From NCBI RefSeq assembly GCF_003206065.1, contig NZ_PZJQ01000001.1, forward strand, positions 32,444 through 96,443: a stretch of 64,000 nt of DNA, in the 5' to 3' direction. Position numbers and translations under genes: made by a program. Source of the DNA: Salinicola halimionae (GTDB taxonomy: Bacteria; Pseudomonadota; Gammaproteobacteria; Pseudomonadales; Halomonadaceae). Shown here in pieces: positions 1-64,000 of this stretch; the first letter of the stretch is position 1, and every line of letters begins with the position of its first letter. The notes beneath the pieces were generated by a model. The model was not told where the DNA came from. It ran no database searches and worked only from the letters and a program-made list of their open reading frames with translations.

Positions 1-96
1 TGGGCAGCCGGTTTTCTTTTGGCTAGGGTTTTGCTGAATGCCGGATCTGCTCAACGAAACTTTGCAGCACCGGGGGCGGAACCCAGGCGATCGATA

Positions 97-116
97 GCGG
101 CGCCGAATGGCGCCGC
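97..116. other. GC-rich hairpin downstream of uvrA
   Basis: An 8-bp perfect stem (GCGGCGCC / GGCGCCGC) with a GAAT loop sits 10 bases past the uvrA stop codon, which lies on the minus strand. No T-run follows on either strand, so it is at best a weak or factor-assisted terminator. The first 96 bases of the window contain no gene I can support. Confidence 0.4.
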
Positions 117-125
117 GTCTGGGCC

Positions 126-2978
126 TCAGGCGCGTTTTGCCTTGCGGACCTTGGGTTCGGGCAGCAGCGGTGCCAGAAAGCGGCCCGTATGAGAGTGTTC
201 GAGCGCAGCCACCTGCTCGGGCGTTCCTTCCGCGATGATTTTCCCGCCGCCTGAGCCTCCTTCCGGACCCAGGTCGATGACCCAGTCCGCGGTCTTGATC
301 ACGTCCAGATTATGTTCGATCACAACTACGGTGTTGCCATGATCGCGCAGGCGGTGGAGCACACCCAGCAGCTGTCGGATATCCTCGAAATGCAGGCCCG
401 TCGTTGGTTCATCCAGGATATAGAGCGTCTGTCCGGTATCGCGCTTGGCCAGTTCGCGGGCAAGCTTGACGCGTTGTGCCTCGCCGCCGGAAAGCGTCGT
501 GGCGCTCTGGCCTAAACGGACGTAGGAGAGCCCCACGTCCATCAATGTCTGCAAGCGGCGGGCGATCGCCGGCACCGGGCTGAAGAACTCCAGCGCTTCC
601 TCGATGGTCATCTCGAGCACTTCGTGGATGCTCTTGCCCTTGTAGTGAATCTCGAGCGTCTCGCGGTTGTAGCGTTTACCCTTGCAGACATCGCAGGGTA
701 CGTAGATGTCAGGCAGAAAATGCATCTCCACCTTGATCATGCCTTCGCCCTGACACGCCTCGCAGCGGCCACCCTTGACGTTGAAACTGAAGCGCCCCGG
801 CTTGTAGCCGCGTGCGCGGGCTTCCTGGGTGCCGGAAAACAGCTCGCGGATCGGGGTAAATATTCCGGTATAGGTGGCCGGATTGGAGCGCGGTGTGCGG
901 CCGATCGGGCTCTGGTCGATATCGATGATCTTGTCGAGCTGATCGAGGCCCTCGATGCTGCGATATGGCGCAGCCGTCAGCGTTGTCGCACGATTGAGCT
1001 CACGCGCCGCGATCGGCATCAGCGTCGAATTGATCAGCGTCGACTTGCCGGAGCCGGATACGCCGGTCACGCAGACGAACAGGCCCAGCGGAAGCGCCAG
1101 ATCGACGTTCTGCAGGTTGTTGCCGCTGGCGCCGCGCAGATGAAGCTGCTTTTCCGGATTGCCCGGAATTCGATAAGGCGGTACTTCGATACAACGCTTC
1201 CCGGACAGGTACTGTCCGGTCAACGAGTCTGGCGCCGTCTCGATCTCGTGCGGCGTGCCTTGGGCAACGATCTGGCCGCCATGAACGCCGGCACCCGGAC
1301 CGATATCCAGTACATGGTCGGCAGCGCGGATGGCGTCCTCGTCGTGCTCGACCACGATCACCGTGTTACCCAGATCGCGCAATCGAACCAGCGTCTGCAG
1401 CAGGCGCTCGTTGTCGCGCTGGTGAAGGCCAATCGACGGCTCATCGAGGATGTACATCACCCCGACCAGGCCGGCGCCGATCTGACTGGCCAGGCGGATA
1501 CGCTGAGCCTCGCCGCCCGAGAGCGTGTCGGCGCTGCGCTCCAGGGTCAGATAGTCGAGACCTACGTTGACCAGAAATTCCAGGCGAGCGTGAATTTCAT
1601 GAACGATCTTGACCGCAATTTCGCCTTTGCGGCCGGGTAGAGTGACCTGGCGGAAATACTCCCAGGCCTCGCCCACTGGCATCCGGGTCAGAGTCGGCAG
1701 GCTGTTGCCGTCGATGAAGACGTGACGGGCTTCGCGCTTGAGACGAGTGCCGTCGCAGGTCGGACAAGGACGCACCGCCAGATATTTGGAAAGATCGTCG
1801 CGCACCATCGATGACTCGGTCTCACGGTAGCGCCGCTCGAGATTGGGTAGTACGCCCTCGAACGAATGCTCACGTGTGACCTTGCGGCCGCGGTCGTTGA
1901 CATAGCTGAACGCGACTTCGTCCTTCCCGCTGCCGTTGAGCACCAGATCACGCTCGTGCCGGGCCAGCTCGTTCCACGGCGTGTCCAGCGTAAAACGGTA
2001 GTGCTCGGCGACGGCCTGCAACTGGCTGAAATAGTAGATGCTGCGACGATCCCAGCCCTTGATCGCTCCTTCGGCCAACGAGAGCTCCGGATGGCTGATC
2101 AATTTGTCGGGATCGAAAAACTGGCGCACGCCGAGGCCGTCGCAGGTCGGGCAGGCACCGGCCGGATTGTTGAACGAGAAGAGCCGCGGCTCCAGTTCGG
2201 AAAGCGAATAGCCGCAGATAGGACAGGCGAAACGCGACGAGAACGCCAGATTTTCCTGCTCGCCATCCATGAAGTGGATGATCGCCGTGCCATCCGCCAG
2301 GTTGAGCGCGGTCTCGAAGGATTCAGCCAGGCGCTGCTGCAGGTCCGGGCGTACCTTGATACGGTCGACTACGACGCTGATGTCGTGTTTGCGCTTCTTG
2401 TCGAGATCCGGCACGTCGTCGAGCTCGACAGTATGGCCGTCGATCACCGCGCGCACGAACCCTTGGGCCCGTAGCTCGCTGATCAATTGTTGATGCTCGC
2501 CCTTGCGGCCCTTGACCACCGGTGCCAGCAGCATCAGGCGGCTGCCCTCCGGCAATGTGAGCACCTGGTCGACCATCTGTGAAACCGTCTGAGCCTCGAG
2601 TTCCTCGTCGTGGTCCGGGCATCGTGGCGTGCCGGCCCGTGCGAACAGCAGGCGCAGATAGTCGTAGATCTCGGTGATCGTACCCACGGTGGAGCGCGGG
2701 TTGTGCGAGGTCGATTTCTGTTCGATGGAGATGGCCGGCGACAGTCCTTCGATATGGTCGACGTCGGGCTTTTCCATCATCGACAGGAACTGGCGGGCGT
2801 AGGTCGACAGGGACTCGACGTAACGTCGTTGCCCTTCGGCGTAAAGCGTGTCGAATGCGAGTGAAGACTTACCCGAACCGGATAGACCGGTTACCACGAT
2901 CAACTTGTCGCGCGGCAGTTCGACATCAATGTTCTTCAGGTTATGGGTTCGTGCGCCCCTGACCAGAATGCTGTCCAT
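126..2978 (-). CDS. uvrA: Excinuclease ABC subunit A
   Basis: UvrA is the damage-recognition ATPase of nucleotide excision repair; as a dimer it loads UvrB on distorted DNA. The 950-residue protein has the family's normal length. Visible in order: first Walker [10 protein letters not shown] (residues 31-39), the first zinc module starting CPIC (about 254-281), ABC signature LSGGEAQRI, second Walker [10 protein letters not shown] (about 637), the second zinc module CEAC...CDVC (about 737-763), and a second LSGGEAQR signature. A GAGG ribosome site lies about 8 bases before the ATG. It is divergent from the YajR-like transporter gene, an order (uvrA / MFS / ssb) shared with Pseudomonas. I found no LexA-type CTG-N10-CAG box in the 160 bp between the two genes, although uvrA is SOS-controlled in many gammaproteobacteria. 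Confidence 0.98.
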
Positions 2979-3138
2979 GACTACCTCGTGCTGCGACGCG
3001 GGAAACGACCATTATAGGTCGCGGATCAAATGCCCGGCAAAGCCGGTTGCTTTCACTGATGGAAGGCGAGCGGTAAAATGCGTCGCTCATTCCGAACCAT
3101 CCTCGGCCTGGCCGAGTTCACCCAACGCTGTGACCTCC

Positions 3139-4518
3139 ATGACTTCTCGTTTTCTCGTTACCGAACGACGTGCCATCGTCGGGCTGGCCAGCCTCTATGC
3201 CTCGCGCATGCTGGGGCTGTTCATGGTCCTGCCGGTGCTGGCGCTCTATGCCGATCATCTCGATGGCGCCACGCCGTTGCTCATCGGTATGGCCCTGGGC
3301 GGCTACGGCCTGACCCAGGCCATCCTTCAGATTCCTTTCGGTCTGCTCTCCGACCGTATCGGCCGCAAAACGGTCATCGGCGGGGGCCTGGTCCTTTTCA
3401 TTATCGGCAGTATCGTTGCCGCCAGCGCCACTTCCATCACCGGTATCATCATCGGTCGCTGCCTGCAGGGCAGTGGTGCTGTCGCGGGTGCCATCATGGC
3501 GCTGCTTGCCGATCAGACCCGGGAAGAGATTCGCACTGCGGCGATGGCCACCATCGGTCTTTCCATCGGCGTCGCTTTCGCCATTGCCATGGTCGTGGGC
3601 CCGCTAGTGGCCAATATCGGCGGGCTCGCCGGCGTATTCTGGTTTACCGCTGTGCTGTCTACCTGCGGCCTGCTGATTCTGTGGAAACTGGTGCCGAAGG
3701 CGCCACAGCGCATGCATCAGGATGTCGGCATCGACCGACGTCAACTGCGCGCCACGCTGGGCCAGAGCGATCTGCTAAGGCTGGATTTCTCGATCTTCGC
3801 CCTGCATCTGATTCTGACGGCCTGCTTCACGGCTTTGCCATTTCGCCTGGAAGCCTTGGGATTTGCGCCGGCCGATCACGGCTGGGTCTATCTCCCGGTC
3901 ATGGCGCTGGCGTTTCTCGGCATGATTCCGCTGGTCATCGTGGCCGAGAAGTATCGCAAGATGAAGCCCATTTTTGTCGGTGCCGTCGCGGCGATGACAT
4001 TGATTCTGCTGGGCTTCGGGGAGCTGGCGAACAACCGAGTCACTTTGATCACTCTACTTTGGGGCTTTTTCGTCGTCTTCAATCTGTTGGAGGCAACTCT
4101 GCCCTCGATGATCAGTAAATTGGCGCCGGCCGGCGCCAAGGGTACGGCGATGGGCGTCTACTCGACCAGTCAGTTCTTCGGGGCTTTCCTTGGCGGAACG
4201 CTGGGCGGTGCGCTATCGCAAGGTTTCGGCGTACAGAGTGTCTTCCTGGGGGCGGCGGTCGTCGGTGCGATCTGGCTGGCGGTGGTGTGGAAAATGCCGA
4301 CGCCGCGTCATCTCTCCAGCGAGATCATCGCGCTCGACGCGCAATCCATGGACAGGCTCGATACACTACTCGAGCGCTTTGCCTCGGTGACCGGTGTCGA
4401 GGACGTCATGGTCGTACCCGAAGAGCGGGTCGCCTATCTCAAGGTCGACCGTCAGCGCCTGGATGTCGAGGCGCTGGCCGGTATTGCAGGCAATCAATGG
4501 CAACGAACCGACGCCTGA
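3139..4518 (+). CDS. yajR: MFS drug/proton antiporter, YajR-like
   Basis: Inner-membrane major facilitator superfamily exporter of 459 residues with about twelve hydrophobic segments. MFS motif A appears as SDRIGRK at residues 71-77 between TM2 and TM3. After the last membrane segment there is a soluble tail of about 70 residues, consistent with the small ferredoxin-like YAM domain of E. coli YajR (454 residues), so length and architecture both fit. The frame is open further upstream, but the ATG at 3139 starts the conserved N-terminus, directly before the first membrane helix. The substrate is unknown. The gene lies between uvrA and ssb and ends 34 bp before the ssb start, so it may be co-transcribed with ssb. 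Confidence 0.85.
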
Positions 4519-4552
4519 AGGCGTCGCAACGCAGGAATGCGAGGAGACAACG

Positions 4553-5167
4553 ATGGCCCGAGGTGTAAACAAAGTCATCCTGATCGGCAACCTGGGACAG
4601 GATCCGGAAGTCCGTTTCCTGCCCTCGGGAAATCCGGTGTGCAACCTGCGCATCGCCACGACCGATAGCTGGACCGACCGTCAGAGCGGTCAGCGTCAGG
4701 AGCGCACGGAATGGCACAGTGTCGTGCTGTTCAACAAGCTGGCGGAGATCGCTCAGCAGTACGTCAAGAAAGGTTCGAGGATCTATATCGAAGGTCGCCT
4801 TCAAACCCGTAAATGGCAGGGTCAGGACGGTCAGGATCGCTACTCGACCGAGATCGTCGGTAACGACATGCAGATGCTGGATTCCCGCGCTGGCGGCCAG
4901 GCCGGTGGCGACTACGCCCAGCCTCAGGGTCAATACGGAGGCGCTCAGGGTGGCTATGATCAACAAGGTGGCTATGACCAGCAGCCACAGCAAGGTAATC
5001 ACGGTGGTAACGCGCCGCCCCAACAGCCGCCCCAGCAGCAGCGTCCGGCTCAAGGGCAGCGCCCACCACAGCAGGGCCAACCGGCGCCGCAACCCAATCA
5101 GAATCCCAACTACGGCGCACCGAACCCGGGCAGCTTCGATGATTTCGATGACGAAATCCCGTTCTAG
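4553..5167 (+). CDS. ssb: Single-stranded DNA-binding protein
   Basis: SSB coats single-stranded DNA during replication, recombination and repair, and recruits partners through its C-terminal tip. The 204-residue protein has an N-terminal OB fold (about 1-110, beginning [15 protein letters not shown]), a long Gly/Gln/Pro-rich linker (about 115-190) and the conserved acidic tip ending DDFDDEIPF. The start at 4553 is set by a GAGGAG ribosome site at 4541-4546 and by the conserved N-terminus; the frame is open upstream into yajR. A strong hairpin terminator follows 53 bp after the stop. Confidence 0.97.
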
Positions 5168-5220
5168 GGTTTTACCTGGGTAGACCGCTAGACAGAGACC
5201 ACGTCTGTCGACATCACTTC

Positions 5221-5247
5221 AACGCCTCGCCACGCGAGGCGTTTTTT
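5221..5247 (+). terminator. Rho-independent terminator after ssb
   Basis: A 10-bp perfect stem (AACGCCTCGC / GCGAGGCGTT) with a CAC loop runs into six T residues. It ends the ssb transcript and separates it from the pga operon. Confidence 0.93.
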
Positions 5248-5525
5248 GTATCCGTTCGGCGGGCGTTGGCGGCTCTGCACCGTTTCACCGCCATGTGTCC
5301 GGTGCGCTTGGTGAGGATCGATACACATAAATACATCAATATTTACTAATTTGTAAATCTGCTGTTTTGCCTCTAAGTTGACCTAGCTTTTTAGCGCCTC
5401 ACTCAAAGGAATTGAGTGCTCTCGCAACAGAGTGTTAACGGAAATAACGGTGGTTCTATCCTGTAATGCGAATATCCTGCTTCCGCGGTCGGTCCGCGAA
5501 GGCCGTCGAAGACCGTGACTTTTCG
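5248..5525. promoter_or_regulatory. Upstream region of the pga operon
   Basis: About 280 bp with no supported gene, clearly more A+T-rich than its surroundings at 5325-5395. It holds a TTGACC hexamer (5378-5383) and, 16 bp further on, an interrupted palindrome CACTCAA-N5-TTGAGTG (5400-5418), which overlaps where a -10 element would sit. That placement suits a repressor operator, but no well-formed -10 box is visible, so promoter and operator are both inferred. Upstream regions of pga operons are known regulatory hubs (NhaR, CsrA in E. coli); neither site can be asserted here. Confidence 0.4.
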
Positions 5526-7676
5526 ATGGCTGGTCGGACCGGCTCAGGCCGAGCTCGCGGCTGCTTTCATCACGTCCCGTTTGTGCTGTGTCTATTATCT
5601 CTGCTGACGTCCTCGGTCCAGGCGGCCGAACGCTTCCCTGATGGTCACTTGCCGGCTGCCGACGCGCCGGCATCTGCCTATGGCGATGACGTTCGTGCCG
5701 GGCCTGCAGGGCAACCCAATGCCGATGATCTGGCCGGTATTGCGGAACACCAGCGCCAGCAGGGGCATCCCGCGACCGCGCTTCGCCTTGCCCAGCGCGT
5801 TCTGGTGTATGCGCCGGACCATCCTCAAGCCATCCAGACCCGTATTTCCAGCCTGGCCAATCTGGGCGCTCATCGCCGTGCCGAGCAACTGCGTGAGCAG
5901 CATCACCCCGACTGGCCGCAGGCTACGCAGAACCGATTCGAGGCCGATGTCGCGACGGTGGCGATCCGTGACGGCACGCAGGAACAGACCCGACTCGAGC
6001 GGCGCCAGCACTATGCAACGAGCGATGTCGAGTTGGCTGGATCGCTCGAATCACTGAATGCCAATCTTGCTCGCTTCCCGCCGGGTAGCGAAGCCAGCCA
6101 TCGGACGCGCTTCGATCGGCTGGTGGTGTTGCGTCAACTGAACCGCTTCGAGGCGGTGATCGATGACTATCAAGCCTTGCAGCGTGAGTCGGTCAGCGTG
6201 CCGACCTATGCCAAGGGCCCCGTTGCCGATGCCTATCTGGCGCATCGTCAGCCGGAAATCGCGGCGGGCCTCTATCGCGAGGTGATCGGTGCCAACCCTC
6301 GGGCACCTCTGGCGGTGCGCACCGGTTACTACTATGCGTTGATCGAAAGCGAAGATTATGCGGGCGCGGCCGAGGTACTCCGGCAGTTGGATGCCAATAC
6401 GCCGGTCTGGCGTTCCCGACCGAATCAAGCCTCGCCGGTGCCGAACTGGGAACGCAGCGAGGTCGATCGCCTGTTGGTCCTCGATGCCACTTACCGCCAC
6501 CACGAAGAGGACGCTCTGAAGCAGGCCAGAGACCTCTATCGGCAAGCGCCACGCAACACCGACGTGATCAACGGTCTGTCCACCGCTCAGCGATCGAGAG
6601 GGTGGTACGAAGACGCTCAGTCGACCGCCGAGCTGGCGGCTGCCTACGCGCCCAGCGATCAGGCAACCCGGCTGAACATTGCCGAAAATGCGCAAGACCT
6701 CGAGAATTTTCCACGGTGGCAACACACCATCGAGCCGTTGGCCGCACAATTTCCAACCGATAGCGCGATTCGGCGGAACCGCCTCGAGTGGCAGGATCGA
6801 CAACACTTTTCCGTCGAGGGGCAAGGCAGTTTCGGCCGCTCTCACGGCGGCAACGCCGTCAACGGTAGTCAGGATGGTGAGTACCAACTTCGCTTGAACT
6901 CGCCCTGGATCGAGGGTGGCTATCGAGCCTATGTCGAGCAGTCCTATCGCTGGGGCGATTACGAAGAGGGCGCCGAGCGTCATGACCGCGAAGGTGTCGG
7001 CGTCGAGCGTCAATGGCTGCGTCGGCACTGGTGGGCGGGGCTGAGCGGCGAGCATGTCAGTGACGATCTCGGGCTCGAGCTCGGCTGGTCGCAGTGGCTC
7101 GATGATCATTGGCAGTATCAGTTGCGCACCCAGACGCAGTCTCCCGAAACGCCGCTACGTGCCGAGCGTGACGATCTGGACGGACGTCTCTATCAGGCCC
7201 AACTGATCTGGCGTCAGAATGAATCTCGAGAAGCCACGCTGACGCTGGGCGCACTGGATATCAGCGACGGCAACCTGCGCAGCGACGCGGCGGCCGATCT
7301 GACCCAGCGCATTCAGGCCAGCGCGCATCATCAGACGCGCTTGATCGGCTCGCTCTCCGCCGAACACAACAGCCAGCTCGATAGCGACTACTACAACCCC
7401 GAGGATACCCACTCGGTGGGGCTGACGCTCGAGCACGATTGGCTCACCTGGCGTCGCTACAATCGCTCCCTCACCCAGAACCTGTCGTTGGGAGCGGCTT
7501 CCGAATGGGAGACCGGCTACGGCAGTGCGCCAGGCTATGACGTCACCTATGGCCACACCTGGCAATTGACCCGTACCTGGTCGATCAACTACGGCGTCGG
7601 TTGGGGACAGCATGATTACGAGGGCGAGCGCGAGCAGCGCTGGTTAGGTCAGTTCGGTTTCGAAGGAGTTCTGTGA
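5526..7676 (+). CDS. pgaA: Poly-beta-1,6-GlcNAc export outer-membrane protein PgaA
   Basis: PgaA is the outer-membrane porin that exports partly deacetylated poly-N-acetylglucosamine (PNAG); its periplasmic TPR region interacts with PgaB and polymer. From the ATG at 5526 the protein has 716 residues (E. coli about 807): a basic N-terminus plus hydrophobic core and SSVQA cleavage site (about 1-33), helical TPR-like sequence to about 400, then aromatic-rich alternating strands typical of a beta barrel (about 425-716). An ATG at 5466 would add 20 residues before the signal peptide; neither start has a good ribosome site. First gene of pgaABCD; its stop overlaps the pgaB start. Confidence 0.88.
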   Translation: MAGRTGSGRARGCFHHVPFVLCLLSLLTSSVQAAERFPDGHLPAADAPASAYGDDVRAGPAGQPNADDLAGIAEHQRQQGHPATALRLAQRVLVYAPDHPQAIQTRISSLANLGAHRRAEQLREQHHPDWPQATQNRFEADVATVAIRDGTQEQTRLERRQHYATSDVELAGSLESLNANLARFPPGSEASHRTRFDRLVVLRQLNRFEAVIDDYQALQRESVSVPTYAKGPVADAYLAHRQPEIAAGLYREVIGANPRAPLAVRTGYYYALIESEDYAGAAEVLRQLDANTPVWRSRPNQASPVPNWERSEVDRLLVLDATYRHHEEDALKQARDLYRQAPRNTDVINGLSTAQRSRGWYEDAQSTAELAAAYAPSDQATRLNIAENAQDLENFPRWQHTIEPLAAQFPTDSAIRRNRLEWQDRQHFSVEGQGSFGRSHGGNAVNGSQDGEYQLRLNSPWIEGGYRAYVEQSYRWGDYEEGAERHDREGVGVERQWLRRHWWAGLSGEHVSDDLGLELGWSQWLDDHWQYQLRTQTQSPETPLRAERDDLDGRLYQAQLIWRQNESREATLTLGALDISDGNLRSDAAADLTQRIQASAHHQTRLIGSLSAEHNSQLDSDYYNPEDTHSVGLTLEHDWLTWRRYNRSLTQNLSLGAASEWETGYGSAPGYDVTYGHTWQLTRTWSINYGVGWGQHDYEGEREQRWLGQFGFEGVL

Positions 7677-9901
7677 TGCGATCGCTCATCACCCGTTTCA
7701 TGCTGATGGCGTCGCTGCTGGGCGGACCGGTGCCGCAGGCGTTGGCGCAACCCCCCGCGCTGGCCGACACGCAGGCGGAAGCGTCTTCCGTCATTCATGG
7801 CGCTGCTTCGGTTGCAACTCTGGCCAATGCCCGGGCGACTGGCCGCAGCGAAGCGCCGGGACATCTCACGGGGACGCTGCAGATCCCCGCCGGTCATTTC
7901 GTCACGTTAGGTTTCCACGACGTGCGCGACGGCACTCGGCCCGCGGTAGATCACGATCCGTACGCGGTCAGCACCGAACGGCTGGCTGCGCTCTTCGACT
8001 GGCTGGCGGCCAATGATTGGCATCCCATCTCGCTGGACGACGTCCAGGCTGCCCGGAACGGCGAACGATCGTTGCCGCACAACGCGGTACTGCTGAGCTT
8101 CGACGACGGCCTGGAAAGCTTCTATACCCGAGTTTTTCCGCTGCTGCAGGCGTTTGACTACCCGGCCCTGTTCGCAGTGGAAACCGGCTGGATCACGCGA
8201 GTCAGCCGCGGCGACATCGTGACGACAGCCGATACCGATCCGGTGGCATCGCAGCTCGACGACGGCGCCGTCATCCGTGGTGATGGCGGAAGCGACACGG
8301 CGAATGCGGTGCGCTACAACGGTCGCGAACGGGGGAGTGCGGGCTTCGTCGACTGGCAGCAGGTGCGCGAGATGCAGGCCTCCGGTCTGGTGGAAGTCGC
8401 CTCGCATACCGACGGCCTTCACCGCGGAATTCTGGCCAATCCGCAGGGTAACGTCGAACCTGCGGCGCTGACGCGGCAATACGACGAAGCCAGCGGCCAA
8501 TACGAAAGCGATGCCGACTATCGCCAGCGAATTCACGAGGATCTGGTGCGCAGTGCAGACCTCATCGAGGACAACACCGGCATTCGTCCGCGCACACTGG
8601 TCTGGCCCTATGGCGCCACCAATACCGCCACCGAGGCGATAGCGAGGAACACGGGCTATCGATTCACGTTCAGTCTCGGCGATCAGCGCCTGTCGACGCC
8701 GGCGAGCGGGCCCGATTTCGGCCGCTTCCTGGTCATGGACGACCCCGACCCGGTTGCCATCGAGTCCCAGATCGCCCAGACGGTCGATCCGCCCAAGCGG
8801 ATTCAGCGTGCCGTGCAGGTGGATATCGACATGCTTTACGACCCAGATCCCGAACAGATCAATGCCAACCTCAGTGCGCTGCTGGACCGGATCAAGGCCA
8901 TGCAGGTGCGTACGGTCTATCTGCAGGCCTTCGCCGATCCGGATGGCGACGGTACCGCTTCTTCGCTCTACTTCCCCAATGACTACCTGCCGATGCGCGC
9001 CGATCTGTTCAATCGTGTCGCCTGGCAGCTCAAGACCCGAGCCGGGGTCGATGTCTACGCATGGCTGCCGCTGCTTGCCTTCGATCTGCCGGATGGCGCA
9101 CGGCAGCAGCGGTTGGCGGTGCGGGCACATGGCGCCGACGGCAATAGTCAGAGCGCGGATCGTGACTATCGCCGGCTGAGCCCGTTCCGTCCCGCGGTAC
9201 TGTCGATCGTGAGCGGTATCTATGCCGATCTGGCGCGTAATACGTCGGGTATCAACGGCATTCTGATTCACGACGATGCCTATTTGGCCGACGACGAAGA
9301 CGCTCAAGCCTGTTCGCCCGAGGCACGCTGGCCGGGCAGTCAGCGGGTACTCACTGACTGCGATTTGAGCGCTCGCGACAAGACCCGGGCGCTGATCGAT
9401 TTCAGTCAGCAGGCGATCGCTGGCGCCCGCGAGTACGTCAATCTCAGCAACCGCTTTCGGGTGGCACGCAATCTCTACGCGCGAGTGGTGCTCGATCCCG
9501 ATGCCGAGTCGCGTTTCGCACAGGCGCTGGGGCCGTTCCTCGAAAGTTACGACGAAGTGGCGTTGATGGCGATGCCCTATCTCGATGATGCGGGCATGGC
9601 CCGGGACGGCGACACGGCCAGCCGCTGGCTGGATACGCTGATCGATCGGGTGATGCGTCACCCCGAGGGGTTGGACAAGACGGTGTTCGAGCTGCAGTCG
9701 TATGACTGGGCGCGCGAGCGCTGGATCGAGCCCCAGCGTTTCAAGGGATGGATGCAGCAGCTGGTGCGCAGGGGTGGGCTGAATCTGGCCTACTACCCGG
9801 ATGATTTCATCACCGGCAAGCCGTCATTTCAGCCAACGTTCGAGGGCATGAGCCTCAACGAATTTCCCTACTCAACCTCCCACCTCCGGAGTCAGCCATG
9901 A
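7676..9901 (+). CDS. pgaB: PNAG N-deacetylase/hydrolase PgaB
   Basis: PgaB removes a fraction of acetyl groups from PNAG in the periplasm, which is needed for export, and carries a C-terminal glycoside-hydrolase-like domain. The 741-residue protein shows the polysaccharide deacetylase (CE4) motifs SFDDG (about 140-144) and SHTDG (about 242-246), then a second domain from about 380 with conserved VDIDMLYD and LIHDDAYL stretches. The ATG at 7676 overlaps the pgaA stop (TGATG) behind a GAAGGAG ribosome site; a GTG one codon upstream is an alternative. The signal peptide ends with Ala-rich sequence and has no lipobox cysteine, unlike the E. coli lipoprotein. It is longer than the E. coli protein (about 672). 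Confidence 0.92.
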   Translation: MRSLITRFMLMASLLGGPVPQALAQPPALADTQAEASSVIHGAASVATLANARATGRSEAPGHLTGTLQIPAGHFVTLGFHDVRDGTRPAVDHDPYAVSTERLAALFDWLAANDWHPISLDDVQAARNGERSLPHNAVLLSFDDGLESFYTRVFPLLQAFDYPALFAVETGWITRVSRGDIVTTADTDPVASQLDDGAVIRGDGGSDTANAVRYNGRERGSAGFVDWQQVREMQASGLVEVASHTDGLHRGILANPQGNVEPAALTRQYDEASGQYESDADYRQRIHEDLVRSADLIEDNTGIRPRTLVWPYGATNTATEAIARNTGYRFTFSLGDQRLSTPASGPDFGRFLVMDDPDPVAIESQIAQTVDPPKRIQRAVQVDIDMLYDPDPEQINANLSALLDRIKAMQVRTVYLQAFADPDGDGTASSLYFPNDYLPMRADLFNRVAWQLKTRAGVDVYAWLPLLAFDLPDGARQQRLAVRAHGADGNSQSADRDYRRLSPFRPAVLSIVSGIYADLARNTSGINGILIHDDAYLADDEDAQACSPEARWPGSQRVLTDCDLSARDKTRALIDFSQQAIAGAREYVNLSNRFRVARNLYARVVLDPDAESRFAQALGPFLESYDEVALMAMPYLDDAGMARDGDTASRWLDTLIDRVMRHPEGLDKTVFELQSYDWARERWIEPQRFKGWMQQLVRRGGLNLAYYPDDFITGKPSFQPTFEGMSLNEFPYSTSHLRSQP

Positions 9902-11184
9902 TCGCCGATATCGAAGCCTGGATCGGGGCTATCGACTGGCGGGACGTGATGTTCGGTTTCGCGTTCTATTACCCGATATTCATGGCCTGGATGTGGATCA
10001 CCGGCGGGCTATGGTTCTACCTGCGTCGCGAGCGCGGCAAGGATATGACGCCGCGGCTTGAGGCGCTGGGCCCCGAAGCCCCTCACGTCAGTATCATCGT
10101 GCCCTGCTACGACGAGGCGGATCAGGTCGAGCAGACGATCCGCTATGCCTTGGCCACACGCTACCCGTATTTCGATGTCATCGCCGTCAACGATGGCAGC
10201 CAGGATGAGACCGGGGTCATCCTCGACCGTCTGGCCGAACAGTATGAACGGCTACGGGTGATCCATTTTGCCACTAATCAGGGCAAGGCGGTGGCGCTGC
10301 GAGCCGGGGCGCTGGCCGCGCCTTCGGACTACCTGGTGTGTATCGATGGTGATGCGCTGCTGCACCCGTTCGCGGTCTACTGGATGATGCAGCACCTTAC
10401 CGGCGGGCCGCGTGTCGGGGCGGTCACCGGCAATCCGCGCATTCTCAATCGCTCGACGCTGCTGGGCAAGATCCAGGTGGGCGAGTTCTCCTCGATCATC
10501 GGCCTGATCAAGCGGGCGCAGCGTACCTATGGCCGCATCTTCACCGTCTCCGGCGTCATCACGGGCTTCAATCGCGCGGCGCTGGACAGCATCGGTTACT
10601 GGCGCGCGGACATGGTGACCGAGGACATCGATGTCTCCTGGCGGCTGCAGGTCAACCACTGGGACATCCGTTTCGAGCCTGAAGCGCTCTGCTACATCTA
10701 CATGCCGGAAACCCTGAAAGGGCTGTGGCAGCAGCGCCTGCGCTGGGCCCAGGGTGGCGTCGAGGTGATGCTGCGCTACGGGCGTCGGCTGCTGTCCTGG
10801 CGCCAGCGACGGTTCTGGGGCGTTGCCCTCGAGTATCTCACTAGCCTGGTGTGGGCGTACGTCATGTTGGCCATCGCGGTGCTGTTCTGTGTCGGCTGGT
10901 TCGTGCCGCTGCCCCCGCGGTGGCAGGTGGCGACGCTGTTGCCGCAGTGGAATGGCCTGCTGTTGGGGGCTACCTGTCTGATTCAGTTTCTGGTCAGCCT
11001 GAGCATCGATCAGCGCTACGAACGGGCCGGGTTTCTACGTCACTATTTCTGGGTGATCTGGTATCCGCTGCTCTACTGGACACTATCGACGCTGACCGCG
11101 GTCGTCGCCGTGCCCAAGACGCTGCTGGCGTCGCGCCGTCAGCGGGCCCGCTGGAAAAGCCCGGATCGCGGCATTCAACCCTGA
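9898..11184 (+). CDS. pgaC: Poly-beta-1,6-GlcNAc synthase PgaC
   Basis: Inner-membrane family 2 glycosyltransferase that polymerises UDP-GlcNAc into PNAG and works as a complex with PgaD. The 428-residue protein has an N-terminal membrane segment (about 17-42), a cytosolic GT2 domain with IIVPCYDE (about 64-71), a DGDA metal-site motif (about 149), TEDID (about 240) and QQRLRW (about 277), and further membrane helices at about 315-410. The start overlaps the pgaB stop by four bases (ATGA), showing tight translational coupling. In E. coli the PgaCD complex is switched on by cyclic-di-GMP; a PAS-GGDEF-EAL gene lies 7.7 kb downstream in this window. Confidence 0.95.
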   Translation: MIADIEAWIGAIDWRDVMFGFAFYYPIFMAWMWITGGLWFYLRRERGKDMTPRLEALGPEAPHVSIIVPCYDEADQVEQTIRYALATRYPYFDVIAVNDGSQDETGVILDRLAEQYERLRVIHFATNQGKAVALRAGALAAPSDYLVCIDGDALLHPFAVYWMMQHLTGGPRVGAVTGNPRILNRSTLLGKIQVGEFSSIIGLIKRAQRTYGRIFTVSGVITGFNRAALDSIGYWRADMVTEDIDVSWRLQVNHWDIRFEPEALCYIYMPETLKGLWQQRLRWAQGGVEVMLRYGRRLLSWRQRRFWGVALEYLTSLVWAYVMLAIAVLFCVGWFVPLPPRWQVATLLPQWNGLLLGATCLIQFLVSLSIDQRYERAGFLRHYFWVIWYPLLYWTLSTLTAVVAVPKTLLASRRQRARWKSPDRGIQP

Positions 11185-11197
11185 CAGGATCTTTGCC

Positions 11198-11686
11198 ATG
11201 CAAGAGCCCCATCACGACCTTCATCGTCAGCGAGGCGCCGTCAGGCTGCCTCGCATCATTCACCGTCCCGATCTGCAGTCGCGGGGACAGCGGAGCGTTC
11301 TCGCACTGATAGCGGGCGTCGGCTGGATGCTGTGGCTCTATCTGTTTCTGCCCTTGGCCACGATCGGCAGTTGGATCTTCGGCGTGCATCGGTTCGATGC
11401 CTATGTCATCGACAACCATGGCCATAGCTGGGCCTCGCTGACGATCTACGCGATCACCATCGCGCTGGCGGGGATCGCATTGCTGATCTGGGCGTTCTAC
11501 AACTACCGCCGGTTTCGGCATGCCGATCGTCGACAACCAGCCTCTCCATTGACCTCCGAACGGCTGGCGCTCTCGTTCGGCATGAATTCGACCCAGGTCG
11601 CCGAGCTGCAGCGCAGCCGCAGCGTGACGCTCGAGCACGATGCGCAAGGCAACATCGTCGGAACGTCGAGAGGTGAAGTCGTTTGA
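11198..11686 (+). CDS. pgaD: PNAG synthase accessory subunit PgaD
   Basis: Small inner-membrane partner of PgaC, required for PNAG synthesis and for cyclic-di-GMP activation. The 162-residue protein has two hydrophobic segments (about 40-62 and 83-108), the usual PgaD layout, followed by a soluble tail longer than the E. coli protein (137 residues). It begins 13 bp after pgaC and closes the operon. Sequence similarity in PgaD is low across species, so the call rests mainly on position, size and topology. Confidence 0.85.
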   Translation: MQEPHHDLHRQRGAVRLPRIIHRPDLQSRGQRSVLALIAGVGWMLWLYLFLPLATIGSWIFGVHRFDAYVIDNHGHSWASLTIYAITIALAGIALLIWAFYNYRRFRHADRRQPASPLTSERLALSFGMNSTQVAELQRSRSVTLEHDAQGNIVGTSRGEVV

Positions 11687-11807
11687 CGCATCAGGGCACG
11701 AGGCGCGGCCACCGCGCCGATGGTCTCGACGCGGAAGCCCGCGGATTCTAGAATAACGCTCTCGATAGGCCTCTAATGATTTGCGTGTATTGCCAAATCC
11801 GATGCCT

Positions 11808-11837
11808 CGCGCCTTCTCCCTCCTGGGTGAAGGCGCG
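11808..11837. other. Hairpin between pgaD and the OPT transporter gene
   Basis: A perfect 9-bp stem (CGCGCCTTC / GAAGGCGCG) encloses a smaller CCC/GGG stem, giving a long near-continuous hairpin. There is no T-run, so a simple intrinsic terminator is unlikely. It lies 66 bp before the OPT transporter start and could end the pga transcript with Rho or fold in the transporter leader. Confidence 0.45.
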
Positions 11838-11903
11838 CTGTGCTTTCGTCGTGCCCTTACGCCAATCCCTTTATGTCAGCTCCTTTACGTCAAGAGTGTT
11901 TCC

Positions 11904-14054
11904 ATGCCGCAACGCATTCCCGATGAAGCTCGCCTGCCCGAGCTGACGCTGCGGGGCGTCATTCTCGGTGCCGTCATCACGCTGTTGTTCACTGCCTCCA
12001 ACGTCTATCTCGGGCTCAAGGTCGGGTTGACCTTTGCTTCGGCGATCCCTGCCGCCGTCATTTCGATGGCCGTCCTGCGTCGCATGAAGGGAGCCAACAA
12101 GCTCGAGAACAACATGGTCCAGACTCAGGCGTCTGCGGCGGGGACGCTCTCGGCGATCATCTTCGTGTTACCGGGGCTGTTGATGATCGGCTACTGGCAG
12201 GGTTTCCCGTTCTGGCAGACCACGGCGATCTGTGCCATTGGCGGCATTCTGGGGGTGCTCTATACCATTCCGCTACGCCGGGTGATGGTGGTGCAGAGCG
12301 ATCTTCCCTATCCGGAAGGAATCGCGGCGGCGGAAATCCTCGAGGTGGGCAGCCGTGATTCACGTGTGTCGGCCGGGCAAGACTCCGCCGGTAGCAAACC
12401 GACCGACGGCAGTCCGGTCGATGAAAGCCAGCGCCGGGACAGGGCTGGCGAAGAGCGGGCCAGTGACGATGAAAGCCCGGCGGCAGGGGAGCCTGGTGCC
12501 CGAGAGATTCTGCTGGGGGGCGTCGTCGCGGCGGCGTTTTCGATCGCCAGCGGCGGTCTACGCGTGCTGGCGGAAAGTGTCAGCGTGTGGTTCTCGGCCG
12601 GGCGTGCGGCCTTTCAGCTTTCCACCGGCTTTTCGTTGGCGCTGGTCGGCGCGGGCTACCTGGTCGGCATCGTCGGCGGCATGGCGATGTTGATCGGCAC
12701 GCTGATCGCCTGGGGAATCGCCGTGCCGTGGCTGACCAGCATCACGCCATTGGAAGCAGGGCAGTCGCTGGCCGATGCCGGGATGGCGCTATGGTCGGAC
12801 AAGGTCCGTTTCATCGGTGCCGGCACCATCGGTATTGCCGCGGTATGGACCCTGGCGACGCTGTTCAAGCCGATGCTGATCGGCATTCGCACGTCGCTCG
12901 GGGCGATGCGCGGTGATCAAGGTACGTTCCATGAGCAGGCGCGCACCGAGCGTGATCTGCCGGCCGGCATCATTCTGGCCCTGACCGGAGTGCTGCTGGT
13001 GCTATTGACCGGTGTGTTCGCGATTTTTCTGCATGAGGCAGCGCCGCAACTGGGCGGCGGCGCATTCTGGGCATTGACGCTGGGCAGCGTGGCGTTCGCC
13101 GGCGTGTTCGGTTTTCTGATTGCGGCTGCCTGCGGTTACATGGCCGGACTGGTCGGTTCGTCGAGCAGTCCCATTTCGGGAATCGGCATCGTCGCGGTCA
13201 TTCTGGTGTCGCTGCTGTTGCTGGGCTTCACCGCCGTCAGCGATGCTTTCGATGCGTTGGATCCGGCGGTCGCACGTATGCTCCCCACGGCGTTGGCGCT
13301 GTTCGTGACCTCGGTCATTCTCGCCGTGGCGGCGATTTCCAATGACAATTTGCAGGATCTCAAGACGGGTTATCTGGTCGGCGCCACGCCTTGGCGTCAG
13401 CAGGTTGCGTTGATCATCGGCTGTCTGATCGGTGCCATGGTAGTTCCGCCGGTGCTGTCGCTGCTCTACAACGCCTATGGCTTTGTCGGAGCCATGCCGC
13501 GCGAGGGAATGGAACCCGGCCAGGCGTTGGCGGCGCCACAGGCGTCACTGATGACGGCCATCGTGCGCGGAGTGTTTTCCCACGATCTCGAATGGACGAT
13601 GATCGTCATCGGTCTGGCGATCGGTGCCGTTTTGATCGGCGTCGACGAGTGGCTGCGCAAGCGGGGCGGCATTGCGCGTTTGCCGGTGCTGGCCGTGGGC
13701 ATCGGTATCTATCTCCCGCCGAGCATCAACATGCCGCTGGTGATCGGGGCTGTGCTGGGCTGGCTGATCGACCGCCGACTGCGAGCCCGTGCGCTGGCGC
13801 GAGGCGACGATGTCGAGCGTGCCTCGGAGCTACCGCGCCGCCGCGGTGTGCTGCTCGCCTCTGGGCTGATCGTCGGCGAGAGTCTGGTCGGCGTGCTACT
13901 TGCCGGCATCATTGGGCTGAGCGGAGCACCAGCACCGCTGGCGCTGGTCGGTGACGACTTCGCCACTATCGCCCAGTGGCTGGGTTTGGCGGTGTTCGTC
14001 GCCGTTTGCTTCGGTTTCTACCGGCGCGTGCTGGCGGCGCCGAAGGCCGGCTGA
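11904..14054 (+). CDS. OPT family oligopeptide transporter
   Basis: Large inner-membrane transporter (716 residues, many hydrophobic helices) of the oligopeptide transporter family, which imports peptides or metal-chelate compounds with protons. The N-terminus carries the family pattern of a short polar lead followed by TLRGVILGAVITL, then a PYPEG motif around residue 138. Directly after that motif there is a hydrophilic Ser/Asp/Glu/Arg-rich stretch of about 45 residues (about 150-195) before the next helix, which looks like an inserted low-complexity loop. The frame is open 41 codons further upstream, but the ATG at 11904 fits the conserved start. The substrate cannot be told from sequence. 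Confidence 0.88.
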   Translation: MPQRIPDEARLPELTLRGVILGAVITLLFTASNVYLGLKVGLTFASAIPAAVISMAVLRRMKGANKLENNMVQTQASAAGTLSAIIFVLPGLLMIGYWQGFPFWQTTAICAIGGILGVLYTIPLRRVMVVQSDLPYPEGIAAAEILEVGSRDSRVSAGQDSAGSKPTDGSPVDESQRRDRAGEERASDDESPAAGEPGAREILLGGVVAAAFSIASGGLRVLAESVSVWFSAGRAAFQLSTGFSLALVGAGYLVGIVGGMAMLIGTLIAWGIAVPWLTSITPLEAGQSLADAGMALWSDKVRFIGAGTIGIAAVWTLATLFKPMLIGIRTSLGAMRGDQGTFHEQARTERDLPAGIILALTGVLLVLLTGVFAIFLHEAAPQLGGGAFWALTLGSVAFAGVFGFLIAAACGYMAGLVGSSSSPISGIGIVAVILVSLLLLGFTAVSDAFDALDPAVARMLPTALALFVTSVILAVAAISNDNLQDLKTGYLVGATPWRQQVALIIGCLIGAMVVPPVLSLLYNAYGFVGAMPREGMEPGQALAAPQASLMTAIVRGVFSHDLEWTMIVIGLAIGAVLIGVDEWLRKRGGIARLPVLAVGIGIYLPPSINMPLVIGAVLGWLIDRRLRARALARGDDVERASELPRRRGVLLASGLIVGESLVGVLLAGIIGLSGAPAPLALVGDDFATIAQWLGLAVFVAVCFGFYRRVLAAPKAG

Positions 14055-14065
14055 TCCGGCCCGCG

Positions 14066-14947
14066 CTATAGGGTAGAGTCATTAGGCATGACCACCGGCG
14101 TGGTGGCCATGCCGCCGATCTCGACGTCGACCTCGAACAGCGCCCCGGCCAGCGGCTCGTCGTCGCAGCCGGTTGCCGCCGAGGTGACGAACAGGCGATC
14201 GATTGCCTTGCCGCCGAAAATGCAGGACGTGGGTCGGGAGACGGGTAACTCGACCTCGCGGTCGAGCGAGCCATCGGCGTGATAGCGCGCGATCCGACCG
14301 CCATCCCATAGCGCGACCCATAGCCCGCCTTCGCGGTCGCAGGTCATGCCATCCGGATAGCCGGCGCCTGGCGCCAATCGAATGTGCTCGCGTCGATTCG
14401 AGAGTTCGCCCTCGGCGTCGAGATCGAAGGCGAACACGATCTGGCGCGCGCTGTCGTTATGATAAAGTGTGCCACCGTCGGGGCTGATGGCGGGGCCGTT
14501 GGTGACGTGGTATTCGCTGTCCATCTCGATCAGGCCGCGGCTATCGAGGCGGAACAGATGACCGCGAACCTCGGTCTCGGCGTCGTCCATGGAGCCGAAC
14601 CATAGCCGACCGTGGGTATCACTTCCGGCGTCGTTGAGGCGATCGCCGGCCGGGAGCCATTCGATCGGCGTCAGGCGTTTACCGACGCGGGGGCCGTCTT
14701 CGTCGAATTCGAGCTCGACCACGCCGGAAAGCAGGCCGGCAACGAAGCCGCCGCCCTCACGCGGCAGCAGCCAGCAGCAGGCCTCATCGAGGTCCCAGCT
14801 CTGACGTTCGCCGTCGTCGGGATGATAGGCGTGCAGTCTGGCTTGTCGAATGTCGACGAACAGCAGGGCGTGAAGGCTGTCGGACCAGATGGGGCCCTCG
14901 CCGAGTTCGGCGCCAATCTTCCAGGCAACGGTGGCGTCCTTGTGCAT
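14066..14947 (-). CDS. SMP-30/gluconolactonase/LRE family protein
   Basis: Six-bladed beta-propeller hydrolase of the SMP-30/regucalcin/gluconolactonase family, usually a divalent-metal-dependent sugar lactonase in the cytoplasm. Seen: ELGEGPIW near the N-terminus (metal-binding Glu), the RLNDAGSDTHGRLWFGSMD blade, SPDGGTLYHNDS, and PDGMTCDREGGLWVA, which together hold the expected Glu/Asn/Asp ligands. The start at 14947 (293 residues) has a GGAGAG ribosome site 7 bases upstream; an ATG five codons earlier at 14962 lacks one. It is convergent with the OPT transporter, leaving only 11 bp, and divergent from the RmlD-like gene. The sugar substrate is unknown. Confidence 0.85.
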   Translation of the reverse strand: MHKDATVAWKIGAELGEGPIWSDSLHALLFVDIRQARLHAYHPDDGERQSWDLDEACCWLLPREGGGFVAGLLSGVVELEFDEDGPRVGKRLTPIEWLPAGDRLNDAGSDTHGRLWFGSMDDAETEVRGHLFRLDSRGLIEMDSEYHVTNGPAISPDGGTLYHNDSARQIVFAFDLDAEGELSNRREHIRLAPGAGYPDGMTCDREGGLWVALWDGGRIARYHADGSLDREVELPVSRPTSCIFGGKAIDRLFVTSAATGCDDEPLAGALFEVDVEIGGMATTPVVMPNDSTL

Positions 14948-15138
14948 GATGGCTCTCTCCATGGGCTAGCGAAGTGTCGGTGGTGTCTGCCGGTATCGAT
15001 CTCTGTCACGATCGAGGCTGTGATGTTCAATGCTTCCGTTGTCACCGCCTTCACTATCATAGTGCGGGTGTCGGCAATGGGAATATCGTTCTCAATGAGT
15101 AAGGATTCCAAAGCGATGAGGCGTGTCGAGGTGCCATC

Positions 15139-16053
15139 GTGAAGTGTCTGGTGTTGCAAGCGGAGCACTGCCTGAATCTGGCGCTGCGCGACACCGCGGC
15201 GCAGCGTAGTGATATCGCCTATGTGCCGGCGCCCGAGATAATCGATATCGAGGATCTGGCGGCGATGCCGCCGGATGCGGTGATCGTGCCACCGCTGGCG
15301 GACCCTGGTCGCTGCGAGCCGGCGGTAGTGTATCGCCATGCCGATCAGGTCGAAGCGCTGCTCGAAGCGTGCCAAGCGCTACAGATTCCGCTGGTCTGGT
15401 GCGTCTCGGACGCGCTATACGAGGATGGCGCGGAAGGCCCGATCGACGAGGATATTCTGCCGCGGCCGCGCGACACGGCAATGCGCCGCCTGGTCGCTGT
15501 TGGCGAGCGAGTGCGCCGTCATCCCCTGCATCTGATATTGCGTCTGGGTCCACTGTTTGGCCGCGAAGGCGAAGATGCCTGGTTGAGTGACTTGATGGAG
15601 GCGCTGATGCGCGGCGAGTCGGTTCGAGCGCCTCAGGATCTGGTGGTCTGTCCGACCTCGGTCATGGCCGTTGCGCGCGCGCTGACAGGCGTGCTGCTGC
15701 AACTCGAGAGTGGCGCGGTTACCTGGGGTACCTATCATCTCTGCGGCACGGAACCGGTCAGCGTATTTACTTTCTGCTCCGTCGTCCGGACTCAGTTGGA
15801 AACGCGCCTCGAAGGTGTGGGAGCGTCCATGGAGCTTGGCAAGCTGCAGGCGCTCAATCAGCACCACGATACGCCATTGCGGCGAGTGCTCAATTGTCGG
15901 CGACTGCTCGATGTCTTCGGTATTCACCAGAAATCCTGGCGACTGGAGCTTGGCTTGATGCTCGATGCCTGGTGTCAGCAGCACTATCCTGAGCACGATG
16001 ATTCCGATGATGGCAGTCGAGACAGCAGCAGGGGAGAAACGGTCCGCGCATGA
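15139..16053 (+). CDS. RmlD-like sugar-nucleotide-binding protein, probably non-catalytic
   Basis: A 304-residue protein resembling the dTDP-4-dehydrorhamnose reductase (RmlD) family, most clearly in the centre and C-terminal half (LRLGPLFG near 134; GTYHLCG near 196). Two hallmarks are missing. The N-terminus has no GxxGxxG dinucleotide motif where RmlD has one, and the YxxxK catalytic segment aligns with residues 109-123 (RPRDTAMRRLVAVGE), which lack both Tyr and Lys. It may therefore be a pseudoenzyme or scaffold. GTG start with a GAGG ribosome site; its stop overlaps the acyltransferase ATG by four bases, so the two are translationally coupled. Confidence 0.7.
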   Translation: MKCLVLQAEHCLNLALRDTAAQRSDIAYVPAPEIIDIEDLAAMPPDAVIVPPLADPGRCEPAVVYRHADQVEALLEACQALQIPLVWCVSDALYEDGAEGPIDEDILPRPRDTAMRRLVAVGERVRRHPLHLILRLGPLFGREGEDAWLSDLMEALMRGESVRAPQDLVVCPTSVMAVARALTGVLLQLESGAVTWGTYHLCGTEPVSVFTFCSVVRTQLETRLEGVGASMELGKLQALNQHHDTPLRRVLNCRRLLDVFGIHQKSWRLELGLMLDAWCQQHYPEHDDSDDGSRDSSRGETVRA

Positions 16054-16808
16054 AAGTCCTTCGCAGTGTGATCTTCTACATCGGTTATTTTCTGGCGATT
16101 CTGGTTTCCGGCCTATTGATGCTGCCCATTGGCTTCGCCCTGCCGGTACGCGCGCGATTCCAGCTATTCAATTGGCACAATCGGTTTATCGTCGGTTGGC
16201 TAGCTCTGACCTGCGGCGTTCGCTATCACGTGCAGGGGCGCGAACGGGTGCCCGAAGGCCCCTGCGTGGTATTGGCCAACCATCAGAGCGAATGGGAGAC
16301 CGTCTACCTGCAGTTGCTGAAGACACCGATCTGTACCGTGCTCAAGAAGGAGCTGCTCAGCATCCCTCTATTCGGTTGGGGCGTGCGTTTGCTGAAGCCG
16401 ATTCCTCTGGATCGCTCGAAGCCCTCGGCCGCGATGCGTCAGGTGCTTTCTCACGGCAGGCAGCGTCTGGAGGAGGGGCTGTCGGTTCTGATCTTCCCTG
16501 AGGGTACGCGGGTACCGCCGGGACAGCGCCGTCGTTTCAACAAGAGCGGCGCGGTGATCGCTTGTCGTACGGGAGTGCCGGTTCTGCCCGTCGCCCACAA
16601 TGCTGGCGAGCGCTGGGGGCGCCATTGGGTCAAACAGCCCGGCGTGCTCAATGTGGTCGTGGGTGAGCCGATCGCCACTATCGGCCGCAGGCCGGAAGAG
16701 GTGATGGCCGAGATGGAAGCCTGGATCGAGCGCACGCTGGACGAGATATCCGAAGTCCCGCGTCCGCCCTTGCCGGAAAAGGCCGCGCCGGCCGAGCTGC
16801 CTTCCTGA
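16050..16808 (+). CDS. plsC: 1-acyl-sn-glycerol-3-phosphate acyltransferase family protein
   Basis: Membrane-bound PlsC/LPLAT family acyltransferase that would add a fatty acid to lysophosphatidic acid or a related lysolipid. The 252-residue protein has an N-terminal hydrophobic segment (about 8-30), the block I motif NHQSEWE (77-83, an HX4E variant of the usual HX4D, also met in other gammaproteobacterial members), and block III FPEGTR (about 149-154). It overlaps the RmlD-like gene (ATGA) and is followed by a strong palindromic terminator. It may be a second acyltransferase rather than the housekeeping PlsC; the window cannot settle that. Confidence 0.85.
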   Translation: MKVLRSVIFYIGYFLAILVSGLLMLPIGFALPVRARFQLFNWHNRFIVGWLALTCGVRYHVQGRERVPEGPCVVLANHQSEWETVYLQLLKTPICTVLKKELLSIPLFGWGVRLLKPIPLDRSKPSAAMRQVLSHGRQRLEEGLSVLIFPEGTRVPPGQRRRFNKSGAVIACRTGVPVLPVAHNAGERWGRHWVKQPGVLNVVVGEPIATIGRRPEEVMAEMEAWIERTLDEISEVPRPPLPEKAAPAELPS

Positions 16809-16872
16809 GACGATAGGACGCGAGGTGTGCATGACGTGGTGTGCATGATGAGGTGCGCATGAGAGAGTCACG

Positions 16873-16900
16873 AAAAAGGCGCCCCGCGGGGCGCCTTTTT
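16873..16900. terminator. Bidirectional terminator between plsC and fabB
   Basis: A perfect 28-bp palindrome: A5, GGCGCCCCG, CGGGGCGCC, T5. It gives a GC stem with a T-run on each strand, so it can end both the plsC transcript (+) and the fabAB transcript (-). Confidence 0.95.
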
Positions 16901-16943
16901 TATTGGCAACGACAGTCCTATCGATAACGACAGTGCCTCGCCC

Positions 16944-18161
16944 TCAGTCCTCGAAGCGATCCAGCACCAGACAGGCATTGGTGCCACCGAAGCCGAAGCT
17001 GTTGGAAAGCACCCGTCTGATGTCGACATCGTCGCGCCGCTGGCGGACGATATCGAAGCCGTTGGCCTGCTCGTCGAGCGTATCGATATTGGCCGACGCG
17101 CAGACGAACCGGTTCTGCATCATCAACAATGAGTAGACCGCTTCCTGCACGCCGGTGGCGCCCAGCGAATGTCCGGTCAGCGACTTGGTCGAACTCATTG
17201 CCGGCGTGCTGTTGCCGAACACTTCGCGAATGGCCTTGAGCTCGGCCACGTCGCCCACCGGCGTCGAGGTGCCGTGGGTGTTGACGTAGTCGACCTTGCC
17301 TTCCAATCCGGCGAGCGCCTGACGCATGCAGCGCGCCGCGCCTTCGCCGGAAGGAGCAACCATGTCGTGGCCGTCGGACGTGGCACCATAGCCGGTGATC
17401 TCGGCATAGATCTTGGCACCGCGAGCCTTGGCATGTTCGAGCTCTTCGACCACCAGCATGCCGCCACCGCCGGCGATGATGAAGCCGTCACGATCCACGT
17501 CGTAAGGACGCGAGGCCTTTTCCGGGGTGTCGTTGTAGTGGGTGGTCAGCGCCCCCATCGCGTCGAACAGGCACGACAGCGTCCAGTGCTCTTCCTCGCC
17601 GCCGCCGGCGAAAACCACATCCTGCTTGCCGAGCTGGATCTGTTCGACGGCACTACCGATGCAGTGGGCCGACGTAGCGCAGGCGGATGAGATGGAGTAG
17701 TTGATGCCCTTGATCTTGAACGGCGTCGCCAGGCAGGCCGATACCGTGCTGCCCATGGTTCGGGTCACCCGGTAAGGGCCGACGCGACGCAGGCCTTTCT
17801 CGCGCATGACATCGGCCGCTTCGACCTGGTTGGCGCTGGACGCACCGCCGGAGCCCGCAATCAGGCCGGTCCGCGGATTGGAGACGTCGCTGGCTTCGAG
17901 GCCGGCATCATCGATCGCCTGCTGCATGGCGATATAGGCGTAGGCCGCCGCATCGCCCATGAAGCGCAGCTGCTTGCGGTCGACCAGGGCCTCGATATCG
18001 ATATCGACCACACCGGCGACCTGACTACGAAAACCGAGTTCGGCATATTCCGGTTTGAAGCGAATACCGGAGCGCCCCTGGCGCAGAGAATCGAGCACCT
18101 GTTGGGCGTCGTTGCCCAGGCAGGAAACGATTCCCAGGCCGGTGACTACCACTCGTTTCAT
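16944..18161 (-). CDS. fabB: 3-oxoacyl-[acyl-carrier-protein] synthase I
   Basis: FabB elongates acyl-ACP by condensation with malonyl-ACP and is required for unsaturated fatty acids, taking cis-3-decenoyl-ACP from FabA. The 405-residue length matches E. coli (406). Catalytic triad motifs are visible: SACATSAH (Cys, about 163), NTHGTSTP (His, about 295) and TGHSLGATG (His, about 330). The start at 18161 is supported by a GGGAGG ribosome site and the conserved [10 protein letters not shown] beginning. It lies 13 bp after fabA on the same strand, the standard fabAB operon. Confidence 0.97.
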
Positions 18162-18174
18162 GGAAGCCTCCCGC

Positions 18175-18690
18175 TCAGAATTTCTCAGTATTGGTGAACA
18201 GGCCAACACGCAGATCATTGGCCTGATAGATGTCCTGGCCGTCGACCGACAGCGTACCGTCGGCGATGCCCAGCACGAGACTTCGAGTGATCACGCGCTT
18301 GATCTGGATATGGTACGAAACCTGACCGGCGGTTGGCAGGATCTGCCCGGAAAACTTGACCTCGCCGCAGCCCAGCGCGCGTCCGCGGCCAGGATTGCCC
18401 AGCCAGCCCAGATGAAAGCCGACCAACTGCCACATGGCATCCAGTCCGAGGCAGCCGGGCATGACCGGATCGCCGGGGAAATGGCACTGGAAGAACCACA
18501 GGTCAGGGTGGATATCCAGTTCGGCGATAATTTCGCCCTTGTGGTGTTTGCCGCCATCCTCATTGATCCGCGTGATGCGATCGAGCATCAGCATGTTGGG
18601 AGCGGGCAACTGAGCGTTACCGGGGCCGAACAGTTCCCCCCGGCTGCATTTCAGCAGATCGTCTTGGCTGAAAGAGTGCTGTCTGGTCAC
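18175..18690 (-). CDS. fabA: 3-hydroxydecanoyl-ACP dehydratase/isomerase
   Basis: FabA dehydrates 3-hydroxydecanoyl-ACP and isomerises trans-2- to cis-3-decenoyl-ACP, the branch point to unsaturated fatty acids. Starting at the GTG at 18690 gives 171 residues, the family length, and places the catalytic His70 ([13 protein letters not shown]) and Asp84 (GLDAMWQ) at their E. coli positions. The open frame continues upstream by 28 codons with no conservation, so the GTG is preferred even though the ribosome site is weak. First gene of the fabAB operon. Confidence 0.95.
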
Positions 18691-18839
18691 TGGCGCATTC
18701 CGAGAATCGAAAAAGAGTTTACCTCGTGGCTTCCGAGGCGCGGCCAGTCTAATGGCTGCGGGCATTGATTGCACGTCGGCTGCAGCCTAGTCGTGTGCGA
18801 CCTACGGCGCAATGATCCGTGTCACGCTTGCTCTAGCGA

Positions 18840-20759
18840 ATGTCTCCGGGGCATGATGCCAAACGGGACAGGGATCTCCGCAACAGCCGCCAGGCAAACG
18901 ATAACGACGATAAACGACGAGCTATGTGGCCTTACTTTACGCTGAATCGACCGCTGATCTGGTTGGCAGTAGCGGCGCTGGCTGCCGCTAGTGTATTGCC
19001 ACTGCTCACCCTCCGGCTGGCTGCAGTGGCGGTCGTGGCCGTTGGCGTGGCCGATGGCTGGCGCCAGATCCGACGCGAACATCAGCTGAGGCGCTTGAGC
19101 GAGCAGGCCCTCGAGCTCTCCCAGGAGGGAGTGATGATCACCAATGCGGCTAATCGTATCGTGACCATCAACCCCGCCTTCACTCAGATCACCGGCTATA
19201 CCCTCGACGAAATTCGGGGACTCGATCCGTCCGCGCTCTCTGCGGGCCGCCATGACAAGGCGTTCTACGATCGCTACTGGCAGACGCTGAAAACCACTGG
19301 CCACTGGGAAGGCGAAATCTGGAACCAGCGCAAGCACGGCGACCAGTACCCCGAGTGGGTGCGGATCCAGGCCTGTCGCGATGGAAAGGGGAAGATTTCC
19401 CATTATGTGGGGATATTCACCGACATCAGCCGACACAAGGCTCGGGAGCAGGATCTACGCCGCATCGGTTTCGAGGATCCGTTGACTGGCCTGCCCAACC
19501 GGCGGCGTCTGCATGATCTGCTGGCCTCACGGCTTCGCCATCTGCGTGCAGGAGAAGGGCTGGACCTGGCACTGATCGACATCGACGCCTTCAAGGCGAT
19601 CAACGATAATCTGGGCTTCGATAGCGGGGATCGCCTGCTGTCTCGCTTCGGTCAGCGCCTGGCAGCTCAGGTGGCCGGTGGCATCGTCGGGCGTCTGGGC
19701 GGCGACGAATTCATGGTCATTCGTACCACGACCTACGACGATCACGAAAAGTGGGTGGCCAGCCTGCGCGACCACTTGAGCGAACCCTTCGAAATCGACG
19801 AGAGCTCGTTACACCTGGGCTTGACCATCGGCAGTTGTCGGGCACCCGAAGATGGTAACGACCCCAACGTGCTGTTTCAGAGGCTCGAATCCGCGCTTTA
19901 TAGTGCCAAGCGCCACGGTCGGAATCATGATCGACGCTTTCGCCCTTCGCTGGAAATCGAAGCCGACCGCCAACTGACCATCCTCAACGAACTACGCCAG
20001 GCCCTGGCCCAGGGCTCCCAGCTGGAGGTCTATTATCAGACCCAGCATCGTCTCGACGATGGCGGAATGGTGGGTATGGAAGCACTGCTGCGTTGGCATC
20101 ACCCCGAACACGGGCTGATTCTGCCCAGCGAGTTCATTCCGCTGGCGGAACGCCATGGGTTGATGCCAGCGTTGGGAAGCTGGGTCATCGACCAGGCCGT
20201 GGCACAGCTAGCGACCTGGCGAGGTCAGGGGCTCGAAGTGGTCCCCATCTGGGTCAATCTATCGGCACTACAGTTGATTCAAGGCGACCTGGAATCCCAC
20301 CTGATCTCGACATTGAATCAGTATCGAGTGCCGGCGCGGCTGCTGGGCCTGGAGCTGACCGAATCGGTACTACTCGACGAGCGCGCCGGCGATATCTCGT
20401 TGCGCCTCGAAGCGCTACGGCGGCAGGGATTGCAAATCGCGATCGACGATTTCGGTACCGGTTACTCGTCGATGGCTTATCTCAAGCGCCTGCCGATCGA
20501 CAAGCTGAAGCTCGACCGGGAATTCATTCGCGCGCTGCCGCACGACCATGCCGATGCCGCGATCACCTCGGCGGTGTTGGCGATGGCCCAGGGTCTGCAT
20601 CTCGATGTGATCGCCGAAGGCGTAGAAACCATCGAACAACGGGACTTTCTGCTGGCAAGAGGGTGCCGCCACGTACAGGGCTACCTCTACGCGCGACCGC
20701 AACCGGCTGGCGAGGTGGAGAACCGGCTTCGACAGGCAGTGGAAAGCGTCTACTCCTGA
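18840..20759 (+). CDS. PAS-GGDEF-EAL cyclic-di-GMP signalling protein
   Basis: Membrane-anchored bifunctional c-di-GMP enzyme of 639 residues. Order: charged N-terminal tail (1-28), two hydrophobic segments (about 33-72), PAS domain (about 90-205), GGDEF domain with an intact RLGGDEF (motif at 287-291), EAL domain with intact MEALLRWHHP (about 413-422), TESVLL, DDFGTGYSS (about 534-542) and EGVET. Both catalytic sites look functional; no RxxD inhibitory site is seen five residues before GGDEF. The PAS has no LOV-type cysteine motif. The start is uncertain: 18840 and 18924 (which begins directly before the first membrane segment) both lack a good ribosome site. It may feed PgaCD. Confidence 0.9.
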   Translation: MSPGHDAKRDRDLRNSRQANDNDDKRRAMWPYFTLNRPLIWLAVAALAAASVLPLLTLRLAAVAVVAVGVADGWRQIRREHQLRRLSEQALELSQEGVMITNAANRIVTINPAFTQITGYTLDEIRGLDPSALSAGRHDKAFYDRYWQTLKTTGHWEGEIWNQRKHGDQYPEWVRIQACRDGKGKISHYVGIFTDISRHKAREQDLRRIGFEDPLTGLPNRRRLHDLLASRLRHLRAGEGLDLALIDIDAFKAINDNLGFDSGDRLLSRFGQRLAAQVAGGIVGRLGGDEFMVIRTTTYDDHEKWVASLRDHLSEPFEIDESSLHLGLTIGSCRAPEDGNDPNVLFQRLESALYSAKRHGRNHDRRFRPSLEIEADRQLTILNELRQALAQGSQLEVYYQTQHRLDDGGMVGMEALLRWHHPEHGLILPSEFIPLAERHGLMPALGSWVIDQAVAQLATWRGQGLEVVPIWVNLSALQLIQGDLESHLISTLNQYRVPARLLGLELTESVLLDERAGDISLRLEALRRQGLQIAIDDFGTGYSSMAYLKRLPIDKLKLDREFIRALPHDHADAAITSAVLAMAQGLHLDVIAEGVETIEQRDFLLARGCRHVQGYLYARPQPAGEVENRLRQAVESVYS

Positions 20760-20802
20760 CCGGGTAATCGGCAGTAAGCGGATCCCAGCCCATCAGTCGC
20801 GG

Positions 20803-22080
20803 TCACACGCCACCGGTCAAGGGGGCACGGCGGGCGCCGGGTTTGGCCAGCAACAGGTGGCAGGTACCGATCGCGCGCTCCAGAAAGCCGCCCTCGCAGT
20901 AGCAGAGATAGTAACGCCACATGCGAATGAAACGCTCGTCATAGCCCAGCTTCCGGACCTGCTCGAGACTGGACTCGAAACGCAGGCGCCATTCGCGCAA
21001 CGTGCGCGCATAGTGCAGACCGATCTCGTCGAGATCGAGCAGATTGAGTTGGGTATTTCGACTCAAGCCATTGAGCAGGGCGGTGTGGGAAGGCAGAAAG
21101 CCGCCGGGGAAGATATGGCGTTTGATGAAATCCATCTCGCGCTTGGCTGCCTCAAAGCGTTGGTCGCGAATGGTGATGCACTGGAGTAGCGCCAGGCCGT
21201 CCGGCGTCAGCAACCGGTCGACGCAGCTCAGATAGGTGCCCAGGTACTGATGGCCCACGGCCTCGACCATTTCGACCGAGACCAGCCGATCGAAGCGTCC
21301 TTCGAGATTTCGGTAATCGTCCTTGAGCAGCGTGATCCGGTCTTCGAGCCCGGCCTCGCGCACGCGGGCCGCGGTATAGGCATACTGCTCTTCGGAGATG
21401 GTCGTGGTGGTGACGCGACAGCCTCGGGTCCTCGCAGCATGAATCGCCAATCCTCCCCAGCCGGTGCCGATCTCCAATAGGTGGTGATGAGGCTCGAGTG
21501 CGAGTTTGTCGAGAATGACGTCGAGCTTGTGCGTCGACGCCTCCTCCAGCGAGGCCTGCGGATGGGGAAACAGGGCGCTCGAATACATCCAGTGTTCGCG
21601 ATCCAGGAACGTGGCGAATAGCGCGTTTCCCAGGTCGTAGTGCGCTGCGATGTGGCGTTTCGAGCGTCGGGTGGTGTTGCGCTGCAGCGTGTAGAGAGCG
21701 GCCAGTGCCCAACGGCTGAGCCGGGCGGTGCCGTTCTCCATGCGGTCATTGACCCGTTCGACATTGCGTGCGAACAGCCGAATCAGTCCGACCAGATCAT
21801 CGACTTCCCAAGCGCCGTCCATGTAGGCCTCGGCAACGCCCACTGTGCCGCCGAAGGCGAAGCGGCGCCAGACGTCGGCATCGTGAATGATGATCTCGGC
21901 CTGGATCGCAGGAGTATCGGGTGTCGGCTGGCCCAGCTCGAGGATCTCGTTGCCCTCACGCAATGTGAGCCGGCCACCTTCGAGCGCATCGAGCGCCTTG
22001 ATCAGACGGGGACGAAGCCAGCGCGACAGGCGTGGCGCTTCCGGATTACGTTGAGCGGCCGAAGAGCGGGCGGTCGTCAT
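20803..22080 (-). CDS. cfa: Cyclopropane-fatty-acyl-phospholipid synthase family methyltransferase
   Basis: SAM-dependent methyltransferase acting on unsaturated acyl chains of membrane phospholipids, 425 residues. The SAM-binding motif is LEIGTGWGGLA (about 200); YDLGN, MYSSALF and the catalytic region MVEAVGHQYLGTY, with its Glu and His, are present. The true start at 22080 (ATG overlapping the DUF1365 stop) is chosen over a much longer open frame. It is last in the MerR-photolyase cluster. Cluster homologues in Rhodobacter (UfaM) make methylated furan-fatty-acid precursors rather than cyclopropane rings, so the product here may not be a classical cyclopropane lipid. Confidence 0.88.
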   Translation of the reverse strand: MTTARSSAAQRNPEAPRLSRWLRPRLIKALDALEGGRLTLREGNEILELGQPTPDTPAIQAEIIIHDADVWRRFAFGGTVGVAEAYMDGAWEVDDLVGLIRLFARNVERVNDRMENGTARLSRWALAALYTLQRNTTRRSKRHIAAHYDLGNALFATFLDREHWMYSSALFPHPQASLEEASTHKLDVILDKLALEPHHHLLEIGTGWGGLAIHAARTRGCRVTTTTISEEQYAYTAARVREAGLEDRITLLKDDYRNLEGRFDRLVSVEMVEAVGHQYLGTYLSCVDRLLTPDGLALLQCITIRDQRFEAAKREMDFIKRHIFPGGFLPSHTALLNGLSRNTQLNLLDLDEIGLHYARTLREWRLRFESSLEQVRKLGYDERFIRMWRYYLCYCEGGFLERAIGTCHLLLAKPGARRAPLTGGV

Positions 22081-22859
22081 GACGAAGGTGTCTCCCGTCC
22101 GGGATGGTCGTGAATCGGCGTGCGCTTCAGCCAGAGCCTGAGCGCTTGCCAGTGAATGGTGACGATGGTCTTGAGCGTCATGCCGGGATGCTTGATCAGC
22201 TCTGTCACCAGCGCACGGCGTGTCGCCGGCTTGAGTGTCAGGGTCAGGGTGGCGTCGAAGTGGCGCGCCTCTGCGTGCCACGTTTCCATGTGCATCATCA
22301 GCCGACTATTCGGCGTGTGGGAGCGCGGCGTGTTGAAACGCCAGTAATAGCGCATCTCCATCGGATTGAACGGCGAGACATGCAGACGCTTGTCGAAAGT
22401 GGCCTGCTGCGAATGTCGATCGGGATCGACCCAGCAGGCGTAGACCTGGCGTTCGCGCCAGGGCGTGTTGGTGACTTCGCCTAGAATGGCCTGCAGTCTG
22501 TCTTGCCGATCGTAGGCGTAATACAGCGTCAACGGGTTGAACAGCATGCCGAACAGGCGGATCTGGCTCAGCATGCGAATCGGTCCGTCCGGTGCGCTGC
22601 CCAGCTCGGCGCTCAGGCGGGCGCGTACGGCGTCGGCCAACGGCAGCTCATGGGGCGCCAGATAATCCTCGCGCCGGAAGCGGGCCGGTGCGCTGCGCCG
22701 GGTGCCGAATCCTGGGGTGCGAGTCAGCAGCGCCGGCAATTCATCGAGATCCAGCCACAGCATCCACACGCGGTAATCAAAGGCGTGCCAACGAGGCAGG
22801 AACCGCCGATGCCGCAGATGTCCTACCGCGAGCCGGCTATGGAAACAGGGGTTGCTCAT
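22077..22859 (-). CDS. DUF1365 family protein
   Basis: A 260-residue protein of the DUF1365 family, recognisable by the N-terminal run of HSRLAVGHLRHRR followed by FDYRVWMLWLDLDEL and by FNPLTLYY further on. The biochemical function is unknown; the family almost always sits between a flavin amine-oxidase-like gene and a Cfa-like methyltransferase, so a role in the same lipid modification is inferred. It overlaps both neighbours by four bases, indicating strict translational coupling. Confidence 0.88.
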   Translation of the reverse strand: MSNPCFHSRLAVGHLRHRRFLPRWHAFDYRVWMLWLDLDELPALLTRTPGFGTRRSAPARFRREDYLAPHELPLADAVRARLSAELGSAPDGPIRMLSQIRLFGMLFNPLTLYYAYDRQDRLQAILGEVTNTPWRERQVYACWVDPDRHSQQATFDKRLHVSPFNPMEMRYYWRFNTPRSHTPNSRLMMHMETWHAEARHFDATLTLTLKPATRRALVTELIKHPGMTLKTIVTIHWQALRLWLKRTPIHDHPGRETPSS

Positions 22860-24184
22860 GCGGTTTCACCTTGGCGCTCGGCCGTTGCAGCCGAGGTGGC
22901 CGACGCCGCCTGTGGCGTGTTGCCGTCGATGGATTCGACCACGCGCAGGGCGCTCCAGACGCCGTCTTCATGAAAACCGTTGCGCCAGTAAGCGCCGCAG
23001 AAGTGGGTGCGCCGGGCGCTTCGGGATATCTCGTCGTGGCGAGCCTGCGCCTGCTGCGCAGCAAAGGTGAACTGGGGGTGTGCATATTCGAATCGACCTA
23101 GCACATGAGCGGGATCGATGCTGTCGTCATCGTTGAGCGTCACGCAGAAGGTGGTGTCGCTGTTCAGCTGTTGGAGGATGTTCATGTTGTAGGTGACTGG
23201 CACGCAGGCATCGGCATTGCGGCCATCGAGACGATAGTTCCAGCTGGCCCAGGCTCTCCGCCGTCGCGGGAGCATGGCGATATCGGTGTGCAGCACGACA
23301 CTGTTCCGGCGATAACCGATCGCACTCAAGATTTCTCGCTCGGTATCGCTGGCCTGCGCATCGAGAATGCGCAGAGCCTGATCGCTGTGGCAGGCGAACA
23401 CGACCTGATCGAAGCGCCGTTCGCCGGCAGCGGTCGCGAGCGTCACGCCCTCGGCGTCGCGGTGAAGACCCGTGACGGGCGTTTCGAGATGAACCCGCTC
23501 ACGATAGGGCGCGACTAGCGGATCAATATAGGTCCGGGAGCCGCCCGCGATCGTGCGCCACTGCGGGCGATCGGTCAGTGATAGCAAGCCATGATGATGA
23601 AAGAAGCGCACAAAAAACCGCGCCGGAAAATCGCGCATGCTGGCTTCGCTGGCGGACCAGATCGCGCCGCCCATGGGAAGCAGATAGCGGCGGTGAAAAT
23701 CCTCGCCGTAACCGCCACTGGCCAGATAGTCACCCAGCGTGAGTGTTTCCGGCAGGCGCTCGGATTGGAAATCATGGCTGGCGCGGCGGTTGAAACGAAC
23801 GATGTCCTTCAGCAGCCGGTAGAAGCGGGGGCTCAGCAGATTACGGCGCTGGGCGAACAGGCTGGCGAGCGTATGGCCGTTGTATTCGAAGTCGCGGCCG
23901 GTCTCGTGGACCGAAAAGCTCATCTCGGTCGCCTGCCCCGACACCCCCAGCGACGCCATCAACGCCTCGAAATGGGGATAGGTCCGATCGTTGTAGACGA
24001 TGAAACCGGTATCGATTGCGTGTTGTTCGGCCCCGGTGTCGACATCGATGGTCGCGGTGTGGCCGCCGAGACGTGAGTCAGCCTCGAACAGCGAGACCTG
24101 ATGCCGGCGAGCGAGATAATGCGCTGCGGTCATCCCGGCGATCCCGCCGCCGATCACTACGATCTGCTGGGCCGGCGGCATCAT
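22856..24184 (-). CDS. FAD-dependent amine-oxidase-like protein
   Basis: Flavoprotein of 442 residues with an N-terminal Rossmann motif VVIGGGIAGM followed by the acidic FEADSRLGGHT segment, as in amine oxidases and phytoene-desaturase-like enzymes. Family members travel with DUF1365 and Cfa-like genes, and I infer oxidation or desaturation of a membrane acyl chain. A second ATG directly follows the first (24184 and 24181). It overlaps the SDR gene upstream and DUF1365 downstream by four bases each. Confidence 0.87.
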   Translation of the reverse strand: MMPPAQQIVVIGGGIAGMTAAHYLARRHQVSLFEADSRLGGHTATIDVDTGAEQHAIDTGFIVYNDRTYPHFEALMASLGVSGQATEMSFSVHETGRDFEYNGHTLASLFAQRRNLLSPRFYRLLKDIVRFNRRASHDFQSERLPETLTLGDYLASGGYGEDFHRRYLLPMGGAIWSASEASMRDFPARFFVRFFHHHGLLSLTDRPQWRTIAGGSRTYIDPLVAPYRERVHLETPVTGLHRDAEGVTLATAAGERRFDQVVFACHSDQALRILDAQASDTEREILSAIGYRRNSVVLHTDIAMLPRRRRAWASWNYRLDGRNADACVPVTYNMNILQQLNSDTTFCVTLNDDDSIDPAHVLGRFEYAHPQFTFAAQQAQARHDEISRSARRTHFCGAYWRNGFHEDGVWSALRVVESIDGNTPQAASATSAATAERQGETA

Positions 24185-24972
24185 GACGAGGCTCCGGCGC
24201 GCTCGCGATTGGCGATACGCAAGCCGAACCGCCGGCGTAGCGCTGGTGGCAGAATGCCGAGCGCCTTGACCATGAAGGTGAAGCGCTTGGGGAAATGGAT
24301 GTCGAGTCGGCGATGCTCGAGACCGTCGATGATGTAGTCGGCGGCCTGGCCGGCGTCGATCTGCATCGGCATCGAGAAATCGTTGCGCTCGGTCAGCGGC
24401 GTCTCGACGAAACCCGGATGAATGACGCTGACGTCGATCGACTCGGCGGCGAGGTCGAGACGCAGGGATTCCAGGAAATGCGAGATCGCGGCCTTGGATG
24501 CACCGTAGGCTTCTGCCCGAGGTAGCGGCAGGTAAGCGGCCGCGCTGGAAACGCCCGCTAACAGTGGGGGGCGGTCACCACCTCTGGCCTGGCGCAGTAG
24601 TGGCAGGGCAGCTTCGATGGCGTAAAGCGTGCCATGAAAATTGGTCGAGAACACCCGCTCGACCAGATCGACGTCGAATTGGCTCACGTCCAGATATTCG
24701 CAGGTACCGGCGTTGAGCAAGGCAATATCGAGGCAGCCAAAGGCGTTGTCGATGGCGTTGCCGGCGCGTCGCGTCGCGTCGCGATCGGTGAGATCGGCGG
24801 GCACCACCAATGCGTTATCATGGGTGGCCGCCAGTGCCTGGAGCGACTCTTCTCGACGCGCGGTTAACGCCACGCGGTGGCCATCGGCCAGCAGGCGCTT
24901 GGCCAGCGCTTCACCGATGCCCGATGTCGCCCCCGTCAGCCAGATGCGTCGGGACCCCGATAGACTCGCCAT
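24181..24972 (-). CDS. Short-chain dehydrogenase/reductase
   Basis: Classical SDR of 263 residues: cofactor motif TGATSGIG (14-21), NAG (about 90), Ser of SSAAAY and catalytic YGASK about 13 residues on. A basic C-terminal tail with a hydrophobic stretch (about 235-250) suggests membrane contact. GGGGAAGAG lies just upstream of the ATG. Stop and FAD-gene start overlap. The substrate is unknown; its fixed place in this cluster suggests a lipid-derived alcohol or ketone. Confidence 0.88.
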   Translation of the reverse strand: MASLSGSRRIWLTGATSGIGEALAKRLLADGHRVALTARREESLQALAATHDNALVVPADLTDRDATRRAGNAIDNAFGCLDIALLNAGTCEYLDVSQFDVDLVERVFSTNFHGTLYAIEAALPLLRQARGGDRPPLLAGVSSAAAYLPLPRAEAYGASKAAISHFLESLRLDLAAESIDVSVIHPGFVETPLTERNDFSMPMQIDAGQAADYIIDGLEHRRLDIHFPKRFTFMVKALGILPPALRRRFGLRIANRERAGASS

Positions 24973-25083
24973 GACTCTTCCCCTTCCCTTGGAAAACGCG
25001 CCTCCGCTGTCGACGGCTGATAACGATAGCCGGTGTCAGTGGACGGATTTCAGTAGACGATGTCGGTATCCGTAAAACGACGA

Positions 25084-25524
25084 CTACAGGCGTTTCTTGA
25101 CGCCTCGAATCATCCAGCCCAGCAGCGGCAGCCGTTCATACAGCATGGCGCCGACATCGAAGTAGTCGCGGTGGAGGCAGACACGCTGACCTTGCCATTG
25201 CAGCCGCGAACAGCCGGCCACGTTGACGGTACGGCCGCCGTTCAATCTTGGATGCGTCAGCTGCATGGTCCAGGTCAAAAAGCTCGTGTCGCCGACTGTC
25301 TGACGATCATGAAAATCGAAGTGGCAGTGCTGTACGCCATGAAGCAGTTCGGCGTAATAAGCCATGACGCGCTCACGACCGACGTGATGATGAAGCGGGT
25401 CGGTAAAATCCACATCGTGGCTGTAGCACTCGGCCAGCGCCGGCAGTTCGCTCGTCGTCAGTGGCTGAAACCGAGCACAGAAATGAGTCACCGAATCGGT
25501 GCTGGGCATCTCGGGTGTCGTCAC
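25084..25524 (-). CDS. NTF2-like (SnoaL-type) protein
   Basis: Small protein (146 residues) of the NTF2/SnoaL fold, with the typical early segment ALAECYSHDVDFTDPLH and central FHDRQTVGDTSFLTWTM beta strands. Start chosen at the GTG at 25524 because AGGAGG lies five bases upstream; a TTG eight codons earlier is possible. NTF2-like proteins of this cluster type are found beside SDR and Cfa-like genes, but no reaction is assigned. It lies 75 bp and 111 bp from its neighbours on the same strand. Confidence 0.8.
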   Translation of the reverse strand: MTTPEMPSTDSVTHFCARFQPLTTSELPALAECYSHDVDFTDPLHHHVGRERVMAYYAELLHGVQHCHFDFHDRQTVGDTSFLTWTMQLTHPRLNGGRTVNVAGCSRLQWQGQRVCLHRDYFDVGAMLYERLPLLGWMIRGVKKRL

Positions 25525-25623
25525 AATGGCCTCCTGGATCGCAGGCAATAGAAGAGGGCAAGGGCCCCAGCAAAATCATGGGCGAGCGTTATAGGCGGCG
25601 CTGCCAGCAGTCGTGGCGACAGG

Positions 25624-27078
25624 TCAGCCCAAGTTCTTGAAGGCCTCGAGAGCCCGCTCTCGAGCCCGCCGGTGGTCGACGATCGCTTGTGGGTAGCCCG
25701 TCTGCTGGCGCTGATCCGCGCTGGGTAGGTGGCGCGACTTGACCGGTAGCGCGGCCAGCTCCGGTAGCCAATGGGTGATGAATTCGGCGTCCGGATCGAA
25801 GCGCCGGGACTGGGTGGTCGGGTTGAATATCCGAAAATAGGGTGCGGCGTCGGTGCCGGTCGATGCGGCCCACTGCCATCCGCCGTTGTTCGAGGCAAAG
25901 TCGCCGTCGACCAGATGCTGCATGAAAAAAGCCTCGCCGCGGCGCCAGTCGAGCAGCAGGTGCTTGCTTAGGAACATGGCGGTAACCATACGCAGCCGAT
26001 TGTGCATCCAGCCGGTAGCGACCAGTTGCCGCATGGCGGCATCGACCAGTGGAAAGCCGGTGCGGCCCTCGCACCAGGCCTCGAAATCCTTGTCGCTGTA
26101 ACGCCAGCTCAGTTTGTCGGTATCGGATTTGAACGGCCGATAACGACAGACACGGGGAAAACCCACGGCGATGTGTTGATAGAACTCACGCCAGACCAGT
26201 TCGTTGGTCCAGCTTGTCAGTCCGGCATCGCCGTCGCCGAGATGGCCGCCGTTGTTCGCCATGACCGCTTGAAGGCATTGTCGGTAGGAGATCATGCCGG
26301 CCGAAAGATAGGCCGAGAGCTCGCTGGTACCGGCCAGAGCGGGAAAGTCGCGATCATTATCGTAGCGGCGCGAACGCTGCTGCAGGAATCGCGACAGCCG
26401 ATCGGCGGCGGCTTCCTGCCCCGCTGGCCAAGGTTCATCCTCTACCTTGGGCGATGCGGCAAGGACAATCGCAGAGCGGTCCTGCTGAGGAAGTTCGGGA
26501 ATGTCGTCGCCTGAGACACTCGGTTTGGCCTGACGGGAAGGCGTATCACGAAGCGCCAGCTGCTCGCCGCTGATGCGTTGATGCCAGGCTTTGGAAAAGG
26601 GTGTGAAAACCTTGTAATACTCGTTCTGGCCGGTGAGCAGGTCGCCAGGCTCGAACGCGATATGGTCGGTGTAGTCGAACACTCCCAGCCCCGCCTGAAT
26701 AAGCTCAGCCGCGACTTTTTCGTCACGCGAGCGCTCGTCCAGAGGGTATTCGCGATTGAAGTGCAGCGTCTGCGCGCCAACGTCTCGGGCAGCTTTCAGC
26801 AGCGACCCCGGTGCGGCGTCGAAGTCGCCGATGTCACGATAGAGCAGCGGGATGTCGAGCGCAGATAATTCGCTCTGCAGCGCCACAACGCCGCGATGCA
26901 GAAACGAGATCTTGTTGGCTCCATGGCCTTGGCGACGCCACTGGTTCCGACAAGCCAGAAAGATGCCGATCACCGGCCCTTTCTCGGTAGCCGCGCTCAA
27001 TGCGGTGTGATCGAGTGTCCTGAGATCGTTGCGAAACCATACGAGCTGAGTGGATGACGCCGGTGTCGTGACTGCCAT
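25624..27078 (-). CDS. phrB: Deoxyribodipyrimidine photolyase
   Basis: Light-driven CPD photolyase that splits cyclobutane pyrimidine dimers using reduced FAD and an antenna chromophore. At 484 residues it has class I length. Seen: N-terminal antenna domain starting VWFRNDLR, then the FAD domain with TNELVWREFYQH, TGFPLVDAAMRQL, GWMHNRLRM and DFASNNGGWQWAASTGTD, including the class I Asn near N5 of the flavin and the tryptophans of the electron path. It is 132 bp downstream of the MerR gene on the same strand, as in known light-inducible clusters. Confidence 0.95.
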   Translation of the reverse strand: MAVTTPASSTQLVWFRNDLRTLDHTALSAATEKGPVIGIFLACRNQWRRQGHGANKISFLHRGVVALQSELSALDIPLLYRDIGDFDAAPGSLLKAARDVGAQTLHFNREYPLDERSRDEKVAAELIQAGLGVFDYTDHIAFEPGDLLTGQNEYYKVFTPFSKAWHQRISGEQLALRDTPSRQAKPSVSGDDIPELPQQDRSAIVLAASPKVEDEPWPAGQEAAADRLSRFLQQRSRRYDNDRDFPALAGTSELSAYLSAGMISYRQCLQAVMANNGGHLGDGDAGLTSWTNELVWREFYQHIAVGFPRVCRYRPFKSDTDKLSWRYSDKDFEAWCEGRTGFPLVDAAMRQLVATGWMHNRLRMVTAMFLSKHLLLDWRRGEAFFMQHLVDGDFASNNGGWQWAASTGTDAAPYFRIFNPTTQSRRFDPDAEFITHWLPELAALPVKSRHLPSADQRQQTGYPQAIVDHRRARERALEAFKNLG

Positions 27079-27210
27079 GGATACGTCCCTGTTGCCAATG
27101 AGTGATCGACGCTTCCCTGCGTCAACGTTCGTGTGCCCATGTCATTACCTTCAGCGACTCGCCGTGCGAGAAACCGTGATCGATACCATCATGGCCTTCC
27201 GCCAGCGAGG

Positions 27211-28128
27211 TCAGTGGCCGGCGTCGATGACCGAACGCATTCGACTCAGAGCCTGGCTCATGTCTTCACCCAAGATCGCGACCGGGGTGTTCTCGAAATC
27301 AGTGGCACGTATGCGAGCCACTGGCCCCACCAGACACACGGGCACGTCACTCTGCTCCGCCAGCCGCGGGAGTTGCCGACGAATCACATCGCTACGCTCG
27401 GCATGGCTACTGGCAAGCAGCAGCGCCTTGATACCCAGGCGTTCGGTGGCCAGCGGAAACTCGCTCAACGGAATGTCGCCATCGATGAGTTGAACCCGAT
27501 AACCCCCCGCAGAAGCCGCCAGGCCCATCAGCATGGCCCAGAAGCCGCTGCTGTCGTCGGGTAGCCGTGCAACCAGGATTTCACCTGCGTTGCTGACCTG
27601 ATTGGTGTGATAGATGCGGGTACCGATACGGGTGCGCAGGAACGATTCCAGCACTCGCCGTTGCAGCGTGGCGCCAAACTGATCGCCCCAGCGCTCTTCG
27701 AGATGGGCAATTACGGGCTGCCACAGTTCGGCGATGCACAAGCTGACCGGATAGAGCGACAAGCTCTGATTGAACAGCACTTCCAGGCGACCGGTGTCGA
27801 GCGATTCGACCGCGTGGATCAGATGCTGGCGCTGACTGGCCCAGTCTCCCATCTGCGGAGCGGGAGTTTCGACCGCTTCCGGCTGATCGATCAGCTCGCG
27901 TACCTGACTGACCGGAACGCCGCGGTTGAGCCACTGTAGAATGCGTTCGACGCGCTCGATATCGTCGCGGCCATAAAGGCGGTGGCCCTTGGGCGTACGT
28001 TGGGGCCGAATGAGCCCGTAGCGGCGCTCCCAGGCGCGAAGTGTGACGGAGTTGACGCCGGTGAGTCGCGATACTTCACGAATCGGGTAGAGCGGCGCGG
28101 CACTGGAATCCAAGGCCTTGTAAGTCAT
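27211..28128 (-). CDS. MerR-family regulator with LitR/CarH-like fold lacking B12 ligands
   Basis: Transcription regulator of 305 residues. The N-terminal MerR winged helix (about 14-80) includes IREVSRLTGVNSVTLRAWERRYG. The rest aligns with the helical bundle and Rossmann-like domain of CarH/LitR cobalamin photoreceptors, e.g. FLRTRI (163-168) against FLRARL. Residues that hold cobalamin in CarH are replaced: after Trp147 the His is Gly148, the Glu-His pair is Arg157-Arg158, and the lower axial His falls on Ser194. This matches the B12-independent class II LitR type known from Pseudomonas, where a separate LOV photosensor is involved; none is encoded in this window. Strong AGGAGG ribosome site. 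Probably an autoregulated repressor of the downstream cluster. Confidence 0.9.
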   Translation of the reverse strand: MTYKALDSSAAPLYPIREVSRLTGVNSVTLRAWERRYGLIRPQRTPKGHRLYGRDDIERVERILQWLNRGVPVSQVRELIDQPEAVETPAPQMGDWASQRQHLIHAVESLDTGRLEVLFNQSLSLYPVSLCIAELWQPVIAHLEERWGDQFGATLQRRVLESFLRTRIGTRIYHTNQVSNAGEILVARLPDDSSGFWAMLMGLAASAGGYRVQLIDGDIPLSEFPLATERLGIKALLLASSHAERSDVIRRQLPRLAEQSDVPVCLVGPVARIRATDFENTPVAILGEDMSQALSRMRSVIDAGH

Positions 28129-28397
28129 GCAAGTCCTCCTGCGAGGTCTCTGCGTGCGCCGTCTCGTCGAATGGGATGATTCATATCATTGCTGCGAGTC
28201 ATTGCTACGGGTTTCGAAATTGTCAGTACTCGATAACGATCGACGGCTGTAATCGGAAAGTCTTCCCTGATACCCGTCTGCAAACATGAGCGTTCGGCTC
28301 AAGGGCAATTGACTCAGAAACGTTCAATTAAAAGACAATGACTTCGACGAGTCGTGACGAGACGATGACGACTGTCTCGATGCATTCAGAATGGGGC
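28129..28397 (-). other. Long untranslated leader region of the MerR gene
   Basis: The spacer between the MerR start and the promoter-like element at 28398-28429. No gene is supported on either strand. If the promoter assignment is right the transcript has an unusually long leader of roughly 260 bases. I see no riboswitch consensus, in particular no recognisable B12-box, although I cannot fold it. Confidence 0.4.
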
Positions 28398-28429
28398 AAT
28401 ATATTGTACGGTTCAAGCAATCTGTACAA
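28398..28429 (-). promoter_or_regulatory. Putative LitR-type operator/promoter of the MerR-photolyase cluster
   Basis: On the plus strand the element is TGTACG (28405-28410), 12 bases, TGTACA (28423-28428); as an inverted repeat it reads TTGTAC-N14-GTACAA. On the minus strand TTGTAC can serve as -35, with TACAAT 15 bp or ATATAT 19 bp further; the long 19-bp spacing is typical of MerR-regulated promoters. The spacing and half-sites agree, apart from one base, with the class II LitR motif as I remember it from Pseudomonas putida (T[G/A]TACA-N12-TGTA[C/T]A). Confidence 0.65.
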
Positions 28430-28447
28430 TTTTATGTCATGGGTGCG

Positions 28448-28825
28448 TCAGATCTGTCCATGTTGTGCACGGGATTCGACGATGCCGGCTAGTGCGTCGA
28501 CAAATGCCGGATGTTGACCGACGGGAGCGAGTAGCTGCAGGTCGACCGGGTGGTCGCGGGCGATCTCTTCGAGCTGGCCGGGTACATCTTCCCGGAGATG
28601 GCGGCCTGCCGCGAAGAACAGCGGAAGCACCTCGATATGAGTGATGCCGCGAGCCGTCAGCTCGGCGACGCGCGTCTCCAGTGACGGTTCGCTCAGTTCC
28701 ATGAACGCGAGCACGACGGGTTTCTCGACCCGTGGCTGAAGATCCCGCTCCAGGGCTTCGAAGGGCGCACGCCAGCGGGCGTCACTCGAGCCGTGCGCCA
28801 GCAGGATCATGGCGGAATGTGTCAT
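28448..28825 (-). CDS. cbiX: Small CbiX/SirB-like chelatase family protein
   Basis: Class II chelatase-like protein of 125 residues, the size of the short, homodimeric CbiX form that inserts cobalt (or iron) into sirohydrochlorin-type tetrapyrroles. The two metal-handling histidines are in LLAHGSSD (residue 11) and GRHLREDVPG. Start at 28825 is set by an AGGAGG ribosome site; the frame is open 56 codons further without conservation. It is immediately upstream of, and on the same strand as, the MerR gene. Metal preference cannot be told from sequence. Confidence 0.82.
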   Translation of the reverse strand: MTHSAMILLAHGSSDARWRAPFEALERDLQPRVEKPVVLAFMELSEPSLETRVAELTARGITHIEVLPLFFAAGRHLREDVPGQLEEIARDHPVDLQLLAPVGQHPAFVDALAGIVESRAQHGQI

Positions 28826-28942
28826 GCTGCCTCCTGATATGAGGTGATCGATCCTTGCGGATTTCGATATCGAAGAAAGCGCCAAGGCATCGTAGAAAAA
28901 TGGGCCGAAATGGAGTTCGGCGGGCCGATAGGCTGCGATAAA

Positions 28943-28950
28943 TTGTACAA
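28943..28950. promoter_or_regulatory. TTGTACAA palindrome in the cbiX/TIGR01777 divergent spacer
   Basis: A perfect 8-bp palindrome containing the same TGTACA core as the MerR operator, 27 bp before the TIGR01777 start. On the plus strand a TATAAC hexamer follows at 28957-28962, putting the palindrome where a MerR-type protein would sit within a promoter spacer. No second half-site at 12-bp spacing is present. The assignment is inference. Confidence 0.5.
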
Positions 28951-28976
28951 CATGGGTATAACGGAGGGCATCAACG

Positions 28977-29882
28977 ATGCGTCTATTGATCACGGGCGGT
29001 ACGGGATTCGTTGGGCGGATGCTGGTCGAACGCGCGTTGGCGGCGGGCCACGAGGTGATGGTGGTTTCGCGGGACCCGGAGCGGGCGGCGCAAAAGTTGC
29101 CCTCCAGCGTTCAGATCGGTGATGACGCCACGGACTTCGCTGCCGCGTTGCCGGAGGCAATCGTCAATTTGGCAGGCGAACCGATCGCCGACCGACGCTG
29201 GAGCGATCCCCAGAAGACACGGCTGGTCGAGTCACGCCGTCACGCGACGCGGGATGTCGTCGCGCTGTGCGAGCAGCTGGCGCATCGGGATCAGGCGCCG
29301 CGGGTGCTGGTGTCCGGTTCCGCCATGGGCTATTACGGCGATCAGGGAGACAACGATGTCACCGAACAGACCTCGCCGCATGACGAGTTCGCCCATCGCC
29401 TGTGTCAGGCGTGGGAACGTGAGGCGCTCAAGGCGGAGGCGTTCGGCGTGCGCGTTGCGTGCCTACGGACCGGGCTAGTGCTGGATGCCGGTGGCGGCAC
29501 GCTGGCCAAGATGATGCCGGCTTTCAAGTTCGGCGTCGGTGGTCAGTTGGGAGACGGGTGCCAATACATGCCATGGATTCACCGCCAAGATCTCGTGAGT
29601 GCTATCGAATTCCTGCTCGAGGAAGAGACCCTGAGCGGCGCGTTCAATGGGTCAGCGCCGCAGCCGGTAACCAATGCCGAGTTCACGCGGGCGATGGGTC
29701 GCCATCTGCATCGTCCGACGCCGTTTCGTGTACCCGCATCGTTACTGAAGCTGGGCCTGGGCGAGATGTCCCGATTGCTGCTGACCGGCGCGCGCATGCG
29801 CCCGGTGCGGTTGCAGGAGGCCGGCTTCACCTTCCGCTATCACACACTGGACGAGGCGCTGGCGGCAATCGTCGCGCGCTGA
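28977..29882 (+). CDS. TIGR01777 family (YfcH-like) epimerase-type protein
   Basis: Extended-SDR family protein of 301 residues with the N-terminal motif GGTGFVG (7-13), NLAGEPIADRRW, SGSAMGYYG and the C-terminal DUF1731-type segment. The function of the family (E. coli YfcH) is not established. It has a GGAGGG ribosome site at 28963-28968. It is divergent from cbiX and the MerR cluster; relatives occur in light-regulated photolyase clusters of other gammaproteobacteria, so shared control through the TTGTACAA site is plausible. Confidence 0.88.
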   Translation: MRLLITGGTGFVGRMLVERALAAGHEVMVVSRDPERAAQKLPSSVQIGDDATDFAAALPEAIVNLAGEPIADRRWSDPQKTRLVESRRHATRDVVALCEQLAHRDQAPRVLVSGSAMGYYGDQGDNDVTEQTSPHDEFAHRLCQAWEREALKAEAFGVRVACLRTGLVLDAGGGTLAKMMPAFKFGVGGQLGDGCQYMPWIHRQDLVSAIEFLLEEETLSGAFNGSAPQPVTNAEFTRAMGRHLHRPTPFRVPASLLKLGLGEMSRLLLTGARMRPVRLQEAGFTFRYHTLDEALAAIVAR

Positions 29883-29896
29883 GCGCCCGCCTTTCT

Positions 29897-32866
29897 CTAG
29901 CGCGCGTCCTTGTCGACGGTCACGATTACCCGTACGGCATCGAGTCGCAGCGAGGCGCCTTCGATGGCGATGTCTAGGGCGTGACGCTCATCGCTCAGTG
30001 CCTGCAATTCGTCGTCGCGAATCGCGCCATTGTGTCGAGCCAGCGCCTTGAGCCGCGACAGCTCGAGATCGAGCGTCTCACGCATCTGCTGCTGGGCGCG
30101 TTCGGTCAGTGTTGGCAGCTCGCGCTGGGCCTCCTGCTCGCCCCGTTTGAGGAGCTCCCTCAGCTGGTCATGGCGGGATTTTAGCAGCTCCCGCGAGACG
30201 CCTTTCTTGACCCGCTGAAGGTTGCGCGACAGACCGCTGAAGGTGACCTTGTCCGACAGGTTGGCGCCGCTTTCGTCGAGCAGCACCCGAACCCCCGTAT
30301 CCGGCAGGAAGCGGCCCAGCTGCAGGCGTTTCGGTGCCGGGCAGTGGGTCCGAAAGATCAGTTCGAGCATCAGGCGGCCGCCGGGAATGCTCGGATGCTT
30401 GAGCAGGGCAAGCGCCGTGTTGCCCAGACTGGAGTCGAGTACCCGTTCCATCACGGTGGTGATCAGCGGGTGCTCCCACGACAGGCGCTGAATGTCGTCT
30501 CGTGCCAGCGCTCGGCTGCGCGAGTAGGTCACGGTGAACCCTTCGTCACCCTGGGCTAGCCCCGGCAGGCTGTCGATCATGTGCGCCCCGGGCGCCAAGT
30601 GTATCTGACCGTTGCCCAGCTCGCGGCTATCGACCCCGAAGACATCCAGTGCCTGGTCGACGTAGCGGGGCAGGGCGCTGTCGTTGTCCTGCTCCACCAC
30701 GGCGCTGATCACGGCGTCGGCGCGTTCGGGGCGGCAGGCGTTCCACTCCAGCAGACGATTCCGGCCTGCCTCACGCTCGGCCAGGCGGGCGTCGTTGAAG
30801 GCGCGAGTCTCGCTGATGAGCGTGTCGAGGCCGCCGTTATCAGTGAGCCCATTATCGTCCAGACTTTCGCGGAGCGCATCGCCAAAGGCCGCCAGCACGT
30901 CCCCCCCTGCCGCATGGGGTGACTCGAAGGCGGCGAGGCCATCGTGATACCAGCGCAGCAGCGTTGCGCTGGGGCTTTTCTCGATCACGGGTACGTGAAT
31001 GTCGATCGGATGCAACTGACCGATCCGGTCGAGGCGTCCGATACGCTGTTCGAGCAGGTCGGGGTGCCACGGCAGATCGAACATCACTAGGTGATGGCAG
31101 AACTGGAAATTGCGGCCCTCGGAGCCGATCTCGGAGCAGATCAGTACCTGGCAACCGCCGTCATCGTCGGCAAAGGCTGCGGCCGCGCGATCACGTTCGA
31201 CCAGACTCATCTCTTCGTGGAAGACAGGTGCCTGAATGCCGGCCCGCGTTCGCAGTGCTTCGGCCAGATCCATGGCGGTCTGGCGCCAGTGAGTGATCAC
31301 TAGCACCTTCTGCTCGCTGCCCAGCGCCTCGAGCTGACCCAGCAGCCACTCGACCCTGGGGTCGAATCGCCACCAGGGCGTATCGCTCTGCGCCGTGGCG
31401 TCATGGAGCGCGGCGTCATGCATCGCGCGATAGGCCGCCTCGGGATAGAGACGCGCCTCATGGGTGCTCAGTTCCGCGGCGGTCAGTCGAGCAGCGAAAT
31501 GGTCGTTCCCCTCACGCAGCTCCGTGAACTGGTCGCGATAAGCTGCCGGCATCTCCAGCGAGGCGGTGTGTAGATGACGTGCCGGGAAACCGCCGACATG
31601 GCGTCGGCTGTTGCGAAACATGACTCGGCCGGTGCCGTGGCGATCCAGCAGTTGTTCGCGCAGCTGTCGTCGTACGCTATCGCGCTGCGCGGTGTCGCTT
31701 TCGGGGTCGAGTAGCGTTTCGAGCAGTGCCAGACTGTCGCTGTCGTCGATGATCGCTGCGAGCCGCTCGCGATCGTCGGCGTCTCCGGGCAGCCGCCCTA
31801 GCGCTTCGACCGCTTCCGCGACCGCGGTATAGCCGGTCTCTTCCTCACGGAAGCGCTCGAGATCGTGATAGCGGTCGGGATCGAGCAGACGCAGTCGGGC
31901 GAAGTGGCTCTCCAGGCCCATCTGTTCAGGTGTCGCCGTCAACAACAGTAGCCCCGCGATACGTCGTGACAGCCGCTCGATGCAGGCGTAGCCGGGGCCT
32001 TCCGCCTGCGGCGTCCAGTCGAGATGATGCGCTTCGTCGACGATCAGCAGATCCCACTGGCAGCTTTCCGCCTGACGCTGACGCTGAGGATTGGCGAACA
32101 GCCACTGCTGGCTGGCGAGAATACACTGGCCGCTCTCGAAAGGGTTTTCCTCGTCGAACGATTCGCTCTGTGCCTCGTCCAGTAGCGTGACCGATAGCGA
32201 GAAGCGGCGCAGCAGCTCGATCAGCCATTGATGCGTCAAGCTGGCGGGGACCAGAATCAGTGCTCGGTTGGCGCGCCCGGTGAGCAGCAGGCGATGCAGA
32301 ATCAGCCCGGCTTCGATAGTCTTGCCCAGCCCGACTTCGTCGGCCAGCAGCACGCGGGGTGCATGACGTCGGGAGACTTCGTCGGCGATGTAGAGCTGGT
32401 GGGGGATCAAATCGATACGCGGGCCCGCCAACCCTAGCGCGGGGCTACGTGCAATGCGCTGGTGATGGTGCAGCGAGCGATAGCGCAGCTCGAACCAGTC
32501 GTTACGATCGACCTGGCCGGTCAGCAAGCGATCCTGAGCCTGATGAAAGCGCATGGTGTCGGAGAGTTTGGCTTCACTGAGCGAGACCGGTTCGGCATCG
32601 TCGGTATGGCCATGGTAGATCACGCAGCCGTCGCGTTCTTCGATGTGCTCGACGATCAGCTGGTAGCCGTCGGCGGTATCGATACGATCACCGGGGCCGA
32701 AGACCACGCGGGTCAGCGGAGACTGGCGGGCGCTATAGGTACGGGTTTCCTGGCTGGCACTGAACAGCACGGTGACGCTGCGCGTGTCGGCGGTGAGGAT
32801 GGTACCAAGCCCGAGCTCGGTTTCGCCGTCGCTGATCCAACGCTGGCCGGGAGAGAAGTCGCTCAT
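29897..32866 (-). CDS. rapA: RNA polymerase-associated protein RapA
   Basis: SWI2/SNF2-family ATPase that binds core RNA polymerase and helps recycle it after termination. The 989 residues are close to E. coli (968). Seen: N-terminal Tudor-like region beginning FSPGQRWISD, Walker A DEVGLGKT (about 176-183), DEAHH (about 275), LTATPEQMG, SEIGSEGRNFQF and QRIGRLDRIGQ in the helicase C-domain, then the RapA-specific C-terminus. GAGG ribosome site before the ATG. It is convergent with the TIGR01777 gene (14 bp apart, no hairpin seen). Confidence 0.96.
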   Translation of the reverse strand: MSDFSPGQRWISDGETELGLGTILTADTRSVTVLFSASQETRTYSARQSPLTRVVFGPGDRIDTADGYQLIVEHIEERDGCVIYHGHTDDAEPVSLSEAKLSDTMRFHQAQDRLLTGQVDRNDWFELRYRSLHHHQRIARSPALGLAGPRIDLIPHQLYIADEVSRRHAPRVLLADEVGLGKTIEAGLILHRLLLTGRANRALILVPASLTHQWLIELLRRFSLSVTLLDEAQSESFDEENPFESGQCILASQQWLFANPQRQRQAESCQWDLLIVDEAHHLDWTPQAEGPGYACIERLSRRIAGLLLLTATPEQMGLESHFARLRLLDPDRYHDLERFREEETGYTAVAEAVEALGRLPGDADDRERLAAIIDDSDSLALLETLLDPESDTAQRDSVRRQLREQLLDRHGTGRVMFRNSRRHVGGFPARHLHTASLEMPAAYRDQFTELREGNDHFAARLTAAELSTHEARLYPEAAYRAMHDAALHDATAQSDTPWWRFDPRVEWLLGQLEALGSEQKVLVITHWRQTAMDLAEALRTRAGIQAPVFHEEMSLVERDRAAAAFADDDGGCQVLICSEIGSEGRNFQFCHHLVMFDLPWHPDLLEQRIGRLDRIGQLHPIDIHVPVIEKSPSATLLRWYHDGLAAFESPHAAGGDVLAAFGDALRESLDDNGLTDNGGLDTLISETRAFNDARLAEREAGRNRLLEWNACRPERADAVISAVVEQDNDSALPRYVDQALDVFGVDSRELGNGQIHLAPGAHMIDSLPGLAQGDEGFTVTYSRSRALARDDIQRLSWEHPLITTVMERVLDSSLGNTALALLKHPSIPGGRLMLELIFRTHCPAPKRLQLGRFLPDTGVRVLLDESGANLSDKVTFSGLSRNLQRVKKGVSRELLKSRHDQLRELLKRGEQEAQRELPTLTERAQQQMRETLDLELSRLKALARHNGAIRDDELQALSDERHALDIAIEGASLRLDAVRVIVTVDKDAR

Positions 32867-33155
32867 GATGCCTCGGTCGTGTGTACGCTACGGGAACGGA
32901 TCGAATGGGCGACGCATTCTAGCGTAAACGGCGTGCGGCCTTAAGCGTTGAACGTATCGGCGTCGTCCGTGATCGGCGTTACACTGCGCCAGCGAGAGAG
33001 GTACGGAAGACCGCGAGAGAGCTACGGACGACCAGTCGCGCGCTCGGCGATGCAGTCGGAGAGCAGGGCTGGCGGTTGGCATGGAGCAGGGCGCTGACGA
33101 AAGGCGGGCCCTGTGGTTGGCAGGAACCGGGCAGCGGAGCCTTTGAGGAGAGCAT

Positions 33156-33383
33156 ATGGCGGGGGCGAGTGGAGGAGATAATCTGCGCCGAGTCGCGATT
33201 GCCAGTCAGGCGGCGGGATTTATCCTGATCATCACGTTGGAGACCGTGCTGGGCGACGACGCCAGGCCATGGCAGGGCGCGACGCTCGCCGCGATGCTGG
33301 CCACGGCCGCTTTCCTGGCGCTGATGCGACGCTATCGACGCAACAAGAAACGTCGTCAGCGCGAGGCGCATGACGACGTTTGA
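33156..33383 (+). CDS. Small membrane protein of unknown function
   Basis: A 75-residue protein with two hydrophobic segments (about 13-31 and 42-58) and a very basic C-terminus (RRYRRNKKRRQR), predicting both ends in the cytoplasm. A GAGGAG ribosome site lies 6 bases before the ATG, which supports a real gene. I do not recognise the family. It stands alone between rapA (divergent) and the convergent secreted-protein gene. Confidence 0.6.
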   Translation: MAGASGGDNLRRVAIASQAAGFILIITLETVLGDDARPWQGATLAAMLATAAFLALMRRYRRNKKRRQREAHDDV

Positions 33384-33421
33384 GACATGCCGGTCGGCGG
33401 TGATACCGGAGTGGTCGACGT

Positions 33422-34195
33422 TTACATTGGCGGTACGGTGCCGTCACGACCCACGATTACCGCCTTGGCCTGGATCGGATCTTGCGTGAGGTCGCCGGCG
33501 ACGAAGACTGCCGCGCCTTCCTCGAGATCATCCTTCGAACCCTTGCTGACCTTCACGGTGGGCACGTCGCTGGGTACTCGAATTTGCTTGCTGCCATCGC
33601 CGTAATCGACGGTCAGCGTCATCATGCCGTCCTCGTCGGCGGCGTTATCCACGGTGCCGTTAGTCATGGTCGAGCCGCTGGAAGCTCCGCCCATCTTGCC
33701 GCCGGTATCACTTTTAGCGTCGCTGGCATCGGTAGAACTGACGGTGCCGTTGGTCATGGTCGAGCCACTACCGCTACCGCCGAGTTTTTCACCCCCAGAG
33801 CCACCTTGGGTGGCGCCGCGCGGCATGTCCCACGGATAATCCCCTTCGCCGGTTCCTTTCATGGAGTCCGGGAAGATCACCATTTCCAATGCTTTGGCGG
33901 GCTGCCCATCTTCGCCGGGCACGTTGGCTGTGCCGATGAAAGTCCCTTTCTCGATCTCGTCTAGGCTACTCTCGCTGACGGCTGCAAGCCGGGTGTTGTC
34001 TCCGATCGTTACCCGATGGCTACTACCGTCGGTCGTCGATTCGACCGTGAAGCCGTCGTCGCTGACTTCGGTGATGGTGCCGCGCAGGTTCTTGGGCATG
34101 TCCTGAGCTGCCAGGGCGCTAGTCGCGAGACACCCGATGGTGAGGCCGAGTAGCGCTTGGCGAAGCGTGCGAATGGCATTAGGCGTGATTGGCAT
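33422..34195 (-). CDS. Secreted protein with an internal SGSTMTNGTV repeat
   Basis: A 257-residue protein with a clear signal peptide (1 to about 30, ending SALAAQ), two small beta-rich modules resembling the DUF5666 type (about 34-112 and 190-257), and between them a Gly/Ser-rich linker. The linker holds two identical SGSTMTNGTV segments at residues 143-152 and 173-182; the DNA repeats near 33651-33679 and 33741-33769 differ at only a few positions, suggesting a duplication. Function unknown; periplasmic location is inferred from the signal. Confidence 0.72.
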   Translation of the reverse strand: MPITPNAIRTLRQALLGLTIGCLATSALAAQDMPKNLRGTITEVSDDGFTVESTTDGSSHRVTIGDNTRLAAVSESSLDEIEKGTFIGTANVPGEDGQPAKALEMVIFPDSMKGTGEGDYPWDMPRGATQGGSGGEKLGGSGSGSTMTNGTVSSTDASDAKSDTGGKMGGASSGSTMTNGTVDNAADEDGMMTLTVDYGDGSKQIRVPSDVPTVKVSKGSKDDLEEGAAVFVAGDLTQDPIQAKAVIVGRDGTVPPM

Positions 34196-34323
34196 GAGAA
34201 TGCGGCTCCTGGCGTGTATGGGGCTGATATAAAGATTAAGTTTTCTGAGAGCCCCGACCGTTTGAGTTCAGTTCATCGTGGAAAATTGTCAAGCCTATCG
34301 GTGATGCCAGTAGCGGGCGTTGG

Positions 34324-35112
34324 CTATATTCCTGCATACCAGGTGTAGCCGCGGTCCTCCCAGTAGCCGCCCTTGCCGCCGCCGATGTCGTCGAAAGCGG
34401 TGACCAGCGTGATGCCGGAGAGATATTTCGCCATCTTGTAGCCCAGTTGGCGCTCTGCGCGAAGCCGCAGCGGTGCGCCGTTGGCGATCGGTAGCGGTTC
34501 ATCGTTGAGTGAGTAGGCCAGGATCGTCTGCGGGTGACGCGCTTCGCTAAGATCCAGGCTCTCATAGTAATAGTCTTCGCCGCCGAGCTGATCCATGCAG
34601 TGAAACACCACATAGCGTGCCTCCGGCCGCACCCCGGCACGCTCGAGCAGATCGGCCAATACCGGGCCGCGCCACTGGCCGATGGCGCTCCAGCCTTCGA
34701 CGCAATCATGGCGGGTGATCTGGGTTCTGGACGGCATTGTCTGCAGCTCGGCGAGCGACAACGACAAGGGCTCGTCGACCAGTCCGCCGATTTCCAGACG
34801 CCATTCACGGAACTGAGAGGCGGCTAGCTGACGATAGCGTGACGCCTGCGGATCGGTGGAGCCGTTGGGGCGGAAATGCCTGTCGATCATCGACGCCGGA
34901 TACTCCGGTGCCAAGCCACGTTCGCCGGCCAGGAAACGCTGGACTCGCAAGTTGAGTCGCTCCGCGAGACCCAGCGTTTTCACGACCTGTTCGTTCTGGG
35001 ACAGACGATCGCAACCGGCCAGCCCCAGCGTCGCCACGCCCAGCGCCGTGCGTTGCAGAAAGCGTCTACGGCCCCGACCGAAGATACGGGATGAGGCGTC
35101 ATTTCCCTTCAT
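34324..35112 (-). CDS. YedY/MsrP-like molybdopterin oxidoreductase
   Basis: Sulfite-oxidase-fold molybdoenzyme of 262 residues, exported folded by the Tat system: RRRFLQ at 15-20 followed by a hydrophobic stretch and LAGC (31-34), which could also be a lipobox. The molybdenum-ligand cysteine is Cys137 in RHDCVEGWS. MsrP reduces oxidised methionine in periplasmic proteins; this protein is more distant and its substrate is unknown. It overlaps the cytochrome b gene upstream by 14 bp, so the two form one electron-transfer unit. Confidence 0.87.
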   Translation of the reverse strand: MKGNDASSRIFGRGRRRFLQRTALGVATLGLAGCDRLSQNEQVVKTLGLAERLNLRVQRFLAGERGLAPEYPASMIDRHFRPNGSTDPQASRYRQLAASQFREWRLEIGGLVDEPLSLSLAELQTMPSRTQITRHDCVEGWSAIGQWRGPVLADLLERAGVRPEARYVVFHCMDQLGGEDYYYESLDLSEARHPQTILAYSLNDEPLPIANGAPLRLRAERQLGYKMAKYLSGITLVTAFDDIGGGKGGYWEDRGYTWYAGI

Positions 35113-35950
35113 GATGTGTGCTCCCTTCGTTATCGACGGGCGTCACGTTGCGCCTGCCCCCGGTGAGCATGTCGCGAACCTGACGAAAAGGCCCGCTCAG
35201 CAACACCATCAAAAGATGAACGATCACGAACAGCACCAGTAAGCCGGCGACGATGAAGTGAATCGAGCGCGCGCTCTGACGACCGCCGAAGAGGTCGAGT
35301 AGCCAGGGCGCAGCAGCGTTGAACGTGGGCGACATGCATAGGCCAGTCAGAATCATCAGGGGCAGAGCCACGAACAGCACCCCCAGATAGCTAAGCTTCT
35401 GGAGGCCGTTGTAGCCGATACGTGTGGCATGAAAGCGCAGGCGCAGATGATCGAGAATATCGCGACCCAGGCCGCGCCACTGGGAAGCCGGCAGCCACAG
35501 ATCGCGCTTCAGGTGTCCGCTGAAAAGCGCGTACAGCACGAACAGCGCGCCAGCGCCGACGAACAGCCAGGCGAAGAAGAAATGCCATAGTCGGCCCATG
35601 GTCAGGAACTGATAGCTCGGGAGAGTGATCCAGTCGGGGAACCCTCGTACGCTGGCGTGATCGCCGCTGCCGGAGTAGCCCAGTATGCCGGTGGTATCGA
35701 AAGTCCATGGGCCCAGCGCCGTCTGACCCTGTATATCGCCGTCCGCGCCCCGGATGGCATACATTTCCAGCCATGGATCATCGAAATTCGAGGTGCTACC
35801 CCAGTAAAGTGCCGGATGCGCATTGAAGATCTGCAAGCAGCTCATCAGCAGCACGATCAGGCACCAGAGATTGATCCAGTGCCACAGACGAACGGGAAGG
35901 CGATGGCGACGCTCGCGATGCCGGCTGGCGTGTTGGATGGAATTGTTCAT
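35099..35950 (-). CDS. Cytochrome b/b6-type membrane subunit
   Basis: Membrane protein of 283 residues of the di-heme cytochrome b family of hydrogenases and thiosulfate reductases, with about four to five helices and candidate heme histidines in RLWHWIN (His24), MGRLWHFFF, ARSIHFIV and FVIVHLLM. It overlaps the YedY-like gene, and presumably passes quinol electrons to it. This differs from the standard MsrPQ pair, in which MsrQ is a different heme membrane protein. Confidence 0.82.
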   Translation of the reverse strand: MNNSIQHASRHRERRHRLPVRLWHWINLWCLIVLLMSCLQIFNAHPALYWGSTSNFDDPWLEMYAIRGADGDIQGQTALGPWTFDTTGILGYSGSGDHASVRGFPDWITLPSYQFLTMGRLWHFFFAWLFVGAGALFVLYALFSGHLKRDLWLPASQWRGLGRDILDHLRLRFHATRIGYNGLQKLSYLGVLFVALPLMILTGLCMSPTFNAAAPWLLDLFGGRQSARSIHFIVAGLLVLFVIVHLLMVLLSGPFRQVRDMLTGGRRNVTPVDNEGSTHHEGK

Positions 35951-36145
35951 GAACCCGGATCCTCGGCATCAGTGGCGGGGGAGGCTGCCAGCGCATGCCT
36001 CGTTGGCGCATCGTGTCGGTATGTCGTGCGGAGAGCACACATGCATATCATGGCGTCGTCTCGACGGGATGGCTCGTTGACGAGGACGTCGAGAGTCCGG
36101 AGCTGGATGTCGAACGGTATGTTCGGCGCGCGAGATTGCTGAATC

Positions 36146-36493
36146 TTATTGGGACTCCAGCACCGCCGAGCACTGGTCGAGAGTCTTGTCCAGCTCCGGT
36201 GGGCGGCTGTCTTCACCATCACCGGGGTCGTATTCTCGCTTCATCTTGCGGACTTCTTCAGCGGTGAAACGAGCCTGCAGGGCTGTCGTCACGCATTCGC
36301 AGTAGCGTTCGACCTTGGGACCTTCGATGCCGCTGGCGGTCATGTTGGCGTGACATTGGGCCTGAGTCGTTTCGACGGCTTTTGCCGACCATGGCGGCGC
36401 CGCCGCTTTGTCATCCTGGGCGCTGGCGGTGCTGAAAGTGACAAAGAGCGCGATAGTGAACGCGGCGGGGAGCGAGCGAGGCCATGTCGACAT
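36146..36493 (-). CDS. Small secreted four-cysteine protein
   Basis: A 115-residue protein with a signal peptide (1-25, STASA then QDD) and four cysteines in the mature part: Cys46, Cys64, Cys66 and Cys107, the middle two as CEC. The spacing suggests two disulfides or a metal site; it is not a CXXCH heme motif. Rich in charged residues otherwise. I do not know the family. It lies 195 bp upstream of the cytochrome b gene on the same strand, so it may belong to the same unit. GGAG-type ribosome site present. Confidence 0.68.
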   Translation of the reverse strand: MSTWPRSLPAAFTIALFVTFSTASAQDDKAAAPPWSAKAVETTQAQCHANMTASGIEGPKVERYCECVTTALQARFTAEEVRKMKREYDPGDGEDSRPPELDKTLDQCSAVLESQ

Positions 36494-36883
36494 GGTTGTT
36501 CTCCTGAGGAGGCGGTCCTCGGTGGGCGTTCAGGGCAATCGTTCGTGCCGGTAGGCGTTGTTTCCGTGAGCGATGCTGACTGCTTTCAGAGTGATATCGT
36601 CTATTTTAAGCAGCGTGCATCTGGATCGATCTGGAGGACGCGTCTGTTTTCAACCCTGAGCCTGTTTTTATCCTAGTCTGACCTGCTTTTATTCTGGATA
36701 AGGTATGCCTGTCTCGATACCAAGAAGGTCGCCTGTCTTGATTCTAGGGAAAGCGCCCGGCATTGCCATTAATCTTAAGTGTGACTGGGGTTTACCCTGA
36801 ACGCGTCACGATGGGCGATGCGACGCCAAAAGGATCGCCATAAAGCGCGCGCCAATCGAATCGACCGGCTGGGCCCGAGCATG
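36494..36883. repeat. Non-coding spacer with degenerate CCTG(T)-type repeats
   Basis: No gene is supported here. Four degenerate repeats start at 36661, 36682, 36708 and 36732; the first and last read CCTGTTTTTATCCTAG and CCTGTCTTGATTCTAG (13 of 16 identical). They are spaced 21-26 bp, and lie upstream of the small four-cysteine protein gene, so they could be binding sites or a decayed tandem array. The rest of the spacer shows nothing I recognise. Confidence 0.4.
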
Positions 36884-36921
36884 AAAAACGCCCGCCAGGC
36901 AGAGCCTGAGCGGGCGTTTTA
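36884..36921 (-). terminator. Terminator of tRNA-Pro
   Basis: Stem of AAAACGCCCGC / GCGGGCGTTTT type with an inner CAGGC/GCCTG stem. On the minus strand it follows the tRNA 3' end by about 9 bases and ends in a T-run; it is near symmetrical and could work in both directions. Confidence 0.9.
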
Positions 36922-36929
36922 GAATACGG

Positions 36930-37006
36930 TGGTCGGAATAGCAGGATTCGAACCTACGACCTCTGCCTCCCGAAGGCAGCGCTCTACCAAGCTGAGCTAT
37001 ATTCCG
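36930..37006 (-). tRNA. tRNA-Pro (anticodon CGG)
   Basis: A 77-nt tRNA with encoded CCA. The acceptor CGGAATA pairs with TATTCCG, the D-arm contains AGCTCAGCTTGGTAGAGC, and the anticodon stem CTGCC/GGCAG encloses the loop TTCGGGA with anticodon CGG. The T-loop is GGTTCGAATCC. Pro identity follows from the anticodon and from the C1 start typical of bacterial tRNA-Pro. A promoter lies just upstream and a terminator just downstream, so it is a single-gene transcript. Confidence 0.96.
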
Positions 37007-37053
37007 ATCTGATCATCGATCCGTTGCCATTCGGGCCGGCTCGACGGGGGTGA

Positions 37054-37081
37054 ATTATACTCATCAAAGGGCGCGGTGCAA
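37054..37081 (-). promoter_or_regulatory. Sigma-70 promoter of tRNA-Pro
   Basis: On the minus strand TTGCAC (37081-37076) and a perfect TATAAT (37059-37054) are 16 bp apart, about 47 bp before the mature tRNA 5' end. Confidence 0.8.
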
Positions 37082-37098
37082 GCCCGATCTCACGCCTT

Positions 37099-38073
37099 TT
37101 AAACGTCGCGCTCCACCGCCACCCGCGTCAGCGTCTCCATGCTGTCGCGGTAGGGGCTCGGCGCCAGAACCTGCAGTTGGCTGCGGGCCTTCTCGGCCAT
37201 CTCTTCGGCACGTTGCTGGGTATACTCGAGCGCGCCGGTCTCCCGCACGATAGCTAGCACGTCGTCCAGCCGTTCGAGGCCGCCATCGGTGATCGCCTGA
37301 CGAATCAGGGCGGACTGCTCGGCGGACCCACGGCGCATGGCATGGATCAGCGGCAGCGTCGGCTTGCCCTCGGCGAGATCGTCGCCGACGTTCTTGCCCA
37401 TGGTTTCGGCATCGCCCTGATAATCGAGCAGATCATCGATCAGTTGAAAGGCAAGGCCCAGATAGCGGCCGTAGAGCTGTAGCGCCTGTTCCTGCTCGGC
37501 GGTGGCCTCGGCGAGGATCGCGCCGCTGTGCGACGCCGCCTCGAACAGCATCGCGGTCTTGCCCTGGATGGTGTCGAAATAGTCCGATTCCGCGATGTCG
37601 GCGTTGCCGATGTTGGTCAACTGCTGGACTTCGCCCTCGGCAATGACGCAGGTGGCGCCGGAGAGCACCTGCATGATTCGCATCGAACCGACCTCGACCA
37701 TCATCTGGAAAGAGCGCGAGTAGAGAAAGTCGCCAACCAGCACCGACGGCGCGTTGCCCCAGGTATCATTGGCGGTGGCCTTGCCTCGGCGGCGGCTGGA
37801 TTCGTCGACAACGTCGTCATGCAATAGCGTGGAGGTATGCATGAACTCGATCAGCGTTGCCAGGGTGATGTGCCTGTCGCCGGAATAGTCGAGTGCACGC
37901 GCAGCCAGCAGCACCAGTAACGGGCGTAGCCGTTTGCCACCGCTTTCGATGATGTACTGACCGATGGCTTCGACCAGAGGGATTCGCGACGCCAGTTGAT
38001 CGAGGATCGTGCGATTGACGGCGGCGAAGTCCTCAGCCACCGATGCATGGATGGATGCAGCGTTGGATTGCAT
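37099..38073 (-). CDS. ispB: Polyprenyl (octaprenyl-type) diphosphate synthase
   Basis: Trans-prenyltransferase that extends farnesyl diphosphate with isopentenyl diphosphate to make the side chain of ubiquinone/menaquinone. 324 residues, the family length. First aspartate-rich motif DDVVD (86-90) followed by SSRRRG, second aspartate-rich motif DDLLD (213-217), plus GGKRLRP (45-51). It is divergent from rplU-rpmA, as in many gammaproteobacteria. Exact chain length of the product cannot be read from sequence. Confidence 0.95.
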   Translation of the reverse strand: MQSNAASIHASVAEDFAAVNRTILDQLASRIPLVEAIGQYIIESGGKRLRPLLVLLAARALDYSGDRHITLATLIEFMHTSTLLHDDVVDESSRRRGKATANDTWGNAPSVLVGDFLYSRSFQMMVEVGSMRIMQVLSGATCVIAEGEVQQLTNIGNADIAESDYFDTIQGKTAMLFEAASHSGAILAEATAEQEQALQLYGRYLGLAFQLIDDLLDYQGDAETMGKNVGDDLAEGKPTLPLIHAMRRGSAEQSALIRQAITDGGLERLDDVLAIVRETGALEYTQQRAEEMAEKARSQLQVLAPSPYRDSMETLTRVAVERDV

Positions 38074-38446
38074 GGGCGACTTGTCAATGAAGCGGGTGGG
38101 GCCGCTCGACGCCGGTCGCGGGCTGACAGCCGGTGACCGAGAGAGGCGATGTGAGGGGGTATGCTAGGTGGCGCCCACAGGTGCGTCAACCGACGAGAGC
38201 CGGCGAGCGCTGAGCGTTGCCCGCCGCGGCGTTGGCCGTCGATGAAGACCAGGCGGCGAATGCTTGCCTGGACTCGACGTAGTCGTTATAATCCGCCGCC
38301 CAACTCATCATGCTCCCTGTCAGATGGTTGCCGGAAGGGGCACCACTCGCCGCAGGTCGATGAAAGAGCGTTCTGTCTCGATGAGCGTGGACCGATAAGC
38401 TTTGGCTCGATTTGAGCTTTGGCTCTAAGAGCTCCCGGAGAATGTT
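38074..38446. promoter_or_regulatory. ispB/rplU divergent spacer with rplU promoter
   Basis: Contains no gene. A strong sigma-70 promoter for rplU lies at 38264-38292: TTGCCT, 17 bp, TATAAT. The transcript would have a leader of about 145 bases, ending with an 11-bp direct repeat AGCTTTGGCTC (38398-38408 and 38415-38425) and a CCGGAG ribosome site. No leader structure of a known ribosomal autoregulation type was recognised. Confidence 0.75.
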
Positions 38447-38758
38447 ATGTACGCTATTATCAAGAGCGGCGGTAAGCAGTACCGCGTGCAGGAAGGTCAG
38501 ACACTCAAGCTCGAGAAGCTGGAAGTGCCCACCGGCGATACCCTGGAATTCGACCAGGTTCTGCTGGTTGCCGATGGCGACGACATCACAGTCGGCGCGC
38601 CGCTGGTCGGCGGTGCCAAGGTGGCTGCCGAAATCGTTTCCCACGGTCGTGGTGACAAGGTGCAGATCATCAAGTTCCGCCGCCGGAAGCATCACATGAA
38701 GCGTCAGGGCCACCGTCAGTGGTTCACTGAAGTCAAGATCACCGGAATCTCCGTTTAA
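38447..38758 (+). CDS. rplU: 50S ribosomal protein L21
   Basis: Large-subunit ribosomal protein binding 23S rRNA, 103 residues as in E. coli. N-terminus [17 protein letters not shown] and the C-terminal [15 protein letters not shown] are diagnostic. First gene of rplU-rpmA, 32 bp before rpmA. Confidence 0.98.
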
Positions 38759-38790
38759 GCGGAACATTCCCCCAGAGAGAGGGTTTCTCC

Positions 38791-40364
<1,574 letters not shown>

Positions 40365-40389
40365 CGGCGGCGGCTTGATCGCTGTATCG

Positions 40390-40425
40390 AGCGCGTTGGC
40401 AATGTGAAGCGCGTTGGCAATGTGA
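40390..40425 (+). repeat. Tandem 18-bp duplication upstream of proB
   Basis: AGCGCGTTGGCAATGTGA is present twice, head to tail and without any mismatch (40390-40407, 40408-40425), between cgtA and proB, 48 bp before the proB start. Confidence 0.95.
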
Positions 40426-40473
40426 CTGGCCGGGAGGATCAATGTCCCGGCTGGCTCCCTGGCGGAGGCGAGG

Positions 40474-41610
40474 ATGACGACGGATCGGCAGGTGGGGCGA
40501 GTGGTGCTCGAAGGCGCAAAGCGGGTCGTGGTCAAGATCGGTAGCGCCTTGCTGACCAATGACGGTCGCGGGCTCGATGAGTCGGCGATCGGTGGCTGGG
40601 TCGATCAGATGGCCGAGTTGCACCGGCGCGGGGTCGAAGTGGTGCTGGTCTCATCCGGTTCGATCGCCGAGGGCATGGTGCGACTGGGATGGCACACACG
40701 ACCGACTGCCGTTCATGAGCTTCAGGCTGCTGCCGCCGTCGGCCAGAGCGGGCTGTCGCAGTGCTACGAGACGCATTTTGCTCGCCACGGCCTGCGTAGC
40801 GCCCAGGTCCTGCTGACACACGACGACCTCTCCAACCGCAAACGTTATCTCAATGCGCGTTCGGCGCTGCGAACGCTGGTTCAGCTCGACGTGATCCCGG
40901 TGATCAACGAGAACGATACCGTCGTCACCGATGAGATCCGCTTCGGCGACAACGACACGCTCGGCGCGCTGGTGGCCAACCTGCTCGAGGCCGATGCGCT
41001 GCTGATCCTGACCGACCAGGAAGGACTGTTCGACGCCGATCCGCGGCAAAATCCCCAGGCCCGCCTGATCGGCGAAGGTCAGGCCGACGATCCCGGGCTG
41101 GATGCCATGGCCGGTGGCGGTGGAGTGCTGGGTCGCGGCGGCATGGCGACCAAGCTGCGCGCGGCACGACTCGCGGCCCGTTCCGGCGCGGTCACGGCAA
41201 TTGCCAGCGGGCGCCAGTCTCAAGTGCTGACACGGCTGCTCGAAGGCGAATCGCTGGGCACGCTGCTCTCTCCCGATCACGCACCGCTGGCGGCGCGCAA
41301 GCGGTGGCTCGCCGGTCAGCTGCAGGTGCGCGGCACGCTGACGCTGGACCCGGGTGCAGTCGAAGTGTTGCGATCTCAGGGTTCCAGCCTGTTGCCGGTC
41401 GGCGTCAAGCAGGTGCACGGCGCTTTCCGGCGTGGCGACATGGTGGTTTGCGTCGACGAGCGTGGCGCGCGCGTTGCCAAGGGCCTGGTCAACTATTCGA
41501 GTGCAGATGCGGTCCAGCTGATCGGGCAGCCGAGTCAGCGCATCGCCGAGATACTGGGCTATATGGAAGCCCCGGAGTTGATCCATCGCGATAATCTGGT
41601 CGTGATCTGA
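40474..41610 (+). CDS. proB: Glutamate 5-kinase
   Basis: First enzyme of proline synthesis: phosphorylates glutamate to glutamyl-5-phosphate, feedback-inhibited by proline. 378 residues: amino-acid kinase domain (1 to about 260; [35 protein letters not shown]) and C-terminal PUA domain (about 280-365). Preceded by GAGGCGAGG. proA is not adjacent. Proline matters for osmoadaptation in halophiles, but nothing here shows salt control. Confidence 0.96.
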
Positions 41611-41880
41611 GTTCGAGCCGGTGGCGATCCGAGCGTGAAGGCCAGTGGGCAGTTCGCGCTGGTATCGCGCGTGGGCCTTGTGATAGACTCCCGCATCCTC
41701 TCAGACATGGCCCGTTGAAGACTGCTTAAGCCGCAGTCGGAAGTGGCTCCGAAACGTTTCAATTTCGGGTGTCATTGAACATTCGGCCGAATCATTCAGG
41801 GTTGGCCTGAAGCGGTTTCGAGGCTGGCCTGGGTGATTTAACTTACAGAATTGACTGCCCATATCTCCAAGGAGGCGACG

Positions 41881-42147
41881 GTGGCGAATACCAAGCAGGC
41901 GCGTAAGCGCGCACGTCAGGCGGAAGAGCGCCGCCAGCACAACGCAAGTCAGCGTTCGATGGTGCGGACCTATATCAAGCGCGTGATCAAGGCCATTCAG
42001 GCTGGCGATCAGACTCAGGCGAACAGCGAATTCAAGGCCGCACAGCCGGTCATCGATCGCATCGCCGACAAGGACGCCATGTCCAAGAAGAAGGCTGCGC
42101 GCATCAAGAGTCGCTTGAACAAGCGAATCAAGGCGCTGGCTGCCTAA
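41881..42147 (+). CDS. rpsT: 30S ribosomal protein S20
   Basis: Small-subunit ribosomal protein of 88 residues binding 16S rRNA near the 5' domain. Start is the GTG at 41881 behind AAGGAGG (41869-41875), giving the conserved (M)ANTKQARKRARQAE beginning. A non-ATG start is notable because E. coli rpsT also uses a rare start (TTG) and is translationally autoregulated. The 270 bp upstream hold no gene. A terminator follows. Confidence 0.96.
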   Translation: MANTKQARKRARQAEERRQHNASQRSMVRTYIKRVIKAIQAGDQTQANSEFKAAQPVIDRIADKDAMSKKKAARIKSRLNKRIKALAA

Positions 42148-42166
42148 GCCGGACGCGCTTGACGAG

Positions 42167-42190
42167 AAACCGGCTTCGGCCGGTTTTTTT
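42167..42190 (+). terminator. Terminator after rpsT
   Basis: AAACCGGC / GCCGGTTT stem with a TTCG tetraloop followed by a T-run. Confidence 0.94.
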
Positions 42191-42217
42191 GTACCTGCTT
42201 TTTCTGACGGCTTCTCA

Positions 42218-43840
42218 ATGAGCGATCAGCACGGACCTGCAGACAACCTTCCGGATGACTCGGTAGCCGACGCCATGACGGCGGATACGGCGACGCCCGT
42301 TTCTCGTGGCGGCCTGCTGCGTTCCGGCATGGTCGTCAGCACGATGACTCTTCTGTCACGCGTGCTGGGTCTGGCAAGGGATGTGGTGATCGCGGCGCTG
42401 CTGGGTGCAGGCAGTGGCGCCGACGCGTTCTTCGTGGCTTTCAAGATCCCCAACTTCATGCGCCGGTTATTCGCCGAGGGGGCGTTCAACCAAGCCTTCG
42501 TGCCGGTACTGTCGGAGTACGCTACTCAGCGTACGCGGGCAGAAGTCCGCGAGCTGCTCGATGCGGTCTCCGGCAGTCTCAGCGTGGTGCTAGCGCTTAT
42601 CACGGCGCTGGCCATCGCCGCCGCGCCCTGGCTCGCCTGGTTGTTCGCACCGGGTTTCCAGTCCGATCCGGGGAAGTTGGCATTGACGACGGAAATGCTG
42701 CGACTGACGTTTCCGTATCTGCTGTTGATCTCGTTGACGGCATTCGCCGGTAGCGTGCTCAACACCTGGGAGCGCTTTGCGATCCCCGCTTTCACGCCGG
42801 TCCTGCTCAACGTCTGCCTGATCGGCGCAGCCTTGTGGTTGACCCCTTGGATGCGCGATCCGGCGTTGGGACTGGCTTGGGGCGTGCTGATTGCCGGCGC
42901 GGCGCAACTGCTGTTCCAATTGCCGTTCCTGGCGCGGTTGGGGTTGATGCCACGCCCGCGGGCGCGCTTCAAGCATCCCGGCGTGCGGCGTATTTTGCGT
43001 TTGATGACGCCAGCACTGTTTGGCGTCTCGGTATCGCAGATCAACCTGCTGCTGGATACGGTGCTGGCCTCTTTTCTGGCGTCAGGCAGCGTCTCCTGGC
43101 TCTACTATTCCGATCGCCTGGTAGAACTGCCGCTGGGCGTCTTCGGGATCGCCATCGCCACGGTGATCCTGCCGGCTCTCTCCAAGCGTCATGCCGACCA
43201 GTCCCGAGACCACTTCGCGCGCATGCTCGACTGGGCGCTGAGAATGGTTCTGCTGATCGGCCTGCCGTCGGCGTTGGCGTTGGTTCTGCTGGCCGAGCCG
43301 CTACTGATCAGTCTTTTCCATTACGGGGCGATGACCGATCATGACGTGGTCATGGCCTCCCGAAGTCTGCGGGCCTATGCACTGGGACTGCTGGCGTTCA
43401 TGCTGATCAAGGTTCTCGCGCCAGGTTATTTCGCGCGGCAGGACACCAAGACGCCGGTCAAGATCGGCATCATCGCGATGTTCGCCAACATGGCCATGAA
43501 TCTTGCGCTCATTGTACCGCTGGCCCATGCCGGGCTGGCACTGGCCACGGCATTGTCGGCATTTCTCAACGCCGGGCTGCTGGGAATAGGCCTTTACCGG
43601 CAGGGTGTCCTCCGTTTCCAGCCGGGCTGGGGGCGCTACGCGATGCAGGTCGTGGGTGGCTGCCTGCTGATGGGAATCGGCCTTTGGTGGCTATCGCCCG
43701 ACTGGCACACTTGGGTCACGTGGAACGCACTGCACCGGGCCGGCATGCTGGCGGCGCTAGTGATCGGCGGCGTCGTTGTCTATTTTGGGTGGCTGGCGCT
43801 GAGCGGTATCCGGTTGCGGGATTTCCGCCTGCGCGGCTGA
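42218..43840 (+). CDS. murJ: Lipid II flippase MurJ
   Basis: Polytopic inner-membrane MOP-family protein that flips lipid II for peptidoglycan synthesis. 540 residues with about 14 hydrophobic helices; the conserved beginning STMTLLSRVLGLARD is followed by DAFFVAFKIPNFMRRLFAEGAF. From the ATG at 42218 there is a 35-residue hydrophilic N-terminal extension compared with E. coli MurJ; no clear ribosome site marks this or a later ATG (M20, M38), so the start is uncertain. Upstream of ribF, as in Pseudomonas. Confidence 0.95.
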   Translation: MSDQHGPADNLPDDSVADAMTADTATPVSRGGLLRSGMVVSTMTLLSRVLGLARDVVIAALLGAGSGADAFFVAFKIPNFMRRLFAEGAFNQAFVPVLSEYATQRTRAEVRELLDAVSGSLSVVLALITALAIAAAPWLAWLFAPGFQSDPGKLALTTEMLRLTFPYLLLISLTAFAGSVLNTWERFAIPAFTPVLLNVCLIGAALWLTPWMRDPALGLAWGVLIAGAAQLLFQLPFLARLGLMPRPRARFKHPGVRRILRLMTPALFGVSVSQINLLLDTVLASFLASGSVSWLYYSDRLVELPLGVFGIAIATVILPALSKRHADQSRDHFARMLDWALRMVLLIGLPSALALVLLAEPLLISLFHYGAMTDHDVVMASRSLRAYALGLLAFMLIKVLAPGYFARQDTKTPVKIGIIAMFANMAMNLALIVPLAHAGLALATALSAFLNAGLLGIGLYRQGVLRFQPGWGRYAMQVVGGCLLMGIGLWWLSPDWHTWVTWNALHRAGMLAALVIGGVVVYFGWLALSGIRLRDFRLRG

Positions 43841-43942
43841 CAGGAGCAGGGGGCTTTGGTTACGGGACGAGCCCTTTGGTTATAATGGCACTCTTCTATT
43901 TTATGCAGCCACGCGGTTCGCGCTGAAACGGGAACAGACCCT

Positions 43943-45094
43943 ATGGAACTGATCCGAGGTTTGCACAATTTGCCGCACACCAGCGATGCCACCCAGCGGC
44001 AGACGCTGCGTGGCTGCGTGGCCACCATCGGCAACTTCGATGGCGTGCATCTTGGCCACCGGGCCATCCTGGAACAGTTGCGCACGCTCTCCCGGGCGGA
44101 GGGGCTGCCGGTCACGGTGGTGATCTTCGAGCCCCAGCCGCGAGAATTTTTCGCCGGCGATCAGGCGCCGCCCAGACTGACTCGCCTGCGCGACAAGGTG
44201 GCGCTGCTCAAGGCGCACGGCGCCGACCGCATTCTGTGCCTGCCTTTCAACGACGCCCTGCGGAGTCTGACCGCACGGCAATTCATTGAGCGCGTGTTGA
44301 TCGAGGGGTTGCAGGTCAAGCATCTGGTGGTCGGCGATGACTTCCGCTTTGGCTGCGACCGTTCGGGTGATTTTACCTTGCTGCAGGCGGTGGGGCGGGA
44401 GCGGGGTTTTGCCGTCGATCATACGCGCACCTTCGCCCTCGACGACGAACGCGTCTCGAGCACGCGAGTGCGTACGCTGCTGGCCAGCGGCAATTTCTTT
44501 CAAGCCGCGCGCATGCTGGGCCGCCCCTACGGCTATCAGGGGCGGGTCGTTCGCGATCGTCAACTGGGGCGTACCATTGGCGTGCCGACCGCCAACATAC
44601 CGCTGACTTCGCGGCCCCTGGCACTGCGCGGCGTGTTCGCCTGCGCCACGCGTCTGCCGGACGGTGAATGGGTGGCGGGTGTGGCCAATATCGGCTGGCG
44701 ACCCACCGTCGGCGCCGACCGGCCGATGCTCGAAGTGCACCTGCTGGACCGCGAAATCGAGCTGTACGGTCGGCCGCTGACCGTCGTGCCCTGTGCACGA
44801 CTGCGTGGCGAAACCAAGTTCGAAGATTTCAGCGCGCTGGTAACCCAGATACACCGTGACCTCGATAGTGCCCGGCAATATTTCTTGCAGGCTTCCCTGC
44901 AGACGTTCCCACTGGCCGAGCCCCATGGGCCAGAAATGACCGATGCCGAGGCTGAGGCCGTCGATAGCGGAGGTCTGTGTGCCGCGACATTGCCACAGGC
45001 GCAGTTTCCCCTTGCTTCGGCACCATTGCCGCCTGATACCTCGACCATTGAGGCTCCTTCGGGGCCGGTATCCACCGATGCCTCGGACGAATGA
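43943..45094 (+). CDS. ribF: Bifunctional riboflavin kinase/FAD synthetase
   Basis: Converts riboflavin to FMN and FMN to FAD. FAD synthetase domain with GNFDGVHLGH (30-39) and the SSTRVR element (about 171), then the riboflavin kinase domain (about 185-310; GVPTANI, ELYG). 383 residues against about 313 in E. coli: the last 60 or so residues are a low-complexity Ala/Pro/Ser/Thr/Glu tail with no recognised domain. First of the ribF-ileS-lspA-fkpB-ispH run. No FMN riboswitch was recognised upstream. Confidence 0.95.
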   Translation: MELIRGLHNLPHTSDATQRQTLRGCVATIGNFDGVHLGHRAILEQLRTLSRAEGLPVTVVIFEPQPREFFAGDQAPPRLTRLRDKVALLKAHGADRILCLPFNDALRSLTARQFIERVLIEGLQVKHLVVGDDFRFGCDRSGDFTLLQAVGRERGFAVDHTRTFALDDERVSSTRVRTLLASGNFFQAARMLGRPYGYQGRVVRDRQLGRTIGVPTANIPLTSRPLALRGVFACATRLPDGEWVAGVANIGWRPTVGADRPMLEVHLLDREIELYGRPLTVVPCARLRGETKFEDFSALVTQIHRDLDSARQYFLQASLQTFPLAEPHGPEMTDAEAEAVDSGGLCAATLPQAQFPLASAPLPPDTSTIEAPSGPVSTDASDE

Positions 45095-45106
45095 CACGGA
45101 CGAACG

Positions 45107-45170
45107 ACATAGCCTTGAACGGCCTGACTGACACAGCCCTGAGTGGGCCAAAACAGCCTTGAGCGGACCC
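45107..45170 (+). repeat. Three degenerate 20-bp repeats upstream of ileS
   Basis: Units at 45107-45126 (ACATAGCCTTGAACGGCCTG), 45131-45150 (ACACAGCCCTGAGTGGGCCA) and 45151-45170 (AAACAGCCTTGAGCGGACCC) share the core ACAGCCYTGAG. They fill the space between ribF and ileS up to 8 bases before the ileS start codon, so they include its ribosome-site position. Confidence 0.75.
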
Positions 45171-45178
45171 GAAAATCC

Positions 45179-48061
45179 ATGAGCGACTACAAGCACACGT
45201 TGAATCTGCCATCGACCGACTTCCCTATGCGCGGCAACCTGCCGGCGCGGGAGCCGGGTCGAATTGCGCAGTGGAACGACATGAATCTCTACGCCAGGCT
45301 GCGGGAAACCCGGCAGGGGCGGGAGCGGTTCGTACTTCACGACGGCCCTCCGTACGCCAACGGCAGCATTCATATCGGTCATGCGGTCAACAAGCTGCTC
45401 AAGGACTTCATCGTCCGGTCGAAAAATCTGGCCGGTTTCGACGCCCCCTACGTGCCTGGCTGGGATTGCCATGGCCTGCCGATCGAGCACAAGGTCGAAA
45501 CGACTCACGGCAAGCATCTGCCGGCCGACGAGGCGCGAGCATTGTGTCGTGAATATGCCGCGGCGCAGGTCGAAGTGCAGAAGGAAGGCTTCGTGCGTCT
45601 TGGCGTCCAGGGGGACTGGGGCAACCCTTACCTGACCATGAACTTCGCCAATGAAGCGGGCGAGATTCGCGCTCTGGCCGAGATGGTCAAGGGCGGCTAT
45701 GTGTTCAAGGGTCTCAAACCTGTCAACTGGTGCTTCGACTGCGGCTCGGCGCTGGCCGAAGCGGAGGTCGAGTATCAGGACAAGCAGTCCGACGCCATCG
45801 ACGTCGCGTTCCCCAGTGTCGACGATGCCGGTCTTGCGGCGGCATTCGGTCTCGACTCGCTGCCCAAGCCGGCAGCTGCGGTGATCTGGACCACCACGCC
45901 CTGGACCATTCCGGCCAACCAGGCAATGAACGTCCATCCGGAGTTTACCTATGCGCTGGTCGATACCGGCGAGCGCCTGCTGCTGCTGGCCGAGGAGTTG
46001 GTCGAATCTAGCCTCGAACGCTTTGGGATAAGCGGCAAGACCCTCGCGACCGCACCGGGCGAGCGTCTCGAGAACCTTGCCTTTCGCCACCCGCTGGCAG
46101 CGTTGGACGACGGCTACGACAGGATCTCGCCGATCTATCTGGCCGACTACGTCGAGCTGGGCGCCGGTACCGGCATCGTCCACTCGTCGCCCGCCTATGG
46201 CGAGGACGACTTTTACACTTGCCGCGCCTACGGCATGAGTTTCGACGAGATTCGCAATCCGGTGCAGAGCAACGGTGTCTATGCCGCCGATCTGCCCCTG
46301 TTCGGCGGGCAGATGATCTGGAAGGCCAATCCGCAGATCGTCTCCAAGCTGGAAGAGGCGGGCGCGCTGATGGCCCACGACAAGATCACCCATAGCTACA
46401 TGCACTGCTGGCGTCACAAGACGCCGGTCATCTATCGTGCCACGGCCCAGTGGTTCGTAGGCATGGATCTCGAAGGCGCCGATGGCAAAACGTTGCGCGA
46501 CAAGGCGTTGGCAGGCGTCGATGCGACCGATTTCATCCCCGCCTGGGGTCAGGCGCGACTGCACTCGATGATCGCCAATCGTCCGGACTGGTGCATCTCG
46601 CGTCAGCGCAACTGGGGCGTGCCGATCCCGTTCTTTCTCGACAAGGCGAGCGGCGAGCTGCATCCGCGCACGGTCGAATTGATGGAAACCGTCGCCCAGC
46701 GCGTCGAGCAGGAGGGCATCGACGCCTGGTTCAAGCTCGAGCCGAGCGAACTGCTGGGCGACGAGGCCGACGATTACGAGAAAGTCACCGATACCCTCGA
46801 TGTATGGTTCGACTCCGGCACCACCCACTGGCACGTGCTGCGCGGTTCGCATGCCTCCGTTTTCCAAGGGCTGGGTCAGGGGCCGTGCGCGGATCTGTAT
46901 CTCGAAGGTTCGGATCAGCACCGCGGCTGGTTCCACTCGTCACTGCTGACCGGCTGTGCCATCGACGGGCATCCTCCCTACCGGTCGCTGTTGACCCACG
47001 GTTTCACCGTCGACGAGAAAGGCCGCAAGATGTCCAAGTCATTGGGCAACGTGGTCGCACCACAGCAGGTGATGGACAAGCTGGGCGCCGATATCCTGCG
47101 ACTATGGGTCGCCTCCACCGACTATTCCGGCGAGATGGCGGTCTCCGACGAAATCCTCAAGCGTACCGCCGACGTCTATCGGCGGATTCGCAATACCTCG
47201 CGCTTTCTGCTCGGCAATCTGGCCGGCTTCGAGCCGACCCGTGATGTCGTGGCTTTCGACGACATGCTGGCGCTGGATCGCTGGGCGGTGGATCGCGCCG
47301 CCGACTTGCAGGCGCGTATTCAGAAGGCCTATGCCGACTATCGTTTCCGTGATGTCTACCAGCAGGTTCACGACTTCTGCGCACGAGACATGGGCGGTTT
47401 CTACCTCGATATCATCAAGGATCGCCAGTACACCACCCAGCCCGATTCGCTGGCTCGGCGCAGCTGTCAGACCGCGCTGTACCATATCGTTGAGGCTCTC
47501 GCGCGCTGGGTGGCGCCGATCCTGTCGTTCACCGCCGAGGAAATCTACGAGAACATTCCCGGCGAGCGCGGGTCGAGCGTGCACCTCGAGACCTATTACG
47601 ACGGGCTTGCCACGCTGCCCGAAGACACGGCCGCCACTCAGAGTGGAAGCGCTGCAATGGGTCGCCAGTTCTGGGAGCGGGTGATCGCGGTCAAGCAAGC
47701 GGTCAACAAGCAGCTCGAAGATGCGCGTAACGCTGGCATCATCAAGGGCGCGCTGGATAGCGAAGTGACACTCTATGTAGACGACTCGCTGAATGCGCTG
47801 CTGTCACGCTTCGAGGACGAGCTGCGTTTCGTGTTGATCACGTCCGAGGCGACGCTCGAGCCGCTGGAGAAGGCGGGTGAGGCCAAGGCCACCGAACTGG
47901 ATGGCCTTAAGATGGCGGTTCGCATGAGCCCGTACGAGAAAGATGAACGTAGTTGGGAGCGTCGTCCCGATGTGGGCGCCAACCCGGACCACCCGACGCT
48001 GTCGGCGCGCTCGATCGCCAATCTGCCGGACGGTCCGGGTGAGGTACGCCGCTTTGCCTGA
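45179..48061 (+). CDS. ileS: Isoleucyl-tRNA synthetase
   Basis: Charges tRNA-Ile and edits valine. 960 residues (E. coli 938), class Ia: HIGH signature at 65-68, a CP1 editing domain (about 190-410), KMSKS at 617-621, anticodon-binding domain. In most bacterial IleS the C-terminus is a zinc knuckle with CxxC...CxxC. Here the same framework is visible ([19 protein letters not shown] in the last 48 residues) but all four cysteines are gone. The start at 45179 ([13 protein letters not shown]) is chosen over an upstream ATG at 45143; no good ribosome site is present. Confidence 0.96.
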
Positions 48062-48098
48062 TTCCGTGTCTTATCAATCCACCGAGCGGACACCTCCA

Positions 48099-48677
48099 AT
48101 GCACCGTCCGCTGCGTTGGCTGTGGCTATCGCTGGTGGTCGTCGTGCTCGACCTCGGGGTCAAGGCGCTGGCCACGGCCCATCTCGACTATGGCCGGCCG
48201 TTGGAAGTGCTGCCGGTCTTCAACCTGACGCTTTTGCACAATACCGGGGCGGCGTTCAGCTTTCTGGCCGAGCACGCGGGCTGGCAGCGCTGGCTGTTCG
48301 CGCTGATCGCCATCGGCGCCAGTATCGGCCTGACGGTTTGGTTATCACGATTGAAGCGTGGCGAGACGCTGACGGCGATCTCGTTGACGCTGGTCATCGG
48401 CGGTGCCATCGGCAATCTCTATGATCGTCTGGCGCACGGCTATGTGGTCGACTATCTCTCGTTCCACTGGGGCGACTGGTACTACCCGGCATTCAACCTC
48501 GCCGATACTGCGATCACGCTGGGCGCGATCGGCCTGGTGTTGCAGTCGCTGCTCGAGTCGCGCCGGCCGAAAGCCGCTCCCGTCGCCAGCCGGGACAAGC
48601 CTTCTTCGACTGCCAAATCTACTTCGGCTGATAAATCTACTTCGGCTGATTCCTCTTCGACCAAGGGTGACTCATGA
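48099..48677 (+). CDS. lspA: Lipoprotein signal peptidase
   Basis: Inner-membrane aspartic protease that removes signal peptides from prolipoproteins, the target of globomycin. 192 residues, four helices, catalytic Asp118 (YVVDYLSF) and Asp136 (FNLADTAI), plus NNTG-like HNTGAAFS. The C-terminus carries a Ser/Thr/Lys/Asp-rich tail of about 35 residues absent from E. coli LspA, produced in part by an 18-bp duplication. The stop overlaps the fkpB start by four bases. Confidence 0.95.
   Translation: MHRPLRWLWLSLVVVVLDLGVKALATAHLDYGRPLEVLPVFNLTLLHNTGAAFSFLAEHAGWQRWLFALIAIGASIGLTVWLSRLKRGETLTAISLTLVIGGAIGNLYDRLAHGYVVDYLSFHWGDWYYPAFNLADTAITLGAIGLVLQSLLESRRPKAAPVASRDKPSSTAKSTSADKSTSADSSSTKGDS
48615..48650 (+). 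repeat. In-frame 18-bp tandem duplication in the lspA tail
   Basis: AAATCTACTTCGGCTGAT occurs twice without mismatch (48615-48632, 48633-48650), coding for a repeated KSTSAD in the cytoplasmic C-terminal tail of LspA. Confidence 0.93.
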
Positions 48678-49141
48678 GCGATAACGGCCACCACGACGAT
48701 CACGACTATCGCATCGACGACGGTATGGAGATCACGCTGCATTTCACGGTCAAGCTCGAGGACGGGGAAGTGGTCGACTCGACCCGTGACAAGCAAGCGG
48801 CTACATTCCAGCTTGGCGACGGCAACCTGCCGCCGGGCTTCGAGGCGCCCCTCAAGGGAATGACGGCAGGTGATACCGGTGCCTACGAGATCACCCCGGA
48901 ACATGCCTTCGGTCAGCACAATCCGCAGAACGTACAGCGTCTGTCCCGTGACAGCTTTGAAGACGCGGTGGAGCCGGGTACGGTGATGTCGTTCGCCGAC
49001 GCTGCCGGTGGCGAAGTCCCAGGCGTGATCGCCAGCGTCGACGAGCGTCATGTCGAGGTCGACTTCAATCATCCGTTGGCAGGGCGTACCCTGACCTTCG
49101 AGGTGGAGATTCTGGCAGTGAAGCCAGCGACGACTCACTGA
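48674..49141 (+). CDS. fkpB: FKBP-type peptidyl-prolyl isomerase, SlpA/FkpB type
   Basis: Cytoplasmic prolyl isomerase of the SlyD/SlpA group, 155 residues. An FKBP half (GMEITLHFTVKLEDGEVVDST) is interrupted by the inserted flap domain (about 85-140; PEHAFGQHN), then the closing FKBP strand (TLTFEVEILAV). A His/Asp-rich N-terminus (HHDDHD) could bind metal. Starts inside the lspA stop (ATGA), and lies before ispH, the conserved order. Confidence 0.93.
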   Translation: MSDNGHHDDHDYRIDDGMEITLHFTVKLEDGEVVDSTRDKQAATFQLGDGNLPPGFEAPLKGMTAGDTGAYEITPEHAFGQHNPQNVQRLSRDSFEDAVEPGTVMSFADAAGGEVPGVIASVDERHVEVDFNHPLAGRTLTFEVEILAVKPATTH

Positions 49142-49192
49142 ATCCAGATTCGGTTTTCACCACCAGATTCGAGCGTATCAAGCGAGGTCGCC

Positions 49193-50164
49193 ATGTCAAA
49201 GGTTCCCATGCAAATCAAGCTGGCCAATCCCCGCGGTTTCTGTGCCGGCGTCGACCGCGCCATCGACATCGTCAATCGTGCGCTCGACGTCTTCGGACCG
49301 CCCATTTATGTCCGTCACGAAGTCGTGCACAACCGCTTCGTGGTGGATTCTCTGCGCGAGCGCGGGGCGATTTTCGTCGAAGAGCTGCACGAAGTGCCCG
49401 ACGACGTCATCGTGATTTTTTCCGCTCACGGAGTATCGCGTGCCGTGCAGCTGGAAGCCGAAAATCGCGGTCTCAAGATCTTCGATGCCACCTGCCCGCT
49501 GGTGACCAAGGTACACATGGAAGTGCTGCGCTACGCCAAGCGCGGCCAGGAGTGCGTTCTGATCGGCCACGCCGGGCATCCGGAGGTCGAGGGCACCATG
49601 GGGCGTTACGACGATAGTCACGGCGGCTCGATCTATCTGGTCGAGGACGAAGATGACGTCGCCAAGCTACCGGTGCGCGATCCCTCACGATTGGCGTTCG
49701 TCACCCAGACGACATTGTCGATGGACGACACTGCCAAGGTGATCGATGCGCTGCGCAAGCACTTTCCCGAGATACAGGGTCCGCGCAACGACGATATCTG
49801 CTACGCGACCCAGAATCGCCAGGATGCCGTGCGCGAACTGGCAGCTGACTCCCAACTGGTGCTGGTGGTCGGTAGCGTCAACAGCTCCAATTCCAATCGG
49901 CTGCGAGAGCTCTCCGAACGAATCGGTACGCCAGCCTACCTGATCGACGATGCCGATCAGATCGAGCCGAACTGGCTCGAAGGCGTCGAGACCATCGGTA
50001 TCACGGCGGGCGCCAGCGCGCCGGAAGTGCTTGTCAAAGGCGTCATCGACAAACTGCAGGCACTCGGCGCCAGTGCCCCGGAAGAGCTGTCTGGACGTGC
50101 CGAGACCATCACCTTCTCCATGCCTCGCGAACTGCGCGAGCGTGTCATTACCAGCGCTAGCTGA
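49193..50164 (+). CDS. ispH: 4-hydroxy-3-methylbut-2-enyl diphosphate reductase
   Basis: Last enzyme of the MEP isoprenoid pathway, making IPP and DMAPP with an iron-sulfur cluster. 323 residues; the three cluster cysteines are Cys17 ([10 protein letters not shown]), Cys101 ([11 protein letters not shown]) and Cys203 ([11 protein letters not shown]), with the HPEVEGT motif near 129. A second possible ATG lies at residue 6. Last of the ribF-to-ispH run; a hairpin follows. Confidence 0.97.
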
Positions 50165-50214
50165 ACGCGCGCTAAATTCCCTTAGCTGTTGGCCGATATA
50201 GGGTAATTAAATGT

Positions 50215-50240
50215 AACCCGTCGTGATTCGTCGACGGGTT
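50215..50240 (+). other. Hairpin between ispH and pilV
   Basis: Perfect 9-bp stem AACCCGTCG / CGACGGGTT with an 8-base loop, 50 bp after ispH. Only two T residues follow, so it is a weak terminator or a structured start of the pilus operon leader. Confidence 0.55.
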
Positions 50241-50296
50241 GCTGAACCCTTATCGGTCGCCCCCGCCGCGGCCGCCTATCTGGTGCGGGGTCATGC

Positions 50297-50839
50297 GTGT
50301 CCGCCATCCAATCCCGACGTCTCGCTGCCGAATCGTTCAGACGCTTGTCGGCGTCGCGCCTCAGACCTGGCAGGCGTGAGCACGGCGTCACGCTGATCGA
50401 ATCCTTGATCGCGCTGCTTGTTCTTGCCATTGCGTTGCTGGGGGTGGCGAGTCTGCAGTTGCTCACGCAGCGGCAGGAAATCGACGCACGCTGGCGCTCG
50501 ATAGCCGTCGCCATGAGTGGCAGTCTCATCGAGCAGCTGCGAACCGACACAGTAGCGGCCGAAAAGCTCGCTATCAGCGGTAACGCGCTCAGCGGTTGCG
50601 ATGCGACCAATCAATGGTTGTGCAACCTGGTCGGCAAATGGCAATCGCAGGTCGGTGAACAGTTGCCCAATGCCGTGATCCAGCTGCAATTGGAAGGGTC
50701 GACCGATGAGCTGGTCATGGCGAGCGTCTCGATTCTATGGCAGCGGGTGGCGAGTGACCCGCCAGCAACCGAATGCCGCCCTCAGGATGGCGCGCAGATC
50801 GATGACGGTGGCTGCATCCTCGTGGAGACGGCGTTATGA
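50297..50839 (+). CDS. pilV: Type IV pilus minor pilin PilV
   Basis: Minor pilin thought to prime pilus assembly and form part of the tip complex. Prepilin peptidase motif G30 then VTLIE (Glu at +5) and a hydrophobic helix ALLVLAIALLGV; two Cys pairs in the globular part. 180 residues from a GTG at 50297; a TTG at 50345 would give a shorter leader, so the start is uncertain. First of pilV-pilW-pilX-pilY1-pilE, all overlapping or nearly so. Confidence 0.88.
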   Translation: MSAIQSRRLAAESFRRLSASRLRPGRREHGVTLIESLIALLVLAIALLGVASLQLLTQRQEIDARWRSIAVAMSGSLIEQLRTDTVAAEKLAISGNALSGCDATNQWLCNLVGKWQSQVGEQLPNAVIQLQLEGSTDELVMASVSILWQRVASDPPATECRPQDGAQIDDGGCILVETAL

Positions 50840-51600
50840 AGGTACCACGCACGCAAAGTGGCATCAGCTTGATCGAGCTGATGGTCGCCATGACCATCGG
50901 GTTGATGCTGGTAATGATGGTGACCAGCTATCTGATTTCCAGTCGGCAGAGTTATCAAACATCGATGGCCAACGTCGATGTCCAGGACGCCCGCCGCTTC
51001 GCCCTCAGCGTGGTTCAGAATCAGCTATGGATGACCGGTTACAGCGATAGGTGGGAAGATTTCGACGTAACGTTCCCCGCCTCTGATGGTTCGAATGGCG
51101 AGATGCCCGACTTCGGCAAAGCCCAGCTCGTCGCTGCCTCGCAGGACGACGACATCTGGATTCGATACCGCGCGCCAGAGCTCGCCAACCAGCCATTGGT
51201 AAACTGTGATGGTACGAGCTTTCCGAGCAGTGGAGGCAATGACGCCAATTCGATCGCCATGACGCGATTCTATCTCTCTGATCGGACCCTACGCTGCAAG
51301 GTCTATCCCGACAGCGGCGAACCCCACGATGCGCTGCCGTTGCTCAACGATGTGGATGCACTGCAATGGCGCTATCTGGACGATTCCGATCAATGGCAGA
51401 CGCTCACGACAGTTGATGACTGGAGCACGGTCAGAGCCATTCAAATGAGATTGATAGTGGCGTCGAGCGAGTCTACCGGCAGTCATTTTCAGCAGGTATT
51501 CGAGTGGGAGGGCAACCCCCTGAATTTCGATGACGGCAAGGCCAGGTCGTTGGTCAGCCTCACCACAGCGCTGCGCAACCTGCCGGACGCCGCCCAATGA
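50836..51600 (+). CDS. pilW: Type IV pilus minor pilin PilW
   Basis: 254-residue minor pilin with prepilin cleavage after Gly9 (SG then ISLIELMVAMTIG, Glu at +5). The long globular domain with a DDSDQW region matches PilW size. ATG overlaps the pilV stop by four bases. Confidence 0.9.
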   Translation: MKVPRTQSGISLIELMVAMTIGLMLVMMVTSYLISSRQSYQTSMANVDVQDARRFALSVVQNQLWMTGYSDRWEDFDVTFPASDGSNGEMPDFGKAQLVAASQDDDIWIRYRAPELANQPLVNCDGTSFPSSGGNDANSIAMTRFYLSDRTLRCKVYPDSGEPHDALPLLNDVDALQWRYLDDSDQWQTLTTVDDWSTVRAIQMRLIVASSESTGSHFQQVFEWEGNPLNFDDGKARSLVSLTTALRNLPDAAQ

Positions 51601-52133
51601 CACGTTACGACACTCAGCGTGGCGCGGCGCTGCTGATAACACTGGTGCTGGTGGCGCTGATTTCGCTATTGGCATTCGGTGTTAGCCAGGCAATGCGAAT
51701 GCAACAACAGCTCGCGACCAATGAAGCAGCCAGCCAGATTGCTTTCCAGGCGGCGGAAGCGGCGCAGCGCTCTGCGGAAAACAGTATCAATAACACCAGC
51801 GAGTTGGCCCTGTTCTGCAGCGAGGACGCTGCACGCTACAGTATTACGACTATGGCAGAGCTCGAGCAAGACACCCATTGGAAATCGCTGGAAACCCTGG
51901 GAACCGAGGCTGATTTTTCGCTTTATGATAGCGATACCTTCATTCCCACACCACGATATCTGATCGGCTGCATCGCCCCCGAGCTTATCGATAACTATGT
52001 GAAAGCCGATCCTGCCGTTAAAGGTCAATCCGAGGAAAAGCTGGAGCAGCGTTATTTCTTCCGTATTTTCAGCATTGGCTATGGGCCAGGCGGTAGAGCC
52101 ATACAGCGTCTGGAGGCACGATATGTCTATTAG
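51597..52133 (+). CDS. pilX: Type IV pilus minor pilin PilX
   Basis: 178-residue minor pilin: QRG then AALLITLVLVALISLLAFG; cleavage after Gly9. Position +5 is Ile, not Glu, as expected for the PilX/GspK class that sits at the tip of the pseudopilus. ATG overlaps the pilW stop, and its 3' end overlaps pilY1 by 11 bp. Confidence 0.88.
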   Translation: MTRYDTQRGAALLITLVLVALISLLAFGVSQAMRMQQQLATNEAASQIAFQAAEAAQRSAENSINNTSELALFCSEDAARYSITTMAELEQDTHWKSLETLGTEADFSLYDSDTFIPTPRYLIGCIAPELIDNYVKADPAVKGQSEEKLEQRYFFRIFSIGYGPGGRAIQRLEARYVY

Positions 52134-55100
52134 AAAGTGGGGTGTGCTGACTGTTTTCTGCCTCATGAATAGCTTGGTGTTAGCGGATGATAATGTGCCT
52201 TATTATCCTCCTTTGAGCGCTCAGGCTGATGCGTCGCCACGTAGCATGCTGGTTATGTCGAATGATCATCAATGGTTTTACAAGGCGTATACGGATTGGG
52301 TGGATCTTGATGGTGATGGTACGATCGACTCTACTTACCGCAGCGATATCGAATACTACGGCTATTTCGACAGTCGCGGCTGCTATGATTATGACAATAG
52401 CTTGGGTGGTGGGGCATTCAAGCGTGTCGGAGGCGCTGGGAATGGAAGCGAAAAGAATAAGGGTAAAGAAAACGGGAAAGAAAAAGGCTACAGTTGTAGC
52501 GGTAATAAATCGTGGAGCGGAAATCTTCTCAATTGGGCCACGATGACTCGAATCGATATTATCCGTAAGGCCTTGTATGGTGGCAAACGATTCCGCGATA
52601 ATTCTACGGAGACGACGATTCTGGAACGTGCATTTCTCCCCATGGATTCGCACAGCTTCAACAAGATAATCTCCGATCAAAATGTCATCAATAGTAGCAC
52701 TCCGTTTAATGGGTCAAAAGCCGTCACTTTCTGTAATACGACTTATCACCCGCGGGAAAATATCTATTCGGGATCAGTGACGGATCCTCCTCTGATCCGT
52801 GTTGCCACAGGTGATGGGGGAGGCAGCGAATCAGGATGGCCTCTTTGGGCCGGTAATGAGATATGGCAATGCCCTTGGCGGAACGAACGATCCAATTTGA
52901 AGGATTATCCTGAGAAGAATGCCTCCGACTCCAAAGAGTATCGGGCACGAGTCGAGGTCTGCGCTAACACGGACGAGAGTGATAACTGCAATTCATATCC
53001 GGATTCCGCCTATTCAAAGCCGACGGGGCTGCTGCACGATTATGCTAATGATATCGAGTTTGGCATGTTTACGGGCTCCTATAAAAATAACAAGCAAGGC
53101 GGCGTCTTACGCGCTAATTTCGAGAATTTTGGCAATGAGTTCGATGCTGCTACGGGAATATTTAACCGAAATAATTCCGGGATCGTTAGTAATCTGGATG
53201 CATTCAGGATAGCCAAGTATAGCTATCAGGATGGCAACTATAATTCATCTTCCGGTGATAACTGCCCTTGGGGAAAAGGCTCGTTCACTAACGGCAGTTG
53301 CTCCAACTGGGGTAATCCGTTGGCGGAGATTGCTCTGGAAGCGCTACGCTACATATCAGGCGAATCTTCGCCGACCGACAGTTTTTCCGTGGGAACGGGA
53401 AGCGTTGAGACGGCTTACGTGCCGGGGCTAACCTCTCCGGTGTGGGATAATGATCTCGACGGCAAGTGGTGCGCAGCCCATTCGATGCTTCTGGTCAACG
53501 CCAGCGAGATATCGTTCGACAGTGATGACTTGGGAAAACCGAGTTCTTCACCGATATCCAAGGCGCAGATCGAATCTCAGACCAACATCATCGGCAATCC
53601 CAGTTACGAGAAGTTGTCCGGCGCGTACTTCGTTGGCCAGACAGTCGCTAGCGCAAATACCATTAACGACAAATTTTGTACCGCCAAAACGTTAGGTAAT
53701 CTTGGTGACGCTCGCGGACTCTGCCCCACTGCTCCAGGTCTTGAGGGAAGCTACAACGTGGCAGGCCTGGCGCGCTTCGCACACACTCAAACAGTCATTC
53801 ACAGCAGTGATGATCATGTCGGGCGACCGCTCGATACCTATGCCGTGCAGTTGGCGTCCAATGTGCCAGTGGTCAAAATCCCGATCGGGAACGATCGGAA
53901 CGTATCACTGATTCCAGCATGCGCTAATACTTCACCCGGTGTTAATGGCAAATGCGCCATCGTCAATTTCCAGGTGGTCGAGCAGGCTAACGATGGTTCC
54001 AGTGGCAGCTTCAAGGTCGATTGGGAGGATTCGGAGTTCGGCGGCGATCACGACATGGATGTCAAACTCAACCTGAACTATCGGCTTCAAGGAGATCGGC
54101 TCTCTATAACGACAGAGGTGACGCGTTCCGCGGCATCATTGACATTGGGTCTGGGCTACATTCTCAGTGGTACCAGCGGGCGGTATGGGATTGGCGATCA
54201 ACGCGATAAGATCGTGGTGGAGCAGAGCGATGGGTTCAACGTACATTCGGGCATCAATAATTACCAGAATAAATACCCTGTCTCTCTTTGTCCGAGTGCC
54301 GATTCCTGCAACGATGGTGATGGTCCTACTACGGCATCCTATCTTGTTTCTGGTAATTCGGGTCAGGAGCTTCAGCCACCGCTTTATTACGCAGCGAAAT
54401 ATGGCAATGATGACCGTGAAGACGACGGTACGCCTAGCGCCTACTTCGAGGTTAACCGTATTAGTGAACTCGCGGATTCATTGCGCGAACTGCTTGACCA
54501 GGTGCTCAACAATACCAACCGCACCGGTGCAGGTGTCACGTTGGGATATGAAGGCGATGTCGACAACTATCTATTTCAGACGCTCTACAACAATCAGTAT
54601 AGCTGGTCGGGTGACGTGCAAGGCTTCAAAATCGCAGACGATGGCACTACGGCGACAGTCTGGAGTGCTCGAAATAAGCTGCCGTTACCGGCTAGTCGTC
54701 AAATCATTACCCGCAATCCCTATACCGGTACGGGCATGTCCTTCTCTGCTGCTGCGTTTGAAGATGCGGGCCTGAACATGACTTCGTCGCTGCGCAATTT
54801 GATCGGGTACGTCCGTGGCGAAACCGAGCTCGAGCAGCGAAATGGAGGTGGGTTCCGCAATCGCTTGTGGTTCAACGGACAGGAAAGTGCCCGTCTCGGG
54901 GACTTCATCGGTTCTCAGCCTTATCTCGTCAACAAGCCGAATACTTATTACGTGCCGGGTGAAGGGGATACCAGTTACGCCGATTTCCGAACCGGTTTGG
55001 CTGGGCGAAAGCCCATGCTTTACGTTGGCGGCAACGACGGCATGTTACATGCTTTTGACGCGCTGTCGGGGGTGGAGACGTTGGCGTATATTCCCGGGCT

Positions 55101-56478
55101 GCTGCTCACTGCGCTACCGGAACTGGCCGACCCTGACTATCGGCATCGTTATTACGTCGATGGTAGTCCAACCGTGTTGGATGCACGCCACGGCGATAAA
55201 GGTGGAGGTGAGTGGTTCTCGCTGCTATCGAGCGGGCTCGGTTCGGGGGGGAAAGGGCTGTTCGCTCTGGACGTCACTCATCCAGAGCAGTTTGACCAGG
55301 CCCATGCCGAGAACATTGCCTTGTGGGAGTACGGCCCGGAAGACGACGTTGCCGTCTTTGGCGAAGCGCGTGATCAGCAGCAGCTGGGATATATCTACAA
55401 TCAGCCAAGTATCGTTCGCCTCGAGAACGACCGGTATGCAGTGGTATTCGGGAATGGTTATTTCAGCGAGTCAGGTAAAGCCAGCCTTTACATCCTGTAT
55501 GTCGATGGCGGATCCAAAGGAAGCTGGAAAGCTGCCGATGTGGTCCGTTTGACGCCGACCATTGCCAATACCGGTAGCAATGGCATGACGACCGTATCTC
55601 TGGTCGATCGTGATGAGAATGGTCGAGTGGATCTTGCCTACGGCGCCGACATCCAAGGGAATGTCTGGCGATTTGACCTCTCCTCGAGTGACGCCGACAC
55701 ATGGAAGGATAAAATCCATCTACTGTTTACGGCAGAGAACGGTGGTCAGCGCCAGATACTCACTTCCACCCTGGAAATCGGCAATCATCCCGACGGTGGG
55801 CTGATGGTCTTTTTCGGCACCGGGGCCGAAGAAACCAGTGGCTTACCGACCTCTCAGGATCGCGGCACGATCGACAGCTTTTACGCGATTCGCGACGACC
55901 TCGGTAACGTCCTGCGTGCAGATACGCTGGCCCGTAGCTCACTAAATGGCCGTGCATTCCTTTCCGCGCATCTGGATGATACCGACAGCAATTCGACGCC
56001 TATCCGCTATCTCGAAACCGTATCCACTGAAGCTTATCCTGAAAATGGGTGGTATCTGGATCTGGAAGGGGATGAGCGTATCGTCGACGGTCCCTTATTA
56101 CGGGGAAATCGAGTCCTCTTTTCCTCATTGATCCCGGGGCATGGCATGTGTGGTGCGGAGGACTCCGGCTACCTCTACGAACTGAATGCGTGGTATGGCT
56201 CGGCATTTCCCTCTCCAGTGCTTGACGTGAACGGAGACGGTACGGTCGATGACGATGACATCTACGATCCCTCGAACGATACCGATGGAGGCAGCCGCTA
56301 CGTGCCTATCGGTCTGGCCACGAAGGGCGCGATTTTCACGCCAGAGGTGTCGATCAGTGAAAGTGGCCAGCAAGAAAAAAAAATTAGCGCGAGTACCGGT
56401 GGTCAGATCGTAAAGATCGCCGAGACGCCTTTGAACAACATACGCATGGGTCGCGTGGCCTGGCGAACTTTGGAGTAG
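52123..56478 (+). CDS. pilY1: Type IV pilus tip adhesin PilY1
   Basis: Large secreted tip protein (1451 residues; P. aeruginosa about 1160) that supports pilus extension, adhesion and surface sensing. Signal peptide 1-21 (SLVLA then DD). The N-terminal half has the family segment DWVDLDGDGTID and YYGYFDSRGCYDYD; no MIDAS-type DxSxS is visible. The C-terminal beta-propeller starts near GRKPMLYVGGNDGMLHAFDA, with the calcium loop DRDENGRVD at 1162-1170 and YGADIQGNVWRFDL. A second EF-hand-like loop DVNGDGTVDDDD lies near 1369. The first two thirds of the gene is visibly more A+T-rich than neighbours. GGAGG ribosome site inside pilX. Confidence 0.93.
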   Translation: MSIRKWGVLTVFCLMNSLVLADDNVPYYPPLSAQADASPRSMLVMSNDHQWFYKAYTDWVDLDGDGTIDSTYRSDIEYYGYFDSRGCYDYDNSLGGGAFKRVGGAGNGSEKNKGKENGKEKGYSCSGNKSWSGNLLNWATMTRIDIIRKALYGGKRFRDNSTETTILERAFLPMDSHSFNKIISDQNVINSSTPFNGSKAVTFCNTTYHPRENIYSGSVTDPPLIRVATGDGGGSESGWPLWAGNEIWQCPWRNERSNLKDYPEKNASDSKEYRARVEVCANTDESDNCNSYPDSAYSKPTGLLHDYANDIEFGMFTGSYKNNKQGGVLRANFENFGNEFDAATGIFNRNNSGIVSNLDAFRIAKYSYQDGNYNSSSGDNCPWGKGSFTNGSCSNWGNPLAEIALEALRYISGESSPTDSFSVGTGSVETAYVPGLTSPVWDNDLDGKWCAAHSMLLVNASEISFDSDDLGKPSSSPISKAQIESQTNIIGNPSYEKLSGAYFVGQTVASANTINDKFCTAKTLGNLGDARGLCPTAPGLEGSYNVAGLARFAHTQTVIHSSDDHVGRPLDTYAVQLASNVPVVKIPIGNDRNVSLIPACANTSPGVNGKCAIVNFQVVEQANDGSSGSFKVDWEDSEFGGDHDMDVKLNLNYRLQGDRLSITTEVTRSAASLTLGLGYILSGTSGRYGIGDQRDKIVVEQSDGFNVHSGINNYQNKYPVSLCPSADSCNDGDGPTTASYLVSGNSGQELQPPLYYAAKYGNDDREDDGTPSAYFEVNRISELADSLRELLDQVLNNTNRTGAGVTLGYEGDVDNYLFQTLYNNQYSWSGDVQGFKIADDGTTATVWSARNKLPLPASRQIITRNPYTGTGMSFSAAAFEDAGLNMTSSLRNLIGYVRGETELEQRNGGGFRNRLWFNGQESARLGDFIGSQPYLVNKPNTYYVPGEGDTSYADFRTGLAGRKPMLYVGGNDGMLHAFDALSGVETLAYIPGLLLTALPELADPDYRHRYYVDGSPTVLDARHGDKGGGEWFSLLSSGLGSGGKGLFALDVTHPEQFDQAHAENIALWEYGPEDDVAVFGEARDQQQLGYIYNQPSIVRLENDRYAVVFGNGYFSESGKASLYILYVDGGSKGSWKAADVVRLTPTIANTGSNGMTTVSLVDRDENGRVDLAYGADIQGNVWRFDLSSSDADTWKDKIHLLFTAENGGQRQILTSTLEIGNHPDGGLMVFFGTGAEETSGLPTSQDRGTIDSFYAIRDDLGNVLRADTLARSSLNGRAFLSAHLDDTDSNSTPIRYLETVSTEAYPENGWYLDLEGDERIVDGPLLRGNRVLFSSLIPGHGMCGAEDSGYLYELNAWYGSAFPSPVLDVNGDGTVDDDDIYDPSNDTDGGSRYVPIGLATKGAIFTPEVSISESGQQEKKISASTGGQIVKIAETPLNNIRMGRVAWRTLE

Positions 56479-56484
56479 GGGAAA

Positions 56485-56910
56485 ATGAAACAGTCCCTAT
56501 CGCGAGCGCGAGGCTTTACCCTGATCGAGCTGATGATCGCGGTGGTGATCGTCGGCATCCTCGCGGCGATCGCGATCCCCAGTTATCTACGCTACGTCGA
56601 GCGAGCGCAGACTCGGGACGCTCAGGCCGCCATGCAGTCGCTGGCACTGGCGCTGGAACGGCACTACTCGCAGACGTATAGCTACGGCTCGGATGCCGAC
56701 TCGGTGGTGCCATCGTCGGTCGATCTCTCTCCCAGCCAGTCGCCGGAGAGCGGACCGGCCAAATATCAACTGACGCTGGATATCGAGAGTTCAGGGCAGC
56801 GCTATACCATCACCGGTAAACGTGTGAACGGCGACGCTGATGAGCCCTGCGATAGCTTGACCCTTGACAGTCAGGGCAATCGCTCTCCGGCCCCGGACAT
56901 CTGTAGCTGA
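56485..56910 (+). CDS. pilE: Type IV pilin-like protein PilE
   Basis: 141-residue pilin: RARG then FTLIELMIAVVIVGILAAIAIP (Glu at +5), a short globular part and a C-terminal disulfide candidate (Cys near 121 and 140). As the last gene of the minor pilin cluster it corresponds to the PilE minor pilin of Pseudomonas rather than the major subunit. Six bp after pilY1. Confidence 0.9.
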   Translation: MKQSLSRARGFTLIELMIAVVIVGILAAIAIPSYLRYVERAQTRDAQAAMQSLALALERHYSQTYSYGSDADSVVPSSVDLSPSQSPESGPAKYQLTLDIESSGQRYTITGKRVNGDADEPCDSLTLDSQGNRSPAPDICS

Positions 56911-56914
56911 TCCA

Positions 56915-56954
56915 AGCCGTTATTATTGCTGGCCCTAGCCGTTAGTACTGCTGG
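56915..56954. repeat. Imperfect 18-bp direct repeat at the pilE/fimT junction
   Basis: AGCCGTTATTATTGCTGG (56915-56932) and AGCCGTTAGTACTGCTGG (56937-56954), 16 of 18 identical, four bases apart. The second copy is the 3' end of fimT, including its stop; the first lies in the spacer. Confidence 0.85.
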
Positions 56955-57540
56955 ACTCGCTCTCGTCATCCGGATCGATGATCTTGTCATTGATATCTTC
57001 GGTTCGGATTCGCGCGAAGTGGACGATGATCTTCTTGCCATTACTCGTCAGGGCAGGGTTGGTTAGCGTGAAGGTGCCTGATTGGCGGCCGCGGGTGAAG
57101 CCCAGCGGAGTGTAGCCAAGGCCACTGGCAATATTGGTGGTGATGGAAACCTGGTTGCCGGCGGGTTGGCTGATGGTGACGATCCGCTCGTCGCCGTCTA
57201 GGGTTTCGCTTTCATTCGTATCCACGAACAGCAACAGCGTCTGCCCCCAGCCCGCCTTGTCGCTGCACTGTTTCCCATCGAGGCTGGCGCATAGCCAGGT
57301 CGGCTGCCCACTGCTGGCGGCTTCCTGTCTTGCCCGGCGCAACAACTGCCATACCCGTTCCACTTCACTGTCCAGCGTCATGCGCGCGCTCAGGTTCGCC
57401 AGCCCCGGCGCGGCCCAGTTCGCCAGAATGCCGAGAATGACGACGCAGATCATCAGTTCGATCAACGTGAAACCTCGTTGACGCCGTCTCGCGGAGTGCC
57501 GGTCATTACGGGATTGCGGAGATGAAGCTCGAGAGACCAT
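56935..57540 (-). CDS. fimT: GspH/FimT family pseudopilin
   Basis: 201-residue minor pilin with a Gln-Arg-Gly23 cleavage site followed by FTLIELMICVVILGILA (Glu at +5) and the GspH/FimT-type globular domain. A 22-residue basic leader precedes cleavage, which is long for the class; the first ATG may not be the true start. Whether it corresponds to FimT or FimU of Pseudomonas cannot be decided. It is transcribed against the pilV-pilE operon and divergently from thiO, whereas in Pseudomonas all these genes share one direction. Confidence 0.87.
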   Translation of the reverse strand: MVSRASSPQSRNDRHSARRRQRGFTLIELMICVVILGILANWAAPGLANLSARMTLDSEVERVWQLLRRARQEAASSGQPTWLCASLDGKQCSDKAGWGQTLLLFVDTNESETLDGDERIVTISQPAGNQVSITTNIASGLGYTPLGFTRGRQSGTFTLTNPALTSNGKKIIVHFARIRTEDINDKIIDPDDESESSSTNG

Positions 57541-57599
57541 TGCGGCGTCCGGGTTCTGGGCGAATGATAGAATCGTCCTTTTATCAGGATATCGACAGC

Positions 57600-58685
57600 A
57601 TGCAGGATTTCTTGATCGTGGGCGGAGGCGTCATCGGCATGATGACGGCACTGCAACTGGCCGATGCCGGTCATTCGGTGGCGTTGGTCGAGCGCGGCAC
57701 GTGTGGCCGCGAGGCTTCCTGGGCTGGCGGCGGTATCGTCTCGCCGCTCTATCCATGGCGTTATTCGAAAGCGATTTCGGCATTGTCCAGCTGGTCCGAA
57801 GGTCGTTATCCCGAACTGGCCGGGCGGCTGCTCGAGGAAACCGGTATCGATCCCGAATATCGCCAGAAGGGCCTGCTCTACCTGCGCGTCGAGGATGTCG
57901 CCGACGCGCTCGCCTGGGCCCGAGATGTCGCCAAACCGCTGGCACGTGTCGATGCTGATGTGCTCTATGCCAAGGAGCCCAATGCGGCGCCAGGTTTCGA
58001 GGATGCTCTGTGGATGCCGACGCTCGGCAGCATTCGCAATCCGCGGTTGGGCCAGGCGCTGCGGGCGCGGCTGTTGCAGATGCCGAATGTGAGTCTGCAT
58101 GAGGATGTCGAGGTCTCGGCATTGATTCGAGAGGGAGATGCCATCCAAGGCGTTGCGACGTCGCAGGGTGCGATCCGCGCCGGGCAGACGGTGGTCTGTG
58201 CCGGCGCCTGGTCGCGAGCACTGCTGGCAGATATCGGCGTCGAACTGGCGGTTCGGCCGGTCAAGGGACAGATGATCCTGTTCAAGGCGCCGCGGGGGCT
58301 GGTCGAGCGGGTCGTTCTCAAGGACGGGCGCTACGTGATTCCCCGTGGAGACGGCCGGGTGCTGGCGGGATCGACCCTCGAGGAGGTCGGCTTCGACAAG
58401 CGGACGACCGAGGAGGCTTACGCCTCGCTGCATGCCAGCGCGCTCTCCATCATCCCCGCCTTGGCCGAGTGTCCGGTGGAGCACCATTGGGCAGGCCTGC
58501 GCCCTGGCTCGCCGGGTGGCGTGCCGACGATCGGTGCGGTGCCGGGATTCGAGGGACTGCATGTCAACGCCGGCCACTATCGCAATGGCCTGGTGCTGGC
58601 GCCAGCTGCTACGCGACTGCTGGTCGATCAACTGATTGGCTGCGAGCCCATCGTCGATCCTGGACCCTACCGGCCAACAAGCTGA
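57600..58685 (+). CDS. thiO: Glycine oxidase ThiO
   Basis: FAD enzyme oxidising glycine to iminoglycine for the thiazole ring of thiamine (DAAO/GlyOX family). 361 residues; dinucleotide motif VGGGVIG (7-13), EASWAGGGIVSPLYPWRY, VRPVKGQM and the C-terminal AGHYRNG substrate/FAD element. The start at 57600 begins directly with the FAD-binding strand; an upstream ATG at 57564 is less likely. No TPP riboswitch seen. Its place after the pilus cluster is the same as in Pseudomonas, where it is annotated as a D-amino acid oxidase. Confidence 0.9.
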   Translation: MQDFLIVGGGVIGMMTALQLADAGHSVALVERGTCGREASWAGGGIVSPLYPWRYSKAISALSSWSEGRYPELAGRLLEETGIDPEYRQKGLLYLRVEDVADALAWARDVAKPLARVDADVLYAKEPNAAPGFEDALWMPTLGSIRNPRLGQALRARLLQMPNVSLHEDVEVSALIREGDAIQGVATSQGAIRAGQTVVCAGAWSRALLADIGVELAVRPVKGQMILFKAPRGLVERVVLKDGRYVIPRGDGRVLAGSTLEEVGFDKRTTEEAYASLHASALSIIPALAECPVEHHWAGLRPGSPGGVPTIGAVPGFEGLHVNAGHYRNGLVLAPAATRLLVDQLIGCEPIVDPGPYRPTS

Positions 58686-58800
58686 ATCGATCGGTGCGTT
58701 CAGCGGCGTCGGGTTTTGCCTCTGCGCATGGCATGCGCGAAAATGAGCGGTAGCCAACGAGGCGCCCGAGCGCCGCATCTGTCTGGAGACGAATTTACTC

Positions 58801-60441
58801 ATGCAAGATCTGACCCTGGTGATGGCGCAACTGGACCCAATGGTGGGTGATGTCGCCGGTAACGCCGCCGCGGCGATCGAAGCGGTCCGCGAAGCCCGCA
58901 TCGAACACGGTGCGGATGTGGTCGTGTTCAGCGAGCTGTTCCTGACCGGTTATCCGCCGGAGGATCTGCTGCTGCGTGGAGCGATGGAGTCGCGCCTGGA
59001 AGAGGCGCTGGAGGAGATGGCCTGCAAGATCGGCAAGATCGCACCGGAAACATTGGTCATCGTGGGTTATCCCGGCATGCGAGACGGTCAGCGTCGCAAC
59101 CTGGCGGGCGCGTTGCTGGGCGGGCAGTGGTGCGGCGAGTACGCCAAGCAGGCCCTGCCCAACTATCTGGTCTTCGATGAAGATCGTTATTTCGAACCGG
59201 GGCGCGAGCCCCTGGTGATCGAGCACCGGGGAGCCAAGCTCGGAATCCTGATTTGCGAAGATCTATGGGACGGAGTGCCAGTGCGTCAATCTGCCGAAGC
59301 GGGCGCCGACATTCTGGTAACGCTGAACGCCTCGCCGTTTCATCTCGACAAACCCGCCGAGCGCGAGCGTCTATTTGCCGAGCGAGCGCGGGAGGTGGAC
59401 AAGCCGCTGGTCTACGTCAATGCCATTGGCGGCCAGGACGAACTGGTGTTCGACGGCGGCTCGCTGGTGCTCGATGCTTCGGGCAAAGTCGCCGTGCGCG
59501 CTCCGTTCTGGCAGGTCGGGTTGATGCCGGTTCGCTTTACCCTTGAGGACAATGGCTGGGCGCCTCAGGTCGGTGAGCGTGAGCCGCTGCTGGGTGGCGA
59601 AGAAAACCTGTATTGCGCGCTCGTGACCGGGCTTCGTGACTACGTCAACAAGAGTGGTTTCAAGGGCGTCGTCATGGGGCTTTCCGGCGGTATCGACTCC
59701 TCACTGTCGTTGGCCATCGCGGTCGACGCTCTGGGGCCAGAGCGAGTCCATGCAGTGATGATGCCGTATCACTACACCGCCGAGATATCCCAGGCCGATG
59801 CTGCCGAACAGGCAAAAATGCTCGGAGTCGGTTACGAAGTCATGCCGATTGCCCCCATGGTCGAAGCTTTTACCGCGACGTTGGCCGAGAGCTTCGATGG
59901 GCTGGCAGCGGATACCACGGAAGAGAATTTGCAGTCTCGGGTGCGCGGCGTGCTGCTGATGGCGATTTCCAACAAGAAGGGCCTGATGGTCCAGACCACC
60001 GGTAACAAGAGCGAGATGGCGGTGGGTTATGCCACGCTCTATGGTGACATGGTCGGTGGCTACAATGCGCTCAAGGATGTCTACAAGACCTGGGTCTATC
60101 GTCTGGCCAGCTGGCGCAACGCTCAGGAGCCGGCCATCCCCGAGCGCGTGATTACGCGTCCGCCCTCTGCCGAGCTGGCGCCGGATCAGCAGGACAGCGA
60201 TTCCCTTCCGGGCTACGACGTGCTGGACGCGATTCTCGAGCGTTATATCGAAGGAGACATGAGCGCCGAGGCGATCATCGAGGCGGGCTTTGAGCGCGAC
60301 GACGTCTATCAGGTGGTCAAGCTGGTCGACCGAAGCGAGTACAAGCGGCGTCAGGCGCCGGTCGGGGTACGGGTGACGCTGCGCGGCTTCGGCCGCGATC
60401 GCCGTTACCCCATCGTCAATGGCTGGCAGCCGGGCAGCTAG
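58801..60441 (+). CDS. nadE: Glutamine-dependent NAD+ synthetase
   Basis: Last step of NAD synthesis: amidates nicotinate adenine dinucleotide using ammonia from glutamine. 546 residues with two domains: nitrilase-type glutaminase with catalytic Glu45, Lys116 and Cys152 (ILICEDLWDG), and the synthetase with the PP-loop SGGIDSS (about 297-303) and QTTGNKSEMAVGYATLYGD. GGAGA ribosome site. In Pseudomonas this chromosomal slot, between thiO and bamD, holds pilR-pilS. Confidence 0.96.
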   Translation: MQDLTLVMAQLDPMVGDVAGNAAAAIEAVREARIEHGADVVVFSELFLTGYPPEDLLLRGAMESRLEEALEEMACKIGKIAPETLVIVGYPGMRDGQRRNLAGALLGGQWCGEYAKQALPNYLVFDEDRYFEPGREPLVIEHRGAKLGILICEDLWDGVPVRQSAEAGADILVTLNASPFHLDKPAERERLFAERAREVDKPLVYVNAIGGQDELVFDGGSLVLDASGKVAVRAPFWQVGLMPVRFTLEDNGWAPQVGEREPLLGGEENLYCALVTGLRDYVNKSGFKGVVMGLSGGIDSSLSLAIAVDALGPERVHAVMMPYHYTAEISQADAAEQAKMLGVGYEVMPIAPMVEAFTATLAESFDGLAADTTEENLQSRVRGVLLMAISNKKGLMVQTTGNKSEMAVGYATLYGDMVGGYNALKDVYKTWVYRLASWRNAQEPAIPERVITRPPSAELAPDQQDSDSLPGYDVLDAILERYIEGDMSAEAIIEAGFERDDVYQVVKLVDRSEYKRRQAPVGVRVTLRGFGRDRRYPIVNGWQPGS

Positions 60442-60459
60442 CAGGATGCATGCTCGATG

Positions 60460-60497
60460 AAAAGCGCCGCGTGCCTGGTCGGCAAGCGGCGCTTTTT
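60460..60497. terminator. Bidirectional terminator between nadE and bamD
   Basis: AAAAGCGCCGC / GCGGCGCTTTTT stem with a 15-base loop; a T-run on each strand suits the convergent genes. Confidence 0.92.
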
Positions 60498-60516
60498 CTC
60501 GCGTAGCTCGTAGCGT

Positions 60517-61329
60517 TTAACCTTTCAGCGTCAGCGGCGGATCGACATCGACGTGCTTGGGCACGAAGGTATCGCCATCGAGCTGGCGGTTGTCGGGATC
60601 GTTGTGAATCAACGTCTGCAGTACGGTCTGGGCGCGATCGCGCATGTTGAGACCGAGATAGCCCTCCACCATGACTGCCAGCGCGTCTCGCGTTGCTTCG
60701 GCCTTCGGATAGTGCTCGATGACCCAGCGGCCACGCTCGACGGCAGCGACGTAGGCACCCTTACGCAGATAGAAATCGGCAACCTGCAGTTCATGACGTG
60801 CCAGGACGTTGCGCAGATAGATGACGCGTTGACGGGCGTCCGGGGCGTAGGCGCTATCGGGGAAGCGACGCACCAGTTCGCCGAAATCGACGTAGGCATC
60901 CCGCGATGCGCCCAGGTCGCGCTTGGAAATATCGATCAAGGCCAGGCTCTCGAGGCTGAAGCGACCTGCCTGGTAGGCCCCGAGACCGCGCATGTAGTAG
61001 GCGTAGTCGACCTGCGGATGATCCGGATGGAGACGAATGAACCGGCTGGCGGCAGCACGAGTCTTTTCCCAGTCCTCGACCTCATAATAGGCGTAGATCA
61101 GTTCGAGCTGGGCTTGCTCGGCGTAACGTCCGAACGGGAAGCGCGTGTCGAGGGCTTCCAGCTGGGTGACGGCAGTCGTGTAACGGCCGGCATCGAGGGA
61201 GCTCTGGGCTTGCTGGTATAGATCCTGTTCCTGCAGGTCGGGGGCGGGCTCGTTGCTGGCACAGCCAGCGAGCAAGGTGCCTGCCACCAACAGGGCGGCC
61301 AGAGCGGAACATCGCGCAGAAAATCGCAT
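60517..61329 (-). CDS. bamD: Outer membrane assembly lipoprotein BamD
   Basis: Essential lipoprotein of the BAM complex that inserts beta-barrel proteins (formerly ComL). Lipobox LLAGC (Cys23 from the chosen start) after a hydrophobic core, then about five TPR-like helical pairs (YQQAQSSLDAGRYTTAVTQ, FPFGRYAEQAQLELIYAYY and on). Three consecutive ATGs occur at 61335, 61332 and 61329, and another at 61350; 61329 is preferred because GAGG lies six bases upstream (270 residues). Divergent from rluD. Confidence 0.94.
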   Translation of the reverse strand: MRFSARCSALAALLVAGTLLAGCASNEPAPDLQEQDLYQQAQSSLDAGRYTTAVTQLEALDTRFPFGRYAEQAQLELIYAYYEVEDWEKTRAAASRFIRLHPDHPQVDYAYYMRGLGAYQAGRFSLESLALIDISKRDLGASRDAYVDFGELVRRFPDSAYAPDARQRVIYLRNVLARHELQVADFYLRKGAYVAAVERGRWVIEHYPKAEATRDALAVMVEGYLGLNMRDRAQTVLQTLIHNDPDNRQLDGDTFVPKHVDVDPPLTLKG

Positions 61330-61406
61330 CATCATCCTCGTATCAACCATTCCTTGGCGGCCGTGCTAGAATCCGCCGAATCCGACTCACTATAAAGCAA
61401 ACCCTT

Positions 61407-61458
61407 GTACCGACGAAACGCGCCGACGAAACGCACCGGCGAAACGTACCGGCGAAAC
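61407..61458 (+). repeat. Four 13-bp tandem repeats upstream of rluD
   Basis: Units GTACCGACGAAAC, GCGCCGACGAAAC, GCACCGGCGAAAC and GTACCGGCGAAAC follow each other without gaps, ending 17 bases before the rluD start. A TATAAAG hexamer at 61391-61397 lies just before them, so they probably form the 5' leader of the rluD transcript. Confidence 0.93.
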
Positions 61459-61475
61459 GGAACCGACCCCCACGT

Positions 61476-62435
61476 ATGGCCGACATCCTAAAGCGTGACG
61501 AGCGCATACCCGAACATCTGGCCGGGCGACGTCTGGACCAGACTGCCGCCGAAATGTTCCCCGAATTCTCGCGAGAACGCCTGAAAGGGTGGATTCAACA
61601 GGGTGAACTGACGATCAACGGCCAGCAGGCGCGACCCAAGGATAAGGTGATCGGGGGCGAGCGGCTAGCGCTCGATACCCAGCTCCAGGAAGAGACCCGC
61701 TGGGAGCCCCAGGCGATCCCGTTGTCGATCGTTTTCGAGGACGACGACGTGATGGTCATCGACAAGCCCGCTGGCCTGGTCGTACATCCCGCTGCCGGTA
61801 ATCCCGATGGCACGCTGCTCAATGCGTTGCTGCATCACCATGCACCGCTGGCGGCGGTACCTCGCGCCGGTATCGTCCATCGCCTCGACAAGGACACCAC
61901 CGGGCTGATGATGGTGGCTAAGACCTTGACGGCACAGACCGCCCTGGTGACACAGCTGCAGGCGCGAACGGTATCGCGAGAGTACGATGCCATCGTGGTC
62001 GGCGCGATGACAGCGGGTGGCAAGGTGGACGCGCCGATCGGCCGCCACCCCAAGGATCGTCAGCGTCAGGCGGTGACCGAGGCGGGCAAGCCCGCGGTCA
62101 CGCACTACCGGGTCCAGGAACGCTTTCGTGCGCACACTCACGTCCGCTGCCGGCTCGAAACCGGGCGCACGCATCAGATCCGCGTGCATCTTGCGCACGT
62201 TCGCTATCCGCTGATCGGCGATCCGGTTTACGGGGGGCGCCTGAAGATGCCGGCCGGCAGTAGCGAGTCGCTGAAGACCGTGCTGCGAGAATTTCCGCGT
62301 CAGGCGCTGCACGCTCACAAACTCCGCTTCCAGCATCCGGTCAGCGGGGCGCCGGTCGAGTGCAAGGCGCCTTTGCCGGACGACATGTTTCTGCTGCTGG
62401 ATGTATTGCGCGAGGATCGGGAGTCGGATCGATGA
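61476..62435 (+). CDS. rluD: 23S rRNA pseudouridine synthase RluD
   Basis: Makes pseudouridines 1911, 1915 and 1917 in helix 69 of 23S rRNA, important for ribosome assembly. 319 residues; S4 RNA-binding domain (about 15-75), catalytic Asp138 in IVHRLDKDTTG, GRTHQIRVHL. No clear ribosome site; the leader is a tandem repeat. The stop overlaps pgeF (ATGA). Order bamD / rluD-pgeF-clpB is conserved in gammaproteobacteria. Confidence 0.95.
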   Translation: MADILKRDERIPEHLAGRRLDQTAAEMFPEFSRERLKGWIQQGELTINGQQARPKDKVIGGERLALDTQLQEETRWEPQAIPLSIVFEDDDVMVIDKPAGLVVHPAAGNPDGTLLNALLHHHAPLAAVPRAGIVHRLDKDTTGLMMVAKTLTAQTALVTQLQARTVSREYDAIVVGAMTAGGKVDAPIGRHPKDRQRQAVTEAGKPAVTHYRVQERFRAHTHVRCRLETGRTHQIRVHLAHVRYPLIGDPVYGGRLKMPAGSSESLKTVLREFPRQALHAHKLRFQHPVSGAPVECKAPLPDDMFLLLDVLREDRESDR

Positions 62436-63238
62436 GTTCTGAAACCTGTTCGCCGACACTGACGACCGCGCCCGAATCATCGCTGCGCGAGGCGCCGACG
62501 TTGCTGCTGCCCGACTGGACCGCGCCAAGCACGGTGGGGGCTTTCGTCACGACCCGCGAGACCGGGCCCTGTCGGGGTGACTTCGCGGCGTTCAATCCGG
62601 CGGCCCACGTCGGGGACGATCCGCAAAGCGTGGTTCGCTGCCGGGACCGACTGGTTGCCGAAATCGGCGACGAGCGTCCGCTACTGTGGCTCGATCAGGT
62701 GCATGGCGCTCGTGTCATGCAGAACTACCAGCCGGCCTACCGTCAGCAGCCGCCACGAGCCGACGCGGCGGTCGCCTTCGATCGGCGGCACGCCTGCGCC
62801 ATTCTGACCGCGGATTGCCTGCCGGTTTTCTTTTGTGACCGGCAGGGCAGTCGCGTCGGGCTGGCCCACGCCGGCTGGCGGGGGCTCGCCGGCGGTGTGC
62901 TGGAATCCACCGTGGCCGCGCTTGGCGTCGACCCGGAAGAGGTGATGGTGTGGATGGGACCGGCGATCTCCAATGCGCAGTTCGAGGTCGGTCCTGAAGT
63001 CTTCGACGCCTTCGTCGCGATGCAGCCCGAAGCCGAAATTGCTTTCGAGCGCAGTCCCTATCGCCTGAACCACTACATGGCGGATCTCTATCGCCTCGCC
63101 CGGCTACGGCTGGAGCGCATCGGGGTTCTCTCGATCAGCGGCGGGCATTTCTGTACCGCCTGCGACACGCGTTTCTACTCGCATCGTCGCGACGACGGCC
63201 ATACGGGGCGAATGGCCAGCGTCATCTGGTTGCGCTGA
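62432..63238 (+). CDS. pgeF: Peptidoglycan editing factor PgeF (laccase-domain protein)
   Basis: YfiH/CNF1-fold protein of 268 residues; in E. coli it corrects misincorporated serine in peptidoglycan stems, and homologues have purine nucleoside activity. Zinc-binding His/Cys/His motifs are visible: LDQVHGARV, LTADCLPVFF and LAHAGWRGLAGG. The start at 62432 overlaps the rluD stop; the open frame upstream lies within rluD. Confidence 0.93.
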   Translation: MSSETCSPTLTTAPESSLREAPTLLLPDWTAPSTVGAFVTTRETGPCRGDFAAFNPAAHVGDDPQSVVRCRDRLVAEIGDERPLLWLDQVHGARVMQNYQPAYRQQPPRADAAVAFDRRHACAILTADCLPVFFCDRQGSRVGLAHAGWRGLAGGVLESTVAALGVDPEEVMVWMGPAISNAQFEVGPEVFDAFVAMQPEAEIAFERSPYRLNHYMADLYRLARLRLERIGVLSISGGHFCTACDTRFYSHRRDDGHTGRMASVIWLR

Positions 63239-63377
63239 CTCGCGTCCCGGTCGTTGTTCTCGGCTGTCTTTTTTGACATCACCTCATCTCTCGGCCGCCA
63301 GTTCAATGTCGGCCAGGCTTTTCATGAATTTGATTCGTCTGTGGCGCTCTATCGCAGCGAATTTTTCATGCGCCATG

Positions 63378-63405
63378 CTTGAAAAGCTTCAACATACCTC
63401 CATTT
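63378..63405 (+). promoter_or_regulatory. Sigma-32 heat-shock promoter of clpB
   Basis: CTTGAA (63378-63383), 14 bp, CTCCATTT (63398-63405), against the RpoH consensus CTTGAA-N13/15-CCCCATNT. It lies about 65 bp before the clpB start, and clpB is a heat-shock gene in proteobacteria. The rest of the 233-bp spacer shows no other feature I can support. Confidence 0.88.
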
Positions 63406-63471
63406 AAGTGTCAACTAATGAACAACTGAACCGTCAGGCCATGACCTGTGGCGGTTTCTGGAGGAGAAGAT

Positions 63472-64000
63472 ATGCGTATGGATCGCATGACGACCAAGCT
63501 GCAAAACGCGTTGGCCGAGGCGCAATCGCTGGCGGTAGGGCGCGGGCACAATCAGCTCGACCCGGGGCATTTGATGATGGCCCTGCTCGAAATGCGCGAT
63601 AGCGGTATCAAAGGCTTGGTACAGAAGTCCGGCGGCGACGTTAGCCGTCTGCGTCAAGGATTGGTCGGTTATCTCGATAACCTTCCGGAAGTCGGCCAGT
63701 TCGATGGAAACGTCGGCATGAGTCAGGACCTGGCACGGCTGTTCAATCTGGCCGACCGTGAAGCTCAGAATCGCGGCGACCAGTACATCGCGATAGAGCT
63801 TGTGCTGCTCGCCGCATTGGACATGAAAAACGGGCTTACCAAGGTACTGACCCAGGCGGGGCTGGATCGCAAGCGACTCGCGAGCGCGATCAGCGAGCTG
63901 CGCGGCGGTGCCAACGTCGATGATGCCAACGCCGAAGAGAAGCGCGAGGCGCTGGAGAAATACACGCTCGACCTGACCGCCCGTGCTGCCGAGGGCAAGC
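63472..64000 (+). CDS. clpB: ATP-dependent chaperone ClpB (N-terminal part, runs off the window)
   Basis: Hsp100 disaggregase that rescues aggregated protein with DnaK. Only the first 176 codons are inside the window: the Clp N-domain double repeat (MTTKLQNALAEAQSLA, GHNQLDPGHLMMALLE, and later QYIAIELVLLAAL) and the beginning of the linker to AAA-1 (KREALEKYTLDLT). GAGGAGAAG ribosome site at 63461-63469; ATG at 63472, with another ATG two codons on. Sigma-32 promoter upstream. Confidence 0.96.
   Translation, partial: MRMDRMTTKLQNALAEAQSLAVGRGHNQLDPGHLMMALLEMRDSGIKGLVQKSGGDVSRLRQGLVGYLDNLPEVGQFDGNVGMSQDLARLFNLADREAQNRGDQYIAIELVLLAALDMKNGLTKVLTQAGLDRKRLASAISELRGGANVDDANAEEKREALEKYTLDLTARAAEGK

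Follow-up and report, generated by a model that had tools for sequence, protein, structure and literature searches.

The isoleucyl-tRNA synthetase (IleRS) gene, ileS, in the stretch of Salinicola halimionae DNA analysed here (64,000 nucleotides, referred to as the window) encodes a type-1 enzyme in which all four zinc-ligand positions of the C-terminal finger are occupied by residues other than cysteine. This is a real variant of a known enzyme, common to several genera of the family Halomonadaceae, namely an IleRS zincless finger of which intermediates survive. The tail is probably a functional zincless finger, which would keep the shape of a zinc finger, present the same Arg and Trp toward the anticodon of tRNA-Ile and be held together by a network of polar and charged side chains instead of zinc. 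We infer that the tail contains no zinc and folds without a metal, that the enzyme charges its tRNA, that the Arg and Trp retain their role, and that the replacements arose in the order and direction given below.

The ileS gene and the C-terminal finger of its product

The features of the window considered in this analysis are as follows, with C1 to C4 denoting the four ligand positions.

43943..45094, + strand: ribF, upstream neighbour of ileS (open reading frame), serving as a marker of organism relationships
45179..48061, + strand: ileS, type-1 isoleucine--tRNA ligase of 960 aa (ATG start, stop included; identified by TIGR00392, Pfam and motifs)
47939..48058, + strand: zincless finger, the C-terminal 40 residues of IleS, aligned without gaps to the CxRCW...CxRC of relatives; no PF06827 match
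47942..47944, + strand: C1 ligand position, now Asp (GAT)
47948..47950, + strand: conserved Arg, aligned with Staphylococcus aureus R888 (numbering from the 1ffy alignment), invariant in 85/85 family relatives
47951..47953, + strand: C2 ligand position, now Ser (AGT)
47954..47956, + strand: conserved Trp, aligned with S. aureus W890 (numbering from the 1ffy alignment)
47957..47965, + strand: Glu-Arg-Arg following the Trp; His-His-Arg in four-cysteine relatives
48002..48004, + strand: C3 ligand position, now Ser (TCG)
48005..48007, + strand: position after C3 (C3+1), Ala in the window; mostly Gly in four-cysteine tails and mostly Glu in two- and one-cysteine intermediates
48011..48013, + strand: C4 ligand position, now Ser (TCG)
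48099..48677, + strand: lspA, downstream neighbour of ileS (open reading frame, ATG start read)

The two neighbouring genes are those that we take to be ribF and lspA. The window protein scores 890.7 bits against NCBIfam TIGR00392 (cut-off 621.4), which identifies it as a full-length type-1 IleRS, matches the Pfam families tRNA-synt_1 and Anticodon_1, and carries both the HIGH and the KMSKS signatures (HIGHA, KMSKSLGN). The C-terminal Cys4 zinc motif of type 1 is absent, the corresponding residues being Asp, Ser, Ser and Ser; the protein is still a type-1 IleRS, by descent and by the rest of its sequence. An identity as IleRS2 was rejected, with scores of 277 bits for MupA and 263 bits for MupB against cut-offs of 1900. 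IleRS2, the eukaryote-like and mupirocin-resistant form, possesses a different C-terminal domain; it is likewise described as having no C-terminal Cys4 cluster (PMC4861432, PMC10485003).

Two further observations concern the enzyme body. The NCBIfam model for an IleRS-acetyltransferase fusion (ileS_w_GNAT) reaches 1124 bits on the IleS part, short of its cut-off of 1999, and in the best stretch the 960-aa protein matches only from profile position 448. Additionally, KQSKS takes the place of KMSKS in the IleS of L105-L112, L115, L116, L126-L130, L132-L134, L136, L137, L145, L146, L148, L157, L161, L163, L165, L167 and L169; among these family loci, some of which belong to the same genome, the finger cysteines are present in some and absent in others, and the window has KMSKS.

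The tail K-C-E-R-C-W-H-H-R ... L-C-G-R-C of canonical relatives aligns without gaps to K-D-E-R-S-W-E-R-R ... L-S-A-R-S in the window. The original prediction of an IleS tail devoid of its zinc-knuckle cysteines is borne out by this alignment, in which C1 to C4 are Asp, Ser, Ser and Ser; it had named Ser, Arg, Glu or Trp as the replacements, of which Ser stands, while Arg, Glu and Trp are adjacent residues brought in by a slight misalignment and Asp is found at C1. The Pfam model of the finger, PF06827 (zf-FPG_IleRS), gives no match to the window protein at E<=1, nor to one relative with the same four replacements and two relatives with Ser at C2 and C4; it matches the four-cysteine controls L008 and L009 at 37.2 and 31.0 bits, and the three-cysteine relative L176 barely passes (21.8 vs 21.3 bits). 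Compared with the Cys4 type-1 IleRS represented by S. aureus 1ffy, Priestia megaterium 8c9e and PF06827, the window protein is the same enzyme with the same tail register and the same Arg and Trp (888 and 890 in S. aureus), whereas all four ligands are replaced and the PF06827 match is gone. In S. aureus IleRS, R888 and W890 presumably contact the tRNA anticodon, with only their numbering coming from the 1ffy alignment.

A sequencing or assembly error as the cause is ruled out, since the same four replacements occur in 17/17 readable genomes of the genus (window genome included) and in the record of Salinicola halophilus CECT 5903. An eighteenth genome of the genus, G017, was excluded because its ileS assembly is frame-broken; the gene lies there in three pieces (L102-L104) of a single-contig genome of 93% completeness, probably through assembly errors. 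No second ileS was found in the window genome, which is 99.99% complete, the other ileS matches being partial, 25-29% identical and located in two further reading frames of synthetase size. Relatives with normal cysteines, coupled with an error in the window, or a second, zinc-type IleS doing the main work had been named as findings that would overturn the original prediction; neither was encountered in the aligned congeners or in the genome search. As only one ileS was found and IleRS is universal, the tail would have to work without the four cysteines.

Altered isoleucine tRNAs, in the form of a UAU tRNA or a lost lysidine pathway, were considered but not found in the window genome. Its 60 tRNA matches include one tRNA-Ile with GAU and one CAU tRNA that we take to resemble tRNA-Ile2, none of the 60 is a UAU tRNA, and TilS is present. 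A modified base, ava2C34 (PMC11938285), was weighed as a further possibility.

Distribution of the cysteine loss and the accompanying substitutions

The tabulated family tails comprise the window and 85 relatives, the latter being tails from other family genomes, counted after the removal of six duplicate loci and the three G017 pieces. Written as the residues at C1 to C4, the relatives divide into 41 CCCC, 1 CSCC, 15 CSCS, 2 CSTS, 1 CSSS and 25 DSSS, and the window itself is DSSS; 45 of the 86 tails (window included) are short of one to four cysteines, and none of the 86 is truncated. Another 19 named family loci, some from the same genomes, stand outside the 86, with DSSS in L006, CSCS in L007 and L011, and CCCC in the other 16. 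The signature WERRxDVG was detected in 46 of 275 family genomes, and it lies at the end of ileS in all 44 of these that were read; the matches in G078 and G270 sit on contigs other than their ileS. For 189 of the 275 genomes the coverage consists of this pattern screen alone, outside the tabulation, and further cysteine-short forms may hide there; an ileS match at 1e-100 was lacking in five of the 275.

Beyond the family, the sampling range comprised Pseudomonadota and PDB entries. All four cysteines are kept in 61/61 named loci outside the family and in 28/28 other Pseudomonadota loci, 27 of them outside the family, which came from the best 30 of the 58 genomes matched among 60; the ileS of the window and one previously read relative account for the other two of the 30. 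As a DNA pattern, WERRxDVG turned up in 7 of the 390 genomes searched in the order, five of them family members and two outside the family. Among 372 order genomes no ileS with WERRxDVG was found outside the family, as the two matches there lie outside ileS, and the pattern would miss other types of loss.

The replacement of the ligands is accompanied by a defined set of changes in neighbouring residues. The Arg located two residues after C1 and the Trp following C2 are invariant in 85/85 family relatives, including the rows that have lost cysteines. The combination typical of a zincless finger, in which the ligands are lost and the functional Arg is kept, is therefore found here (Arg in 85/85), the tRNA contact of this Arg being our assumption. 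The Trp is followed by HHR in 41/41 CCCC rows, by EHR in the single CSCC row and by ERR in 43/43 rows missing two or more cysteines. Position C3+1 holds Gly in 38/41 CCCC rows, Ala in the one CSCC row, Glu in 17/18 CSCS, CSTS and CSSS rows (Lys in one), and Ala in 25/25 rows with Asp at C1 (DSSS). An acid seems to depart from the C3 side as one appears at C1, which suggests that a network of side chains has taken over from the metal.

These new acids have also been weighed as ligands. According to this explanation, the CSCS forms would hold zinc with two Cys and two new Glu, and the DSSS forms would hold a hard ion (Mg2+ or Ca2+) with Asp, Glu and Ser. The position of the acids beside the lost cysteines, with a Glu two positions beyond C2, another adjacent to C3 and then an Asp at C1, speaks for such a metal swap, but the second half-site of DSSS reads Ser-Ala-Arg-Ser and retains no acid, and we regard the explanation as unlikely. 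A fuller version holds that a mixed Cys/Glu zinc site came first, that an Asp/Glu/Ser site binding Mg2+ or Ca2+ eventually took its place, and that the tail with its changed metal belongs to a module recombining between genera. This version is slightly less probable again; if it were true, anticodon reading by an essential synthetase would depend on a different ion.

The codons at the ligand positions provide a further record of the losses. Genera are designated here by number, g1 being the window's genus in the dN/dS comparisons below, and the data suggest that g23 is Vreelandella and g9 is Halotalea. The Ser at C2 is encoded by AGY, one step from the TGY of Cys, in 44/44 relatives that lack one or more cysteines, which is the pattern expected from a single first loss. 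The Ser at C4 is encoded by TCN in 40/43 rows (g1, g10, g11, g18, g23) and by AGY in three (g4, g9), a mixture indicating that C4 was probably lost at least twice. At C3, TCN is used in the DSSS rows of g1 and g10; g18 and one g11 have AGC, and two g10 rows have ACC, which encodes Thr. The first loss thus looks single, and those of C4 and C3 probably took place more than once; it follows that the first step seems to have made the later ones tolerable.

In the explanation favoured here, the change probably proceeded in four steps. The first would have been the replacement of Cys2 by Ser, together with His by Glu after the Trp; the second, the replacement of Cys4 by Ser, with a Glu arising beside Cys3; the third, the loss of Cys3; and the fourth, the replacement of Cys1 by Asp, with the Glu beside C3 giving way to Ala.

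Mosaic history of ileS within the family

The histories of the finger, the enzyme body and the neighbouring genes were compared, with ribF, a homologue of which is present in 89/89 rows (tblastn), representing the organisms. Both the ribF tree and the fkpB-ispH tree place g4, g9 and g24 together and g10 with g18; the fkpB-ispH tree adds g11 to them, and g11 stands alone in the ribF tree. By ribF, the window's genus groups with g5, a genus with CCCC tails (support 87), and it has no firm place in the downstream tree. The ribF data do not reject a single clade of the 24 cysteine-short rows outside g23 (p-AU 0.152), and the downstream tree puts these rows together with a weak support of 10.6. Between cysteine-short and CCCC states, the ribF tree requires at least 5 changes, the downstream tree at least 4 and the tree of the ileS body at least 3.

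Genus g23 is mixed, with 10 of its 82 genomes being cysteine-short by the signature. Within g23, the bodies of these ten alleles cluster with seven alleles from g10 (support 100). The fingers of the ten share 92-98% identity with the g9 finger in 10/10 cases and at best 72-75% with the 18 CCCC g23 fingers, and the corresponding bodies (first 880 columns) are 76-78% identical to g9 and at best 87-91% to CCCC g23. At the DNA level, the two halves of the finger of L115 are 93 and 85% identical to g9, and 74 and 62% to CCCC g23; its body DNA (first 800 columns) gives no such contrast, at 78-79% vs 77-80%, being no closer to CCCC g23 than to g9. The seven g10 genomes combine a g23-like ileS body with a DSSS finger, and in g11 the body groups with the distant genera g16 and g20 while the finger and the downstream flank go with the cysteine-short genera. 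More generally, ileS is a mosaic in the family (L106-L112, L115-L117, L123-L132), with foreign bodies in g11 and g10 and neighbouring genes that follow the organisms.

These conflicts among finger, body and flank indicate that ileS recombines in the family and that the finger and the body can differ in history. The first cysteine loss probably happened once and the finger module probably reached other genera through ileS recombination. The first step would most likely have occurred in a lineage including Salinicola and Halotalea, rendering later, recurring losses tolerable, after which the 3' end of ileS or whole alleles would probably have recombined into the 10/82 genomes of g23. The C4 Ser codon, AGY in g9 and TCN in g23, speaks against a direct donation from g9 to g23; another cysteine-short lineage, or convergence, is a possible source of the g23 finger.

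Selection on the finger, its alternatives and its significance

In the window's genus, the finger has a dN/dS of 0.050, the body one of 0.110 and the 100 columns preceding the finger one of 0.179; of 48 sliding windows along the genus alignment, 11 lie below the value of the finger. The ten CSCS rows of g23 give 0.034 for the finger vs 0.060 for the body, and 13 CCCC rows of the same genus give 0.078 vs 0.060; the seven DSSS rows of g10 show weaker constraint on the finger (0.138) than on the body (0.057). These values indicate that a cysteine-short finger is under the ordinary constraint of a working part rather than an exceptional one, and that it is not simply decaying. The explanation that the finger is dispensable and its cysteines have drifted away can draw on the gradual character of the loss, on the different remnants held by different lineages and on the high ratio of the g10 rows, but it conflicts with the low ratios of g1 and the g23 CSCS rows, with the invariant Arg and Trp, with the set accompanying changes and with the lack of a truncated tail among the 86, and it appears very unlikely.

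AlphaFold2 models give the window finger and that of a four-cysteine relative the same order of strands and helix, from an alignment consisting mostly of zinc-type rows. The mean pLDDT values of successive blocks are 81, 88, 83, 78 and 73 for the window finger and 85, 87, 84, 73 and 80 for the relative, in blocks of ten residues that are three residues out of register and short at the end. Because 29 of the 33 alignment rows are four-cysteine, the predicted finger shape may be carried over from them, and the model of the body is poor (mean pLDDT 64). Structure searches with the window model return IleRS structures first, which, given the poor body model, says little about the finger.

The absence of zinc ligands can also be viewed as zinc economy, the site having been lost because these bacteria live where zinc is scarce, in the manner of cysteine-free ribosomal proteins and FolE2. 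The window genome does contain a cysteine-free ribosomal protein L31 beside a zinc-type L31, the usual zinc-sparing pair (loci L239 and L240), and FolE2, the zinc-independent cyclohydrolase, occurs in 13/17 readable members of the genus. However, the zinc-type L31 is retained, no FolE2 match was obtained in the window's own genome, and a related finger of Cys4 type, that of a protein taken from its N-terminus to be MutM, is intact there (CRHC...CTLC). FolE2 does not track the trait, being present in 20/45 cysteine-short genomes vs 106/230 other family genomes, the 230 including the 189 pattern-only genomes, G017 among them. Moreover, the zinc-sparing proteins described in PMC2770081 (ribosomal proteins, DksA and HemB2) are paralogues that have lost the zinc-ligand cysteines with the rest conserved, and they are additional copies for which Zur control is predicted or demonstrated, whereas no copy of this kind beside a zinc-type IleS was found here, the one ileS found in the 99.99% complete genome having itself changed. 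Zinc economy is therefore regarded as improbable. The original prediction had offered adaptation to zinc-poor conditions or a structural replacement; the L31, MutM and FolE2 results weigh against the former, and the latter is supported by purifying selection, the invariant Arg and Trp, and the pairing of ligand losses with specific neighbouring substitutions.

The closest precedent for a structural replacement comes from human NEIL1 and plant Fpg (MMH), whose zincless finger is of the Fpg/IleRS type and has lost its zinc ligands; PMC9266487 also describes the fingers of Fpg/Nei glycosylases as supplying a conserved Arg that acts on nucleic acid. The ligands have been lost from the same kind of finger as in the window IleS, but the glycosylases are other enzymes acting on DNA, the loss was presumably independent, and in IleRS the intermediates survive among living genera. 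The model of the NEIL1 finger itself, PF09292, is not among the Pfam matches of the window protein.

Several points count against a functional zincless finger, namely the dN/dS of g10, the 11 of 48 sliding windows with lower values, the position of the genus in the ribF tree, the mixed C4 codons and the body DNA of L115. The C-terminal zinc motif is, in addition, described as essential for aminoacylation in other IleRS in PMC4861432, which cites Glasfeld et al. 1996. No report of cysteine loss in the type-1 IleRS finger was found in the literature searched, a weak result since subscription journals lie mostly outside it.

In living relatives, among which several intermediates survive, a zinc site that has been called essential for aminoacylation is dismantled. 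The finger of these salt-loving bacteria would represent a tRNA-side counterpart of the zincless finger of DNA glycosylases, and unlike the usual zinc-sparing pairs, it involves a loss of zinc ligands without a spare copy. Two questions become testable: by what route a structural metal is replaced when the enzyme is essential and can never be shut down, and what role zinc plays in IleRS beyond holding the Arg and Trp.
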